NCBI GenBank assembly: GCA_016933515.1 | Contig: JAFGAV010000111.1 | Location: 1-55,478 of the forward strand | Length of the DNA: 55,478 bases | Direction of reading: 5' to 3' | Origin: Candidatus Aminicenantota bacterium | Lineage (GTDB): Bacteria > Acidobacteriota > Aminicenantia > Aminicenantales > JAFGAV01 | Part shown: piece after piece, positions 1-55,478 of the stretch | How positions within the stretch are numbered: the stretch's first letter is position 1 | Layout of the letters: every line of letters begins with the position of its first letter | Program-made: the position numbers and the translations under genes | The notes under the pieces: model-generated | What the model was told of the DNA's origin: nothing | What the model saw: only the letters and a program-made list of their open reading frames with translations | Databases searched by the model: none

Positions 1-140
1 CGCCCCTCATCATCTCCCGCATCAGCGGCAAGGGCGGCGGCAGCCCCTCGCTCGTCGAGATCGTCACATCCGACCCGTCCTGTCTGGAGCAGGCCTTGGA
101 CGAGGGCGTCCAGTCCCTCCTCTCGAAATTAAAGGCCTAA
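1..140 (+). CDS. 3' end of a DHHA1-domain protein (alanyl-tRNA synthetase-like), partial
   Basis: Only the last 45 codons are inside the window, read in frame from base 3 to the TAA at 138-140. The fragment holds a glycine-rich GKGGGSPSLVE stretch, then an acidic helix ending in LLSKLKA. The pattern GxGGGxP followed by a short D/E-rich helix is the end of the DHHA1 domain, found at the C-terminus of alanyl-tRNA synthetases and in DHH-family phosphoesterases. In AlaRS this domain helps bind tRNA. Calling the whole gene alaS is inference, because the catalytic and editing domains lie outside the window. It probably ends a transcription unit, as a new promoter starts about 45 bases downstream. 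Confidence 0.55.
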   Translation, partial: PLIISRISGKGGGSPSLVEIVTSDPSCLEQALDEGVQSLLSKLKA

Positions 141-182
141 GCCGGGGTCGCGTCACGCCTTTCCGCTTGCCGGGATTTTCTG

Positions 183-211
183 TTGCAGATTTGTTTGTTC
201 TGTTCTACTAT
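183..211 (+). promoter_or_regulatory. Putative sigma70 promoter of the Ser/Thr kinase gene
   Basis: TTGCAG at 183-188 and TACTAT at 206-211 are separated by 17 bases, in a locally AT-rich stretch that stands out from the GC-rich surroundings. The -10 box matches consensus at five of six positions and the -35 box at three. Transcription would begin near 218, leaving a leader of about 110 bases before the ATG at 331. Confidence 0.5.
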
Positions 212-330
212 TTTGAATAAATTGAGAAAGAAGGGGATTGTCACCGGTAAAATACGGATGTCGTGAGGTTGATGAGAATATTTGGAATGAGCATCGAATT
301 ATTCGGTCTCACAAAACAAAGAAGCGATCG

Positions 331-2691
331 ATGATCGGGCGGACCTTTTCTCATTACGAGATCCTGGAAAAGCTCGGCGAGGGCGGCATGGGGGAGGTCT
401 GGAAGGCTCGCGACCTCCGACTCGACCGCTTCGTGGCTCTCAAGGTGATCCGGCCCGGGGCTGTGGAAGACGGCGCGGCGCGCGAGAGGTTACTGCGCGA
501 AGCCCGGACGGCTTCGAAGCTCAATCACCCCCATGTGTGCACGATCTATGAAGTCGGCGAAGCCGACGGCCGGGCTTATATCGCCATGGAGCTTGTTGAG
601 GGCAAAACCCTGAGCCGACAGCTTGAAGGGCGTAAGCTCGCGGCCGGACAGGTGCTGCAGCTGGGGATCCAGCTTGCCGAAGCCCTGGACCACGCCCACA
701 AGCGTGGAGTCGTGCACCGGGATTTCAAGAGCGCCAACGTGGTTCTGACACCCGAGGATAAGGTCAAAGTCCTGGACTTCGGGCTGGCCAAGCGTTTCGG
801 CAGCATCGCCGGAGAGCAGTCCGTGACCTTGACCCAGGATTCCTTGACCGCTCCCGGCATCGTGGCCGGGACGCTGGCCTACATGGCGCCCGAGCAGCTG
901 CGCGGGGAAGCGGTCGATGCCCGAAGCGACATCTGGGCGCTCGGCGTCGTGCTCTTTGAAATGGCGTCCGGTGCAAGGCCATTCCAGGGAAAGACGAGCT
1001 TCGAGCTGACCTCCTCCATCCTTCATGAGGCGCCGCCGCCTCTTTCCGAGCGCCGGAGGGGCAAAATGCTGGCCGCCCTGCGGGCGGTCATAGAAAAGTG
1101 CCTCGAAAAGGAGCCGGCGCGGCGCTACCGGACCGCGGGCGAGGTCAAGGCCGCGCTCGAAACCGTAGAGAGGGGAGCGGTCTCGAGGGTCCTGCTCGTC
1201 GGAAAACGGGCCCTGTCGCGCCTGCGCTGGCCGGCCGTTGCGGCTGCTCTCGTTGTGATTTTGGCGCTTGTCGCCGTTTTGGACATAGGAAAGATTCGCA
1301 GCCGTCTGGTCAGCGGTTTGGCGGGTCCGAAGTACCGTTCCCTGGCGGTCCTGCCCCTGGCCAATCTTACCGGAGACCCCGAGCAGCAGTATTTCCTTGA
1401 CGGAATCACGGACACGCTCATCAACGGCGTGGCGCAGATCGGATCCTTGAGGGTGATTTCGCGGACATCCACGATACGCTACAGGGACACGGACAAATCT
1501 TTGCGCGACATCGCCGCTGAGCTCAACGTCGACGCCATCCTAGAAGGCTCCGCGCAGCGCGCCGGAGACAACCTGCGGGTGGCGCTCCAGCTCGTGGATG
1601 CCGACAAGGACCAGCCGATTTGGGCGGACAACTACGACTACAGCCTGAGCGATGTCCTGCGGGTTCAGAGCGAGGTCGTTCAGGGGATCGCCGGAAAAAT
1701 CAACATCTCGCTGACGCCCGAACAGAAAAAACAATTTTCCGCCCCGCGCAAGGTGAACCCGGCCGTCTATGAGGCCTATCTCCGCGGGATGTACTACATA
1801 ACGCTTTACACCGACGAGGACATCCGGAAGGGGCTGAAGATCCTTCACGAAGCCGTGGAGATCGATCCGGCGGAGCCTCTGGCCTACGCCGGGCTGGCCG
1901 AGGGCTATGTCACCATCGGCCACAGCCCGTCGCCATCGCCGGAGACCTTTCCCCGGGCCAAAGCGGCCGCCGACCGGGCGCTCGCCCTTGATCCCAACAT
2001 GGTCGAAGCCGTCGGCGCCCTGGCGGACATCGCCCTCTATCACGATTGGGACTGGGCCAAGGCGGAGGAATATTTTCAACAGGCGCTCAAGCTCAATCCC
2101 AACTCGGCCATGACTTATTATCACCACGCCTGGATGCTCGCATTGTTCAACCGTCTCGACGAGGCCGTCGCCGAGCATATCCGAGCGCGCGAACTCGATC
2201 CCCTCCGGCCCGTCCATACCGCCTGGCTGGGCGGTCTCTACAACCTTGCGGGTCGATACGACGAGGCCATCGTCGAGGCGAAGAAAGCCCTGGAGCTCAG
2301 GCTCTTATACGGTCCGAGCTACTACGTTATGGTCTGGGCTTACTCTCATAAGGGGATGCATGAGGAAGCGATCGCCGCCGCCAGGGAAGGCGTCCAATCC
2401 ACTTCGAAATACGCGGGGCCCGTCCTGCTCGGCATCGCCTACGCGCTCGCCGGAAAAAGACAGGAAGCCATCGAAATTGCGGAGAGCACGGATGTCTCGA
2501 AGGCCTGGTTTACGGCCCAGCTCTACGCCGCGCTCGGAGAAAAAGACAAGGCGCTTGATCTTCTTGAAGTTTGCTACCGGGACCGCACCTCCGTGCTTCC
2601 CTGGATCCGCGTCCACGGCGGGGAGTATGAACCCTTGTTCAAGGAACCTCGCTTCCAGGCGCTGGTAAAAAAGATGAACCTGCCGCTCTGA
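331..2691 (+). CDS. Ser/Thr protein kinase with TM helix, TolB-like domain and TPR repeats
   Basis: This is a eukaryotic-type (Hanks) kinase of about 786 residues. The N-terminal catalytic domain has a glycine loop LGEGGMGEVW near residue 14, the VALKVI lysine near 36, the HRDFKSAN catalytic loop near 130, DFG near 150 and a MAPEQ segment near 187, so it should be active. One transmembrane helix at about 301-320 puts the kinase in the cytoplasm and the rest outside the membrane. Residues about 337-460 (SLAVLPLANLTGDPEQQYF onward) resemble the TolB N-terminal/FlgO-like domain often fused to kinases in Acidobacteria-like genomes. The remainder is TPR repeats. The frame is open back to a TTG at 238, but the extra 31 residues look non-kinase; ATG 331 directly precedes the usual MIGRTFSHYEI-type start. 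The substrate is unknown. Confidence 0.88.
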   Translation: MIGRTFSHYEILEKLGEGGMGEVWKARDLRLDRFVALKVIRPGAVEDGAARERLLREARTASKLNHPHVCTIYEVGEADGRAYIAMELVEGKTLSRQLEGRKLAAGQVLQLGIQLAEALDHAHKRGVVHRDFKSANVVLTPEDKVKVLDFGLAKRFGSIAGEQSVTLTQDSLTAPGIVAGTLAYMAPEQLRGEAVDARSDIWALGVVLFEMASGARPFQGKTSFELTSSILHEAPPPLSERRRGKMLAALRAVIEKCLEKEPARRYRTAGEVKAALETVERGAVSRVLLVGKRALSRLRWPAVAAALVVILALVAVLDIGKIRSRLVSGLAGPKYRSLAVLPLANLTGDPEQQYFLDGITDTLINGVAQIGSLRVISRTSTIRYRDTDKSLRDIAAELNVDAILEGSAQRAGDNLRVALQLVDADKDQPIWADNYDYSLSDVLRVQSEVVQGIAGKINISLTPEQKKQFSAPRKVNPAVYEAYLRGMYYITLYTDEDIRKGLKILHEAVEIDPAEPLAYAGLAEGYVTIGHSPSPSPETFPRAKAAADRALALDPNMVEAVGALADIALYHDWDWAKAEEYFQQALKLNPNSAMTYYHHAWMLALFNRLDEAVAEHIRARELDPLRPVHTAWLGGLYNLAGRYDEAIVEAKKALELRLLYGPSYYVMVWAYSHKGMHEEAIAAAREGVQSTSKYAGPVLLGIAYALAGKRQEAIEIAESTDVSKAWFTAQLYAALGEKDKALDLLEVCYRDRTSVLPWIRVHGGEYEPLFKEPRFQALVKKMNLPL

Positions 2692-2846
2692 TGCCGGGCT
2701 CATTGACTCCAATCCGCTTGGAATTCAAATAAGCGCGTTATAGAAAGAACGGGTTGCGCCGATTTGCCGGCTCGGCCATCCCGTCCGGAAATAGGCCTGC
2801 TCAAAGAAGTGGAAAGTGGAGACACGGCCCCGTCTTCATCCCGTCT

Positions 2847-4100
2847 TTATTCGTAGCGGAGCGAGACGATGGGGTCGACGCGGGCGGCCTTGCGGGCGGG
2901 GAAGATGCCGAAGAACAGCCCGACGGCGATCGAGACGAACAGGCCCAGTCCCACCGACCAGCCGGTGACCGCAGCGGGCAGGGGAGTGGCCGCTCTCACG
3001 AGAAACGCCACGCCGAAACCGAAAAGGATGCCCAGCAGCCCGCCGGCGAAGGTCAGGAACACGGCCTCGATGAGAAACTGCCTTTCGATGTCCTTGGACC
3101 GCGCGCCGAGCGCCTTGCGGATGCCGATCTCCCGCGTCCGCTCCTTGGCCGAGACAAGCATGATGTTCATGACCCCGATGCCGCCGACGAGCAGGCCGAT
3201 CGAGGAGATGATGATCATGACGAGGTAGGCCGCCCCGGTGATCTGATTGTAGAGGTCAAGGATCGTGTCTTGGGTGAAAACGGCGAAATCGTTCGGCTTC
3301 CCGAAGCCGACCTTCCGTCTTTGCCGAAGGACGTTGATGATCTGCTCGATGGCCTCGAAGATCACCCCGGCTTCGGTCGGGACGGCGGTGATCTCCAGAT
3401 TGCCGAGATCGTAGCGGAAATGCTTCATCAGGGTCGTGATCGGGATGCCGACGAAGTTGTCCTGGCTCTGACCGAAAAGGCTTCCCCGTTTTTCGAGGAC
3501 GCCGACGACGGTGTACTCCTCGGCGCCGATGCGGATCCTCTTTTCCAGGGGATTCGTGTGGGGGAAAAGCGTCTCGGCCACCTCGCTTCCCAGGACGCAG
3601 ACGCGGGTGCTGTGCTCGATGTCCGAGGCGCCGAGGAAGCGGCCCTTCTCGGGGAGATAGACCGACAGCACGTGGGGGAACCTGTCGTTCATGCCCAGAA
3701 CGATGGCGTCCTGGACCTTGATGTTCCGGTATCGGATGGCGATCCCTTCGAAAAAGCTGGCCGGGAGGTCCACGGCCACGGCCCGCACGAGGGAGCATTC
3801 GCGCTCCAGGGCCAGGGCGTCCTCGAAGGTCAGGTCTTTCCTCTGGCGCTCCTCCTCGCTGAGGCGGCCCACCCGGACGCCGGGCTCGAATTTTGTGACG
3901 GCGATGATGTTCGAGCCGGCCGATTCGAGCTCGGCCAAGAAGGTGCGGTTCAGCCCCTGGATGATCGACACCATGCCGATCACGGTTGCGACGCCGATCA
4001 TGATGCCCAGCAGGGTCAGGAAGGAACGGAGCTTATGGGCCTTCAGGGACTCCACGGCCATGCGCACGACCTCGCTCAGGATGCCGGCGCGGATTTTCAT
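2847..4100 (-). CDS. MacB/FtsX-type ABC transporter permease (second of pair)
   Basis: The 417-residue protein has the MacB architecture: an N-terminal membrane helix (LRSFLTLLGIMIGVATVIGMV), a large periplasmic MacB_PCD-like domain at about 50-280, then three membrane helices forming the FtsX domain, ending with FPARKAARVDPIVSLRYE. Such permeases do not move substrate through the membrane. They couple cytoplasmic ATP hydrolysis to conformational work on periplasmic or outer-membrane partners (macrolide or peptide efflux, lipoprotein handling). It lies 13 bases downstream of a homologous permease, so the two are probably a heterodimer. No MacB-type ATPase or MacA adaptor is adjacent; they must come from elsewhere. 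The substrate cannot be inferred. Confidence 0.85.
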   Translation of the reverse strand: MKIRAGILSEVVRMAVESLKAHKLRSFLTLLGIMIGVATVIGMVSIIQGLNRTFLAELESAGSNIIAVTKFEPGVRVGRLSEEERQRKDLTFEDALALERECSLVRAVAVDLPASFFEGIAIRYRNIKVQDAIVLGMNDRFPHVLSVYLPEKGRFLGASDIEHSTRVCVLGSEVAETLFPHTNPLEKRIRIGAEEYTVVGVLEKRGSLFGQSQDNFVGIPITTLMKHFRYDLGNLEITAVPTEAGVIFEAIEQIINVLRQRRKVGFGKPNDFAVFTQDTILDLYNQITGAAYLVMIIISSIGLLVGGIGVMNIMLVSAKERTREIGIRKALGARSKDIERQFLIEAVFLTFAGGLLGILFGFGVAFLVRAATPLPAAVTGWSVGLGLFVSIAVGLFFGIFPARKAARVDPIVSLRYE

Positions 4101-4113
4101 CGCCTCGCCCTCC

Positions 4114-5349
4114 TCATTGCTCCGAGCGCAACGCGTCGATGGGATCGAGCTTGGCCGCCTTGTTGGCGGGATAGATGCCGAAGAACAGTCCCAACCCGGC
4201 GGACAGGACGACGGCCAGAACGATCGACACAGGATCCAGGCGGGCGGGGAGGGCGGTCGCGGCCGAAACGCCCTCGGCCAGGAGGAGGCCGAGCAGGATG
4301 CCCAACACGCCGCCGGCGGCCGAAAGCACCGAGGACTCGATCAGAAACTGAAAGAGAATGTCCCGCCGCCGCGCGCCGACGGCCATGCGCAGGCCGATCT
4401 CCTTCGTCCGCTCCGTGACCGAGACGAGCATGATGTTCATGACCACGATGCCGCCCACGAGCAGGGCGATCGAGGCGATGGCGATCATGGCGAAGTAGAT
4501 GCCGGCCGTGGCCGAGCGGTAGATCTGGATGAAACTTTCCGACGTCTGGAAAGAGAAGTCGTCCTCGTCACGGAACGACAGGTGGCGGCGGGAGCGGAGC
4601 AGCGTCCGGACCTCTTCCTGGGCTTGGGCCATCTCTTCCTGATCCGCGGCGTGGACATTGATCGACACGCTGCGCCGCGAGCCGTAGTGCTTCATGAACG
4701 CGCTGATGGGGATGCGGACGAAAGCGTCCTGACTCATGCCCAGGAGTTTTCCCTTGCGGACGCCCACGCCGATCACCTGGAAGTTGTCGGGCCCGATCTT
4801 GAACCGGCGGCCGAGAGGGTCGACGGTGGGGAAGAGTTCGTCCACAAGATCCTGCCCGATGACGGCCACCGGGCGCGCGTGGTCCTCGTCATCCTTTTGG
4901 ATCTGCCGGCCGCTCTCAAGCTCGAGCACCGAGCCGATGAAATGATCGACGGATGTGACGCCCCGGATGTCGACATCCCTCAGGCTGCGGTCGCGGTGGC
5001 GGACGGTCCGGCTCGTTGAAACCGAGGCGCCCACGAGCGCGCACGAGGCGCACTTCGCCTTTACGAGCTCCATGTCGGCCAGCGTCAGGTCCTTGCGCTT
5101 GAGCTGCTCCAAGAGCTCCCGGAACGAGCGCGCGCCGAAGCCGAACTTGACCACGCTGAAATCGTTGGCCCCGTAGAAAGACATCTTGGTGTAAACGTAA
5201 TTGTCCAGGCCCTGGATGACGGACACCACGGCGATGATCGTCAGGACGCCGATGATGATTCCCAGCAAGGTCAGGAACGTGCGCAGGCGGTTGGCCCACA
5301 GGGAGGAGAGGGCCATGCGCAAGGAATCTGTCACGGGGAGGCGGGCCAT
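4114..5349 (-). CDS. MacB/FtsX-type ABC transporter permease (first of pair)
   Basis: The 411-residue protein is a paralogue of its downstream neighbour. It has a first helix with LRTFLTLLGIIIGVLTIIAVV, a periplasmic domain, and three C-terminal helices with NIMLVSVTERTKEIGLRMAVGARRRDI, the conserved cytoplasmic loop of FtsX domains. It ends FGIYPANKAAKLDPIDALRSEQ, the usual C-terminal signature. It is the first gene of a two-gene minus-strand unit with a recognisable promoter immediately upstream (5359-5388). The periplasmic domain carries a CASC cysteine pair near residue 100 that the second permease lacks, which could form a disulphide. The start ATG at 5349 has only a weak ribosome binding site. 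The family is clear; the transported or handled substrate is unknown. Confidence 0.85.
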   Translation of the reverse strand: MARLPVTDSLRMALSSLWANRLRTFLTLLGIIIGVLTIIAVVSVIQGLDNYVYTKMSFYGANDFSVVKFGFGARSFRELLEQLKRKDLTLADMELVKAKCASCALVGASVSTSRTVRHRDRSLRDVDIRGVTSVDHFIGSVLELESGRQIQKDDEDHARPVAVIGQDLVDELFPTVDPLGRRFKIGPDNFQVIGVGVRKGKLLGMSQDAFVRIPISAFMKHYGSRRSVSINVHAADQEEMAQAQEEVRTLLRSRRHLSFRDEDDFSFQTSESFIQIYRSATAGIYFAMIAIASIALLVGGIVVMNIMLVSVTERTKEIGLRMAVGARRRDILFQFLIESSVLSAAGGVLGILLGLLLAEGVSAATALPARLDPVSIVLAVVLSAGLGLFFGIYPANKAAKLDPIDALRSEQ

Positions 5350-5358
5350 GAGACTTTC

Positions 5359-5388
5359 ATTCTACATACACTTTATACGACGAATCAA
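5359..5388 (-). promoter_or_regulatory. Putative sigma70 promoter of the MacB-type permease pair
   Basis: On the minus strand TTGATT (5388-5383) and TAGAAT (5364-5359) are 18 bases apart, in an AT-rich patch ending only ten bases before the permease start codon. The implied leader is very short, consistent with the weak ribosome binding site. Confidence 0.55.
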
Positions 5389-5550
5389 ACGGGGAGTTGT
5401 GTCAGACCGGCTGCCGACCATCAGCGTCAGGAGGAGGGCCCCGCCGCTCGGCGCGTTTCAAATCGCTGCGGAAGCTCAGGGTTGTTTCGTCGGCCTCGCG
5501 ATTGGCCTTTTTGCTGTTTCCCCAAGAGATATCCCTTTGATGAGGCGCGC

Positions 5551-5610
5551 TTTGGAGTGCGGCGTCAAGCCGCCGCTTTCCAAAGCGGCCTTATAAGGCC
5601 GCACTCCAAA
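5551..5610. repeat. Nested palindromic element (60 bp)
   Basis: A perfect 13-base inverted repeat (5551-5563 TTTGGAGTGCGGC with 5598-5610) encloses a perfect 8-base hairpin (GCCGCTTT 5572-5579, AAAGCGGC 5582-5589), a 14-base palindrome GGCCTTATAAGGCC at 5587-5600, and a small stem GCGGC 5559-5563 / GCCGC 5569-5573. Alternative foldings compete, so the folded form could be a cruciform or a multi-stem RNA. It looks like a REP-type intergenic element. Only one copy is in this window, so calling it a genome repeat is inference. Confidence 0.6.
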
Positions 5611-5780
5611 AAACCGGCCGTCCTCGATTTCATGGGATTGTTCGGTCCGAGGGCAGCAAAGGACGGTCAACTCGATTCAGGCGAGCCTCAGGCCGCCCTT
5701 CCTTTGATTTTTCTTTCCCGATATCAATGGGTAGGGAGCTTGTCTATCATTAGTCTGGAGCCTCCCCTTCAAGGCTCCTA

Positions 5781-5862
5781 GGCTCTATGACCAATTGTGT
5801 GGTGAATTCCAGTCTGAGGGCCGATGCTCACGCTCAAGGACCGCGCAAAACGTCATGGAGCC
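5781..5862 (+). repeat. Palindromic dispersed repeat, copy 1 (full length)
   Basis: The left arm GGCTCTATGACCAATTGTGT (5781-5800) is an imperfect inverted copy of the right arm, which ends CAAAACGTCATGGAGCC at 5862. The centre GAATTCCAGTCTGAGGGCC...ATGCTCACGCTCAAGGACC also matches copy 3 (49808-49896) nearly base for base. Copy 2 (30136-30181) retains only the right half. The whole element can fold into one long imperfect hairpin. Its right edge is followed by a 6-base stem (GGAGCC/GGCTCC with loop GCC) and then, 11 bases after the edge, by TTGACA of a promoter. Confidence 0.8.
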
Positions 5863-5873
5863 GCCGGCTCCTA

Positions 5874-5902
5874 TTGACAACCGCTTATTGCCTGAACACA
5901 AT
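5874..5902 (+). promoter_or_regulatory. Putative sigma70 promoter next to repeat copy 1
   Basis: A consensus -35 box TTGACA (5874-5879) and CACAAT (5897-5902) are 17 bases apart. The -35 box sits directly behind the palindromic repeat, as at the other two copies. It would drive the pyruvate-kinase-domain gene, with a start near 5909 and a leader of about 25 bases. Confidence 0.6.
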
Positions 5903-5934
5903 GGGAAGGAATCAGGCGGACGGAGGAGGGAGCG

Positions 5935-6552
5935 CTGACTGAAAAGAATCGTGGGAAGAGTAGGAAGAGCGGGAAGCGCATCTTTATTGAAGCGCCCTGC
6001 TTTTATGTCCGCGCCGGCGATCCCGAAGCCACGAGCCTGACGCTCGAGCGCGCCGCCCGCCGGGCGGGGGAGCTCGATATCCGCAACGTGGTCGTGGCCT
6101 CGTCCACGGGCCGAACCGGTCTCCTGGCTGTCCCGTTTTTCAAGGGCCGAAACCTTGTGGTGGTCTCGCATTCGACGGGTTTTTCCAAGCCCGGCGTCCA
6201 GGAGCTCCGGCCCGGTGTCCGCCGGCGGCTCGAGGCGGAGGGCGCCCGCGTCCTGACCTGCCAGCACGCCTTCGGCGGCGTAGGCCGGGCCGTGCGCAAG
6301 AAGTGGGGGACCTACGAGCTTGAGGAAATCCTGGCTATGACGCTCCGCGTCTTCGGCCAGGGCGTCAAGGTCGCCGTCGAGATCGCCCTCATGGCCGCCG
6401 ACGCGGGACTGATCTCCACCCGCGAGCCGTGTCTCTGCCTGGGCGGGACAAGCGGGGGTGCGGATACGGCCCTGCTCCTTCGGCCGGCCAACGCCCAGAC
6501 GTTTTTTGATCTTCGGGTCATGGAAATCCTGGTCAAGCCCCGACTGGATTGA
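5935..6552 (+). CDS. Stand-alone pyruvate kinase alpha/beta (C-terminal) domain protein
   Basis: The frame runs past the first ATG (6088): residues encoded from about 5980 (KRIFIEAPCFYVRAGDPEAT, then LELDIRNVVVAS-type strand) belong to the same family, so an ATG start would cut the domain in half. No ATG, GTG or TTG lies in frame upstream. The best choice is CTG at 5935, preceded by a strong GGAGGAGGG, giving about 205 residues. The protein resembles the C-terminal allosteric domain of pyruvate kinase found alone in many bacteria and archaea (VVASSTGRTG motif, LGGTSGGADTALLLRPAN near the end). There is no catalytic barrel, so it cannot be a pyruvate kinase. The function of the stand-alone family is not established. 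The exact start is uncertain. Confidence 0.7.
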   Translation: MTEKNRGKSRKSGKRIFIEAPCFYVRAGDPEATSLTLERAARRAGELDIRNVVVASSTGRTGLLAVPFFKGRNLVVVSHSTGFSKPGVQELRPGVRRRLEAEGARVLTCQHAFGGVGRAVRKKWGTYELEEILAMTLRVFGQGVKVAVEIALMAADAGLISTREPCLCLGGTSGGADTALLLRPANAQTFFDLRVMEILVKPRLD

Positions 6553-6589
6553 AACGCGGCGCGGAACGCCCCGAAGGAAGGAGACGACG

Positions 6590-7159
6590 ATGGGAAAAAA
6601 GCTGTTCATTCCGGCCGTCCTGCTGGTCTTCATGTTTTCCGTCCCCCAGGCCTTCGGCCAGCTCGGAATTTACGGCGGGCCGTTCGGCGGGTTTTCGTTT
6701 CAACACCCCCAATTGCCCGATGTGGACTTCGAGGCCGACGGCGCGTTCGTTTACGGCGCCAAGCTCGGTCTGAGGATTCTCATGTTCGGAATCGAGGGAC
6801 AGTACTTCCGTGCCGTTCATGACATCAGCCTCAAAGAGCTGGCCCTTCTCGACTGGGACGGCCAGACCGTCGACTACAGCTATTACGGGCTCAACCTGAA
6901 AATTTACTTTCCCCTGCTGATCCTCCATCCCTACGTCACCGCCGGATTCGGATATTACACGGCCGATATCAGCGAAATCGGCGACGACGGAAAGGCCGGC
7001 TACAATTTCGGCGGAGGCGTGGAGCTCAAACTGGGCAAGAAAATGTCCCTGGGCGCCGAGGGCAAGTGGCATCAGGTGACGCTCGACGTCGACATTTTTC
7101 ATCCCAACCTGTCGGTGGGCGATTTCACCTTGACGGCGGGATTGAACGTCCATTTCTGA
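6590..7159 (+). CDS. Small outer-membrane beta-barrel protein
   Basis: The 189-residue protein has a signal peptide (MGKKLFIPAVLLVFMFSVPQ, cleavage after AFG) followed by alternating hydrophobic/polar strands typical of an eight-stranded OmpA/OmpW-like barrel. It ends LTAGLNVHF, with the terminal aromatic residue recognised by BamA. The ATG at 6590 has a good ribosome binding site (GGAAGGAG). It lies 37 bases after the pyruvate-kinase-domain gene and is probably co-transcribed. There is no periplasmic OmpA domain. A structural or porin role is the safest reading; no specific substrate is suggested by the sequence. Confidence 0.75.
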   Translation: MGKKLFIPAVLLVFMFSVPQAFGQLGIYGGPFGGFSFQHPQLPDVDFEADGAFVYGAKLGLRILMFGIEGQYFRAVHDISLKELALLDWDGQTVDYSYYGLNLKIYFPLLILHPYVTAGFGYYTADISEIGDDGKAGYNFGGGVELKLGKKMSLGAEGKWHQVTLDVDIFHPNLSVGDFTLTAGLNVHF

Positions 7160-7222
7160 AACGGCTCGGCCCGTCCGGGAGGAGGAGCGCCGCAGCCGCG
7201 CGGAGGACAAGGAGAAGCGCTC

Positions 7223-7951
7223 GTGCAGATCCGATTGAACAAATATCTTTCCCAAGCCGGCCGGGCGTCCCGCCGGGAGGCCGACCGCCTGATCGCCGCG
7301 GGCAAGGTCCGGGTGAACGGCGCGGTCGTCACGGACCTGGGACGGACGGTGGATGACGCGCAGGACCGGGTGGAGGTCGGGGGCCGGAAGATCAGCGCCC
7401 GGCAGGAACCGGTCACTATCGTGCTTCACAAGCCGCCCGGATGCCTGGTCACGCGCAACGATCCGCAGGGCCGCCCCACGATTTATGACTTTCTCCCCCA
7501 GGTCAAGACGAGCATTTTCCCCGTCGGACGGCTCGACTTCGAAAGCGAGGGCCTGCTGCTCCTCACCAACGACGGCGAACTCGCCTTCCGGCTGACGCAT
7601 CCCCGTTTTCAGGTCCCCAAGACCTACTTGGTGAAGGCGGAAGGCGAGATCGGAGGGGACAAGGTCAAGCGGCTGGAGAGGGGGATCCGGCTGGAAGACG
7701 GGAAAACCGCCCCGGCCCGCATCCGCGTCCTGACCGCAGCCGCCGCCTCGAGCCTGCTCAGGATCGAGGTGCGCGAGGGCCGGAAGCGCGAGGTGAGACG
7801 GATGCTTGAGGCCGTCGGCCATCGGGTGACGATGCTCAAACGCATCGCCTTCGCCGGGTTGGAGCTTGCGCCCCTTCAGAGAGGACGGTGGCGGTTTCTC
7901 TCGGCCAGGGAAACCAAAGCTTTGAAAGACCTGGTGGGGATGAAATCTTGA
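7223..7951 (+). CDS. rluB: 23S rRNA pseudouridine synthase, RsuA/RluB family
   Basis: The 242-residue enzyme begins with an S4 RNA-binding domain (QIRLNKYLSQAGRASRREAD, then KVRVNG) and continues with the catalytic domain, whose GRLDFESEGLLLLTNDGE motif carries the catalytic aspartate. The C-terminal block EGRKREVRRMLEAVGHRVTMLKR is also typical. It isomerises a uridine in rRNA; RluB acts on 23S rRNA helix 93, but RluB, RluE, RluF and RsuA cannot be separated by motif alone. The start is GTG at 7223 behind AAGGAG. Its end overlaps the possible TTG start of the next gene. Confidence 0.88.
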   Translation: MQIRLNKYLSQAGRASRREADRLIAAGKVRVNGAVVTDLGRTVDDAQDRVEVGGRKISARQEPVTIVLHKPPGCLVTRNDPQGRPTIYDFLPQVKTSIFPVGRLDFESEGLLLLTNDGELAFRLTHPRFQVPKTYLVKAEGEIGGDKVKRLERGIRLEDGKTAPARIRVLTAAAASSLLRIEVREGRKREVRRMLEAVGHRVTMLKRIAFAGLELAPLQRGRWRFLSARETKALKDLVGMKS

Positions 7952-10323
7952 TCCGCGGGAGGTTCGGGCATCTCCCCGCCCTGGCGGCCTTCGCCCTGCT
8001 CTCGGCGGCGATGACCTGGCCCCTCGTCCTCCATCTCTCCGACCGGGTGCCCTCCGATCCCTACGACCCTCTCCACCTCGTCTGGCTTCTCGACCGGAAC
8101 GCCCGCTCCGCCGAGGGCGGATTCAAGGACTTCGGCCGGGGCAATATTTTTACCCCCCACAGCGACACGGCCTATTACGGCGACGTCATTCCCGCCCTGT
8201 CCCTTCTCTCTTGGCCGGTCGGCCGGTTGGCCGGGAATTTCGTCACGGCCTACAACGTGTTGCATATCCTTTCGTTTTTTCTCTGCGCCTGGGGCATGTA
8301 CGCCCTGGCCTGCCGCCTGGCGCGCTCCAAACCGGCGGCTTTCCTGGCCGGCCTGATTTTCGCCTTCTGCGCCTATCGCTTCGGCCACTTGGCGCATCTC
8401 GAGATCCTCCATTTCGCCTGGATCCCTTTTTGTTTTCTTTTTCTGCACAGGTTCTTCGAGAGCCTTTCGCTTCGGGACCTGATACCCGCCGCCCTGTTTT
8501 TTCTCCTGCAGGTTTTGAGCTGCGCTTACTATGGGCCGTTCGCGGCTTTGTTCTTCGCCCTCTTTTTTCTGTTTTTCGCTTTTCAGAAAAGGCTTTGGGC
8601 CGAACCCCGTTTTTGGCTGAAAATCCTTCCCATCCTGGCCGCGACGGCGGCCGTCCTGGTCTGGTATTTCCTGCCCTACGTCCGCGTCCACAAAGCGATG
8701 TTTTTCAGCCGGCCGCTCTGGGAAGTCGAAGCGTTTTCAGCCCAGCTTCAGCATTTTCTCTCGGTCCCGCGCGAATCGGCCCTCTGGGGACGGCTCCTGG
8801 GTTCGCTGGGCGGGCCGGAGACCTGCCTGTATCCGGGCCTGGCGGCCGTCGGCTTGACCCTGGCTTGGTGGTTCGGGCGTTCCCGGCCGCGACCCGAGCC
8901 GCCCGCCTATCGCGTCAAAGGACGGAAGTTCTTTCTGGTTTGGGATGTGATCAACGGAGCCTGGTTCGCATTCGTTCTGGCCGTCGTCGTCAGCGGAGGA
9001 TTTCAGTTCGCCGTGGCCGGCGTCAAGGTTTCCGCCCGCCATGTCGAAAAACCGTTCCTGGCGTTTCTTGTCTCTTTGGCCCTGCGCTTTCTTCTCGACA
9101 GGAGAAAAAGGGAAAGGGGGCGCCGCGCCTTCGAAGCCAGGAATCCGGAAGAGTGGTTTTATCTCCTTCTCCTCCTCGCCGCCGGGCTCCTGAGCCTGGG
9201 CCCCACGGTCCGTGTCGCGGGCCGCGCCCTTTTTCCCGGCCCGTACGGTCTTCTCTACAAATGGGTCCCGGGTTTTTCATCGTTGCGCGCGCCGGCCCGC
9301 TTCGCCGCGCTGGTCATGCTGGCCCTGGCCCTGTTCAGCGCCCTGGCCCTGGCGCGACTTCTCGGACGGCTCCGGTCTCCCGCGGCCCGGGCCGCGGCGG
9401 TCTCGGGCCTGAGCCTTCTTGTCCTCGCCGAGGCGTTCATGCTCCCTCTGCCGCTCGCGCCCGTCAGGACCGGCGAAGACATTCCCGAAGTCTACGCCGC
9501 CGTCCGGGCTCTTCCGGCCGACGCGGTTCTGGTCGAGGCGCCGATGCCCGAAAGCGATGCCGAAGAATACCGCGAAGCTCTGCCCATGTATTATTCCGCC
9601 TTTCACCGAAAAAGAATCGTCAACGGCTACAGCGGCTACAGCCCTCCGGGCTACAGGATCGTCCGGGAGGCCATGGAGGGATTTCCCTCTCCCGAGGTTT
9701 TCGGGTTGTTGAGGGACCTCGAGGTCACCCACGTGCTCGTCCGTACGGAGGGATACAGGCGGGAGAAGGGACAGGAGGCCGTGAAATCTCTCGGCGGCTT
9801 TTCCTCGGAAGTTGAGATCGTATTTCAGGACGGAAGCGGCACTCTCCTCAGGATCCTTCCCGGCGTGGGACGAGAGGGGGGAAGGCCTCCGCCGGTATCC
9901 CGGGACCGGCGCCCGTCCTGGCGCGGCTCGAGCAACCGCAATCCCGAGCAAGTTCCTCTGGCTTTCGACGGCCGCGCCGATACGATCTGGACGACCGGAT
10001 ATCCCCAGCACCCGGGCGATCATTTCATCCTCGACCTCGGCGGGGAGCGCGAGCTCGAAGGACTGGAGATGGATTTTGGAGTCGCGCCCTATGATTATCC
10101 GCGGGGATTCGTCCTCGAGGGATCGCTCGACGGACGCTCCTGGCGGACTCTCGCGGAAAAGCCCGTCTACTGGCCGGCGATCAGCCGGCGCACGGTCGAG
10201 GTTTTTTCTTCTTATCGCGCCGCGGCCGTCTTCGAGCGGACACGGATCAGATATTTCCGCGTCATCCTCACCCGGCCGAGCCCGCGCCACTGGTCGATCT
10301 CCGAGATCCGCGCCCTGGACTGA
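7948..10323 (+). CDS. Large polytopic membrane protein with C-terminal discoidin-like domain
   Basis: The product is about 791 residues with roughly ten hydrophobic helices in the first 530 residues (e.g. AALFFLLQVLSCAYYGPFAA), laid out like membrane glycosyltransferase or YfhO-type proteins. A soluble region follows. The last 160 residues contain FDGRADTIWTTGYPQHPGD and LDLGGERELEGLEMDFG, the pattern of an F5/8 type C (discoidin) carbohydrate-binding fold. An extracytoplasmic sugar-related role is inferred; no catalytic residues were identified with confidence. The start is uncertain. TTG at 7948, overlapping the rluB stop, fits the first membrane helix best; the frame is open further upstream inside rluB. 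It converges on the LonB-type protease gene. Confidence 0.65.
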   Translation: MIRGRFGHLPALAAFALLSAAMTWPLVLHLSDRVPSDPYDPLHLVWLLDRNARSAEGGFKDFGRGNIFTPHSDTAYYGDVIPALSLLSWPVGRLAGNFVTAYNVLHILSFFLCAWGMYALACRLARSKPAAFLAGLIFAFCAYRFGHLAHLEILHFAWIPFCFLFLHRFFESLSLRDLIPAALFFLLQVLSCAYYGPFAALFFALFFLFFAFQKRLWAEPRFWLKILPILAATAAVLVWYFLPYVRVHKAMFFSRPLWEVEAFSAQLQHFLSVPRESALWGRLLGSLGGPETCLYPGLAAVGLTLAWWFGRSRPRPEPPAYRVKGRKFFLVWDVINGAWFAFVLAVVVSGGFQFAVAGVKVSARHVEKPFLAFLVSLALRFLLDRRKRERGRRAFEARNPEEWFYLLLLLAAGLLSLGPTVRVAGRALFPGPYGLLYKWVPGFSSLRAPARFAALVMLALALFSALALARLLGRLRSPAARAAAVSGLSLLVLAEAFMLPLPLAPVRTGEDIPEVYAAVRALPADAVLVEAPMPESDAEEYREALPMYYSAFHRKRIVNGYSGYSPPGYRIVREAMEGFPSPEVFGLLRDLEVTHVLVRTEGYRREKGQEAVKSLGGFSSEVEIVFQDGSGTLLRILPGVGREGGRPPPVSRDRRPSWRGSSNRNPEQVPLAFDGRADTIWTTGYPQHPGDHFILDLGGERELEGLEMDFGVAPYDYPRGFVLEGSLDGRSWRTLAEKPVYWPAISRRTVEVFSSYRAAAVFERTRIRYFRVILTRPSPRHWSISEIRALD

Positions 10324-10432
10324 CGGCCGCGGCCGGCCGCATGGCCGTTCTCTATCGCCCTTTTGCGCGCCGAGCGCTCCCTTGGAAAAGAGGGGGAAGC
10401 GGCACCCGCGGAAGTCACTCCGGACCGGTCCG

Positions 10433-12865
10433 TCACTCGCCCTGCGAAAGCCCCGCGTATTCTTTCCAACTTCGGGCCAGGCGCTGCAATTCCCGGTCCA
10501 CGAGGAAATGGGCCGTGCCTTCCTCGAACGAGCCGTCCTTTCTCCGCTTTCCGGCCTCGACGCCGGTGAGGATCTCGAATCCCTCATCGACGGTCTTGAC
10601 CGGGTAGACGTGGAACTTGCCCTTGGCCACGGCCTCGACGACGTCCTGTCGGAGCATGAGATTTCGGGCGTTTTGGTGGGGGATGATGACGCCCTGCGTG
10701 CCGGTCAGGCCCTTGGCCTTGCAGACTTCGTAGAACCCCTCGATCTTTTCATTGACCCCGCCGATGGGCTGGATCTCGCCCTTCTGGTTGAGCGAGCCCG
10801 TGACGGCGATGTCCTGCCGGAGGGGGAGGCCGGAGAGGCTGGAGAGGATGGCGTAAACCTCGGTCGAGGAGGCGCTGTCGCCGTCCACCCCGCCGTAGGA
10901 TTGTTCGAAGGCGATGCTGGCCGAGAGCGAGAAGGGCTTGTCCTGGGCGTAGACGCCTCGGAGGTAGCCGCCCAGGATGAGGACGCCCTTGTTGTGCGTT
11001 CGGCCGCTGAGGTCGGCCTCGCGCTCGATGTTGATGACCCCGGCTCGGCCGACCGCGGTCTTGGCCGTGATGCGCGTCGGCTTGCCGAAAGCGAACTGGC
11101 CCATGTCGTAGACCGACAATCCGTTCACCTGGCCCGTGACCGCGCCCTGGGTGTCGATGAGGATCGTGCCCTCCTCGATCATCTCCTGGATCTTGTCCTC
11201 GATGAGGCTGACCCTCTCGAACCGCTCGCGGACGGTTTTCTCGACGTGCTTGCGGCCGACGCTTTTCTTTCGATCCCGGGCCGCCCAGTAGGACGATTCG
11301 CGGATGACGTCGGCCAGGACGTGGAAGCGCGTGGAGATCTTTTTTTGCCGTCCGGCGATGCGCGTCCCGTACTCGATGAGAGCCGCCACGCCGTCCCGGT
11401 CGAAGGGCAGGAGGGCGTCGTCGCGGCAGATCTTGCGGATGAAGCGGGCGTAATCGGTGATCGTTTTCTCGCTTTTGGGCACCTCGGAATCGAACTCGGC
11501 TTTGATCTTGAAGATTTTCTTGAAATCCTGGTCCAGGAAATAGAGGAGATCATAGATTTCGGGGTCGCCGATCATGACCACCTTGACGTCGCATTTTACG
11601 GGTTCGGGCTTAAGGCTCTTGGACATGAAGAGGTAGAGGGAGGCGAAGTTCTGAATCTCGAACATATGATTGCGCAGCGTCCGCTTGAGCGTGGCCCACA
11701 CGCCGGCCTCGACGAGGGCGTCCAGGGCGTTGATCACCAGATAGCCGCCGTTGGCCTTGAGGAAGGAGCCGGCCTTGATCTTAGTGAAGTCCGTCTGGAA
11801 AGCGCCGAAGCGGGGGGAGGACGATTCGATCGAGCCGAAAAGGTTGATGTAAGTCGGATTGGTTTCCATGACCACCGGCGCGTGCTTGAGCTCGGAATTG
11901 TCGATGAGCAGGTTGACGCGGTATTCGAGATAGGGGTCGGGGGCGCCTTCCTTTTCCTTCTCTTCCTTCTTCTGGTTTTTGAAGAGCTCGATGTTGCCTG
12001 CCAGGCGGCTCTCGACCTCGCTCAGATAATCCTGGACGGACCGGGCGGTGAATTTCGCCATGAGATCCTTGATCGCGGCGCTGATGACCGGCGTCAAGAA
12101 GTCCTCGTCGAGTTTCTTAAGCAGGGCGTGCGTCTCCTCTTCGAGCTCCCGCAGGCGGCCGAGCACGTTCTCGAGCTTGCCCGAAAGCTTTTCGTATTTC
12201 TTCCGAAGCTCGTCGAACTTCTCCGGAGGAAGCTTGCCCTCCTTGACCAAGGCCTCGACTTTGGACAGGGGCGTGGGCGCGTTGTCGATGACCGGAACGA
12301 GGTCGGGCTTGACGAACAGGCCCATCTGGACCTGGATGACCGAGAATCCCTCGCGGGACACTTCCTCTTCGAAAGTCTTGAGCATGGCCCGCTGTTTGAC
12401 CTGCTGGGCCTCGACGGCCTGGTCCCGGGACTCGGTGTATTGCGCGCTCTTAAGCAGGTTGGGGATGTCCGTCTTGAGCGTCTCGATCAGGCGCTCCATG
12501 GCGGCCTCGAACATCCGGCCCTTCCCGGCGGGGAGAATGATCAGGCGCGGCTCGTCGGGATTCTTGAAGTTGTTGACGTACAGGATATCGTCTGGCACCC
12601 GGCCGCTCTTTTGCATCTTCTCCAAGAGCTGCTTGATGGTCGTCGTTCGGCCCGTGCCCACCATGCCGGAGATGAAAATGTTGTAGCCCAGGCTTTTGAT
12701 GTCCAGGCCCGTTTTGAGCGCCCGCAGGGCCCGCTCCTGGCCGATGATCTCGTCGCAAGGATCGAGCTCGTCGGTCGAAGAGAAGGAGATCTTGGTCGGA
12801 TCGCATTCCCAGCGCAGTTTGTCGGGGCTAAGCTCGGGAAAGGCGTTCCTGGTTTTCTTGTTCAT
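10433..12865 (-). CDS. LonB-type ATP-dependent protease
   Basis: The 810-residue protein combines an AAA+ ATPase with a Lon-type serine protease domain. The Walker A is SGMVGTGRTTT near residue 67. The C-terminal protease domain has the catalytic serine in DGDSASSTE and the lysine in GGVNEKIEGFYE, the Ser-Lys dyad of Lon proteases. It lacks the N-terminal substrate-binding domain of LonA and has a long coiled-coil insert between the Walker motifs, as in the archaeal/bacterial LonB-like group (AAA_32 plus Lon_C). It should degrade misfolded or regulatory proteins. The ATG at 12865 is preferred over one five codons upstream because GGAG lies at the right distance before it. It is a single-gene unit with its own promoter. 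Confidence 0.85.
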   Translation of the reverse strand: MNKKTRNAFPELSPDKLRWECDPTKISFSSTDELDPCDEIIGQERALRALKTGLDIKSLGYNIFISGMVGTGRTTTIKQLLEKMQKSGRVPDDILYVNNFKNPDEPRLIILPAGKGRMFEAAMERLIETLKTDIPNLLKSAQYTESRDQAVEAQQVKQRAMLKTFEEEVSREGFSVIQVQMGLFVKPDLVPVIDNAPTPLSKVEALVKEGKLPPEKFDELRKKYEKLSGKLENVLGRLRELEEETHALLKKLDEDFLTPVISAAIKDLMAKFTARSVQDYLSEVESRLAGNIELFKNQKKEEKEKEGAPDPYLEYRVNLLIDNSELKHAPVVMETNPTYINLFGSIESSSPRFGAFQTDFTKIKAGSFLKANGGYLVINALDALVEAGVWATLKRTLRNHMFEIQNFASLYLFMSKSLKPEPVKCDVKVVMIGDPEIYDLLYFLDQDFKKIFKIKAEFDSEVPKSEKTITDYARFIRKICRDDALLPFDRDGVAALIEYGTRIAGRQKKISTRFHVLADVIRESSYWAARDRKKSVGRKHVEKTVRERFERVSLIEDKIQEMIEEGTILIDTQGAVTGQVNGLSVYDMGQFAFGKPTRITAKTAVGRAGVINIEREADLSGRTHNKGVLILGGYLRGVYAQDKPFSLSASIAFEQSYGGVDGDSASSTEVYAILSSLSGLPLRQDIAVTGSLNQKGEIQPIGGVNEKIEGFYEVCKAKGLTGTQGVIIPHQNARNLMLRQDVVEAVAKGKFHVYPVKTVDEGFEILTGVEAGKRRKDGSFEEGTAHFLVDRELQRLARSWKEYAGLSQGE

Positions 12866-12882
12866 GGGAAATCTCCGCATCT

Positions 12883-12912
12883 TTCATACCATAGTCTCCT
12901 GAGAAGACTCAA
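12883..12912 (-). promoter_or_regulatory. Putative promoter of the LonB-type protease gene
   Basis: On the minus strand TTGAGT (12912-12907) and TATGAA (12888-12883) are 18 bases apart. A short inverted repeat (AGTCT 12893-12897, AGACT 12905-12909) lies in the spacer and could bind a regulator. No CIRCE or HrcA-type site is visible, so heat-shock control is not supported. Confidence 0.45.
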
Positions 12913-13027
12913 CCCATTCCGTCTTTTCCTCCTTTTGGAGCGCCGCGGACCTGCGCTCTCCCCATGACGCGTCAGACGCGGCGGATCATTCTCGGAGAAA
13001 ACACGTGCAAAAACGGCCGGGTTTTGC

Positions 13028-13033
13028 TAGAAT
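13028..13033 (+). promoter_or_regulatory. Possible -10 box of the GNAT-like gene
   Basis: TAGAAT lies 26 bases before the chosen ATG (13059), in the 193-base gap between divergent genes. The -35 position (GTGCAA at 13005-13010) is poor, so this is a weak call. Confidence 0.3.
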
Positions 13034-13058
13034 GACGGGAACCAGAAACGAGTGGATC

Positions 13059-14183
13059 ATGGGCAACAACATCGTCGTCCGCACAGTCCGTTCCGGGGCG
13101 GACTTCAAGGCCTTTCTGAGACTGCCCTGGAGGATTTACCGTAACGACCGGAACTGGGTGCCGCCCATCGAAAGGGACATTCGCGACCGGCTGGACAAGA
13201 AAAAGAATCCCTTCTTCGAGCATGCCGACCGCGAGATCTTTCTCGCCCTCCGGGACGGGGAGGCGGTGGGGCGCATCGTCGCCGTCCTGGACGAGAACCA
13301 CAATTCCTTCCATGAGGAAAAGATCGTTTTTTTCGGGCTTTATGAGAGCCTCAACGACCCGGAGATCGCCCGGGCGCTCCTCGAGGCCGCGGCGGCCTGG
13401 GGCCGGGAGCGGGGCATGGACACGCTTCGCGGCCCGGTCAACCTCTCTTTGAACGAAGAATGCGCCTTTCTGCTCGAGGGGTTCGACTCGCCGCCGGTCA
13501 TTATGATGCCCTACAACCCGCCTTTTTACCTGAATCTTATGGAGGACTGCGGACTGGTCAAGGCCATGGACCTCTACGCCTACCTCATCACCAAGGATGT
13601 CGTCCTGCCGCCCAAGATCCAGGGCCTTCTCCGGGACATGCGGGAAAATTCCACGATCACCGTCCGGCCGATCAACATGAGAAAATTGAAGGACGAGGCG
13701 GAGAAGATCAAATACATTTACAACAACGCCTGGGAGAAAAATTGGGGCTTCGTCCTTTGGACGGGCAAGGAGATGGACCATATGATCCGGAACCTGAAGT
13801 CCCTGGCCGACCCGAACATCATCCTCATCGCCGAGGACAAGGGCCGGCCGGTGGGATTCGGATTCGGGTTCCCGAATTACAACGAGATCCTGATCAAGCT
13901 CAACGGAAAGCTCACGCCCTGGAACATGGCCCGCATCCTGCTTGCCCGGCGCAAGATCCGGAGCATGCGCGCTCCGGTGTTCGGCATCCTCAAGGAATAC
14001 CGTCTCTCGGGCCTCAGCTACCTCCTCTTCGACGAGATCGTGCGGCGGGGCAAGGCCCGGGGCTACGAGTGGTGCGAGATGTCCTGGATGCTCGAGAACA
14101 ACGACGCCATCAACCGTTTCAGCCGCTCCGTGGGGGCCAAGGTTTATAAAGAGTATCGCATCTATCAAAAATCCATCGCCTGA
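13059..14183 (+). CDS. GNAT-like acyltransferase family protein (uncharacterised)
   Basis: The 374-residue protein belongs to a widespread uncharacterised family with a GNAT-like fold in the C-terminal half: LIAEDKGRPVGFGFGFPNYNE resembles the acetyl-CoA-binding strand and loop, and YEWCEMSWMLENNDAINRFSRSVGAK matches the final GNAT motif (ExNxxxNxxxxxxGxK). The N-terminal half (WRIYRNDRNWVPP, then PFFEHAD) is a second, degenerate GNAT-like unit. The acceptor is unknown. ATG 13059 was chosen over 13032 because the possible -10 box overlaps the earlier codon. It heads the long plus-strand run that continues to 25370, though the 47-base gap to the crotonase gene leaves co-transcription open. Confidence 0.7.
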   Translation: MGNNIVVRTVRSGADFKAFLRLPWRIYRNDRNWVPPIERDIRDRLDKKKNPFFEHADREIFLALRDGEAVGRIVAVLDENHNSFHEEKIVFFGLYESLNDPEIARALLEAAAAWGRERGMDTLRGPVNLSLNEECAFLLEGFDSPPVIMMPYNPPFYLNLMEDCGLVKAMDLYAYLITKDVVLPPKIQGLLRDMRENSTITVRPINMRKLKDEAEKIKYIYNNAWEKNWGFVLWTGKEMDHMIRNLKSLADPNIILIAEDKGRPVGFGFGFPNYNEILIKLNGKLTPWNMARILLARRKIRSMRAPVFGILKEYRLSGLSYLLFDEIVRRGKARGYEWCEMSWMLENNDAINRFSRSVGAKVYKEYRIYQKSIA

Positions 14184-14230
14184 CCCAACCCCCCGGAGGG
14201 GGCGCGGAAGGGCGAGAAGGGGGATCGAGA

Positions 14231-15013
14231 GTGGAATTCAAGAACTTGCTGGTCAAGGTCGAGGACGGCATCGGCTGGATCATCGTCAACCGTCCCGAGA
14301 AGCTCAACGCCCTGAATTGGCAGACGGTCGAGGAGCTGGACGGAGCGTTTGCCGCCTTCGCCGAGGACGACGCCGTGCGGGTGGTCATCTTCACCGGCTC
14401 GGGTGAGAAGGCCTTCGTGGCCGGTGCGGACATCACCGAGCTTGTGAACTTGGACGAGGAGAAGGGCCGGGACTACGCCCGCAAGGGCCAGAAGGTGACT
14501 GAGCTCATCGAATCGTTTCCCAAGCCGGTCATCGCCGGCTTGAACGGCTTCGCCCTGGGCGGCGGAACGGAGTTCGCCATGGCCTGCCACGTCCGGGTGG
14601 CCTCGACAAACGCCAAGATGGGCCAGCCCGAGGTGAAGATCGGATTGATCCCCGGCTACGGCGGCACGCAAAGGCTGCCGCGCCTCGTGGGCAAAGGCCG
14701 GGCCCTGGAGCTCCTCCTCACCGGACGGACGATCGACGCTCCGGAGGCCTTCCGTCTGGGACTGGTGAACGCCGTCGTCGCTCCCGAGGAGCTTCACAAA
14801 GCCTGCGTCGCCCTGGCCAAGGAGATGACGGCCAACGCTCCCCTGGCCCTCGGCCTGGTCATCAAGGCCGTCAACAAGGGCTTGGACAGGCCCCTGGACG
14901 AAGCGCTCGAGAAAGAGGCGAAGTACTTCGGCCGGGTGTGCGCCACGGAAGACAGCGTCGAAGGGACGAAGGCGTTCCTGGAAAAGAGAAAGCCGAATTT
15001 CCGGGGCCGCTAG
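14231..15013 (+). CDS. Enoyl-CoA hydratase (crotonase family)
   Basis: The 260-residue protein shows the full crotonase signature: IIVNRPEKLNALN, the oxyanion-hole segment FVAGADITEL, GGGTEFAMACHVRVAS with the first catalytic glutamate, and GQPEVKIGLIPGYGGTQRLPR with the second. Having both glutamates supports hydration of short 2-enoyl-CoA (a 3-hydroxyacyl-CoA dehydratase role) rather than isomerase or decarboxylase activity. It acts in fatty-acid or butyrate-type metabolism in the cytoplasm. The start is GTG at 14231. It sits 17 bases upstream of ribH, an arrangement with no obvious metabolic logic. Confidence 0.88.
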   Translation: MEFKNLLVKVEDGIGWIIVNRPEKLNALNWQTVEELDGAFAAFAEDDAVRVVIFTGSGEKAFVAGADITELVNLDEEKGRDYARKGQKVTELIESFPKPVIAGLNGFALGGGTEFAMACHVRVASTNAKMGQPEVKIGLIPGYGGTQRLPRLVGKGRALELLLTGRTIDAPEAFRLGLVNAVVAPEELHKACVALAKEMTANAPLALGLVIKAVNKGLDRPLDEALEKEAKYFGRVCATEDSVEGTKAFLEKRKPNFRGR

Positions 15014-15030
15014 AACAAAAGGAGAAGGCC

Positions 15031-15501
15031 ATGGAAACGCATCAAGGCAAGCTCAATGCCAAGGGGCTGAAGGTCGGGATCGTGGTCAGCCGCTTCAACA
15101 GCTTCCTCACCGACCGGTTGCTCGAGGGAGCGCTCGACGCCCTGGATAAGCTGGGCGCCGAGACGGCGGACGTCTCGGTCTATAAGACGCCCGGTTCTTT
15201 TGAGATACCGCTCGTGGCCAAGAAGCTGGCCGCAGCCAAGAAGGTCCACGGCATCGTCTGTCTGGGGGCCCTGGTCAGGGGAGACACGCCTCACTTCGAT
15301 TACCTGAGCGCCGAGGTGACCAAGGGCCTCGCCCAGATCGCCATGGAGCACATGGTCCCCGTGTCCTTCGGCATCCTGACCGTGGACACCGTGGAGCAGG
15401 GCATCGAGCGGGCGGGAACCAAGGCGGGGAACAAGGGCTGGGATGCCGTCTTCTCTCTTGTGGAGACCGTCAACCTGATCAAAGCCTCCGGATTGAGCTG
15501 A
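15031..15501 (+). CDS. ribH: 6,7-dimethyl-8-ribityllumazine synthase
   Basis: The 156-residue protein is the right size for RibH and has its conserved stretches: VVSRFNSFLTDRLLEGA, the PGSFEIP substrate loop, CLGALVRGDTPHFDY with the catalytic histidine region, and AGTKAGNKGWDA near the end. It condenses 5-amino-6-ribitylamino-uracil with dihydroxybutanone phosphate, the penultimate step of riboflavin synthesis, usually as a 60-mer or pentamer. The ATG at 15031 follows AGGAGAAGG. The next gene, nusB, is the usual neighbour of ribH. No FMN riboswitch precedes it, and other rib genes are not in the window. Confidence 0.95.
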   Translation: METHQGKLNAKGLKVGIVVSRFNSFLTDRLLEGALDALDKLGAETADVSVYKTPGSFEIPLVAKKLAAAKKVHGIVCLGALVRGDTPHFDYLSAEVTKGLAQIAMEHMVPVSFGILTVDTVEQGIERAGTKAGNKGWDAVFSLVETVNLIKASGLS

Positions 15502-15519
15502 GGCGCCGGAAGCGAGCGC

Positions 15520-15993
15520 ATGGGCCTTCGCCGCAAAGCCCGCGAAGCCGCCCTGCAGCTGCTCTACCAGCTCGAATTCGAGCCCGGGGAGGGCGAGGAC
15601 GGACGCCGCAAATACTGGTCGCAGCGCCGCGCGGACAAAGCGGTCAGGGAGTATGCCGATCGTCTTTTCCGCACGGTTCTTGAACGGAGGGAGGAGGTCG
15701 ACGCGCTGCTGCGGTCGGTATCGCGCCACTGGCGGCTGGAGCGGATGTCCGTCGTCGACAGAAACATCCTCCGCCTGGCGTCCGTCGAGCTGCTCCTCGG
15801 GGAGGCCGACCCGGCGGTCGTCATCGACGAGGCCATCGAAGTCGCCCGCACTTACGGCAGCGGCGAGTCCGCGGCCTTCGTCAACGGCATCCTGGACGCA
15901 TTGAGCCGCAAACTGGGGCGTTCCCCGGAAGGCGGCCGGGAAAAAATCCATGGGAAAAAAACCGGAACCGAAAGCGGAAAGAAAGCCGACTGA
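15520..15993 (+). CDS. nusB: Transcription antitermination factor NusB
   Basis: The 157-residue protein starts MGLRRKAREAALQLLYQLEF and continues with LERMSVVDRNILRLASVELL and VVIDEAIEVARTYGSGESAAFVNGILDAL, the three diagnostic NusB blocks. NusB pairs with S10 (NusE) on boxA RNA to prevent Rho termination during rRNA transcription. The C-terminus is extended by a charged tail of about 15 residues encoded in the 44-base overlap with lysS. The ribH-nusB order is widely conserved. Confidence 0.93.
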   Translation: MGLRRKAREAALQLLYQLEFEPGEGEDGRRKYWSQRRADKAVREYADRLFRTVLERREEVDALLRSVSRHWRLERMSVVDRNILRLASVELLLGEADPAVVIDEAIEVARTYGSGESAAFVNGILDALSRKLGRSPEGGREKIHGKKTGTESGKKAD

Positions 15994-17455
15994 CCAGGAA
16001 GACGTCCGGGCCTCGAAGCTCGAAGAGCTGAGAAAGGCGGGAGTGGACGTGTTCCCCTCCCGGGTCTCCAGGACGCATTCCGTCCATGAGGCCGCGACTC
16101 TCTTCGCCGGATGGTCGAAGGAGGAACTCGAAGAAAAGAACGTCCGGGTCGAGATTCCCGGCCGGATCCTGTCCGTCAGGCGCATGGGACGGGCGACGTT
16201 CTTTCACCTCTCCGACGGCCGAACCCGACTGCAGGCCTATCTTCGGGAAGACGTCGTCGGCCCCGAGCTCTATGAGAGGTTTTTCCTCACCGACATCGGG
16301 GACATCCTCTCGGTCAAGGGGACGCTCTTCAAAACCAAGACCGGGGAATTGACCGTCAAGGCCGAGACCGTCGCGTTCCTGGCCAAATGTCTCCATCCCC
16401 TTCCGGAGAAGTGGCACGGCCTCCAGGATGTCGAGCTGCGCTTCAGAAAGAGATATCTGGACCTGATCATGAATCCCGAAGTGGGCGAGGTGTTCAGGCT
16501 GCGAAGCGCTCTCGTCAGCGCGATCCGGAGATTTTTCGACGAACGAGGCTTCCTCGAGGTTGAGACGCCGATGATGCACCCCATCCCCGGAGGGGCGCTG
16601 GCCCGGCCCTTCAAGACGTTCCACAACGCCCTGGGCTTGGAGCTCTATCTGCGCATCGCCCCCGAGCTCTATCTCAAGCGCCTGGTGGTGGGCGGTCTGG
16701 AGCGGGTGTACGAAATCAACCGCAACTTCCGGAACGAGGGCCTGTCCTCGGAACACAATCCCGAGTTCACCATGCTCGAGTTCTACCAGGCCTACGCCGA
16801 CCATCATGACATGATGGATCTGACCGAGGAGCTCATCACCCGCCTGGCCCGGGAGCTCTTGGGCGCCGAGGACATCCGCTACGGCGGCGAAGCCCTGTCC
16901 CTCAAGAGGCCCTGGGCCCGGGTCAAGTTCCTCGAGGCCGTGGCCGCGCACAGCGGCCTCGAGCCGGCGCTTTTGAAAGATCCGAAGGCCGTCGTCCGCA
17001 GAGCCGAGGAGCTGGCCCCGGAGAAAAAGGCCGTGACCTACGGCAAGGCGCTCGATGTCCTGTTCGACAAGTTCGTCAAACCGAAGCTCATCCAGCCGAC
17101 GTTTGTCCTCAACCATCCCCGGGAGATCTCGCCCCTGGCCAAGGGATCGCCCGGCAAGCCCGAGGAGGCCGAGCGCTTCGAGCTCGTCATGGCCGGCATG
17201 GAGATCGCCAACGCCTTCAGCGAGCTGACCGATCCGCGGGAACAGCGCCTCCGGTTCGAGCAACAGGCCGGGGACAGAGAGCGGGGCGACGAGGAAACGC
17301 ACGTCCTGGACCTGGACTACGTCACCGCTCTGGAATACGGCCTCCCGCCCACGGGAGGGGAGGGGGTGGGCATCGACCGGCTGGCGATGCTGTTCGCCGA
17401 CCGGCCGTCGATCCGGGAGGTCATCCTTTTCCCGTTGCTGCGGCCCAAAGCCTGA
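15950..17455 (+). CDS. lysS: Lysyl-tRNA synthetase, class II
   Basis: The 501-residue enzyme has the N-terminal OB-fold tRNA anticodon-binding domain ([21 protein letters not shown]) and a class II catalytic domain with motif 1 ([20 protein letters not shown]), motif 2 ([26 protein letters not shown]) and motif 3 ([27 protein letters not shown]). It charges tRNA-Lys. The start at 15950 overlaps nusB by 44 bases. A slightly later start is possible, since the first 20 residues are a charged extension. It is followed five bases later by lolC; lysS next to lol genes is a common arrangement. Confidence 0.95.
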
Positions 17456-17459
17456 CGCC

Positions 17460-18686
17460 ATGGCCTTCGAGTTTTTCATCGCCCGCCGCTACCTGACGGC
17501 CAGGAGAAAGCAGGCCTTCATCTCGGTCATCACCCTGATCTCGATCCTCGGCATCGCGATCGGGGTGGCGGCTCTGATCATCGCCATTTCTCTCATCACC
17601 GGCTTCCAGGGCGACGTCCAAGACAAGATCCTGGGGGCCACCTCCCATCTCATGGTCTCGGACATCACCGGCGAAGGGCTGAGGGACTACGAGCGGACGG
17701 CGGACCTTGTCCGAGGCGTCGACGGCGTCGTGTCCGTAACGCCGGTCGTTTACAACATGGCCCTTTTTTCCGGCCTCGGCCGCAACGCCGGCGGGGTGCT
17801 TAAAGGGATCGATTTCGAGAGCGAGGCGAAGACCGCCCGCTGGCTGTCCGATCTGCACATGGGCCGGCTTCCTGATCCGGAGCGGGACGGAGCCCGGGAG
17901 GGCGTTCTCATCGGCCGCGAACTGGCGCTTCAGCTCGGGGCGGCTGCGGGAGACGTGCTGACGGTGTACACCTCCGCCGCCCGCCTGACCCCCATCGGCC
18001 AGGTGCCCAAGCTCAAGCGTTTTCTCGTGACCGGCATCTTCTCCGCCGGCCTTTATGAATTCGATTCCACCACGGCGTTCATCTCTCATGAGGCCGCTCA
18101 GAAGTTGTTCGACCTCGAGGAGCGGACGAGCTATCTCCAGGTGACGATCCGGGACATTTTCCAAGCTTCCCGCCTGGCGGGCGAGATCAGCCGCCTCCTT
18201 CCGCCCTCGGCCTACGTCACCACCTGGATGGATCTCAACCGGTCGCTCTTCTCGGCCCTGAAGCTCGAGAAAACCATTCTGTTCCTGACCATAACCCTGA
18301 TCGTCTTTGTGGCCGCCCTGAACATCATCGCCACCCTGATTCTGATGGTCATGGAAAAAACGCGGGATATCGGCATCCTTCTGGCCATGGGCGCCACGCC
18401 GGTCAGCATCCGCCGCGTGTTCTTTCTCCAGGGGGCGATGATCGGGGTCATCGGCACGGCGGCCGGGACGGCCCTGGGGCTCCTGTGGAACTGGCTGGCC
18501 AATACGTTCCAGCTCATCCACATCCCCGTGGACATCTACCAGATATCGTTCGTGCCCTTCCGGCTCCGCATCACGGACCTGGCGGTCATCGTCGGTGTCT
18601 CTCTTCTGATCAGCTTCGCGTCCACCCTGTTTCCCTCTTATCGCGCCGCGCGGGTGGACCCCATGACGGCCCTGAAATATGAGTGA
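17460..18686 (+). CDS. lolC: Lipoprotein-releasing system permease LolC/LolE
   Basis: The 408-residue inner-membrane protein begins FEFFIARRYLTARRKQAFISV, the typical LolC/E start, with one N-terminal helix, a periplasmic domain of about 220 residues and three C-terminal helices. It ends [16 protein letters not shown]. With LolD it extracts outer-membrane lipoproteins from the inner membrane and hands them to LolA. Only one permease is present, so the complex is probably a homodimer (LolF type). Its stop overlaps the lolD start by eight bases, indicating translational coupling. Confidence 0.9.
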   Translation: MAFEFFIARRYLTARRKQAFISVITLISILGIAIGVAALIIAISLITGFQGDVQDKILGATSHLMVSDITGEGLRDYERTADLVRGVDGVVSVTPVVYNMALFSGLGRNAGGVLKGIDFESEAKTARWLSDLHMGRLPDPERDGAREGVLIGRELALQLGAAAGDVLTVYTSAARLTPIGQVPKLKRFLVTGIFSAGLYEFDSTTAFISHEAAQKLFDLEERTSYLQVTIRDIFQASRLAGEISRLLPPSAYVTTWMDLNRSLFSALKLEKTILFLTITLIVFVAALNIIATLILMVMEKTRDIGILLAMGATPVSIRRVFFLQGAMIGVIGTAAGTALGLLWNWLANTFQLIHIPVDIYQISFVPFRLRITDLAVIVGVSLLISFASTLFPSYRAARVDPMTALKYE

Positions 18687-19365
18687 TCTTCTCGTCGTCC
18701 GCAACTTGGGGAAAGTGTACCCCCTGGCCAGGGGCGAGTACCACGTTTTCCACGGCCTCGATTTCGAGATCGAGCGGGGCGAATTCACGGCCATCATGGG
18801 AGTTTCGGGCGTCGGCAAATCGACCCTTCTCAACCTCCTGGGCGCCGTGGACAGGCCCACGGAAGGACAGGTCCTTTTCGACGGCGAAAACGTTTTCACT
18901 CTTCCGCCCCTCAGAAGGGCCCGCCTCCGCAACCGGAAGGTCGGTTTTGTTTTTCAATTTTTCCATCTTTTGCCGGAATTCACGGCCCTGGAGAACGTCT
19001 GTTTTCCGGTGCTCATCGGCGGAGGCGGATGGCCGCAGGCGAAAGAGAGGGCCCGCCGGGCGCTCGAGGATGTCTTTCTCGCCGACAAGGCGGACATGCG
19101 GCCCCGCCAGCTTTCCGGGGGTGAGCAGCAGCGGGTGGCCATCGCCCGGGCCTTGGTGAACGAGCCGCAGCTGCTTTTGGCCGACGAGCCTACGGGCAAC
19201 CTCGACTGGTCAACGGGCGAGAAAATCATCCGCCTTCTCCTCGACCTTCACTCCCGGCGCGGATTGACCTCGATTGTCGTCACCCACAACGAAAAGGTGG
19301 CCGCCTTTTGCCGCCGAATCTTTTTGATGGACGCCGGGGGCCTGAAACCAATTCCCCGGACTTGA
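18679..19365 (+). CDS. lolD: Lipoprotein-releasing ABC transporter ATPase LolD
   Basis: The 228-residue ATPase has Walker A ([20 protein letters not shown]), the Q-loop region ([19 protein letters not shown]), the signature [15 protein letters not shown] and Walker B ([12 protein letters not shown]), with the H-loop in VVTHNEK. The [11 protein letters not shown] segment is characteristic of the LolD/MacB ATPase group. It powers the LolC-type permease encoded immediately upstream. In principle it might also serve the orphan MacB-like permeases at 2847-5349, but there is no positional support for that. Confidence 0.92.
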
Positions 19366-19451
19366 CGTTTTCTTTTTAGCGGGCTTCCTGGGCGGCGAAT
19401 CGGATTCGGACGCCTGGAAAAATGCGGCCTGTTATGGTATAAGGAGAGCCG

Positions 19452-21791
19452 ATGAACAAGCTGTCGCTCGTGCTGTTGGCGGTGTTTGCGGCCCTGTCCC
19501 TGCCGCTTTTCAGCCAGGAAATCATCGATCAGATCGAGATTGTCGGAAACGACAGGGTCACCCGGGAAACGGTTCTCTATTACGTCACGGCGCGGGCGGG
19601 GGATCTTTACGACGAGGAGCAGCTCCGGAGCGACTTCCGCGTTCTCTGGACGACGGGATTCTTCTCGGACATCAGGATGGAGCGCCAACCCGGCCCTCGG
19701 GGGGTCGTGATCCGCATCATCGTCAAGGAGAGCCCGGTCGTCCGTTCCGTAATCTACAAGACGGGGAAGAAGCTCAAGGAAGAAGACATCACCAATAAGC
19801 TCAAGGAGAAGGACGAGTATCTCCTGCCGTACTCCTACTACTCCACCCACAAGATCCAGCGCATCCGAAAGACGATCGAGGACCTCCTGTTGGAGAAAGG
19901 CCTGATGGCGGCCAAGGTGGATGTGGTCGAAACCCCCAAGGGAAAGAACGAAATCGAGGTGGAATTCCGGATCGACGAGGGGCCCAAGGTCCGGGTGGGG
20001 GAAGTGGTTTTCGAGGGCACGACCAAGATCCCGGCCAGCTTCCTGGAGAACGCCATGAGCTCCAACCGCTCCCACGGCCTGTTCTCCTGGGTGGCCGGCA
20101 AGGATGTTTACAAGCAGAACATGCTGCAGGAAGAGACGGCCAGCATCAGGAAAAAGTTCCAGGAGCACGGCTACATGGAGGCATCGGTCGGAGAGCCGCG
20201 CCTTGAGGAGTATGTCCGCCGGACCGTCTTTCCCTTTTTTAAGAAGCAGAAGATGATGCGGCTTGTCATTCCCGTCAAGCCGGGCTACCTCTATCGGGTG
20301 GGGGAAGTCTCCGTCGAGGGCGCCAAGGCCATCGCGCCGGCTTTTCTCGAGACGATGATCGGTTTCCGGACCGGAGACATCTACAGCACCAAATCCCGTG
20401 AGAAGGTCGTCGAGAAAATCGGGGAGCTTTACCGGGACGGCGGTTTTCTCTATTCCCAGGTCATGCCCGTGGAAAGCCTCGATCCCATGAACAAGGTCGT
20501 CAACGTCACCTTCAACATCCACGAGGGCGACGTGTGCTACCTCAACCGCCTGGAATTCAAGGGCAACGTGTACACCAAGGACAAGGTCATCCGTCGGGAG
20601 ATGTTCCTCCGCGAGGGGGACCGCTTCAGCTTCGCGGCCTTCAAAAACAGCCTGTTGCGCATGAGGCAGCTCGGACTGGTGGACCTCGAAGGCGATCCGG
20701 AGATCCAGCCCACGCCCGGGAATCCGGCCCTTTTCGACGTCACGGTCAACGTCAAGGAGCTGCAGCGCAACAACATCCAATTCACGGCCGGGTACAGCGG
20801 CTACGAGGGCGCCTTCGTGGCTTTGAGCTACGAGACCGTCAATTTCCTCGGAGCGGGAGAGAATCTGAACATCACCTTCCAGCACGGAAAGCGGATCAAG
20901 AACTACGTTTTCGGCTTCCAGGAGCCGTACATTTTCGATTATCCCCTCAGCCTGGGTTTCAACATCTACAACCGCTACCTCATTCTGCCCTACCTCTACG
21001 ACCGGAAGGGGAAAGGCGTGGATTTGCTCTTGGGGGCGCGCCTTTTCGGATACTGGAGAACCAACCTGACCTACACCTTCGAGGATGTGGAGATCAAGCT
21101 GCCCAGTGAAGGGGGCGAGGCGTACGCGTCCTATTACGAGTATTACTCCACCTACATGAGCTATTACGGGATGGGCACGCACAAGATCAGCAGCCTGTCG
21201 CCTTCGGTTTTCTATTCCACGGTCGACAGCCCTCTGACCCCGAGCCGGGGAACGATGCTCCTGGCCTCCCTCAAATACGCCGGGACGTTTCTCGGCGGCG
21301 AGATCGACCTTTACCGGCCGCGGTTCGAGTTCACGCACTGGCAACCCATCATCGCCAAGCACAGCCTCGGCGTCCACCTGGAATACGAGTTCATCCGTGC
21401 CCTCTCCGACACGACGGACGTGCCTTTCTGGGAGAAGCTCTATCTCGGCGGCGAGCGCAACATCCGCGGCTACGAGATCTATTCCATCGGTCCGCGAAGC
21501 GTCAACGGGACGAACATGGGCGGGGAGAAATCATTCGTCTTGAACGCCGAATACAGCATGGCCGTGGGAGGCCCCCTGTACCTGATCCTGTTTCACGACA
21601 TGGGCAACGCCTGGTCGAGAGATCAGGAGATCACCCTGAAAAACATCTACACATCGACGGGTCTGGAGGCCCGGATCTTCGTTCCCGCCCTTCGTGTTCC
21701 CTTTCGCCTGATCTTTTCGTATAATAACAGAAAAATACGCGCGGACGACAACAACTTCGCCTTCCGTTTCGCGATCGGTTCGACGTTTTGA
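19452..21791 (+). CDS. bamA: Outer membrane protein assembly factor BamA
   Basis: The 779-residue protein has a signal peptide (MNKLSLVLLAVFAALSLPLF), POTRA domains over about residues 22-430 (starting QEIIDQIEIVGNDRVTRETV) and a C-terminal 16-stranded barrel. The barrel contains GGERNIRGYE, matching the VRGF/IRGY motif of BamA loop 6, and ends FAFRFAIGSTF with a terminal Phe. It inserts beta-barrel proteins into the outer membrane. The first POTRA region is somewhat long, and a 25-residue tyrosine-rich insertion (YASYYEYYSTYMSYY) sits in a barrel loop near residue 560. Skp follows 41 bases downstream. Confidence 0.93.
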   Translation: MNKLSLVLLAVFAALSLPLFSQEIIDQIEIVGNDRVTRETVLYYVTARAGDLYDEEQLRSDFRVLWTTGFFSDIRMERQPGPRGVVIRIIVKESPVVRSVIYKTGKKLKEEDITNKLKEKDEYLLPYSYYSTHKIQRIRKTIEDLLLEKGLMAAKVDVVETPKGKNEIEVEFRIDEGPKVRVGEVVFEGTTKIPASFLENAMSSNRSHGLFSWVAGKDVYKQNMLQEETASIRKKFQEHGYMEASVGEPRLEEYVRRTVFPFFKKQKMMRLVIPVKPGYLYRVGEVSVEGAKAIAPAFLETMIGFRTGDIYSTKSREKVVEKIGELYRDGGFLYSQVMPVESLDPMNKVVNVTFNIHEGDVCYLNRLEFKGNVYTKDKVIRREMFLREGDRFSFAAFKNSLLRMRQLGLVDLEGDPEIQPTPGNPALFDVTVNVKELQRNNIQFTAGYSGYEGAFVALSYETVNFLGAGENLNITFQHGKRIKNYVFGFQEPYIFDYPLSLGFNIYNRYLILPYLYDRKGKGVDLLLGARLFGYWRTNLTYTFEDVEIKLPSEGGEAYASYYEYYSTYMSYYGMGTHKISSLSPSVFYSTVDSPLTPSRGTMLLASLKYAGTFLGGEIDLYRPRFEFTHWQPIIAKHSLGVHLEYEFIRALSDTTDVPFWEKLYLGGERNIRGYEIYSIGPRSVNGTNMGGEKSFVLNAEYSMAVGGPLYLILFHDMGNAWSRDQEITLKNIYTSTGLEARIFVPALRVPFRLIFSYNNRKIRADDNNFAFRFAIGSTF

Positions 21792-21832
21792 GTCTCCGCC
21801 GGAGATACAAACTACACAAGGAGGTTGACGCC

Positions 21833-22375
21833 ATGACAAAGAGGACCTTGACGCTGGCTCTGGCCGCCGCCCTGACGGCCGGCGCGGTGAACTCCGCCAT
21901 CGCCCAGCAGAATTTCAAGATCGGCGTGATCAATTCCCAGGAAGTCCTGGAGAAATCCGCAGAGGGCAAAAAGGTGATCGGCCGGCTGCAGGAGCGCGAC
22001 AGGAAAAGCCAGGCCGACGTGGCCAAGCTGGATGAGGACATCCGGCAGCTCGAAACCCGGCTCAGCACCCAGCGACTGACTCTGAGCGAGGAAGTGGCCC
22101 TTCAGATCAGCTCGGACCTCGACCGCAAGAGGAAGGAGCGTCAGCGTTACGCCGAGGATGCGGTCCGCGACATCCAGGAGCTTCAGATCCGCCTGTACAC
22201 CAAACTCCAGAGCGAGCTCATGCCCATCATCGAACAGATGGGCAAAGAGAAAGGCCTGGACCTCATCCTGGATCTGGCCAAGAGCGGAGCCGTATATTTC
22301 AGCCCGTCCATCGACATCACCGCCGAGGTCATCAAGCGCTACGACGCCAGCAAGGCGGCACCTCCGGCCAAGTAA
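21833..22375 (+). CDS. skp: Periplasmic chaperone Skp/OmpH
   Basis: The 180-residue protein has a signal peptide (TLALAAALTAGAVNSAIAQ), then FKIGVINSQEVLEKSAEGK and a long charged helical region with heptad-like spacing, as in the Skp tentacle arms, ending with the strand IDITAEVIKRYD. Skp holds unfolded outer-membrane proteins on their way to BamA, encoded just upstream. The ATG at 21833 follows a strong AAGGAGGTT. The lpxD gene that often lies between skp and fabZ is absent here. Confidence 0.88.
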   Translation: MTKRTLTLALAAALTAGAVNSAIAQQNFKIGVINSQEVLEKSAEGKKVIGRLQERDRKSQADVAKLDEDIRQLETRLSTQRLTLSEEVALQISSDLDRKRKERQRYAEDAVRDIQELQIRLYTKLQSELMPIIEQMGKEKGLDLILDLAKSGAVYFSPSIDITAEVIKRYDASKAAPPAK

Positions 22376-22384
22376 TCGGCGGCC

Positions 22385-22840
22385 ATGTCCCTGTCCATCG
22401 AGGAGATCCTGAAATGCCTTCCCCATCGCTATCCGTTTCTGCTCGTCGACCGCGTTATGGAGATGGAGAAGGGCAAGAGGATTCTGGCCCTGAAGAACGT
22501 CACTTACAACGAGCCGTTCTTCCAAGGACATTTTCCGGGCCTGCGGGTCATGCCTGGCGTGCTCATCATCGAAGCGCTGGTCCAGGCCGCGGGTGTTCTC
22601 ATCTTCAATTCCATCGAGGACCCGCACAAAAAGCTCGTCTTTCTGAGCAAGATCGACCACGCGAAGTTCCGCCGGCCCGTCATCCCCGGCGACCAGCTTC
22701 GGCTGGACGTGGAGATCGTCAAGCTCAAAACGCGTTTCTTTCAGGCGGCCGGGAAAGCCTATGTCGACGACGAACTCGCCGCGGAGACGGAGGCCATGGG
22801 GTCGCTCATATCCCTCGAGGAGATGCATGAGCCGCGATGA
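22385..22840 (+). CDS. fabZ: 3-hydroxyacyl-ACP dehydratase FabZ
   Basis: The 151-residue protein contains LPHRYPFLLVDRV, the active-site histidine in FFQGHFPGLRVMPGVL and the catalytic glutamate in LIIEALVQAAG, all hallmarks of the FabZ hot-dog fold. It dehydrates 3-hydroxyacyl-ACP in fatty acid synthesis and competes with LpxA for the same hydroxyacyl-ACP pool, which explains its conserved position next to lpxA. Its end overlaps the lpxA start by 14 bases. Confidence 0.95.
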   Translation: MSLSIEEILKCLPHRYPFLLVDRVMEMEKGKRILALKNVTYNEPFFQGHFPGLRVMPGVLIIEALVQAAGVLIFNSIEDPHKKLVFLSKIDHAKFRRPVIPGDQLRLDVEIVKLKTRFFQAAGKAYVDDELAAETEAMGSLISLEEMHEPR

Positions 22841-23651
22841 AATTTTTATCCACCCCTCGGCGGTCGTCCATCCCGGAGCCCAACTGGGGGAGGGAGTGTG
22901 GATCGGCCCGCACTGCCAGGTGGGGGAAAGAGTCACGCTCGGCGCCCGAACCCGGCTGGACTCCGGAGTCTTCCTCACCGGCCTGACCGAGGTCGGGCCC
23001 GACTGCCGTTTTTCTCCCTTTTCGGTCATCGGCACCGAGCCCCAGGACGTTTCCTACAAGGGCGAGGAGACGCGGGTGGTCATCGGCGCCCGGAACGTCT
23101 TTCGTGAATACCTGACCATCCACCGCGGCACGCCCAAGGGGGGCGGCGTGACCCGGATCGGCGACGGAAACTACTTCATGGCTTACTGCCATGTGGCCCA
23201 CGACTGCCGGGTGGGAAATGAAACCGTATTCACCAACGCCGCCACGCTGGCCGGGCACGTGACCGTCGAGGATTTCGTCGTCATCAGCGCTTTCTCCTCC
23301 GTCCACCAATTCTGCCGCGTAGGCCGCTATGCGTTCATGGGCGGCTATTCGGTCGCCACCCAGGACGTCGTGCCCTTCTGCCGCGTGGTGGGGGCCCGCC
23401 CCCTGCGCTTCTACGGGATGAACGTCGTCGGTCTCCGGCGCCGGGGGTTTTCCCGCGAGCGCCTGCAAGTCATCAAGGACATGTACCGGCTCCTGTTCTC
23501 CGCGGACCTCAACACCAGCCAAGCCCTGGAGCGCATCGAAGCCGAGATCCCGTCCTGCCCCGATCGGGATGAGCTCACGGCATTCGTCCGGGGCTCGAAG
23601 CGCGGGATCGCCCGCAAGGCCGGAAGCACATGGGACCAAGATTCGGATTGA
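22827..23651 (+). CDS. lpxA: UDP-GlcNAc acyltransferase LpxA
   Basis: The 274-residue protein is a left-handed beta-helix acyltransferase. It has hexapeptide repeats from IHPSAVVHPGAQLGEGVWIG onward and the catalytic histidine in YCHVAHDCRVGNE. A C-terminal helical tail (FSRERLQVIKDMYRLLF) follows. It transfers a 3-hydroxyacyl chain from ACP to UDP-GlcNAc (or to a 3-amino analogue) as the first step of lipid A synthesis. The start ATG 22827 lies inside fabZ; the frame is open upstream, but the conserved protein begins MSRDEIFIHPSA. It overlaps lpxI by 22 bases. Confidence 0.93.
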   Translation: MSRDEIFIHPSAVVHPGAQLGEGVWIGPHCQVGERVTLGARTRLDSGVFLTGLTEVGPDCRFSPFSVIGTEPQDVSYKGEETRVVIGARNVFREYLTIHRGTPKGGGVTRIGDGNYFMAYCHVAHDCRVGNETVFTNAATLAGHVTVEDFVVISAFSSVHQFCRVGRYAFMGGYSVATQDVVPFCRVVGARPLRFYGMNVVGLRRRGFSRERLQVIKDMYRLLFSADLNTSQALERIEAEIPSCPDRDELTAFVRGSKRGIARKAGSTWDQDSD

Positions 23652-24457
23652 TCGCCGGTTCGGGCGAGCTTCCTCTCCTGGCGCTCGAAGAGGCGGCGGC
23701 GAGGGGCTGGGTTTCTGTTGTGGCCGGCGTTCGAGGAGAGGCTTCACGGGATTTGGAGCAGAAGGCCGGTGCGTTCCTGTGGTTCGATCCGGGGCGGCCC
23801 GAGGAAGCCGTCCGCTTCCTCAAAGACCGGGGCGTGGAGAGCGTTCTGCTCGCCGGAAAAGTCGATCCCCGGGCGTCCTTCAGGCGTCCGGAAGGCTGGC
23901 CGGGCCGGGGAGAGCGGCCGGCCGGGACTCCGGAGGGAACGCCCTCGGCTCTCATCTTGGCCTTCATCCGATACCTGGAAAGCCGTGGGTTGCGGGTCAT
24001 GGATCCCGCTCCGTTCTTGTCGCCGCATTTCTGCGCCGAGGGCGTCCTGACCGCCGTCCAGCCGCCGGGCCCGGTCCTCGAGGACGCGCATTTCGGCTGG
24101 GCCCTCGCCAAGAGGATGGCGGATTTGGATGTCGGACAGACGGTCATCGTCAAGACGCGGACCGTGGCGGCGGTTGAGGCGGCCGAAGGAACGGACGCCG
24201 CCATCCGGCGCGCCGCGGCCCTGGCCGGGCCGGGGACGGTGGCCGTCAAGGTCGGACGGACCCGGCAGGATCTTAGGATCGACGTCCCGGGCGTGGGGCT
24301 GAGCACGATCCGGACGCTGATCGAGGCCGAAGCCGCGGCCTTGTGCCTGGAAGCGGGCCGGGTGGCGTTCTTTCAAAGACAGGAGGCCTTGGATCTGGCC
24401 GACAAGGCCGGGCTGGCCGTTTTCGCCCGGAAAGGAACAGGGAAAGAGAATGGATAA
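23630..24457 (+). CDS. lpxI: UDP-2,3-diacylglucosamine diphosphatase LpxI
   Basis: The 275-residue protein begins FGLIAGSGELPLLALEEAAARG and contains LLAGKVDP and AVQPPGPVLEDAHFGWALAKRMADLDVGQTVIVKTRTVAAVEAAEGTDA, the LpxI (DUF1009) signature. It hydrolyses UDP-2,3-diacylglucosamine to lipid X in lipid A synthesis. LpxI replaces LpxH/LpxG in alphaproteobacteria and many deeper-branching diderms. It overlaps both neighbours, so lpxA, lpxI and the oxidoreductase are tightly coupled. LpxB, commonly next, is not in this window. Confidence 0.92.
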   Translation: MGPRFGLIAGSGELPLLALEEAAARGWVSVVAGVRGEASRDLEQKAGAFLWFDPGRPEEAVRFLKDRGVESVLLAGKVDPRASFRRPEGWPGRGERPAGTPEGTPSALILAFIRYLESRGLRVMDPAPFLSPHFCAEGVLTAVQPPGPVLEDAHFGWALAKRMADLDVGQTVIVKTRTVAAVEAAEGTDAAIRRAAALAGPGTVAVKVGRTRQDLRIDVPGVGLSTIRTLIEAEAAALCLEAGRVAFFQRQEALDLADKAGLAVFARKGTGKENG

Positions 24458-25370
24458 GGTCAGGGTGGGCATCATCGGCGTCGGTTATTTGGGCACCCAG
24501 CATGCCCGCATCCTCTCCTATCTCGAGGAGGCGGAACTCCGCGGCATCGCCGACGTGAATTTCAAAAAAGCCCTCGAGATCGGCAACCGCCACAACGTTC
24601 GCTATCATCAGGATTACCGGGAGATGATCGGAGACATCGACGCCGCCATCGTGGCCACGCCCACCTCGGAACACCACGCTGTTTCCCTTTTCCTCCTGCG
24701 GGAGGGAAAGCATGTCCTCGTGGAAAAGCCGATCACGGAGACCGTGGAGCAGGCCGAGGAGCTCGTGGCCGAGGCCGAGAAGAACGGGTTGGTCTTTCAG
24801 GTGGGCCACCTCGAGCGGTTCAATCCGGCGGTTGAAGCCGTGGAGAGCATGATCTCCAAGCCCAAGTTCATCGAGGTCCAGCGACTGGGGTCGTTCTCGG
24901 CCCGGTCGCTCGACATCGATGTCGTGCTTGACCTGATGATCCACGACCTGGACATCATCCGCGCCCTGATCAAGGACGAGGTCCAGGCCATCCGCTCCAC
25001 GGGCATCCATGTTTTGTCGGACAAGATCGACATCGCCAACGCCCGTCTCGAGTTCCGTTCGGGATGCATCGCCAACCTGATGGCCAGCCGGGTCCACCAG
25101 GGCAAAGTGCGCAAACTGAGAATTTTCGAGCCGACGTCCTACTACTCCATCGATTACATCGACCAGGAGCTCAAGGTTTTTCCCCTCCGCGGCGGACACG
25201 GGCAGACGGAGATCAAGAGTCCCAAGATCCAGAAGGAAGAGCCCTTGAAGAAGGAGCTTCAGAACTTCCTCCGCTGCCAGATCGAGGGCCGGAAGGGAAA
25301 AGTCAGCGGCCAGGAAGGCTTGGAAGCCCTGAAATTGGCCCACGCCGTCCTGAAGGAAACCGAGGTTTAG
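24450..25370 (+). CDS. Gfo/Idh/MocA oxidoreductase coupled to the lipid A genes
   Basis: The 306-residue protein has an N-terminal Rossmann domain with VRVGIIGVGYLGTQHARIL and the family motif HVLVEKPITET near residue 90, followed by the alpha/beta substrate domain. Members act on sugars or sugar nucleotides with NAD(P). Its eight-base overlap with lpxI implies a lipid A related role. One known possibility is GnnA, the UDP-GlcNAc 3-dehydrogenase that with transaminase GnnB makes the 3-amino sugar acylated by LpxA in some bacteria. No gnnB-like gene is adjacent, so this remains a hypothesis. The gene converges on the M48 protease gene after six bases. Confidence 0.8.
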   Translation: MDKVRVGIIGVGYLGTQHARILSYLEEAELRGIADVNFKKALEIGNRHNVRYHQDYREMIGDIDAAIVATPTSEHHAVSLFLLREGKHVLVEKPITETVEQAEELVAEAEKNGLVFQVGHLERFNPAVEAVESMISKPKFIEVQRLGSFSARSLDIDVVLDLMIHDLDIIRALIKDEVQAIRSTGIHVLSDKIDIANARLEFRSGCIANLMASRVHQGKVRKLRIFEPTSYYSIDYIDQELKVFPLRGGHGQTEIKSPKIQKEEPLKKELQNFLRCQIEGRKGKVSGQEGLEALKLAHAVLKETEV

Positions 25371-25376
25371 CCCCCT

Positions 25377-26810
25377 TCAGCGGACGATTTTCACCACCCT
25401 CCCGGCGGTGGGGACTTGGGTGAGTTCCAGACTGTTCTGAATGGCCAGCTTGGGCCACAGGTCCTTGGCGATTCCATTGGCTTGAAACAGGGCTTGAAGA
25501 TTCCTTCTGCCGTCCGCCTTGACCAGGCGGAGCCTGGCCGGCTGCCGGTTGATGTATCGGGAATCGCTCAGATTCCGGAACGAACGGACGATCTGCTGGA
25601 ACTGGTTGTCGTAGCCGCCGAAATGAGACATCGTGCTCAGGGCGGTGAAGGTGTAGATCATCGCGTTTTTTCTGATGAACGAGAACCGCGCCCGAAGCGT
25701 GTCCGCGTTTTGCTGGGGGATATCGTACATCTGGTGGTAGGAGGACAGGCCGTTGATGGCCAGGCGCTGGTCGCTGAGAAACCGCCGTCCTTCGATGGAT
25801 TGCGTTTTTTTGGCCGCGTAGTTTGGCAGGCTCTCCTGGCTCTTCTCCGCCTCCAGGAGGAAGGCCGCCTGCTTGTCCTTGGAAACGAGAGTCACGCGGC
25901 TGGGCGTGTTTTCCACCGCCCACTGGGCCGGAACGGCGAACTGGAAGCGCAGCGTCGGATGGTAGAAGGCCCCGGCCTCGACATAACCCTGGCGGGGATC
26001 GTCGCCGTAAATGATGTTGTTGATCCGGGCCAGATATTCATTCCCCCTCACGGCCAGGCGCTCGTCGGACGGGCTGAGCATGGCCGTCACATTTTTAATG
26101 CGTTCCGCCTCCAGAGGGTGGGTGGACAGAAAGCCGGGCAGGCTCCGGCCTCCGGAGAGGTCTCCCAATTTCTGGAGGCAGTGGAAAAAGCCCACCATCA
26201 GGCCGGGATTGTAGCTCGCCCGGCGCGAATACTCCACGCCCAGCGCGTCGGCTTGGCGCTCGTCATCGCGGCTGTATTTCAGATACAGGATCTGGATGCC
26301 GACCGAGGCCACACCGGCCAGCTGGGCGAAGGTGTCGTTCAGGGCGCTGCCCATGGCCAGGCCGACCTGGAGAAGGATCATCTGGCTCATGCGCCGCACG
26401 GAATGCCGGGCGTTGACGTGGCCGAGCTCGTGCCCCAGAACGGCGGCCAGTTCGGCTTCGGAGTTCATCATGGCCAGGATGCCCCGGGTGACGTAGATGT
26501 AGCCGCCGGGGACGGCGAAGGCGTTGATGACCGGCGTGTCCAGGATCTGGAAGGAATAGGGCAGCTGGGGCCGGTGGGTGAGGGGAGCCAGCTTCATGCC
26601 CACACCGTTGACGTAAGCCGTCAAGTTGGGATCGTTGTAGATGCCGAACGTCTGTTTGATGGACGCGTCGGTCTCCTTGCCTAAAGAGATTTCCCCCTCT
26701 TCGGAAATCAGGCTCAGTTCCCTCCGTCCGGTGACGGGATTGACGGCGCAGGAGACGGCCAGGGCCGCAACGAGAACGGCGGCCAGGATCCGCTCGGTTT
26801 GGCGCTTCAT
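25377..26810 (-). CDS. M48-family metalloprotease, probable lipoprotein
   Basis: The 477-residue protein starts with a signal peptide ending ALAVSC, a lipobox-like site with Cys21, followed by NPVTGRRELSLISEEGEISLG, a stretch typical of secreted M48 peptidases. The zinc motif HELGH is at residues 127-131 and the third ligand lies in the EYSRRASYNPG region (DALGVEYSRR). The C-terminal 170 residues form an extra domain seen in large M48 lipoproteins. BepA-like members trim or chaperone outer-membrane proteins. It is 31 bases downstream of the LolA-like gene on the same strand, suggesting a two-gene envelope unit. Confidence 0.85.
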   Translation of the reverse strand: MKRQTERILAAVLVAALAVSCAVNPVTGRRELSLISEEGEISLGKETDASIKQTFGIYNDPNLTAYVNGVGMKLAPLTHRPQLPYSFQILDTPVINAFAVPGGYIYVTRGILAMMNSEAELAAVLGHELGHVNARHSVRRMSQMILLQVGLAMGSALNDTFAQLAGVASVGIQILYLKYSRDDERQADALGVEYSRRASYNPGLMVGFFHCLQKLGDLSGGRSLPGFLSTHPLEAERIKNVTAMLSPSDERLAVRGNEYLARINNIIYGDDPRQGYVEAGAFYHPTLRFQFAVPAQWAVENTPSRVTLVSKDKQAAFLLEAEKSQESLPNYAAKKTQSIEGRRFLSDQRLAINGLSSYHQMYDIPQQNADTLRARFSFIRKNAMIYTFTALSTMSHFGGYDNQFQQIVRSFRNLSDSRYINRQPARLRLVKADGRRNLQALFQANGIAKDLWPKLAIQNSLELTQVPTAGRVVKIVR

Positions 26811-26841
26811 GGCGTTTTCCTGACGCGACGTTTTCCCGCCC

Positions 26842-27573
26842 TCAGGGAGTCATCTTGAACAGCGTGTCCTCCAGGCCGGAATTGAATTTGACCGAGGTCA
26901 GACTGATCCGGATGAATTCCACGCCGTCCTGATAGATGACCAGGGAATGGGCCACGGGAATGCCGTCGATGTTCCGGTAGTCGGTCATAGTCGTCTCGGT
27001 CTCGATTTCGCTTCCCATCTGGTCATGAGATTTGCCCTTGGTCTTGTAGGGAAGATGGGTTTCGGGGTCGAGGAACAGGGTGTTGGCGTGGCCGTCGCTG
27101 AATTTCTGGACGAGGACGAGATAATCCTTGTCGCCGATCGTTTCCGTGCCCTGAAGCTCATAAGCGATGCCCAGCGCCTCGGGATCGAGCAGGGCGGTGT
27201 TGCCGACGTATTCCCTCTTGAAATCGGCGGTCATGATCTCGGACAGGGGTTCCACGGCGCCGGTCTGGGGGTTCGTGCCCCAGGCGACCTCGCCGTCGAA
27301 GGCTTGGGTCATGAGGAAACCCTGGACCTCCATATCCATGCGCATCTTGTTCGGCTCTTTTTGGTACATGGTGATCGACCCCTGCATGCCGAACTGCACC
27401 AGTTCGAACGTGCCGGTGGAGGTCGAATCGAGCATGGCCTCGATGACCTTGCGGCCGCCTTGGGCTTCGATCATCTTGTTCAGGACGTCTTTCGCCGTTT
27501 GGGCGGACAGAGGGGCGAGGAGGAGTGCGGTCAAAGACAACACGACCGGCCAGGGGGACAAGTCTCTTTTCAT
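26842..27573 (-). CDS. LolA-like / outer-membrane lipoprotein-sorting family protein
   Basis: The 243-residue protein has a signal peptide (VVLSLTALLLAPLSAQ) and then the pattern AKDVLNKMIEAQGGRKVIEAM, typical of a large family of periplasmic LolA/LppX-like half-barrel proteins. The core reads like an antiparallel sheet: GSITMYQKEPNKMRMDMEV, ILEHYLV-type strands and LFLDPETHLPYKTKG. LolA folds bind lipid-modified or hydrophobic ligands in the periplasm. It is not close enough to LolA to claim lipoprotein carriage, and it is not in the lolCD operon. A promoter with a palindrome in its spacer lies upstream. Confidence 0.65.
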   Translation of the reverse strand: MKRDLSPWPVVLSLTALLLAPLSAQTAKDVLNKMIEAQGGRKVIEAMLDSTSTGTFELVQFGMQGSITMYQKEPNKMRMDMEVQGFLMTQAFDGEVAWGTNPQTGAVEPLSEIMTADFKREYVGNTALLDPEALGIAYELQGTETIGDKDYLVLVQKFSDGHANTLFLDPETHLPYKTKGKSHDQMGSEIETETTMTDYRNIDGIPVAHSLVIYQDGVEFIRISLTSVKFNSGLEDTLFKMTP

Positions 27574-27620
27574 GGGAATCTCCTTGTTTTTTTGTAAGCG
27601 CCGCCAAATGCGGCCGACCT

Positions 27621-27649
27621 ATTCTACAACAAATCCCCGGGGATTGAAA
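27621..27649 (-). promoter_or_regulatory. Putative promoter with a 14-base palindrome in the spacer
   Basis: On the minus strand TAGAAT (27626-27621) lies 17 bases from a weak -35 TTTCAA (27649-27644). The spacer is almost filled by the perfect palindrome AATCCCCGGGGATT (27632-27645), the position expected of a repressor or MerR-type activator site. It would drive the LolA-like and M48 genes. Confidence 0.4.
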
Positions 27650-27727
27650 ATCTCGGCCCGGCTTCAGGGAATTTGCGCGTCCGGCGGCGCTCCCGTATGA
27701 GAAAGGGAAAACGATAAGGAACGGACC

Positions 27728-28008
27728 ATGAATTTCGAAGACATCGGTTACCTGCGGCGGGCGAAGCAAAAGCCCGGGCCGTCGGTCGATCTTACGCGGA
27801 GCGGATTGCCCGGACCGGCGCTTCCGGAGCTCGGAATCCCCTGGGAGGAGTTGTCCCTGGAAGGGGACCACGGCGACGGATACCCGCCGCTTGTCGAAGG
27901 AAACAGAATCCGAATGAGAGAGTTCATGTCCGCATCGGCTTTGGGATCGATCGCGAGATACTGGAAAAAGGGCTGGAAAATCTCAGGCGGGCTTTGGATT
28001 ATCTTTGA
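27728..28008 (+). pseudogene. Aminotransferase remnant (N- and C-terminal ends, middle deleted)
   Basis: The first 55 codons (MNFEDIGYLRRAKQKPGPSV onward to HGDGYPPLVEG, 27728 to about 27897) match the N-terminus of class I/II PLP-dependent aminotransferases of the MNFExxGYxRWAK type. In a different reading frame, from about 27901, the sequence reads NERVHVRIGFGIDREILEKG and continues to LRRALDYL with a TGA at 28006-28008, the C-terminus of the same family. Some 900 bases that would encode the PLP lysine are missing, and the two ends are out of frame. A good ribosome binding site (ATAAGGA) survives. The uninterrupted frame to 28084 crosses the deletion and is not a real protein. The deletion looks fairly recent because both ends remain well preserved. 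Confidence 0.75.
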
Positions 28009-28607
28009 GCCGCGGGGCCGTTTCGAACCCCCTCCAGCTGTTCCAGGCTCACGGCCAGAGCGGTCCCGACCAAAAAATTGCTGACCAGGCTCAGGGCCCA
28101 GGCGAGGGGCTTGTTCGAGCGATGAATCGCCCTCAGGGCCACGATGTTGAGGTATGTGCTTCCGAACTTGAAGGCGATCAGGGCCATGTCGCTCTCCGCG
28201 AAAGCCTGGCCCAGAGGAGTCAGCTCTTCGGGCCCGAGGGACCTGACGACTTTCCTCGTGACCAGGGAATCCGCGATGTTGAGGCCGATAAGACTGATGA
28301 GCGTCCCGGTGAAGAGGACGCGTTCCGCTTGGGCCGCCGCCGAAAGCGGGCGAGGCGCGAACGCCGCCGGAGAAGCGAAGGACGCTCGAGGCGTGAGCGA
28401 AAGGGCTGGGCTTCCCGAAGGACCGGACGTAGCCGGGGGAAGGAGGCTCGCCAGTTCCGCGGCGGAGAGAAGCGAGGCTGAGGCCGGAAGCGCGGTGAAA
28501 ACAAGACGAGGACCGGAGCAGGGATCCTGTCCGGCCGGCAGAGGGAGGACGATCAGAGACAGCGCCAGGACCGGGATCAGGGAGCGGGCGAGAAGCGTGG
28601 CCTTCAT
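27999..28607 (-). CDS. Small membrane protein with signal peptide (uncharacterised)
   Basis: The 202-residue product has an N-terminal signal sequence (ATLLARSLIPVLALSLIVLP), a low-complexity Ala/Ser/Pro stretch to about residue 90, then three hydrophobic helices containing NIADSLVTRKVVRSLGPEEL and AFKFGSTYLNIVALRAIHRSNK. The Asp-Thr-Glu arrangement in the membrane part is reminiscent of DUF5658-type proteins; this is a weak resemblance. Its 3' end overlaps the last bases of the aminotransferase fossil on the opposite strand. The AT-rich region upstream could hold its promoter. Function unknown. Confidence 0.5.
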   Translation of the reverse strand: MKATLLARSLIPVLALSLIVLPLPAGQDPCSGPRLVFTALPASASLLSAAELASLLPPATSGPSGSPALSLTPRASFASPAAFAPRPLSAAAQAERVLFTGTLISLIGLNIADSLVTRKVVRSLGPEELTPLGQAFAESDMALIAFKFGSTYLNIVALRAIHRSNKPLAWALSLVSNFLVGTALAVSLEQLEGVRNGPAAQR

Positions 28608-28791
28608 GGCGGTCCGTATTTTAACACGAAAACCGAAAAAAACTATAAAAACCTTATAATTTATAAAAATTATATAATATATCGTCGGAGCTCCCGCGGA
28701 TTCCGTCTTTCGGGTGCCCCGCCCAGCTTAGAGCCGGGGGCTGGGCCTGGGAATCCGATCTGTAGTATGATGACGGGCTCCGTATCCGAGA
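28608..28791. promoter_or_regulatory. AT-rich divergent promoter region
   Basis: A 70-base AT island (about 28618-28682) with overlapping TATAAT-like hexamers lies between the divergent membrane-protein and MFS genes. On the plus strand TATGAT at 28766-28771 lies 20 bases before the MFS start, but the -35 position is poor. The minus-strand TAAAAT near 28620 could serve the small membrane protein. The base composition contrasts sharply with the flanks. Confidence 0.4.
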
Positions 28792-30096
28792 ATGGCCTTT
28801 TTCAAGAAAAACAACGTTTCGCCTCCGAACGCGGTGGGCCCTGTGGCTCTGGGGGAAGCCGCCTTGGGCGGTCTGAGGGGGATCAGACTGCGCAACACCT
28901 TTCAGGCCCTCCGGCATAGAAATTACCGGCTGTATTTTTGGGGGCAGATCGTTTCTCTCTTCGGCACGTGGATGCAGATCACGGCCCAGGGATTCCTGGC
29001 TTTCGAACTGACGCGGTCGACGGCGTTCCTGGGCGTCCTGGGATTCGCCACCGGCGCTCCGACGATGCTCTTCATGCTCTATGGCGGCGTCGTGGCCGAC
29101 CGGATGGACAAGCGGAAACTGATGCTTCTCACCCAGGTGATCATGACCCTCCTGGCCGTGCTGACCGCCGTTCTGACATTCACCGGCGCTGTCCGCCCCT
29201 GGCACCTGATCCTTCTCGCCCTGGGTTTCGGCTCGGCCAACGCCTTCGACGCCCCCGCGCGCCATTCGATCATCGTCGAGCTTGTTGGCCGCGCGGACCT
29301 GACCAACGCGATCGCGCTCAATGCGTCGATGTTCAACGGAGCGGCCGTTGTCGGACCCGCTCTGGCGGGCGTGCTTTACGCCCTGGCGGGTCCGGGGTGG
29401 TGTTTTGCCCTGAACAGCCTTTCCTTCCTCGCCGTCATCGCGGCTCTCCTCGCCATCAAGCTGCGGAAGCGCGGCGCAGGATCCGCCCGGGCTTCAGCCT
29501 GGACGGAGCTGAAAGAGGGGCTGTCCTACGCTTTCGGCCAGCCCGTCATTCGTGGTCTTTTGGGGCTCATCATGGGCGCCAGCCTTTTCGGGTCTTCGCT
29601 GGCCGCCATTTTTCCGGCCTGGGCGGTCAAGGTTCTGGGAAGGGACGCCGCGGCCAATGGGCTGCTCCATGCCGCGCGGGGCTTCGGGGCTTTGTTGAGC
29701 GCGCTGGTCATTGCCTCGCTGGGACATTTTCAGTTCCGGGGACGGCTGCTCGCCCTGGGCAGCGGAATCTTTCCGTTTTTCATCCTTTTTTTCGCCCTAG
29801 TGCGCTGGATGCCGCTGTCCCTATTTTCCTTGGTCGGAGCGGGTTTCTCGGTGGTCCTCATCTTCAATCTGGCCAATGCTCTCATTCAATCGCTCGTGGA
29901 CGACAGGCTGCGGGGACGGGTCATGTCGATCTACAGCCTCACGTTTTTCGGATTCATGCCTCTGGGGGCCTTGTGGCTCGGAGAGACGGCCGAGAAACTG
30001 GGCGAACCGTGGGCGGTCATTCTCGCCGCGGGAGGCCTGCTTCTTGTTTCTTCGGCGGTAATGATCATTACGCCTTCTTTGAGGAAGCAGAAGTGA
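28792..30096 (+). CDS. MFS transporter (MFS_3 / EntS-like exporter family)
   Basis: The 434-residue protein has twelve predicted membrane helices preceded by about 35 soluble residues. The segment FQALRHRNYRLYFWGQIVSLFGTWMQ is the standard start of the MFS_3 (transmembrane secretion effector/EntS) group, followed by the loop motif GGVVADRMDKRKLMLLTQ. The SANAFDAPARHSIIVELVG block is also typical. Family members export siderophores, antibiotics or other small molecules by proton antiport. There is no biosynthetic cluster next to it to name the substrate. Confidence 0.88.
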   Translation: MAFFKKNNVSPPNAVGPVALGEAALGGLRGIRLRNTFQALRHRNYRLYFWGQIVSLFGTWMQITAQGFLAFELTRSTAFLGVLGFATGAPTMLFMLYGGVVADRMDKRKLMLLTQVIMTLLAVLTAVLTFTGAVRPWHLILLALGFGSANAFDAPARHSIIVELVGRADLTNAIALNASMFNGAAVVGPALAGVLYALAGPGWCFALNSLSFLAVIAALLAIKLRKRGAGSARASAWTELKEGLSYAFGQPVIRGLLGLIMGASLFGSSLAAIFPAWAVKVLGRDAAANGLLHAARGFGALLSALVIASLGHFQFRGRLLALGSGIFPFFILFFALVRWMPLSLFSLVGAGFSVVLIFNLANALIQSLVDDRLRGRVMSIYSLTFFGFMPLGALWLGETAEKLGEPWAVILAAGGLLLVSSAVMIITPSLRKQK

Positions 30097-30135
30097 CCGG
30101 AGGCAAAGACGATCCGGGCGCCGAAGCCCTCCCCC

Positions 30136-30181
30136 AGGCCCAATCCTCACGCTAAAGGACCACACAAAACGTCATAGAGCC
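30136..30181 (+). repeat. Palindromic dispersed repeat, copy 2 (right half only)
   Basis: AGGCCCAATCCTCACGCTAA and the following bases to GTCATAGAGCC at 30181 match the right half of copy 3 almost exactly. The left arm is absent: the preceding 40 bases after the MFS stop show no match. As at the full copies, TTGACA follows 9 bases after the right edge. Confidence 0.78.
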
Positions 30182-30190
30182 GGCCGTCCT

Positions 30191-30219
30191 TTGACAAGAC
30201 GAGGGAAATCTGATATTAT
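30191..30219 (+). promoter_or_regulatory. Sigma70 promoter P1 upstream of the SpoIID gene
   Basis: A perfect TTGACA (30191-30196), a 17-base spacer and TATTAT (30214-30219, five of six) make this one of the best promoters in the window. It adjoins repeat copy 2 and would start an mRNA with a leader of about 125 bases. Confidence 0.7.
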
Positions 30220-30242
30220 AAAAATGAAAAAATCGAGGAAAC

Positions 30243-30267
30243 ACAATATATTGTATTGAAATTTCAA
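30243..30267. promoter_or_regulatory. Two adjacent 12-base palindromes between tandem promoters
   Basis: ACAATATATTGT (30243-30254) and TTGAAATTTCAA (30256-30267) are both perfect palindromes separated by a single base. They lie downstream of P1 and 25 bases upstream of P2, so a protein bound here could block P1 elongation or act on P2. No cognate regulator can be named. Confidence 0.4.
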
Positions 30268-30292
30268 AGGCGGCATATTTAGAATATTTTAC

Positions 30293-30321
30293 TTGACAAT
30301 TCCTTTAACTTAATCTAAATT
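30293..30321 (+). promoter_or_regulatory. Sigma70 promoter P2 of the SpoIID gene
   Basis: TTGACA (30293-30298), 17 bases, then TAAATT (30316-30321). The start point would be near 30328, about 24 bases before the ATG. The surrounding 150 bases are markedly AT-rich. Confidence 0.65.
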
Positions 30322-30351
30322 ATTACTAAGGGTTCCTTTTTAGGGTCAGCA

Positions 30352-32568
30352 ATGAAAATCCATCTGAAACATTATAAATATTTTATCGTCTATTTTTTGG
30401 CCTTGTTTCTTTTTGCCGGACAACCAGTGGAATTCGGGCAGGAAATTCGCTATTTTCAGGGTTTTTCGATAAAAAAACCCATCATCCGAATCGGTCTGTG
30501 TTTCAATTTCCAAAGAATCGTCATCCGTTCTTCTTCGGGCATGAAGGTGTTCCGACAGGATGCGAACCTGTCCCTCCTTGCTCAGGACATCCTGGAAGCT
30601 CAGGTTAAGGGTTTCAGGGAGAAACTGAGCGAAAAATTCCTCATCCAGATCGGGCCCTCGATGGACAACCAGGAAGCCCAGGATCTGGCCCGTCGCCTCA
30701 AAGCCTCCTCCGGGTATTCCGTGACGGTCACTTCGGACGACGACAGCCCTCTCTCAGGGCGATTTCAAGTCCGCCTGGGTCCTTTTATGACCAGGGGAGC
30801 CGCCCTTGATTTTTTCCCTGAGCTCAACCGGCAGGGTCACAAAGATCTCTGGATCGTCCGGGAGGAAGTCACGGAAAGCGAGTCCCGGCCTCTGTGGGTC
30901 CTGATAAACGACCATCTCATCCAACTCTCGAAGGGCACGTCGCTGATGTTCGTTCCCATGCACCCGGAGAGCTACTTGTCCTATGAGGGGACCGATTATC
31001 GCGGTGTTTTGGCCGTTCGGCACGGCCCTCGCGGCGCGGTCCTGATCAACATGGTGAACCTGGATGATTACCTCAAGGGCGTCGTGCCCAGCGAATTGTC
31101 CCCCCATCAGTTCGGAGAGCTCGAAGCCCTCAAGGCGCAGGCGGTTGCCGCCCGAACCTATGCCCTCAAAAATCTGGGACGCTTTGAAAAGCAGGGCTTC
31201 GACCTTGACGACTCTCAGTCCACCCAGGTGTATAAGGGACTCAGCGCCGAGCAGGGCTTGAGCAGCCGGGCTGTGGAGGAGACCGCGGGGCTCGTCGCCC
31301 GCTACAAGGGCGAGCTCATCAACGCCCTCTACACCAGCACCTGCGGAGGCCTGACCGAGAACGCGGAGAACATCTTCGAGGGCAGCCCCGTTCCCTACCT
31401 CCGGTCGGAGGAATGCACGACCGAGCGAACGCCGTCTTGGACTCTCAAGTCCGAGGCCGGACTCCGGCCGGTCGTGTGGCGGGGCAAGGAGATCAGCCGG
31501 GAGGCGGCGGTCCTGGCGGCCCTCGGGCTGTTCCCGGCCTGGGGAGAATCCTCGGCGTCGTTTCGGGAGCCGATGATCCCAAGCGAGGCGGCCGTTCTGA
31601 TCGGGAAAGCCGCGGAGCTCTTGGGAAGGGCCGGGGAAGCCCCGGCGGCCGGAGAGGCCCCTCTGACCGCCGCTGCATTCGCCGGCATGGTCGTCGACGC
31701 TTTTCAATGGCGGGAAAGGGTCAAGACCCTGATGTTGAAGAGGGAAGCCGACGGACTGATGGGTCCCGCGACCGCTCTCTCTCCTGAAAACAGGGAAGCA
31801 GCCGCTTTTCTCGCTCTTTCAGGGTTCTTTCCTCCCGGACTGGATCCGGCCGATGAGACCCATGTCCTGACCAAGGCGGAAACCGCGCTTGTCTTATTCA
31901 AAATCCTGACGTCGGAAAAGCCGTTGATAGAGGGCGGCGTTTTCCGCGGCATGGACAAGGGCCGCCTGCAGATCCTTCAAGAAGGGCAAGAGAAGACGCT
32001 CGGAGTGTCTTCCGGAACGCTCCTCATGAGAAATGTGGAGGGGGAGCCCTCCTTGGCTTCCCGTCTTGAGCTCGAGCCGGGCGACGAAGTGCGTCTCGTG
32101 AAGAAGGGGGAAGCCGCGCTCTGGCTCGAGGCGGGACCGCGGGAGGACAGTCCCGTCCTGGACAGGCGGTCGCCCTACAACCGCTGGCAGGTCCGATTGA
32201 CACATGCCGAGGCCGAAAGAAGAGTCCATCTGCATTATCCCCTCGGCGGCCTGGTGGATGTCGTCCCCAAAAAGAGAGGCGCTTCGCCTCGCGTCACGGA
32301 GCTTCTCTTGGCCGGAAACGACGCCCAGGTCCTTGTCCGCGGGCTCAAGGTCCGCTGGGTGCTCGGTCTGCGGGACACATGGTTCACCGTGGACCGCGAA
32401 TACAACGAGCAGGGCATGATCACCCATTTCGTTTTCACCGGCCGGGGGTGGGGTCACGGAGTGGGCCTGTGCCAAGTGGGGGCGTACCGGCTCGCCCAGC
32501 TCGGGGCGCGGTTCGAGACGATATTGAAAAAATACTACCGGGGCATTACAATAGACAAAATTTACTAG
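30352..32568 (+). CDS. SPOR and SpoIID/LytB domain protein (peptidoglycan amidase-enhancer type)
   Basis: The 738-residue protein has an N-terminal hydrophobic segment (YFIVYFLALFLFAGQP) as signal or anchor, and a SPOR-like repeat pair at about 95-180 (FLIQIGPSMDNQEAQDLARR; FQVRLGPFMTRGAALDF) that should bind denuded glycan strands. The SpoIID domain follows, with INMVNLDDYLKGVVPSELSP, EALKAQAVAARTYAL and STCGGLTENAENIFEGSPVP, resuming at the end with GRGWGHGVGLCQVGAY. A large insertion of about 250 residues splits it. SpoIID proteins are lytic transglycosylases or amidase enhancers acting on peptidoglycan; outside sporulators they work in wall remodelling. The first 40 codons are AT-rich, unlike the rest of the gene. 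speE follows 17 bases downstream. Confidence 0.85.
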   Translation: MKIHLKHYKYFIVYFLALFLFAGQPVEFGQEIRYFQGFSIKKPIIRIGLCFNFQRIVIRSSSGMKVFRQDANLSLLAQDILEAQVKGFREKLSEKFLIQIGPSMDNQEAQDLARRLKASSGYSVTVTSDDDSPLSGRFQVRLGPFMTRGAALDFFPELNRQGHKDLWIVREEVTESESRPLWVLINDHLIQLSKGTSLMFVPMHPESYLSYEGTDYRGVLAVRHGPRGAVLINMVNLDDYLKGVVPSELSPHQFGELEALKAQAVAARTYALKNLGRFEKQGFDLDDSQSTQVYKGLSAEQGLSSRAVEETAGLVARYKGELINALYTSTCGGLTENAENIFEGSPVPYLRSEECTTERTPSWTLKSEAGLRPVVWRGKEISREAAVLAALGLFPAWGESSASFREPMIPSEAAVLIGKAAELLGRAGEAPAAGEAPLTAAAFAGMVVDAFQWRERVKTLMLKREADGLMGPATALSPENREAAAFLALSGFFPPGLDPADETHVLTKAETALVLFKILTSEKPLIEGGVFRGMDKGRLQILQEGQEKTLGVSSGTLLMRNVEGEPSLASRLELEPGDEVRLVKKGEAALWLEAGPREDSPVLDRRSPYNRWQVRLTHAEAERRVHLHYPLGGLVDVVPKKRGASPRVTELLLAGNDAQVLVRGLKVRWVLGLRDTWFTVDREYNEQGMITHFVFTGRGWGHGVGLCQVGAYRLAQLGARFETILKKYYRGITIDKIY

Positions 32569-32585
32569 CGAGCCGTTGAGAGCCT

Positions 32586-33446
32586 ATGTCGCCCCGAAAG
32601 AAAGCCCCGGGCGCGGGAACGCGCCGGGGGAAGACGGAATTCAGGGAAAACCAGACTCCCTCGAGCGGCATTTTTTTTCAGGCCGGCCGCGTCCTTCACT
32701 CCGGACGGTCGGCGCACCAGAACATCGAGGTCATCGAAAACGCGGCGTTCGGCCGGATCCTTTTTCTTGACGGCCTCGTTCAGACCACGGAGCGCGACGA
32801 ATATTTCTACCATGAAATGCTGGCTCACCCGGCGCTGACCACCCATCCGGATCCCCGGACGGTTCTCATCATCGGCGGCGGCGACGGCGGCCTGCTCCGT
32901 CAGTGCCTGGCGTATCCTCTGGAGCGGGTCGTTCTGTGCGAGATCGATCCGGACGTCATCGAGGTCTCCCGAGCGTATTTTCCCTGGTTGGAGGCGGGGC
33001 TGCAGGACCGCCGGGTGGAGCTCGTGCTGTCCGACGCCGACGAGTTCACCGGCCGGACAAAGGAATCGTTCGACGTCATTCTTGTGGACTCCTCCGATCC
33101 CGTCGGCCCTTCGGCGGTTTTGCACGCGGAGGCGTTTTTTCGACGCCTGAAGGAGCGGCTCGGCCCCGAGGGTGTCATCGCCGCCCAGGCCGGATCCCTC
33201 TTTTTTCACCGGGAGGCTTTCCGGGAGAGGAACGCGTTCCTGGAACGCCTGTTCCGAATGGCGCGCCTGTATCTCGGACCCGTCCCCACCTATCCCGGCG
33301 GGACGTGGTGCTACCGTTACCTTTCCGAAAGGGGGGATCCCTTCCGGATTTTCCGGGACCCGCCGCCCGGCCTGTGCTACTACAACCGGGACATTCACGA
33401 AGCCGCGTTCGCCCTGCCCGGCCTGCTGAGGGAGAGGCTGGATTGA
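32586..33446 (+). CDS. speE: Spermidine synthase (polyamine aminopropyltransferase)
   Basis: The 286-residue protein has the SpeE core: NIEVIENAAFGRILFLDGLVQTTERDEYFYHEML, the nucleotide-binding loop VLIIGGGDGGLLRQ, the acidic residue after CEIDPDVI, and LVDSSDPVGPSAVL with the catalytic aspartate. It transfers the aminopropyl group of decarboxylated SAM to putrescine or a similar amine. The basic N-terminal 20 residues are an extension. Its stop overlaps the TTG start of the next gene by four bases. No speD or speA/B genes are present nearby. Confidence 0.9.
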   Translation: MSPRKKAPGAGTRRGKTEFRENQTPSSGIFFQAGRVLHSGRSAHQNIEVIENAAFGRILFLDGLVQTTERDEYFYHEMLAHPALTTHPDPRTVLIIGGGDGGLLRQCLAYPLERVVLCEIDPDVIEVSRAYFPWLEAGLQDRRVELVLSDADEFTGRTKESFDVILVDSSDPVGPSAVLHAEAFFRRLKERLGPEGVIAAQAGSLFFHREAFRERNAFLERLFRMARLYLGPVPTYPGGTWCYRYLSERGDPFRIFRDPPPGLCYYNRDIHEAAFALPGLLRERLD

Positions 33447-34486
33447 TCGCCGCGTTGGGGCTGACTTTTCTTCTCGCCTTTCCGCTTCTTGAGAAGGGAC
33501 AGGAGACGAGGGCCGTTCGGGACAGCCTGGGACGGACGGTCGCCGTGCCCGCGCGCGTCGAGCGCGTTCTTTCGCTTCAGCCCGAAGTGACGCGCATCAT
33601 CGTCGCCTTGGGCGCCGGGTCGCGTCTCGTCGGCCGGGATGATTTTGTCGCCAGGTTCGACCATCTTTTTCCCCTTATCTATCCTTCTCAATCCGGCCTG
33701 CCGGTCGTGTCTTCGGCCGACGGCTTCCCCAAGCTGGAAACGGTCATGCGTCTCGATCCCGATCTCATCTTCGCCTCTCCCTCCGAGGCCGGCGTGCCCG
33801 ACATTCTTCAGAAAAAGACCGGCAAGCCCGTGCTCGCCTTTTCCTCGATGGGGCGCTTTGAGGATCTCGGCCGCGAAATTCTTTGGGTGGGCGAAGCCCT
33901 GGGGAGACGGGAGAGAGCCGAGGAGCTCGCGGGTTTCCTGAAACGGCGACTCGAGGACATTCGCCGCTTGACCGACGGCGTTTCGGACAAGGTGAAGCCG
34001 GCCGTCTATGTGTCTTTCTGGGGATCGTTCACACGGTCTCCCGTGGGCTATGAACCGGTTGCGGCCGCCGGAGGCCGCAACCTGGCCGACGGGTTGCTGC
34101 CTTCCAGGCTGGGAACGATCGCCACCGAGGTCAACCTGGAGAAGATCCTGGCCTGGGATCCGGAAATCATTCTCCTTCACGGCAACTACCTTCCCCGGGA
34201 GAGGACCGTGACCGTGGAGGGCGTTCTGAACGACCCACGGCTCCGGTCGGTCCGGGCCGTAAGAAACCGGAAGGTGTTTTACACCTTCGGTTTTTGGTAC
34301 TGGTGGGACCCGGCCCTGGCCTTGGTGGAAACTCTCATGCTGGCCAAGCTTTTTCATCCCGAAACATTTCGGGAAGTGGATATCAACCGCGAAGGAAACA
34401 GCATCTTCAAGCTGTTCTACGGCCTCGAGGGGGGTTTCGATGTCCTGCGCCGCAAGCTCGAAATCCCCGACGGCCCGTGGAGGTGA
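33443..34486 (+). CDS. Periplasmic binding protein of a BtuF/FecB-type importer
   Basis: The 347-residue protein starts with a short hydrophobic signal (LIAALGLTFLLAFPLL) and then RDSLGRTVAVPARVERVLSLQPEVTRIIVALG, the beginning of a class III binding protein for cobalamin or ferric siderophores. The two lobes are joined by a long helix near residue 165. The tryptophan-rich TFGFWYWWDPALAL segment resembles the C-lobe of corrinoid/haem-type binders. There is no lipobox Cys, so it is probably soluble. TTG at 33443, inside the speE stop, is the only start that keeps the signal peptide. The ligand (corrinoid, haem or siderophore) cannot be decided from sequence alone. Confidence 0.8.
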   Translation: MIAALGLTFLLAFPLLEKGQETRAVRDSLGRTVAVPARVERVLSLQPEVTRIIVALGAGSRLVGRDDFVARFDHLFPLIYPSQSGLPVVSSADGFPKLETVMRLDPDLIFASPSEAGVPDILQKKTGKPVLAFSSMGRFEDLGREILWVGEALGRRERAEELAGFLKRRLEDIRRLTDGVSDKVKPAVYVSFWGSFTRSPVGYEPVAAAGGRNLADGLLPSRLGTIATEVNLEKILAWDPEIILLHGNYLPRERTVTVEGVLNDPRLRSVRAVRNRKVFYTFGFWYWWDPALALVETLMLAKLFHPETFREVDINREGNSIFKLFYGLEGGFDVLRRKLEIPDGPWR

Positions 34487-34492
34487 GGGCTT

Positions 34493-35518
34493 TTGGGCGA
34501 ACGCGCGGGCAAGAACAAGAAAAGCAAAGCCCTGATCATCTTGATCATGGCCCTGCCGCCGGTGCTTTTCGTCCTATCGCTCAACATCGGTTCCTACTCC
34601 ATTTCCCCCGAAGAGTTGGGCAAGGCGCTCCTGTCGTTGGCCGTGCCTTCCCTGCGCCAGGACGTGCCCCAGGCGCATCGCGACATCCTTCTCCATATCC
34701 GGCTGCCCCGGCTGATTCTGGCCATGGCGGCCGGCGCCTCGCTTGCCGTTTCGGGCGCGTCCCTCCAGGCCCTGTTCCGGAATCCGCTGGTGAACGAATA
34801 CATTCTCGGCTTGAGCTCGGGCTCGGCGTTCGGCGCCGCCCTGTCCCTGGTGTTTCTGGGCCGGAGTGTTCCTCCCCAGCTGGCGGCGTTCGTGTTCGCC
34901 ATGGCCGCCGTGTTCGCCGTGCTGCTCATCGCCGGCCGTCCGGAATCCGGGCTGGTCTCGCTTCTTCTGACCGGAGTCATCGTCAGTGCGTTTTTTTCCG
35001 CCCTTCTGATGCTTGTGGAGTTTTTCGCCAGCCCCTATGCCCTTCAGTCTCTATTTTACTGGCTGATGGGCAATCTCGCCTTGGCCGGGTGGCGGGATCT
35101 GGCGTTGGCCCTGCCGCTCATGGCCGCGGGGCTGACGATTCTCATCCTTCTTCGCTGGAGGATGAACGTCCTGTCCATGAGCGATGAAGAGGCCCGAGCC
35201 GTGGGCGCGGATGTCCGGCGCGAAAAATGGCTGGTCATCCTGGCGGCGACGCTCGTCACTGCCGCCGCCACCTCGGTGGCGGGCATCATCGGCTGGCTGG
35301 GCCTCATCGTTCCTCATCTGGTGAGGATGGCCGTCGGAGCGGACAACAGGATCGTCGTCCCCCTGTCCGCCGCTCTGGGAGCGAGTTTTCTTCTGGCCGC
35401 GGACGCCGTGACCCGCAGCCTGACGTCGATCGAGATCCCGGTCGGCATCTTCACCAGCCTCATCGGCATCCCCGTTTTCCTGGTCCTGCTGAAGAAATCG
35501 AAAAAGGTGTGGCTGTGA
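34493..35518 (+). CDS. FecCD/BtuC-family ABC permease
   Basis: The 341-residue inner-membrane protein has about ten helices, with LPRLILAMAAGASLAVSGASLQALFRNPLVNEYILGLSSGSAFGA, the invariant FecCD block, and GWLGLIVPHLVRMAVGADNR near the C-terminus where it contacts the ATPase. The start is TTG at 34493, six bases after the binding-protein stop. It ends in a GTGA overlap with the ATPase gene. Confidence 0.9.
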   Translation: MGERAGKNKKSKALIILIMALPPVLFVLSLNIGSYSISPEELGKALLSLAVPSLRQDVPQAHRDILLHIRLPRLILAMAAGASLAVSGASLQALFRNPLVNEYILGLSSGSAFGAALSLVFLGRSVPPQLAAFVFAMAAVFAVLLIAGRPESGLVSLLLTGVIVSAFFSALLMLVEFFASPYALQSLFYWLMGNLALAGWRDLALALPLMAAGLTILILLRWRMNVLSMSDEEARAVGADVRREKWLVILAATLVTAAATSVAGIIGWLGLIVPHLVRMAVGADNRIVVPLSAALGASFLLAADAVTRSLTSIEIPVGIFTSLIGIPVFLVLLKKSKKVWL

Positions 35519-36273
35519 GCCTTCAGGTCCGCGCTCTGTTTTATGCCAACAAAAACTTCACCCTCCGTCTCGAGGCGCTGGAGTTCGCCGGAGGCCGACT
35601 GACGTGCATCGTCGGACCGAACGGCGCCGGCAAGACGACCCTCCTGAAATGCTTGGCGGCCATCCTGCCCATCGAGCGCCGGAGCGTTTTCCTCGACGGC
35701 CGGGACCTGGCGGCGATTCCCGCATCCGCGCGGGCGCGCCGCATGAGCTATGTGCCCCAGGAGCACATTCCGACCTTCAGCTATACGGTCCGCGATTTCG
35801 TTCTCACCGGCCGGGCGGCGCATCTGCCGCTTTTTGCCCTGCCCGCCGCCCGGGACGAGACGGCGGTCGAGGAGGCTCTGGAGTTCGTCGGCCTGGGGTC
35901 CTTCGCCGACCGTCCTTACGCCCAGTTGTCGAGCGGCGAGCGGCGGCTCGTGCTCATCGCCCGGGCCCTGGCCCAGAACGCCGGCGTGCTCCTTCTGGAC
36001 GAACCGACAACTTTTCTCGACCCGAGACACGAAGTCGAGGTCATGGATTTCATCCGGCGCCTGACCCTGGAGCGGGGCATCACCGTCCTGGTCACACTCC
36101 ACAACCTGGAGATGGCGGTCAAGTATTCCGACGCCCTCGTGTTTCTCAAGGACGGCCGGGTCCGCGCCTCCGGGCCGCCAGAGGAAGTCCTGAGCGAAGA
36201 TCTTCTCCGGGATGTCTATGACATTCCGATGCGCATCGTCCGATGCAACGGGCACAGGCTCATCATCCGCTGA
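35515..36273 (+). CDS. FecE/BtuD-family ABC ATPase
   Basis: The 252-residue ATPase has Walker A (CIVGPNGAGKTTLLKCLA), a Q-loop (MSYVPQEH), the signature LSSGERRLVLIARAL and Walker B (VLLLDEPTTFLD). The signature has Ser in place of the usual Gly at the second position, as is common in this family. GTG 35515 overlaps the permease stop, so the three importer genes form one translationally coupled unit with speE. The frame is open further upstream within the permease gene, but the conserved protein begins at this GTG. Confidence 0.9.
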   Translation: MSLQVRALFYANKNFTLRLEALEFAGGRLTCIVGPNGAGKTTLLKCLAAILPIERRSVFLDGRDLAAIPASARARRMSYVPQEHIPTFSYTVRDFVLTGRAAHLPLFALPAARDETAVEEALEFVGLGSFADRPYAQLSSGERRLVLIARALAQNAGVLLLDEPTTFLDPRHEVEVMDFIRRLTLERGITVLVTLHNLEMAVKYSDALVFLKDGRVRASGPPEEVLSEDLLRDVYDIPMRIVRCNGHRLIIR

Positions 36274-36345
36274 GGGCCGGCCGGGCCGGGAGCGGGGCGT
36301 GATTCAGACGTTTGTTTTCCGGCGTCTTTTGCTGTAAGAGACCCT

Positions 36346-38007
36346 ATGGCGATGACTCGACGAAAGACGGTCCAGCCCGCGCCCCCGTCCCCGCACCCTC
36401 GACCCGACAGGGCCGCCGCGGCCATTGAGATCAATCCCCAGTTCCGGAGGGCGCTTGATCTGCTTGAGGGCTCAGGCCGCCATGTGTTCATCACCGGGCG
36501 GGCGGGCACGGGCAAATCCACGCTGCTCGAGCATTTCCGCGACACGACGCGCAAACAGATCGCCGTCCTGGCGCCGACAGGCGTGGCCGCGCTGAACGTC
36601 CGGGGCCAGACCATCCATTCTTTCTGCCGCTTCAAGCCCGGCGTCACCCTGGACGCCGTCAGGAAGCTCAGGCCGGCCGCGTCCGGCCGCAGCAGGGGAG
36701 GCGGCCGCACCGATTCGGACGCGGACCTGTACAAGAAATTCGAAACGGTGATCATCGATGAGATCTCCATGGTCCGGGCCGACCTTCTGGACTGCGTCGA
36801 GAAGTTCCTGCGGTTCAACGGCCCCGAGCCGGGGAAGATTTTCGGCGGCCGGCAGATGGTCTTCATCGGCGACCTGTACCAGCTGCCGCCCGTGGTCGTT
36901 TCCGGGGAGAGGGGGCTGTTCTCCGGGCCCTACGAGACGCCCTATTTTTTCTCGGCCCGCGTCTTCCGTGACGCCCGCTTCGCCATGGAGTTCGTGGAAC
37001 TCGAAAAAGTCTACCGCCAGAGCGAGGAGGAATTCATCGGTCTGCTGAACGCCATCCGCAACCGCACAGCGACGGACGCCGACCTCGCCCGCATCAACGA
37101 GAACTGCGACCCCGGCTTCGTTCCGCCCGACGACGAATTTTTCATCACCCTGACGAGCACCAATGACCTGGCCTCGAGCCGAAACCGGGAGAGACTCGAT
37201 CGGCTGCCCGGAAAGGCCCGCCGCTACGAAGGATTTCTTTTGGGCGAGTTCGAGCGCTCCTCCCTTCCTACGGATGAAAGGCTTGAGCTCAAGCCCGGCG
37301 CCCAGGTCATGCTTCTGACGAACGACCCCGAGGGCCGCTGGGTCAACGGCACGATCGGCCGGGTGACGGAGATCGTCCGCGAAAAAGGCGCCGACGACAT
37401 CGTCTCGGTTGAGCTTCAAAGCGGACTCCGCGTCGATGTCCGGCCCCACACGTGGGAGATTTTCCGCTTCGCGCTGGACGAGGAGACGGGCGGGATCGTG
37501 TCCGAGCCCGTGGGCTCCTTCACCCAGTATCCCCTGCGGCTCGCCTGGGCGGTCACGATCCACAAGAGCCAGGGCAAGACGTTCGACCGGGTGGTCATCG
37601 ATTTCGGCCGCGGAACGTTCGCCCACGGCCAGGCCTACGTGGCCCTCAGCCGCTGCACGAACTTCCGGGGCTTGGTGCTGAAGAAGCCCCTGCGGCGCGG
37701 GCACATCCGGCTCGACTACAACATCGTCCGCTTCCTGACGCGCTTTCAGTACCAGAAGGCCGAAGAGCGGCTGTCTTACGCCCGCAAGCTTGAGCTCATC
37801 CGGGAGGCCATCAGCGAGGGCCGCGACCTGGAGATTCTCTATCTCAAGCCCGACGACACGAAGACGCGCCGCCGCATACGCCCGGAAACGGTAAAGATGA
37901 TGGAGTTCCGCGGAAAGACGTTCGAAGGATTGTCCGCCTACTGCCACGAACGGGAGGACACGCGCCACTTCCGCATCGACCGCATGCTCGAGGTCAAAGT
38001 CCTCTAA
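36346..38007 (+). CDS. PIF1-like DNA helicase with C-terminal WYL domain
   Basis: The 553-residue helicase has Walker A (ITGRAGTGKSTLLEHF), motif Ib (PTGVAALNVRGQTIHSF), Walker B (VIIDEISMVRADLLD) and the superfamily 1B C-terminal motifs (AVTIHKSQGKTFDRV, YVALSRCTNFRGL). PIF1 enzymes unwind 5'-3' and resolve G-quadruplexes and R-loops. The last 65 residues (EILYLKPDDTKTRRRIRPE to AYCHEREDTRHFRIDRM) form a WYL domain, which in a Thermotoga PIF1 acts as an accessory single-strand DNA-binding module. The N-terminal 25 residues are basic and probably disordered. It is 72 bases downstream of the importer and faces the convergent DUF1028 gene. Confidence 0.88.
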   Translation: MAMTRRKTVQPAPPSPHPRPDRAAAAIEINPQFRRALDLLEGSGRHVFITGRAGTGKSTLLEHFRDTTRKQIAVLAPTGVAALNVRGQTIHSFCRFKPGVTLDAVRKLRPAASGRSRGGGRTDSDADLYKKFETVIIDEISMVRADLLDCVEKFLRFNGPEPGKIFGGRQMVFIGDLYQLPPVVVSGERGLFSGPYETPYFFSARVFRDARFAMEFVELEKVYRQSEEEFIGLLNAIRNRTATDADLARINENCDPGFVPPDDEFFITLTSTNDLASSRNRERLDRLPGKARRYEGFLLGEFERSSLPTDERLELKPGAQVMLLTNDPEGRWVNGTIGRVTEIVREKGADDIVSVELQSGLRVDVRPHTWEIFRFALDEETGGIVSEPVGSFTQYPLRLAWAVTIHKSQGKTFDRVVIDFGRGTFAHGQAYVALSRCTNFRGLVLKKPLRRGHIRLDYNIVRFLTRFQYQKAEERLSYARKLELIREAISEGRDLEILYLKPDDTKTRRRIRPETVKMMEFRGKTFEGLSAYCHEREDTRHFRIDRMLEVKVL

Positions 38008-38161
38008 TACGGGACGCAAAACCTATTAACCTCTTGAGATCCAGGGGGGGTCTCGGCGCCTGACGCGGTTCCGATCGCTGGGGAAATTTCGGGCTGAGCT
38101 ATTGAAGTTGATGAATAGAGGGAACAGACATTGTTTTCCCTGCCCGGTGCGATAAGCGTGG
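38008..38161. other. Gap between convergent genes
   Basis: These 154 bases separate the stops of the helicase and DUF1028 genes. A weak imperfect hairpin (GGGAACA near 38119, TGTTTTCCC near 38132) could end transcription on either side. I see nothing else here. Confidence 0.4.
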
Positions 38162-39172
38162 CTATTCTTTGGGAGCGACGGAGAGGATCTTCCTGAGGAG
38201 CTCCTTGTCCTTGGGCAGCTGGCCCACGCCCGGGAGGCGTGGCACGAGAAGGACCCAGTTGGGGTCCAGGGCGAAGGCCTTCTTGAAGAGCGGCAGGCTC
38301 TCCTCGACGCGGCCCGTGGAGGCCATGGTCACCGCCGGCCAGAAAATCATCTCCGCGTTGTCCGGAACCATGGACATGGCCAGGGCGTAAGCCTTCATCG
38401 CTTCCTCGGTTTTGTTCTCGGTCAGAAGCTCGTCCCCTCGGTTCATGTGCCGGTAGGCCTTGGCCAGATGGACCAGGCGCTTGAGCTCGGCCACGGGATC
38501 GGGATGGTCCTCGACGCGGAGGTCGAACAGGCGGTCCTTCCACCACACGCCCGAGGATGTCCCCGCGGCGACGATGATCGCCGCCGACTGGCGGCCGCGG
38601 ATGTCGCCGCCCTCGCCTTCGGCCGCCGCCAGCGCGGCCAGAAGCCTGTCGACCATTTCACCGTTCGTTTTTTGATAGGCTTCGGTCATGGCCTTCCACA
38701 CCGTGTCGCGCAGCATGAGGTTGGCCTGACAGGAAAAATTCTCTCCCACGACATGCCCCGCCTCGGGGATGCAGTTGCGGCCGGTGTGGGCCGCAACCCG
38801 GCCGGAGGCGTCGATAAAGGCCACTTGGCGGACATCCTGGTGGGCGTCGGTTTTGAGCAGGCCGGCCAGAGCGTCGGGAGCGGATTTGCCGGCGCGCATC
38901 AGCTCCAGCCCCAGCGGCCCGTAGGAGACCTCGACAAAGGACTGGGTGGCCACGGCGCCCACTCCGGCCTCGACCCAGGGGACGAGAGGCCCGACCGAAA
39001 ACCAGTGAGACTGAACGGCCGCGCCCAGCTCGCCCGTGGCCGGGTCATAGGCCACGATGGAGTAGGTGTGGACGGGCCTTTCGGGCTGCGGGGTTGGAGC
39101 AGGCCGCTCCGCGGCGGCCGGACAAACCGCCAGCATCCCGAGAAAGAACATTGTTCCGAAACGGATTCGCAT
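38162..39172 (-). CDS. DUF1028 (Ntn-hydrolase fold) protein with TPR tail, secreted
   Basis: The 336-residue protein has a signal peptide (MRIRFGTMFFLGMLAVCPAA). It continues with HTYSIVAYDPATGELGAAVQSHWFSVG and VATQSFVEVSYGPLGLELM, the start of the DUF1028 family, related to Ntn hydrolases. FSCQANLML and GEGGDIRGRQSAAIIV are further signature blocks. The last 110 residues are TPR-like (AYRHMNRGDELLTENKTEEA) in place of the peptidoglycan-binding domain some members carry. A hydrolytic role on amide bonds is suggested by the fold only. It lies 126 bases downstream of the threonine-dehydrogenase-like gene on the same strand. Confidence 0.85.
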   Translation of the reverse strand: MRIRFGTMFFLGMLAVCPAAAERPAPTPQPERPVHTYSIVAYDPATGELGAAVQSHWFSVGPLVPWVEAGVGAVATQSFVEVSYGPLGLELMRAGKSAPDALAGLLKTDAHQDVRQVAFIDASGRVAAHTGRNCIPEAGHVVGENFSCQANLMLRDTVWKAMTEAYQKTNGEMVDRLLAALAAAEGEGGDIRGRQSAAIIVAAGTSSGVWWKDRLFDLRVEDHPDPVAELKRLVHLAKAYRHMNRGDELLTENKTEEAMKAYALAMSMVPDNAEMIFWPAVTMASTGRVEESLPLFKKAFALDPNWVLLVPRLPGVGQLPKDKELLRKILSVAPKE

Positions 39173-39298
39173 TCTTTTTGCTCCTTCAGGGGGTTCGGTG
39201 TGACCAGAATAGAGACATCGGCGCCGCCGGTCAAGACGCCGGGATAGAGTTCCGCTGAAGAGCGACGGGCTTTTGCGGCCGCCGGCAGCCTCGTCTCG

Positions 39299-40273
39299 TT
39301 AAGGCAGTCCTCCCGCGGACATCTTTCGTTTCACGGCGCCGAGCATGTCGGCCGTCATCGCCGCCAGGTCGAAATCCGGCTTCCAGCCCCATTCTTCGCG
39401 GGCGGCCGAGTCGTCGATCGTCTTCGGCCAGGAGTCGGCGATGGCCTGGCGGAAGTCGGGCTTGTAATCCACGATGAAACCGGGGATGTGCTTTTTGATG
39501 TCGGCGGCAAGCTCCTCTGCGGAAAAGCTCATCGCGGCCAGGTTGAAGTCCGAGTGGTGCTTGAGGCGGCCGAGATCGGCCGCCATGAGGTCGAGCGTGG
39601 CTTTCAGGCAGTCGGGCATGTACATCATCGGCAGCCGCGTCTCGGGCGCGAGAAAGCAGGTGTAGCGGCCGTTCCGGACCGCATCGAAGAAGATGGCCAC
39701 GGCGTAATCGGTCGTTCCGCCGCCGGGGAGCGTTTCGTGGCTGATGATGCCCGGGTAGCGGCAGCCGCGGACGTCCAGCCCGTGTCTCCGGACGTAGTAA
39801 TCGCCCAGCAGCTCTCCGGCGACCTTGGTCAGCCCGTACATCGTTTTCGGCCGCAGGACGGTCTCCTGCGGCGTGTCCTCCCGGGGCGTCTCCGGCCCGA
39901 AGACGGCGATCGAGCTCGGGCAGAAGACGCGGGTCAGGCCCTTTTCGCGGGCGGCTTCGAGGACGTTGAACGTCCCGTTGATGTTCACTTCCCAGGCCAG
40001 GCCGGGATGCTGCTCGCCTTTGGCGGACAGGATGGCGGCCATGTGATAGACGATGTCGATTTCGTGCCTGTCGACGGCCGCGGCCACGTCGGCGCGGCGG
40101 GTGACGTCGAGAACGGCGAACGGCCCGGCCGTTTTGAGAGCGGGGCCGGGTTCGACGACATCGGTGGCCACGACGCTGTCGCGTCCCGCCCTTTGACGCA
40201 GGGCGCGCACGAGCTCCGTTCCGATCTGGCCGCAGGCGCCGGTGACGAGGATTCTGTGTTTTCCGGGGGCCAT
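39299..40273 (-). CDS. SDR-type L-threonine 3-dehydrogenase-like / NAD-dependent epimerase
   Basis: The 324-residue extended SDR has the NAD loop RILVTGACGQIGTELVRAL, the active-site serine in CPSSIAVFG, and the YxxxK pair in MYGLTKVAGE. The block RYPGIISHETLPGGGTTDYAVAIFFDAV is the diagnostic stretch of SDR-type L-threonine 3-dehydrogenases, which oxidise threonine to 2-amino-3-oxobutanoate. Those enzymes usually pair with glycine C-acetyltransferase (kbl), which is not nearby. ATG 40273 is preferred over the TTG at 40285 because TTGGAG lies in front of it. A promoter lies immediately upstream. Confidence 0.8.
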   Translation of the reverse strand: MAPGKHRILVTGACGQIGTELVRALRQRAGRDSVVATDVVEPGPALKTAGPFAVLDVTRRADVAAAVDRHEIDIVYHMAAILSAKGEQHPGLAWEVNINGTFNVLEAAREKGLTRVFCPSSIAVFGPETPREDTPQETVLRPKTMYGLTKVAGELLGDYYVRRHGLDVRGCRYPGIISHETLPGGGTTDYAVAIFFDAVRNGRYTCFLAPETRLPMMYMPDCLKATLDLMAADLGRLKHHSDFNLAAMSFSAEELAADIKKHIPGFIVDYKPDFRQAIADSWPKTIDDSAAREEWGWKPDFDLAAMTADMLGAVKRKMSAGGLP

Positions 40274-40293
40274 GCCGTTCTCCAAGAAGGCTA

Positions 40294-40323
40294 CTTATAT
40301 CCGAGCCCCCCCTTTTCTGTCAA
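40294..40323 (-). promoter_or_regulatory. Sigma70 promoter of the threonine-dehydrogenase-like gene
   Basis: On the minus strand a perfect TTGACA (40323-40318) and TATAAG (40299-40294) are 18 bases apart. The spacer contains a run of seven G. The leader to the ATG is about 15 bases. Confidence 0.65.
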
Positions 40324-40347
40324 CTTGAGAACGCCGAGTCGTTTCCC

Positions 40348-40376
40348 TTGATGCTCTCCGATCTCTCCTTTATAAT
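40348..40376 (+). promoter_or_regulatory. Sigma70 promoter of the methyltransferase gene
   Basis: TTGATG (40348-40353) and a perfect TATAAT (40371-40376) are separated by 17 bases. This diverges from the neighbouring minus-strand promoter, with the two -35 boxes about 25 bases apart. The implied leader is some 85 bases. Confidence 0.65.
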
Positions 40377-40466
40377 CCTTTCGTCTCCAAGCGGGTGAAG
40401 GATCCTTTCGACAAAACCGACTCGGAAGAGCCTTAATCCCGGGACAAGATCGGATCGGCAAAAGAA

Positions 40467-41693
40467 ATGACGGAAGCCGGCGGCCGGAGGCTCAAACGCG
40501 GCCCGCTCTCGAAGGAGGGGCAGGACTTCAACGCTCTTTATCGGGACCATCTCCAGGGAGAGTTCTACGGAGCCGATTACTACCGTCCGCCGTCGTCCGA
40601 TATCGACAGCGCCATCATTTATGACGACAATGAAGACAAGCGGACGGCGTCCGCCTTCGCCGATCTGGTCTTCGGACCGGGCCGCGTCCTGGAAGTGGGG
40701 TGCGCGACCGGGCTGCTCATCAAAGCGCTGCGCGGCCGGGGCCTGGAGGCGGAGGGGATCGATTATTCTCCTTGGTGCGTGGACAAAGCCCATCCGGCGG
40801 CGCGGGAATGGGTCCGCTGGGGAGATGTGCTCGATCCGGAGTCTTTGGGAAAAGGATACGATCTCGTTCTGGCTCTCGACATTTTCGAGCATTTGCCGCC
40901 CGATTTCGTGCCGCGCGCCCTCGCGAATCTGGCCGGAGCCCTCGTCTCGAGAGGATTTCTCTTCACGGTCCTTCCCGCTTACGGGCCGAACGCATTCGGC
41001 CCCGAGCTCTATCCTCTTCACCTCGAAGAGTGGCGGCGGGATGCCGCCTTGGGGATTCCCTTCCGGAACATCCCTCTGGACGACAAAGGACGTCCCCATC
41101 TCGGCCATTTGACCCATGCCGCCGTTCCGTGGTGGATGGAGCAGTTCCGGAGAGCGGGATTCGTCCGGCTCGGCGGGATCGAGCGCCTGCTGCACGAACG
41201 CTTCGATGCGGCTTTCGAACCGCCGCGGCGCTCTTTTTTTCTCTTTGTGAGAGGCGGCTTTCTCGCCGCCCGGTCGGCGGAAAGGCGTTTGCGGCGGAGG
41301 ATCGACAAGATACCCAACCTTCCCGGCGGTTTTTATGAGTGGGAGCGATGGGGCGAATCCTGGGTGCGTTGGACCGGGGAAAAAGCCCGGGATGTGGTGG
41401 AGAGAGGAGAGAAAAAAGAACTTCGGCTCCGGGCGGTCTGCCATCATCCCGGGATCGAGAAATCTCCCGTCCGGGTCGTGTTTTCCGTCGGAGGCCTGGA
41501 GCGCTTGACGATCGAACTCTCCGACCGGGACTGGCATGAGGTCCGGCTCCCTCTTCCCGAGCGGCCATTTGTCGAATGGGAGATCTCCTGCTCCCGGACA
41601 TGGTCTCCGGAGGAAAGTCTCCCCTCCGAACTCCGTCGTCACCTCGGGGTGGCGATCGAGATTCTTCCTTCAACGTTTCGGATTCGAACCTGA
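40467..41693 (+). CDS. Class I SAM-dependent methyltransferase with C-terminal beta-rich domain
   Basis: The 408-residue protein has an N-terminal methyltransferase domain with motif I VLEVGCATGLLIKALRGRG, the acidic strand GIDYSPW, and motif post-I DLVLALDIFEHLPPDFV. The final 100 residues (ELRLRAVCHHPGIEKSPVRV onward) look like an added beta-sandwich of the type found attached to surface-polysaccharide methyltransferases and glycosyltransferases. A role in cell-surface glycan modification is plausible but unproven. It is a single plus-strand gene with a good promoter; the next gene starts 128 bases later. Confidence 0.8.
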   Translation: MTEAGGRRLKRGPLSKEGQDFNALYRDHLQGEFYGADYYRPPSSDIDSAIIYDDNEDKRTASAFADLVFGPGRVLEVGCATGLLIKALRGRGLEAEGIDYSPWCVDKAHPAAREWVRWGDVLDPESLGKGYDLVLALDIFEHLPPDFVPRALANLAGALVSRGFLFTVLPAYGPNAFGPELYPLHLEEWRRDAALGIPFRNIPLDDKGRPHLGHLTHAAVPWWMEQFRRAGFVRLGGIERLLHERFDAAFEPPRRSFFLFVRGGFLAARSAERRLRRRIDKIPNLPGGFYEWERWGESWVRWTGEKARDVVERGEKKELRLRAVCHHPGIEKSPVRVVFSVGGLERLTIELSDRDWHEVRLPLPERPFVEWEISCSRTWSPEESLPSELRRHLGVAIEILPSTFRIRT

Positions 41694-41820
41694 AACATCC
41701 GTCGTGTGCGGCAGGAGGTATCGGGGCCGCCTTGCCTTCGCCGGCCTAATCTTATAAATTATTCATTCCGCCTGGGGCGGGAAACGCTTTATTTCCGAAG
41801 TTTTGGAAGGAGCCTTTCTT
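41694..41820 (+). promoter_or_regulatory. Leader region of the ammonia-lyase gene
   Basis: A TATAAA (41753-41758) stands in a small AT-rich patch. It is followed by an imperfect GC stem (TTCCGCC...GGCGGGAA) and a good ribosome binding site (GGAAGGAGCC) before ATG 41821. The -35 box is poor, so the promoter is tentative. Confidence 0.35.
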
Positions 41821-43344
41821 ATGTCTTTCATACTCAACGGCAAGAACCTGACCATCGAGAAAGTCGTGGATGTGGCCCGGGGAGGCGAGAAGGTCGAGCT
41901 CGACCCCGAAGCCGTCTCCCGCATCAAAAAATGCCGCGCTCTTCTCGAGGACAAAATCAAGAAACACGAGATCATGTACGGCGTCAACACCGGCATCGGC
42001 GAGCTGGCCGAGGTCGTCCTCACTCAGGAGCAGGTCGAACAATACCAAAAATACATTATTTATAGCCACGCCGCGGGATACGGAAAGCCCCTGCCTGAAG
42101 ATATCGTCCGGGCGGCCATGCTCAGCCGCCTGAGCGTCCATTGCCACGGCCATTCGGGACTCAGGCTGGAGGTCGTCGAGACCCTCAAGGAGATGCTCAA
42201 CCGGGGCGTGACGCCGGTCATGTGCGAAAAGGGATCGGTCGGCGCCTGCGGCGACCTGTCGCCCATGTCCCAGATGGCCCTAGTGATCATGGGCGAGGGC
42301 GAGGCCTTCTATAAAGGCGAGCGCCTGCCCGGCCGCAAGGCCATGGAAAAAGCGGGCGTCGAGCCCGTGGTCTTCGAGGCCCGGGACGGTCTGGCCCTGA
42401 TCAACGGCTCGAACGTCATCACCGGCATGGGCACGCTGGCCCTCTACGACGCCGGGCGGTGGCTGACCGCCTCGGAAATCGTGGCGGCCATGACGCTCGA
42501 GGTGCTGAACGCCAACATGAAGGCCTATGACGAGAGGCTGCACAAAGCGCGGGGCTACCCCGGGGCGCTCGAATCGGCGGAGAACATCCGGCGCATTACC
42601 GAGGGCAGCGAGCTCCTGGCCCAGGGCAAGAAAAAGGTCCAGGACTGCTACAGCCTGCGGAGCACCGGCCAGGTCGTGGGCGCGGCGCGCGACGCCCTGA
42701 AATGGGCCCGCTCCATGTTCGAGGTCGAACTCCGCGGCGCGGCCGACAATCCCGTCTTCTTCCCGGATGAGGGGATCGTCCTCACCGGCGCCAATTTCCA
42801 GGGCGTGCCCCTGGCCTTCGCCCTCGAGCTTCTGGGAACGTCCGTGACGACGGTCGCCGTTCTGAGCGAGCGGCGGATGAACCGCCTGATGAATCCGCAT
42901 CTCAGCATGGGTCTGCCCGCTTTCCTGACCAAGGGCGCGGGCATGTTCTCCGGCCTGATGCTGTCCCAGTACACGGCCGGCGCCCTCGTCTGCGAAAACC
43001 GCGTCCTCTGCCATCCGGCGGCCACGGGCTCGATACCGGCCGCGGCCGACCAGGAGGATTTCGTCTCCATGGGCATGACCACCGCCCTCAAGACGCGGCA
43101 GATCCTGGACAACGCTCAGGCCGTTCTGGCCATCGAGCTCATGGCCGGCGCCCAGGCCCTGGATTTCCGGAAACCTCTCAAGCCAAGCCGGGGCGTCCAG
43201 GCGGCCTACGAAGTCGTGCGCAAGCATGTCGCCCGCCTCGAAGAAGACCGGCCCCTCTACGACGACATCAACACCCTGAAAGAAGTCGTCCAGTCGGGCG
43301 AGGTCCTTGAGGCGGTCGAAAAGGCCGTGGGCAAACTGCATTGA
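41821..43344 (+). CDS. Aromatic amino acid ammonia-lyase (HAL/PAL family) with Ala-Cys-Gly at the MIO site
   Basis: The 507-residue protein is a full-length member of the histidine/phenylalanine ammonia-lyase family: MYGVNTGIGELAEVVL with the catalytic tyrosine, SHAAGYGKPL, and DQEDFVSMGMTTALK near residue 415. The MIO electrophile normally forms from Ala-Ser-Gly. Here codons at 42244-42252 (GCC TGC GGC) give Ala142-Cys143-Gly144 in SVGACGDLSPMSQ. In Pseudomonas HAL the equivalent Ser143-to-Cys variant is known to keep activity, so the enzyme is probably functional. Retention of the QED glutamate and SHA histidine leans towards histidine as substrate, but no other hut genes are present. A short-chain dehydrogenase gene follows at 34 bases. 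Confidence 0.87.
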   Translation: MSFILNGKNLTIEKVVDVARGGEKVELDPEAVSRIKKCRALLEDKIKKHEIMYGVNTGIGELAEVVLTQEQVEQYQKYIIYSHAAGYGKPLPEDIVRAAMLSRLSVHCHGHSGLRLEVVETLKEMLNRGVTPVMCEKGSVGACGDLSPMSQMALVIMGEGEAFYKGERLPGRKAMEKAGVEPVVFEARDGLALINGSNVITGMGTLALYDAGRWLTASEIVAAMTLEVLNANMKAYDERLHKARGYPGALESAENIRRITEGSELLAQGKKKVQDCYSLRSTGQVVGAARDALKWARSMFEVELRGAADNPVFFPDEGIVLTGANFQGVPLAFALELLGTSVTTVAVLSERRMNRLMNPHLSMGLPAFLTKGAGMFSGLMLSQYTAGALVCENRVLCHPAATGSIPAAADQEDFVSMGMTTALKTRQILDNAQAVLAIELMAGAQALDFRKPLKPSRGVQAAYEVVRKHVARLEEDRPLYDDINTLKEVVQSGEVLEAVEKAVGKLH

Positions 43345-43378
43345 GACGGGGGATCCTGGCGGCGGCCGGAGGAGCGCT

Positions 43379-44104
43379 GTGAGCGGAGGGAGGATGGCTT
43401 TGGTGACGGGGTCGAGCCGCGGCCTCGGCCGGGCGATCGCTCTTCGCCTGGCCGAAGATCCCGCCGTCGCCGGCGTGGCGGTCCATTATCGCTCCGAACG
43501 GAAGGCGGCGCTCGAGGTCGTGCATCTCATCCGGAGCCGCGGCAAACGCAGCACGGCGATTTGGGCCGACCTCTATCAGGAAAAGCACTGTCTGCGCATG
43601 CTGGACACCGCCGGCATGCGGCTCGGGACGGTCAACATCCTGGTCAACACCTTCGGCCCTTTTCTCATGAAGCCCTGGAACGAAACCGGCTCGGCCGAGT
43701 GGCAGAGGATTTACCGGGGCAATGTCTTGAGCGCCCTGCACTGCCTCCGGGCGGCTCTGCCGGGCATGAAGGCCGGCCGATGGGGGAGAGTGATCAACTT
43801 CGGCTATCACCGCGTCGAGCAATGGGCCGCTTTCCCGGGCATCCTGCCCTACGCCGCGGCCAAGGCCGCGCTCCTGCTGCTCACGCGCACCGTCGCGGCG
43901 GCCGAAGCCGGGAGCGGCGTCACGGTCAACATGGTTTCACCCGGCCTGATCCGGGGCGGTAGGCTTCCGGAAGGGAAAAAGGTCCGGGCCGGCCTCGTCG
44001 GCGAGCCGTCCGACGTCGCCGAGGCGGCGGCGTATCTCGTCTCGGACCGGGCGGCCGGCGTGACGGGGGCGAACCTCATCGTCGCCGGAGCCTGGAAGAT
44101 GTGA
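43379..44104 (+). CDS. Short-chain dehydrogenase/reductase-like protein lacking the catalytic serine
   Basis: The 241-residue protein has the NAD(P) loop ALVTGSSRGLGRAIALRL and the YxxxK pair in PYAAAKAALLLLTRT. However, the region that should carry the catalytic Ser reads VINFGYHRVEQWAAFPG with no Ser or Thr, and the structural NNAG motif is replaced by VNTFGP. The C-terminal VSPGLIRGG and GVTGANLIVAGAW blocks are standard. It may be a non-classical reductase or a binding protein. GTG 43379 is the likely start, with GGAGGAG seven bases upstream; an ATG at 43394 has the Shine-Dalgarno too close. It is probably co-transcribed with the ammonia-lyase. Confidence 0.75.
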   Translation: MSGGRMALVTGSSRGLGRAIALRLAEDPAVAGVAVHYRSERKAALEVVHLIRSRGKRSTAIWADLYQEKHCLRMLDTAGMRLGTVNILVNTFGPFLMKPWNETGSAEWQRIYRGNVLSALHCLRAALPGMKAGRWGRVINFGYHRVEQWAAFPGILPYAAAKAALLLLTRTVAAAEAGSGVTVNMVSPGLIRGGRLPEGKKVRAGLVGEPSDVAEAAAYLVSDRAAGVTGANLIVAGAWKM

Positions 44105-44140
44105 CCGGGGCGGAAGGCAACTTTTTTCCGTGAGATGTGT

Positions 44141-44146
44141 TAGAAT
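44141..44146 (+). promoter_or_regulatory. Possible -10 box of the lipoprotein gene
   Basis: TAGAAT followed by AATGG lies in an AT-rich patch about 60 bases before ATG 44209. No convincing -35 box is visible. Confidence 0.3.
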
Positions 44147-44208
44147 AATGGCTTCTTATTGAGAGCGTAGTCGTGATGAGCATAAAAAGCGGAAAAGGGG
44201 AAACGGAC

Positions 44209-44811
44209 ATGGATTCCCGGACCAAGCGGAAACTCTCCCTGAGATTCGGATTCTGGGCCGGCGCCGCTGCGCTCCTGGCCTTCCTCGCCGCCGGCGGCTG
44301 CCGCATCGGGATCCCCGACTACACGCTGACGGTCGTCGTCGAGGATGGGGTCACCGGAACCCCGGAAGCGGGTCAATATGTCTACCAAGAACTGACGACC
44401 GTGGACTTCGACTATGAGGCGGTCAATCCGCTCCATTCCGTCGAGGTCATGATCAACGGGATCAAACGCTCGCCCGCCACTGGCTCCGTCGTCCTTTACG
44501 GCGACGGCTATGAGCTGCGCGCCCGTCTCATAGATCTCCGCGGCGACTGGAAAATGACCCTGGCCTACAACGACGAAGAAATTCCCGCCCCCGGGGAGTT
44601 TACGATCACCCTTTCCGGCCCGGACATCGTCGGCGGGACATTTACCGACAGCCGGGGCTTCACCGGCGTCTGGTCAACGTCCTCCGACACCGTCACTCTG
44701 ACCTACGACGCCTGGTTCGACTACGTCCTCACCGGGGAGGTGTACGGCATGAAGGGCACGTTCACCGGCGAGGAGCTCACCGGCACCTGGACCGCCGTGC
44801 GGCCGGAGTGA
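44209..44811 (+). CDS. Putative lipoprotein (uncharacterised)
   Basis: The 200-residue product has a basic N-terminus (DSRTKRKLSLRFG), a hydrophobic stretch and LAAGGC, an acceptable lipobox with the cysteine near residue 32. The mature part is beta-rich, with YTLTVVVEDGVTGTPEAGQY and repeated Gly/Thr strands (GTFTDSRGFTGVW, KGTFTGEELTGTW). The two short repeats at the end resemble those of extracellular beta-propeller or calycin-like proteins. ATG 44209 is preferred over GTG 44173 or ATG 44176 because AAAGGGGA precedes it at a good distance. Function unknown. A terminator overlaps its stop codon. Confidence 0.65.
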   Translation: MDSRTKRKLSLRFGFWAGAAALLAFLAAGGCRIGIPDYTLTVVVEDGVTGTPEAGQYVYQELTTVDFDYEAVNPLHSVEVMINGIKRSPATGSVVLYGDGYELRARLIDLRGDWKMTLAYNDEEIPAPGEFTITLSGPDIVGGTFTDSRGFTGVWSTSSDTVTLTYDAWFDYVLTGEVYGMKGTFTGEELTGTWTAVRPE

Positions 44812-44838
44812 TTTTTCGGCTCCGGTTCGTTTTTTTTC
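44803..44838 (+). terminator. Probable intrinsic terminator after the lipoprotein gene
   Basis: A 6-base stem CCGGAG (44803-44808) / CTCCGG (44820-44825) with an 11-base loop spans the stop codon and is followed by a T-rich tract. It separates the lipoprotein gene from the lexA promoter that begins ten bases later. Confidence 0.55.
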
Positions 44839-44847
44839 TTTCCCCCC

Positions 44848-44876
44848 TTGACAAACCCCCCGGGCGGGCGTATTTT
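44848..44876 (+). promoter_or_regulatory. Sigma70 promoter of the lexA-dinB-dnaE2 operon
   Basis: A perfect TTGACA (44848-44853), 17-base spacer and TATTTT (44871-44876). The start would be near 44883, only about ten bases before ATG 44893, so the lexA mRNA has almost no leader. Confidence 0.75.
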
Positions 44877-44904
44877 GTTTTTGGTGAACAAAATGGTGAA
44901 CAAA
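44873..44904 (+). promoter_or_regulatory. Candidate LexA operator (inverted and direct repeats at the start site)
   Basis: TTTTGTT (44873-44879) and AACAAAA (44887-44893) form a perfect inverted repeat with a 7-base spacer, overlapping the -10 box and start site. GGTGAACAAA occurs twice, at 44883-44892 and 44895-44904, a 12-base direct repeat (GTTC-N8-GTTC on the other strand). It resembles the direct-repeat GTTC-N7-GTTC LexA boxes of alphaproteobacteria more than the Gram-positive or E. coli palindromes. It extends into the coding sequence. That LexA binds here is inference from its position. Confidence 0.5.
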
Positions 44905-45510
44905 GTCAATCGGGAGTTGACCCTGAAGCAGAAGCGGGTCCTCCAGGCTCTGGAGGCTTTTATCCTCGACCGCGGCTACGCCCCGACGATCCGCCGCCTA
45001 GGCGGGGATCTGGGCATTTCGAGCCCTTCGGCCGTGTTCAAGCACGTCCAGAGTCTGGAGCGCAAGGGCTACTTGACCCGCGAGGCGGGCGAGTTGCGCC
45101 TGGCCGGCCGGCCCGCCGGGGGCGGAGGCGAAGTCCGCGTGCCGCTTCTCGGCCCGGTCCCGGCCGGCTGGCCCCGCGAGGCCTTCGACCTTCCGGGCGA
45201 GACCGTGGACGTGCCGGAATGGATGGTCGGCCGGCGGGCGGCCAACGTCTTCTGCATCCGTGTCGAGGGCAAGTCGATGATCGACGCCCACATCGACGAC
45301 GGCGACCGAGTGGTCATCGAGCGCACGGACACGGCCGCCTCGGGGGAGATGGTCGTGGCGCGCCTCGACGACGGCTCGGTCACCCTCAAGCGCCTGCGGC
45401 GCGAGAACGGCCGCATCCTGCTCGTTCCCGAGAACCCGGAGTTCGCGCCCGTCGAGGTCCGCGAGCTGCGGGTGCTGGGCCGGGTGATCGGCGTGCTGAG
45501 GAAGTACTGA
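44893..45510 (+). CDS. lexA: LexA repressor (SOS regulator)
   Basis: The 205-residue protein has an N-terminal winged helix (LTLKQKRVLQALEAFILDRG, APTIRRLGGDLGISSPSAVFKHVQ) and a C-terminal autoprotease domain. The Ala91-Gly92 cleavage site lies in PVPAGWP. The catalytic dyad is Ser128 in EGKSMIDAHIDDGD and Lys166 in SVTLKRL. RecA filaments should trigger self-cleavage and induce the operon. ATG 44893 has no Shine-Dalgarno and is about ten bases from the predicted transcription start. GTG 44884, in frame, is an alternative adding three residues. It heads an operon with two error-prone polymerases. Confidence 0.9.
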   Translation: MVNKVNRELTLKQKRVLQALEAFILDRGYAPTIRRLGGDLGISSPSAVFKHVQSLERKGYLTREAGELRLAGRPAGGGGEVRVPLLGPVPAGWPREAFDLPGETVDVPEWMVGRRAANVFCIRVEGKSMIDAHIDDGDRVVIERTDTAASGEMVVARLDDGSVTLKRLRRENGRILLVPENPEFAPVEVRELRVLGRVIGVLRKY

Positions 45511-45663
45511 CGGGGCGGTCCGCGCCCCGCAACCCGTTTCGTTCCGTTCGCGCCGGCGCCGAAACCGCGCCCCTTCCGTTTTCCCCGCGGGGGGGGCGCG
45601 GCGCCGGTGCGGCGGCCGGGGGGCGGAAACCCGGGGTCCGCGGGAAGGGGAGAGAAAGCCGAG
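45511..45663 (+). other. GC-rich spacer between lexA and dinB with a hairpin
   Basis: Directly after the lexA stop a perfect 7-base hairpin (CGGGGCG 45511-45517, CGCCCCG 45523-45529) forms, followed by a mixed sequence without a strong T tract. The rest is extremely G/C-rich, including CCCCGCGGGG. No promoter is visible, so the polymerases probably depend on the lexA promoter; the hairpin could reduce read-through. Confidence 0.45.
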
Positions 45664-46905
45664 ATGAGCGAGATCATGAACGCCCGACGGAGATTCATCG
45701 CCCACGTCGATATCGACGCCTTCTTCGCCGCCGTGGAGACGCTTCTCGACCCGACGCTCAAGGGCAAGCCGGTCATCGTCGGCGGCCTGCCCCACGAGAG
45801 GGGCGTGGCCTCGACCTGCTCCTACGAGGCCCGCCGCTTCGGCGTCCGCTCGGGCATGCCCCTGGCCAAGGCCCACCGGCTCTGCCCCCACGGCGTCTTC
45901 GTCCGCGGCAACCATCACGTCTACCGGTCCTTCTCCGAGACGTTCTTCCGCCTCCTGGGCGAATACACGCCCGATGTCGAGGAGGCGTCGCTCGACGAGG
46001 CCTACCTCGACTTCACCCGCTGCGGGCATCTCTATCCTTCCTTCTCCCGCGCCGTCCGCGGCCTCAAGGCCCGCATCGAGCGCGACCTGGGTCTCGCCGT
46101 CTCGGTCGGTGTCGGGCCGAACAAGATCCTGGCCAAGCTGGCCGCGAAAAAGGCCAAACCCGGCGGGTACTTCGAGGTCGAGCCGGGCGGCGAAGAGGAA
46201 TTCCTGCGCGGCCTGGACATCGAAGCCCTGCCCGGCATCGGCCCCAAGTCCCAGGTCATCCTGCGCCTGCTCAACGTTCACCGCCTGGGCGACCTGTGGG
46301 GCCTGCCCCGCGCCTCGCTCCGGGCGCTCTTTGGCCTGGAGGGCGAGGATCTTTACCTTCAGTCGCGCGGCATCGACGCCCGGCCGGTCGTGACCCGCGT
46401 CACGCCCAAATCGGTCTCGCGCGAGACGACCTTCCTCCGCGACATCTGGGACAAGAGGCTGCTGCTGGCGCATCTGGCCTACCTCTGCGACCGACTGACC
46501 CTGGCCCTGCGGCAGGGCTGTCTCTACAGCCACGTCATCGAGGTCAAGGCGCGCTATTCCGACTTCCGCACCGAGGCGCGCCGCCGCCTCATGATCACCC
46601 CCCGGCAGGATATGGGCGATATCTTCCGCATCGCCCAGGAGCTGTTTCTGCCTCTCTTCGAGGGCTCGCGGCTTTCCCTCCGGCTCGTGGGGGTCAAGGC
46701 CTCCGATCTCGTCCGCTCCCGGCCGCTCTCGCTCTTCGAGCCGTATTCCGAGCGCGGGGAACGGCTGGGAGCGGCCATGGACGCGGTGCGGGACAGGTAC
46801 GGGTTTGGCTCGCTCCTCACGGCGCGGGAGCGGATGCTCAAGCCCCTTTACAGCTTGGAGAGCGAGCGGGGGTTCGTCCTCAAGACGGCCTCGCTGACGA
46901 GGTAG
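45664..46905 (+). CDS. dinB: Y-family DNA polymerase, DinB/Pol IV type
   Basis: The 413-residue polymerase keeps all catalytic acidic residues: HVDIDAFFAAVE at the N-terminus and EEASLDEAYLDF near residue 105. The thumb helix-hairpin-helix motif (IEALPGIGPKSQVILRLL) and little-finger domain follow. It extends past lesions and mismatched ends. In imuA-imuB-dnaE2 cassettes the equivalent gene, imuB, has lost these residues; here they are intact. I find no clear C-terminal beta-clamp motif. It is co-directional with lexA and 18 bases ahead of dnaE2. Confidence 0.88.
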   Translation: MSEIMNARRRFIAHVDIDAFFAAVETLLDPTLKGKPVIVGGLPHERGVASTCSYEARRFGVRSGMPLAKAHRLCPHGVFVRGNHHVYRSFSETFFRLLGEYTPDVEEASLDEAYLDFTRCGHLYPSFSRAVRGLKARIERDLGLAVSVGVGPNKILAKLAAKKAKPGGYFEVEPGGEEEFLRGLDIEALPGIGPKSQVILRLLNVHRLGDLWGLPRASLRALFGLEGEDLYLQSRGIDARPVVTRVTPKSVSRETTFLRDIWDKRLLLAHLAYLCDRLTLALRQGCLYSHVIEVKARYSDFRTEARRRLMITPRQDMGDIFRIAQELFLPLFEGSRLSLRLVGVKASDLVRSRPLSLFEPYSERGERLGAAMDAVRDRYGFGSLLTARERMLKPLYSLESERGFVLKTASLTR

Positions 46906-46923
46906 GGGCGGGGGAGGGCAAGC

Positions 46924-49815
46924 GTGTTCGTTCCGCTCCGCATCCATTCGGTGTACAGCCGGGGCCGGGGGGCGGTCACGATCGACGAGGGCGCCTCTTG
47001 GGCGGCGCGCGGCCGGCTTCGGGCCGCCGGCCTGGCCGACATCGAGAACCTCCACGGCTGGGCGAAGTGGAAACGGGCGGCCGCCGACCACGGGTTCAAG
47101 CCCCTGTTCGGCTGCGAGATCGAGTTCGGCGAAGGCCGTCGCTTCGTGCTCCTGGCAAAGAGCGGCGCGGGGTACGGGCGGCTTGTGGAAACGCTCAACC
47201 GCCGAAAGCTCGATACGACCGAAGGGTTGCTCGTCATCTTTCTTCCCCAGGCCGGCGAGAAGAGGAGTCTCGAGGAGATCGGTCTCGGCGAGCTCGCCGC
47301 ATCCGGCGCTGATTTCTACGTCGGCTGCGACTTTTTCAACTTCCGCGCGGCGCGGCGCTTGGCGCGGCGGCACGGCCGGCCCCTTCTGTGGGCCAACCCC
47401 CTGAAGTTCATCATGAGCGCCGATCGCCTGGTGCTCGTGCGGGCCATTGCGGAGAAGATTCCCTTCCCCCCCGAGCGCGACCGGCTGGCCGGAAAGATCG
47501 AGCTTTTCGGCCCGGCCCAGGAGGCGCTGGCCGTCAAGTGGCTCGGCGCCGAGGCCAAGGCCGCCCTGGCCCGCACCTTCGAGGCGGCCGAGAAGTGCGA
47601 ATTTTCTTTCGAGGACGTCGTCCCGCCCCTGCCGGCCGATCTCTTCGCCGTGCCGCTGCGGGAGACGGTCATGAGGCGGCTCCGGGAGCGGCCCGGCCTC
47701 GGCTGGCGCGAGCGCGAGCGGGCCGGCCGCGAGCTTGAGGCCGTCGAGAGGTCGGGCTTCGCTCCCTACTTTCTCGTCGTTTACGACGTCGTCGAGTTCG
47801 CCCGCCGCCGGGGCATCCTCCACAACCTCAAAGGCTCGGGCGCCTCCTCGTACCTGGCCCATCTGTTGGGCATCTCCCACATCAACCCCCTGGAGTTCGA
47901 CCTTTACTTCGAGCGCTTCCTCAACAGCGGCCGCGACGACCCGCCGGACATCGACCTCGATTTCGACTCGCGCCGCCGCGACGAGGTTCTGGCTTACGTC
48001 CTGGAAAAATACGGAGGCGGCGGGAAGCCGGGGAGCGGCGCGGACGGCGCCGCCCCGCGCACCGGAGCGGCCTTCGTCTGCAGCCTGAAGAACTACCGTG
48101 CCCGCTCGGCCCTTTACGAAACGGCCCGGGCCTTCGGCCTTCCGCCCGAGGAGGCTCGCGGCCTGAGCAAGCGGATTCCCTATTTCGCCGAGCCCGAGAC
48201 GCTCCGGCGCGGCCGCCCGGCGCCGGGCGGCGAGGAAATCTGGCGGCTGGCCGCGGACCTGGGCGGCGTCTACTTCGAGACATCGCTCCACGTGGGGGGA
48301 GTCATCCTCACGCCCGCGCCCGTCGACCGCTACCTGCCGCTCGAAAAATCGGCCAAAGGCCTGGTCATGTCCCATTACGACCGGGACGCGGTCGAGGACC
48401 TGAAACTCATCAAGCTCGACCTCCTCTCGGTAAGAGGGCTGGCCGCCGTATCCCAGGCCAAAACAAGCCTCGGCCTGCGCGGCATCCCGGCGCACGACCC
48501 CAAGGCCGCCGCGCTGCTGCGAAGCGCCCGGACCGTCGGCTGCTTCCAGGTCGAGAGCCCGGCCATGATGAACCTTCTGCGGCGCATGAAGCCGGGGGAC
48601 GTCCGGGATCTCGTCCAGGCTCTGGCCCTCATCCGGCCCGGCCCGACCGAGAGCGGAATGAAGGAGGCGCTGTTGCGGAGCCGCGAAGGGCGTGCGGTCC
48701 GGCGCGACCCGTTCCTGGAACGCCTCCTGCCCGAGACCGACGGCCTCCTCCTTTACGAGGAACAGGTCATGCAGCTCGCCGAGAGGGCGGCCGGGATGCC
48801 GCCCGGAGAGGGCGACCTCCTGCGCCGCGGGCTGAAGAGGCGGGGCGGGCCGGACCCGGCGCTCAAGGAGCGTTTTTTCGGCGAGGCCCGCGGCCGGGGA
48901 TACGCCGCCGAGGAGGTTGAAAAGCTGTGGAGCGTGATGGAGAAATTCTCCTCCTATTCCTTCAACAAGGCCCACAGCGCCTCCTACGCCGCCATGGCCT
49001 ACCAGGCCGTCTACCTCAAGGCCCACCACCCCGCGGCCTACATGGTCGCCGTGCTCAACGCCGGGGGCGGCTACTACGAGCCGGCCGCGTATGTCGAGGA
49101 GGCCAAGCGTCTGGGCATCCCCTTCTTCGGTCCGGACGCGAACCGCAGCCGTTGTGAGTTCGAGGTCGAGGGGGACGGCATCCGTGTCGGGTTTCTGGCC
49201 ATCAAGGGCCTGGCGCTCAGGACGGCGGAGAGGATCGTCGACGAGAGGCGCAACGGCGACTTTCAATCGCTCGAGGACTTTTTGGGGCGGATCAAGCCCG
49301 GCCGGGCCGAGCTCCTGTCGCTCATCCGGGCGGGCGTCTTCGACTCGCTCGAGCCCAAGCGGTCGCACCAAGTGCTGCGCTTCTTTCACGGCCTCGGCGA
49401 AGTGGGCGACGTCTCGGACCTCGAGGCCAGGGAGAAGCAGCGCCTGCTCTATGAAAGCCTGGGGTTCCTTCCCCGGGGCGAGCCGCTCGACCTCTACGAC
49501 GGCCGGAGGCCGCCGCTCCGCATCGGCGACCTCGGCCGCTACGCCGGCCGCGAGGTCGAGCTCATGGTGCGCGTCGTCGACGCCCGGCAGAAGGCGACGG
49601 TCGGCGGAGCGCGGAGGTATTTTTACCTGTTCGAGGACGAGACCGGGCTCCTGGAAGGAGTGGGGATCTCGGCCTGCCCCATCGGCGGCTCCCCGCCCGC
49701 CTGCCGGGTGCGCGGAGAGGTGCGCGTCTCGAACGGCGGCCCGCCGAAGATGGTCGCCTGCCGTTTCGCGGGCGGAAGGCGTTTTCGCGCGGACGCGGGG
49801 GCGGAGATTCTATGA
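46924..49815 (+). CDS. dnaE2: Error-prone DNA polymerase III alpha subunit, DnaE2-like
   Basis: The 963-residue C-family polymerase is shorter than replicative DnaE. The palm aspartates are present: DDPPDIDLDFDSRRRDEVL near residue 340 and LKLIKLDLLSVRGL near 498. VGCFQVESPAMMNLLRRMKP, LIRPGPTESGMKEALL and FSSYSFNKAHSASYAAMAYQ are further conserved blocks. The N-terminal PHP domain is degenerate: HSVYS remains, but the first metal ligand is Arg (RIHS) and the TDH motif is ADI. Proofreading or pyrophosphatase activity there is therefore unlikely. An OB domain is at the end. It probably performs SOS mutagenesis with the upstream DinB. Its stop codon lies inside the left arm of repeat copy 3. 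Confidence 0.88.
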   Translation: MFVPLRIHSVYSRGRGAVTIDEGASWAARGRLRAAGLADIENLHGWAKWKRAAADHGFKPLFGCEIEFGEGRRFVLLAKSGAGYGRLVETLNRRKLDTTEGLLVIFLPQAGEKRSLEEIGLGELAASGADFYVGCDFFNFRAARRLARRHGRPLLWANPLKFIMSADRLVLVRAIAEKIPFPPERDRLAGKIELFGPAQEALAVKWLGAEAKAALARTFEAAEKCEFSFEDVVPPLPADLFAVPLRETVMRRLRERPGLGWRERERAGRELEAVERSGFAPYFLVVYDVVEFARRRGILHNLKGSGASSYLAHLLGISHINPLEFDLYFERFLNSGRDDPPDIDLDFDSRRRDEVLAYVLEKYGGGGKPGSGADGAAPRTGAAFVCSLKNYRARSALYETARAFGLPPEEARGLSKRIPYFAEPETLRRGRPAPGGEEIWRLAADLGGVYFETSLHVGGVILTPAPVDRYLPLEKSAKGLVMSHYDRDAVEDLKLIKLDLLSVRGLAAVSQAKTSLGLRGIPAHDPKAAALLRSARTVGCFQVESPAMMNLLRRMKPGDVRDLVQALALIRPGPTESGMKEALLRSREGRAVRRDPFLERLLPETDGLLLYEEQVMQLAERAAGMPPGEGDLLRRGLKRRGGPDPALKERFFGEARGRGYAAEEVEKLWSVMEKFSSYSFNKAHSASYAAMAYQAVYLKAHHPAAYMVAVLNAGGGYYEPAAYVEEAKRLGIPFFGPDANRSRCEFEVEGDGIRVGFLAIKGLALRTAERIVDERRNGDFQSLEDFLGRIKPGRAELLSLIRAGVFDSLEPKRSHQVLRFFHGLGEVGDVSDLEAREKQRLLYESLGFLPRGEPLDLYDGRRPPLRIGDLGRYAGREVELMVRVVDARQKATVGGARRYFYLFEDETGLLEGVGISACPIGGSPPACRVRGEVRVSNGGPPKMVACRFAGGRRFRADAGAEIL

Positions 49816-49896
49816 CGCATTGTGTGGTGAATTCCAGCCTGAGGGCCAAGGCCCAATGCTCACGCTAAAGGACCAAACAAAACGTCATGTGGAGCC
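49808..49896 (+). repeat. Palindromic dispersed repeat, copy 3 (full length)
   Basis: The left arm (CTATGACGCATTGTGTGG from 49810) and the right arm (CCAAACAAAACGTCATGTGG, then AGCC to 49896) are imperfect inverted copies. The centre contains a GGGCC/GGCCC stem (49843-49854). The TGA stop of dnaE2 (49813-49815) is part of the left arm. TTGACG of a promoter follows 9 bases after the right edge, as at the other two copies. Confidence 0.8.
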
Positions 49897-49905
49897 AGGC
49901 GCGGA

Positions 49906-49935
49906 TTGACGAGCCGGCGTCCGCGCCGTTATGAT
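49906..49935 (+). promoter_or_regulatory. Sigma70 promoter next to repeat copy 3
   Basis: TTGACG (49906-49911) and TATGAT (49930-49935) are 18 bases apart, each one base from consensus. The start would be near 49942, twenty bases ahead of the aminotransferase ATG. Confidence 0.65.
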
Positions 49936-49962
49936 GGCCCCATCTTGAACAAGGAGGGCTCC

Positions 49963-51270
49963 ATGGATTCTCTTTCGGTCTTCCCGCGACGGCGCTTGAT
50001 GAAGCTTCTTCTGGCCGGCCCGATATTGACCGCCGCGGCCTGGGACGCGCTCAAAGCCGAGGCCAACCAAGCCGTCACGGCTCTCAGCCGAAAATATCTT
50101 GAGGACGAATCCCCTGACGGCGCCTACTGGGAAGAGCTGCACAATTTTTACGCTTTTGAAAACCGCTTCATCATGATGAACAACGGCACGTGCGGGCCCA
50201 TGCCCAAGCCGGTGTTTCACGCCCTGATGAAGGCCTTCCAGACCCAGGTGTCGAATCCCTATGACGTCTACGCCTACCAGCCTACGTTCATCGAGGCCGT
50301 CCGGCGCAAGCTGGCCGCGTTCATTCACGCCGAGCCGGAAGAGGTGGCGCTGGTCAGCAACACGACCGAGGGCATCAATCTCATCGTCAACGGCCTGGAC
50401 ATGAAAGAGGGTGATGAGGTCCTCGTGACCAGTTTGGAGCACCCGGGCCATATCAACCCCTGGCGGCTGAAGGAAAAAAGGTCGGGCATCAAGGTCCGCC
50501 AGGTCGACATGCCCCTGTTTCCGAATTCGGTCGACGAGATCGTCGGCGCCTTCGCCGCCGCCGTCACGCCCCGGACGCGGATGATCAGCATCAGCCACAC
50601 GGTGTTCATCACCGGCCTGATCATGCCCCTCAAGGAATTGAGCGCTCTGGCTCGCGAAAAGGGGCTGTTCCTCCTCGCCGACAGCGCCCACGGGATCGGA
50701 ATGCTCGATCTGAACATGAAGGAGGCCGGCGTGGATTTCTTCATGTCCAGCCCCTACAAGTGGCTGGGCGCGCCGACCGGCATCGGCGTGCTTTACGTCC
50801 GCAGGGAGGTTCTGGAAAAAGTCTGGCCGACGATCGTTTCCTCGGGCTGGGACAGGGATAAAACGGCGGCCAAGCTCGATCCGCAGGGCCAAAGGGCGGA
50901 CGCCCTTCTTTTCGCCTTGGACGAGGCCATGAACTTCAACAACCACATCGGCCGAAGGCGGATCGAGAAACGGATCAAGGTTTTGTCGGGACACTTGAAG
51001 AAAGAACTTCAAAAAATCCGGGGCGTCAAGCTCCACACTCCCCTTGATGTTTACCTGAGCGCCGGGCTGACCGCTTTTTCGGTCGAGGGCGTGGATGCGG
51101 CGCGCATCGTCGACTACCTGCGCGAAAAATACAACCTCGTCGTCCGCACTACGGGGAATCGCGAGGCGGGAACCTACGGCGTCCGGGTTTCGACGCCCAT
51201 CTACACCTCCTTTAGGGAGGCCGACCTGGTCGTCGAGGGGGTTCGTCACCTCGCCTCGCGCAAGGTGTGA
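49963..51270 (+). CDS. Class V aminotransferase-fold protein (CefD/isopenicillin N epimerase-like) with Tat-type signal
   Basis: The 435-residue PLP enzyme has MNNGTCGPMPKPVFHAL, the VSNTTEGINLIVNGL cofactor-phosphate region, LLADSAHGIGMLDL with the pyridine-binding aspartate, and the Schiff-base lysine in SSPYKWLGAPTGIG. The closest described relatives are isopenicillin N epimerase-like and cysteine desulfurase-like enzymes. The N-terminus FPRRRLMKLLLAGPILTAAA resembles a twin-arginine signal, so it is probably exported folded with its cofactor. ATG 49963 follows AAGGAGG. It is a single-gene unit with a strong promoter. The substrate is not predictable. Confidence 0.85.
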   Translation: MDSLSVFPRRRLMKLLLAGPILTAAAWDALKAEANQAVTALSRKYLEDESPDGAYWEELHNFYAFENRFIMMNNGTCGPMPKPVFHALMKAFQTQVSNPYDVYAYQPTFIEAVRRKLAAFIHAEPEEVALVSNTTEGINLIVNGLDMKEGDEVLVTSLEHPGHINPWRLKEKRSGIKVRQVDMPLFPNSVDEIVGAFAAAVTPRTRMISISHTVFITGLIMPLKELSALAREKGLFLLADSAHGIGMLDLNMKEAGVDFFMSSPYKWLGAPTGIGVLYVRREVLEKVWPTIVSSGWDRDKTAAKLDPQGQRADALLFALDEAMNFNNHIGRRRIEKRIKVLSGHLKKELQKIRGVKLHTPLDVYLSAGLTAFSVEGVDAARIVDYLREKYNLVVRTTGNREAGTYGVRVSTPIYTSFREADLVVEGVRHLASRKV

Positions 51271-51285
51271 GTCTCCTCGGGAGAC
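51271..51285. other. Short hairpin at the end of the aminotransferase gene
   Basis: GTCTCC (51271-51276) and GGAGAC (51280-51285) form a perfect 6-base stem with loop TCG directly after the stop codon. There is no T tract, so it is not a standard intrinsic terminator. The rest of the gap to 51384 shows nothing else. Confidence 0.35.
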
Positions 51286-51384
51286 AGAGTTCGCGCCGCC
51301 GCCTCTCGGCGCGAAAACCGCGCTTCGATCGGCGCGCCGCTCGGGAGGTTTCGCGGGCGGGAGACGGAGCGGACGGCGCCGTTC

Positions 51385-53511
51385 TCAAAAGAAGGGAAAA
51401 TACAAGCCCAAAAACAGCGACCGTCCGAAAATCGAAGCGCTGTTGTTGCGGACGGAGTAATCGGCGCTGTACTCGTAGCGCAGGATGTTGCGGGCGTTGA
51501 AAAGGTTGGTGACTCCGAAATACAGGATGACCATCCGTCTGCCGAGGGTGAGGTTCCATGTGCCGTTGATGTCGCAGCGGCGGTAAGAGGGATACCTCGA
51601 GCTGTAGGGTTCTCCCCACAGCGGGCGATAGAATTCTCCGGTTTCGTCCCAAACGCGCTCCTCAAGGGGTGTATAGGGCCGACCGGTGGCGTAGGAATAG
51701 CGGACGCCGAGGGAGCTACGCGACCCCTTGAGGGTGACAATGGCCGTCAGAGAGTGGGAGATTTCATAGGGCGAGGGGGCGAGAACGGAGACGTCGCCCT
51801 CCATTCGTTTTGAACTCAGAGAGTTGTACACACCCAGGACATCGAACTTCCGGCCCCGGCGCTTGATGAAAATCTCCACGCCTCGGGCGAATCCCCGTCC
51901 GCCGTTGTTCCAGCCCGCTCCGGTCTCGTCCTCCAGGAAGAGGCTTCGGTATTCTTTGCCGTAGGCCGTAAGTCTGAGGCTCGCATCGTCCGTTGAACGG
52001 TCGTAGCTCAGGGAGGCGTGGTAGGCCGAACGCGGCCGGAGGCTCCCGTCTTGGGCGAGGGTGAAGTGATCCCCGTACTGGCTGTGGACCCCCGTGGAGA
52101 TCCGGAGCGTGTCTTTTTTGGTCAGGAGATAGGCCAGCGAAACCCGGGGGTCGGTTTTCCAGCCGGGGCGGCCCAGACTCAGAGACGAGAGCCTCAGGCC
52201 GGCGGTGACGTAGAGCTTGTCCAGGGCCCGGAACTTGTCGCTGACATACACCGCTCGACGTCCGGCGCGCACGAGCTCGTCGTCTTCCGTTTCCGCGTCC
52301 CAGGACACGTTTTGTCCCCGGCTCATGACGTCAACGCCGGCTTCGAGAAAATGCCTGTCGAGGTCCAGGACAGCTTCAAGACGGCCCTGCCAGGCGCGGT
52401 CGCTCAAGGTCGTATCAAACACGCCCTCCTGGCGGTACGAGGCTCCGTAAAATGTCCTGCTCAGCAAAAGACGGGCGAGAAACGTCGAGGAAGGCGTCGA
52501 GGTCAGGGAGAGAGCGGCGAAGCCGTTTTCCGAGCCGGCCCGGAAACCGTCCTCCTGGGAGAAGCGATATCGATCGTAAAGGCCCATCAGCCGGACGGTG
52601 TGGGCGCGGCCGACGGGAATGACCAGCTTGCCGAAGGAGTTTCCCGTGGCGAAAGACTGGCCGTCGTCTCCGTTGAGGACCGACAAAAGCTCGGAGCGGC
52701 CGAAGTTCAGGCTGCCGATCAAGGTCGCGCCGCCGGCCAGCGGGGTGCCCAGGTAGGAGTTCAGACCAAAAACCGACAGTCCCAGACCGCCTTCCCCCTT
52801 GAACAGGGCGTCCTTGGCGGTGATGTCCATGACTCCGGACAAGGCGTCGCCGAACTTGGGGGAAAATCCGGAGGTCGAGACGTTGAAATCCTCGACGACC
52901 TGGTTGTCGAAAATGCTGAAATAGCTCTCGTGGAGGGACTGGCTGAGAAACGGATGGATGATTTCGACGCCGTCGAAATGGTAGGCGGTTTCGTCGGGCG
53001 CGCCGCCGCGGATGAGGAGGCTCGAGGCGTCCGGCGGGGAATTGACGCCCGGGAGAACGTGGGAGGCGTAGAGAGGATCGGCGGCCGTTCCCGGCATCCG
53101 GTAGACGTCCATGCGGTCCAGAGTGACGGCGGCCTGCGGTTTGTCTTCCCCCAGGCCGCTGTCGGCCGAAACCACGATTTCGCGTGCCGGAAGCGGCTCG
53201 AGCTCGAGGGCCAGGGAAAGGGGCTCTCCGGGAAGAGCTTCGACCTCGATTTTCTTGAAACCGATGAGCCAGGCCACGACCTTGACCCGCGCTCCCGGAG
53301 TCGGCCGATTTTCGAGCGCGATGCGGAAGCGGCCGTCGGGGCCGGCCGACACGCCCCGTCCGAGTTCGGGGAGGCTGATGTAAGCGGGCAGGGGAGAGCG
53401 CGTTTCCTTGTCGAAGACACGCCCTTCGATAACGGCCCGTTCCTGGCCGCCGATGGCCAAGGACGCCAAGAAAAGAAGGCTGGCCAGGCCGAGGAAAAAG
53501 CGGGAGCTCAT
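51385..53511 (-). CDS. TonB-dependent receptor-like outer membrane protein
   Basis: The 708-residue protein has a signal peptide (RFFLGLASLLFLASLAIGGQ), a carboxypeptidase-regulatory-like domain at about 25-105 (AVIEGRVFDKETRSPLPAYI), a plug domain (SSLLIRGGAPDETAYHFDGV, then DALSGVMDITAKD) and a C-terminal barrel ending FGRSLFLGLYFPFF. There is no clear TonB box between signal and plug. Its ATG overlaps the stop of the TPR gene by four bases, so the two are coupled. Its relatives in Acidobacteria and Bacteroidota take up oligosaccharides or peptides. The ligand is unknown, but its operon is controlled by a winged-helix regulator. Confidence 0.85.
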   Translation of the reverse strand: MSSRFFLGLASLLFLASLAIGGQERAVIEGRVFDKETRSPLPAYISLPELGRGVSAGPDGRFRIALENRPTPGARVKVVAWLIGFKKIEVEALPGEPLSLALELEPLPAREIVVSADSGLGEDKPQAAVTLDRMDVYRMPGTAADPLYASHVLPGVNSPPDASSLLIRGGAPDETAYHFDGVEIIHPFLSQSLHESYFSIFDNQVVEDFNVSTSGFSPKFGDALSGVMDITAKDALFKGEGGLGLSVFGLNSYLGTPLAGGATLIGSLNFGRSELLSVLNGDDGQSFATGNSFGKLVIPVGRAHTVRLMGLYDRYRFSQEDGFRAGSENGFAALSLTSTPSSTFLARLLLSRTFYGASYRQEGVFDTTLSDRAWQGRLEAVLDLDRHFLEAGVDVMSRGQNVSWDAETEDDELVRAGRRAVYVSDKFRALDKLYVTAGLRLSSLSLGRPGWKTDPRVSLAYLLTKKDTLRISTGVHSQYGDHFTLAQDGSLRPRSAYHASLSYDRSTDDASLRLTAYGKEYRSLFLEDETGAGWNNGGRGFARGVEIFIKRRGRKFDVLGVYNSLSSKRMEGDVSVLAPSPYEISHSLTAIVTLKGSRSSLGVRYSYATGRPYTPLEERVWDETGEFYRPLWGEPYSSRYPSYRRCDINGTWNLTLGRRMVILYFGVTNLFNARNILRYEYSADYSVRNNSASIFGRSLFLGLYFPFF

Positions 53512-54329
53512 TGGTCTTTTTGGAGCGCGAGGAGCTCTTGTCGGGCCAGCCCGTAGTCCGGGTTGGCGATCGAGGCTCTCTTCAGACAGTCCATGGCTTT
53601 TTCTTTTTCCCCTTTTTGGACGTGGGCTCGGGCCATGAAGGTCAAACACTCCTCGAGGCCCCAGGAAGGTTTGAGGGGGTCGTCGCTCTCATCGTTTTCG
53701 AAAAGGGCCTCGGCTCGAGCGAGGACCACGAGGGCGTTGTCCGGGCCGCCGCCGTATTCGGCAGGCCAGTAGAGGAGAGACAAACCCTTGAGAAGGAAGA
53801 CGCGCGGATTCCGAGGCTCGGCGCTTTCGGCCCGGCCGAAATGGCTGAAGGTTTTCATTCCCAGCTCCATTCCCCTGTCCGGATTGAGGGCGATCTCGTA
53901 GCCGAGCAGAGCGGCGTACAGGGCATACGGCTCCCCCCAGCCGGGCTGAAGCTCGAAGAGTTTTTCCAGGTATTTCTTGGCCCGGGCGATGTTCGACGCG
54001 GCTTCATCGGCCAGGCCGGAGGCGAACGCGTGGACGGCCAGCCGGTATTCTCCCAGCCCGGCGTAGTAATACAAGTATGTGTTCTGGCGGGCGTTTATGC
54101 CCTTGTCCTCGAGCAGGAGGCTGAGGAGCCTGTCGCGGCCGGCCTTCATCGCCTCTTCGTTCCAGGCATTCCAGCCTTCTTGGATCTTGTCGCGGGCCTG
54201 CGCGATTTTCGCCGTTTGGTCCGGGATCCGTGAATCCGTCTGCGGCTCGGGCCGCAAGCCCGGCGTCGCGGCCAGGACGGCGGCGGCGACCAGGAAAGGG
54301 AAGAAAAGGGAAGCCGATCGTGAATTCAT
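53508..54329 (-). CDS. Periplasmic TPR-repeat protein
   Basis: The 273-residue protein has a signal peptide (SLFFPFLVAAAVLAATPG) followed by helical TPR-like repeats (EAASNIARAKKYLEKLFELQPGWGEPYALYAALLGY; LEECLTFMARAHVQKGEKEKAMDCLKRASIANPDYGLARQEL). TPR proteins mediate protein-protein contacts. Being translationally coupled to the receptor gene, it probably acts as a periplasmic partner of that receptor, comparable in position to SusD-like or TPR partners elsewhere. No enzymatic motif is present. Confidence 0.75.
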   Translation of the reverse strand: MNSRSASLFFPFLVAAAVLAATPGLRPEPQTDSRIPDQTAKIAQARDKIQEGWNAWNEEAMKAGRDRLLSLLLEDKGINARQNTYLYYYAGLGEYRLAVHAFASGLADEAASNIARAKKYLEKLFELQPGWGEPYALYAALLGYEIALNPDRGMELGMKTFSHFGRAESAEPRNPRVFLLKGLSLLYWPAEYGGGPDNALVVLARAEALFENDESDDPLKPSWGLEECLTFMARAHVQKGEKEKAMDCLKRASIANPDYGLARQELLALQKDQ

Positions 54330-54341
54330 CGTTGACTCCTT

Positions 54342-54650
54342 TCATGTGCCTGGAATGGATCGGATGATCTTTTCCAGGGTGTTCATGTGTTCGAGGAAGG
54401 CCCGGCGCCCCCGTTCGGTGATCAGGCACGTTGTTTTGGGCTTCTTCCCGGCGAACGTCTTGCGGATGCGGATGTATTTTGCGTCCTCGAGGAGGCCCAG
54501 GTGGGTGCTGAGGTTCCCGTCCGTTAGGCCCAGCTTGTCCTTGAGATGATTGAAATCCGCCTCTTCCAGGACCATGAGAATGGACATGATTCCCAGCCGG
54601 ACCTTCTGGGTGAGGACCTTGTCGAGGCGGGTGGACAGATGTTCGGCCAC
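54342..54650 (-). CDS. Winged-helix transcriptional regulator (HTH_34/ArsR-MarR-like)
   Basis: The 102-residue protein is a single winged-helix domain: RLGIMSILMVLEEADFNHLKDKLGLTDGNLSTHLGLLEDAKYIRIRK with a wing and a dimerising C-terminal helix (GRRAFLEHMNTLEKIIRSI). It matches the PF13601-type small regulators that often sit next to a membrane protein gene and repress their own operon. There are no metal-binding cysteines of the ArsR type. It lies between the membrane protein and the TPR gene, 12 and 3 bases from its neighbours. The palindrome at the operon promoter is its likely target. Confidence 0.85.
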   Translation of the reverse strand: MAEHLSTRLDKVLTQKVRLGIMSILMVLEEADFNHLKDKLGLTDGNLSTHLGLLEDAKYIRIRKTFAGKKPKTTCLITERGRRAFLEHMNTLEKIIRSIPGT

Positions 54651-54653
54651 GGG

Positions 54654-55247
54654 TTATCTCCGGCGGTTGAGGAGCAGGCCGGTGACGATCAGTCCCAGGC
54701 CGAAGAGAAGGCTGAGGATGGGACCGGCTTGCTCGATGAAGAACACCGTGGTGACAAATGTCCCGGCCAAGCCCAGGAAGCCCATGACCAGCAGGCTCTT
54801 ATGGAACATCAGGCCGATCATCAGGTAGCCTGCGGAAACGACGAGCAGGACGAAGGGGGTGATGTATTTTATCGGCAGGTCGGGCAGGAGAAGACAGAGG
54901 GCGATAAGGGCGGCCATGAGCAGGATGAGGGGAATCCAAAAAAGCATGAACCAGCCGGTCAGGGAACCCTTGAGTCTTGCGGATCGGGTCGCGGCTTTCC
55001 TGCGGATGACGATGATCGAAGCGGCGAAGCCGAAAAGCATCAAAAACGGCCACCACCAGCCGGCTAGGGCTGGGGAGTGCCAATGATGGAAGAGGTGGGA
55101 GCCGGCATAGCCCAGGAGAGCGTAGAGACCCCAGATGATGCAAATCCAGCCGCTTCCGCCGTGGGTGATCTCCCTGTGGCTCCGGTCGACAAGATTTTTG
55201 ATGAGAGCGATGCTCTCCAGGGCGCTTTGTTTTTCCGTCTCGGTCAT
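54654..55247 (-). CDS. Six-helix integral membrane protein, regulator-associated
   Basis: The 197-residue protein has a soluble N-terminus (TEKQSALESIALIKNLVDRSHREI) and about six hydrophobic helices, arranged in pairs (YALLGYAGSHLF; WWPFLMLFGFAASIIVI; WFMLFWIPLILLMAALIALCLLL; and three more). Proteins of this type are often encoded next to HTH_34 regulators, as here, and may sense a membrane signal. No transport motif is visible. ATG 55247 is preceded by AAGGAGG and is the first gene of the operon. Confidence 0.75.
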   Translation of the reverse strand: MTETEKQSALESIALIKNLVDRSHREITHGGSGWICIIWGLYALLGYAGSHLFHHWHSPALAGWWWPFLMLFGFAASIIVIRRKAATRSARLKGSLTGWFMLFWIPLILLMAALIALCLLLPDLPIKYITPFVLLVVSAGYLMIGLMFHKSLLVMGFLGLAGTFVTTVFFIEQAGPILSLLFGLGLIVTGLLLNRRR

Positions 55248-55269
55248 CTAGACCTCCTTATCACAAAGA

Positions 55270-55286
55270 ACTTTATATTACAAAGT
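55270..55286. promoter_or_regulatory. Operator-like palindrome at the regulator operon promoter
   Basis: ACTTTATATTACAAAGT on the plus strand has perfect 5-base arms (ACTTT/AAAGT) around seven bases. It lies immediately downstream of the -10 box and covers the expected start site near 55281, the position of a repressor site. The small winged-helix regulator encoded in the operon is the obvious candidate to bind it. Confidence 0.5.
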
Positions 55287-55287
55287 A

Positions 55288-55316
55288 AATTTAGAATAAC
55301 TCACCCCGTTTGTCAA
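55288..55316 (-). promoter_or_regulatory. Sigma70 promoter of the membrane protein/regulator/receptor operon
   Basis: On the minus strand a perfect TTGACA (55316-55311), a 17-base spacer and TAAATT (55293-55288). The operator-like palindrome begins just downstream. Confidence 0.7.
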
Positions 55317-55478
55317 GAGGTTTGAAAAATTATTTTAGCCGGCCGTCCCTGCAGGAGGACCGGTGGGCACCGCCGGTGCCCGGCTCGCATTTTGACGGCG
55401 GTTTCGATGGGCTCGATGAGGCCGGTCCAAAGATGCTCCGCGGCGGTTGTCTGTTCCCTGCGGCCGTTGTTATAATCC
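55313..55478 (-). other. Window edge: possible 3' end of a minus-strand gene, or non-coding
   Basis: A minus-strand frame is open from the window edge to a TGA at 55315-55313 that overlaps the -35 box of the next operon. Its first 30 codons are GC3-rich and protein-like (REQTTAAEHLWTGLIEPIET), but I recognise no family and the end of the frame reads poorly. The same stretch contains a perfect hairpin GGGCACC/GGTGCCC and, at the very edge, a plus-strand promoter, which argues for non-coding DNA. The two readings cannot be separated here. Confidence 0.25.
55447..55476 (+). promoter_or_regulatory. Possible promoter reading out of the window
   Basis: TTGTCT (55447-55452), 18 bases, and a perfect TATAAT (55471-55476) two bases before the window ends. 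A plus-strand gene would have to start beyond the edge. Confidence 0.4.

Follow-up and report, generated by a model that had tools for sequence, protein, structure and literature searches.

A probable promoter-targeting miniature transposon of an ISL3-related lineage in Candidatus Aminicenantes

A short palindromic repeat dispersed in the genome of a Candidatus Aminicenantes bacterium is, with high probability, a promoter-targeting non-autonomous DNA transposon (MITE) of an ISL3-related lineage, inserted one 9-bp target-site duplication (TSD) away from the -35 box of sigma70-type promoters. Three copies lie in the window, the whole 55,478-nucleotide stretch of DNA analysed here (Table 1), which belongs to a 2.37 Mb MAG of 123 contigs (G000, the source genome). 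An earlier note on the window described two full palindromes and a right-half copy at 30136-30181, each with TTGACA or TTGACG 9-11 bp past its right edge. Both full copies are present. The partial copy does possess the right end but belongs to a longer form, homology to other long forms running leftward to about 30114. The gaps to TTGAC measure 11, 9 and 9 bp for copies 1, 2 and 3, within the range given in the note. Copy 1 is among the few off-register cases of the family, its 11-bp gap being the sum of two additional bases and a 9-bp TSD, the latter still directly next to TTGACA. The functions attributed to the three downstream genes (a pyruvate-kinase-domain protein, a SpoIID protein and a class V aminotransferase) are confirmed by Pfam. 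No Rfam family matched in the window.

Table 1. Copies of the element in the window, their flanking duplications, predicted promoters and downstream genes.
Feature	Position	Strand	Basis or remark
MITE copy 1, 82 bp	5781..5862	+	91% identity to 82-bp consensus, both ends intact
Left TSD, copy 1 (aggctccta)	5772..5780		sequence
Right TSD, copy 1 (cggctccta), abuts -35	5865..5873		sequence
Predicted host promoter at copy 1: TTGACA, 17-bp spacer, CACAAT	5874..5902	+	sequence
Reading frame downstream of copy 1, pyruvate kinase C-terminal-like domain (PK_C), start codon unsure	5956..6552	+	PF02887, 31.1 bits
Copy 3, right end of truncated long form	30114..30181	+	matches right ends of long forms L031, L046, L047
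Presumed 9-bp TSD, copy 3 (ggccgtcct)	30182..30190		position; left end lost
Predicted host promoter at copy 3: TTGACA, 17-bp spacer, TATTAT	30191..30219	+	sequence
SpoIID-domain gene behind copy 3	30352..32568	+	PF08486
MITE copy 2, 91 bp; small length differences inside and at the ends make it longer than the 82-bp core	49806..49896	+	genome search, sequence
Left TSD, copy 2 (gggggcgga)	49797..49805		7/9 identical to right TSD
Right TSD, copy 2 (aggcgcgga), abuts -35	49897..49905		sequence
Predicted host promoter at copy 2: TTGACG, 18-bp spacer, TATGAT	49906..49935	+	sequence
Class V aminotransferase gene behind copy 2	49945..51270	+	PF00266

A search of the whole source genome with copy 2 as query identified about 40 copies, and searches with the ends and with a half-element query added further forms. 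The genome holds at least 50 copies of one family; the 50 elements analysed comprise 41 with both ends and 9 with a single end. The commonest form is an 82-bp core. Other sizes are 42, 55, 62, 83-91, 238, 279 and 324 bp, and truncated long forms occur too. The 28 copies of exactly 82 bp share a mean identity of 87% pairwise and 92% to their consensus, values that mark the family as an ageing one. The ends read GGCTC[T/C]ATGACG; the consensus starts with GGCTCTATGACGCATTGTGTGGT and ends with the complement of GGCTCCATGACGTTTTGTGTGGT, the terminal inverted repeats matching over approximately 23 bp. The elements are thus short, bounded by inverted repeats and devoid of a transposase gene, and their many dispersed copies carry target-site duplications, as is typical of MITEs. 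When left and right flanks were compared at TSD lengths from 5 to 14, mean identity reached 0.81 at length 9 and did not exceed 0.38 at any other. Of the 41 duplications, 14 are perfect and 26 differ at no more than one position. These duplications identify the repeat as a transposed element. Three long forms, L038 (G000:C10:16459-16782), L036 and L055, contain an inner inverted repeat, CCGGAGACAGCT...AGCTGTCTCCGG, which looks like a second, nested miniature element. Another long copy, of 279 bp (L043, G000:C83:12917-13195), has a perfect 9-bp duplication before TTGACT-N17-TATAAT.

The distance to the -35 box is nearly invariant. TTGAC begins 10 bp outside an end, just after the 9-bp TSD, in 31 of the 50 elements, where 0.095 would be expected (binomial p 1.5e-71); in 45 that position has TTG. 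Counting ends rather than elements, TTGAC occurs 32 times at the 9-bp offset among 91 ends, compared with about 0.15 times per other offset. A TATAAT-like -10 box comes next, the spacer measuring 17 bp in 27 of 43 cases and 15-19 bp in the others; since the spacer varies, the fixed distance is to the -35 box and not to the -10 box. The promoter lies at the left end in 19 and at the right end in 20 of the 41 full copies, with TTG at both ends in two; element orientation relative to the promoter is therefore random. The fixed spacing, for which the earlier note had proposed a genome-wide check, holds in at least 50 copies of the source genome, neither location away from promoters nor variable spacing being the rule.

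The median distance from the element end to the start of the best open reading frame is 81 bp. Downstream products recognised by Pfam include ribosomal protein S16 (rpsP), SecA, Clp ATPase (clpB), H+-pyrophosphatase, a phosphoribosyltransferase, HisG, phosphoglycerate mutase, FeoB, an AMP-binding enzyme, an AAA ATPase, an amino acid permease, an MFS transporter and others; rpsP and secA are essential genes. That these genes are unrelated argues against a regulon. A conserved operator or UP-like site, one of the options raised in the earlier note, would agree with a position fixed at about -45 upstream of many promoters, but the 9-bp duplication of flanking DNA contradicts it, the random orientation, the size variants, the unrelated genes and a same-genus genome with almost no copies all speak against it too, and we find it scarcely credible. 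The RNA of the MITE folds as a hairpin (z -4.7, -2.1 and -1.6), as its inverted repeats lead one to expect. Transcription termination, likewise considered previously, is not supported as the main function of this hairpin: right ends run into varied TSD sequence instead of a stretch of T, and a terminator would have no reason to keep a constant distance from the promoter that follows. The suggestion that the element supplies -35 boxes was rejected because the box lies outside both element and TSD. Of the options in the note, it is the MITE-like element targeting -35 boxes that fits the inverted-repeat ends, the 9-bp TSDs, the many copies, the random orientation and the fixed 9-bp offset.

A -10 box with two mismatches or fewer accompanies 26 of 32 element-adjacent TTGACs, compared with 10 of the 106 TTGACs in the window. 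Restricting the comparison to intergenic TTGACs, the figures are 13 of 15 and 12 of 40, the genic/intergenic split being a crude ORF heuristic that put 17 element-adjacent sites in "genes". Moreover, sites with a weak -35 box (TTGCCG, TTGCTT, TTGTCA, TTGCCA) have near-perfect -10 boxes. The -10 enrichment and the weak sites favour the view that promoters are recognised as such. Selection against genic insertions gives rise to part of this signal as well, and promoter recognition is accordingly favoured only tentatively. The transposase might read the TTGAC motif directly, promoters being hit through the motif combined with selective loss of insertions in genes. Information content at hit sites is highest at TTGAC (1.9, 1.8, 1.4, 1.0 and 0.8 bits) and low elsewhere except at the -10. 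Conservation of this strength at the -35 may reflect reading of the sequence itself instead of recognition of the promoter, and other genomes likewise show an almost constant distance to TTGAC. Against this stand the excess of -10 boxes at hit TTGACs, the weak -35 sites, and the fact that the DNA examined contains some 300 genic TTGACs with no element clearly inside a gene. We regard direct reading as a real possibility while leaning somewhat against it. Selection might also act alone, on random insertions of which only those just upstream of promoters survive. Insertions in genes or core promoters would be harmful, and the essential rpsP and secA are among the genes downstream. However, survival cannot yield a single-base offset, TTGAC being almost absent from other offsets, and insertions farther upstream than about -45, or between convergent genes, ought to survive as well; the offset distribution contradicts this explanation, which is highly improbable.

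Elements with the same ends occur in other Aminicenantales. The sister species G001 (same genus; MAG VGJG01, Candidatus Aminicenantes), which provided the single exact match of the genome_contigs search, has few copies. One lies at the same secA site as a 55-bp deleted copy in the source genome; being common to both genomes, the secA insertion is older than the divergence of the two species. When the class and the order were searched with the end patterns, the ends turned up in Aminicenantales but were absent from the 48 genomes of the class sampled outside this order; a search of viral_contigs with two end patterns gave no match. Among 45 elements from other MAGs (families f1, f2, f4, f6 and f7), TTGAC is exactly at +10 in 23, and in another 7 that position has TTG or TTGAC is shifted by one base. 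Near 55 ends there are 31 TTGACs, 23 of them at the single +10 offset. Element interiors differ, so what recurs is the ends and the offset, not one repeat. In family f4, five related elements (L080, L082, L085, L091 and L098, in G019 and G004) contain an inner repeat whose inverted arms are of the CCCCCTTTGGAAAAGGGGG type and which may be a further nested repeat. At the level of sequence, the MITE structure, the 9-bp TSDs, the -35 anchor, the random orientation and the recurrence across the order are established.

The search for an autonomous relative led only to degraded elements of ISL3 type with similar ends and the same -35 offset. Order-wide ISL3 hits include three such remnants (L169, L180 and L172), in which TTGACA stands exactly 9 bp beyond ends reading GGCTCTTCAGCCAAAAGTGTGGT or similar. 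Another (L184) has TTGCAA at the 9-bp offset, and in a further one (L170) the distance is 10 bp, one base off. The promoter offset is missing from L181 and from two transposase remnants tied to ends GGCTCTATAACAAAGAGTGTGAT and GGCTCTATGACGAATATTGTGGC (L158 and L163). The L169 transposase passes the NCBIfam ISL3 model (NF033550) with 192 bits against a cut-off of 180. L169, L180 and L172 form a clade (support 100/99), whose join to one long-branched outside row is unreliable, and show about 25-33% identity to ordinary ISL3. The MITEs share with ISL3-family insertion sequences the end pattern GGCTCT...GTG(T/G)GGT. This pattern, together with the identical geometry of the transposase-bearing remnants, gives good support to the proposal that an ISL3-type transposase moved the MITE. 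In the order and the phylum, ordinary ISL3 elements leave AT-rich TSDs of 8 bp at sites that are not beside promoters, whereas the MITEs have 9-bp TSDs at promoters; because of the 9-bp TSDs we call the family ISL3-related rather than standard ISL3. A PF01610 (ISL3) search of the source genome had no match, all ISL3 copies seen of the L169/L180/L172 clade are degraded, with no intact autonomous element found, and in PLSDB no ISL3 relative of this clade exceeded 60% identity, the best rows reaching about 32%. In another Acidobacteriota family, a distant ISL3 element (L188, G352:C116) with end GGCTCTTTGTGAATCG has a TTGACA-N17-TATATC that begins 10 bp beyond its right end; the picture at its second copy (L197) is less plain. 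From L188, promoter targeting may be wider within ISL3.

The parent could instead be a p-MULT transposase, from a group already known to target promoters. TSDs of p-MULT elements are 8-9 bp long, and some of these elements, namely TnGBS ICEs and the ISLre2 family (p-MULT 3) and the ISKra4 group (p-MULT 4), are inserted ahead of sigmaA promoters with the -35 box 13-17 bp away, in both orientations when their ends are symmetric (Guerillot et al. 2014, PMC3942029). The MITEs resemble these elements in their fixed-distance insertion upstream of sigmaA-type promoters and in using both orientations, but differ in their ends and in an offset of 9 bp, the TSD abutting the -35 box. We inspected 23 full or near-full Acidobacteriota ISKra4 loci for ends and offset. 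Within the order, full-length ISKra4 was found only in G024, where two insertion sequences with ends GGGCCTGCGTCATA precede TTGAC promoters by 17 bp (L071) and 16 bp (L057); clear-cut examples from other parts of the phylum are also 16-17 bp from TTGAC. The G024 loci are in themselves a clean example of known p-MULT targeting in Aminicenantales; as a parent, ISKra4 was set aside for its different ends and offset. ISH6-type p-MULTs of the order were rejected too, having other ends and no -35 box at 9 bp. A search for ISKra4-type transposases with NF033572 had no match in the source genome, in G001 or in the MITE-rich G004, G015 and G019, these MAGs being incomplete. A p-MULT parent is unlikely on this evidence.

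For the ISL3-related MITE, the following sequence of events can be proposed. A transposase of a divergent ISL3-related lineage, none being found in the source MAG, would cut the target in a staggered manner, 9 bp apart, the inner cut falling exactly where the -35 hexamer of a sigma70-type promoter begins on its upstream side. Each insertion would leave [element]-[9-bp TSD]-[TTGAC-N17-TATAAT], with the element in either orientation. The transposase could read TTGAC itself, or make contact with sigma region 4 or RNA polymerase bound at the promoter. Insertion at about -36 to -44 would constitute a safe harbour, the core promoter presumably still working. The near single-base precision makes the mechanism testable, and each copy flags a predicted sigma70-type promoter, offering a natural promoter map for an uncultured phylum. 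To our knowledge, a promoter-seeking habit is documented for few bacterial transposons, and not for the Aminicenantes lineage; the instances we know of belong to two related groups of Mutator-like transposases. A second promoter-seeking lineage, working in a different register, would suggest that a safe-harbour strategy evolved convergently.

Other known systems share some of these traits. A 187-bp Microcystis MITE with GGCTCTTCG ends is likewise attributed to an ISL3 transposase, but is described with 8-nt direct repeats and, in the part of that account available to us, without mention of promoter targeting (PMC11448079). Correia elements and other bacterial MITEs are also short, non-autonomous inverted-repeat elements often found upstream of genes; Correia elements carry their own promoters (PMC10969869), whereas the present MITE adjoins an existing host promoter at a fixed distance without supplying one. 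No report of promoter targeting by ISL3-type elements was found in the literature searched, most subscription journals lying outside it. Tentatively, and as something possible rather than probable, an ISL3-type lineage outside the promoter-seeking Mutator-like transposases may have independently evolved docking on sigma70/RNA polymerase, or on its -35 footprint, joining DNA exactly at the upstream -35 edge. Such a transposase would be a bacterial counterpart of Ty3, which targets Pol III initiation complexes.
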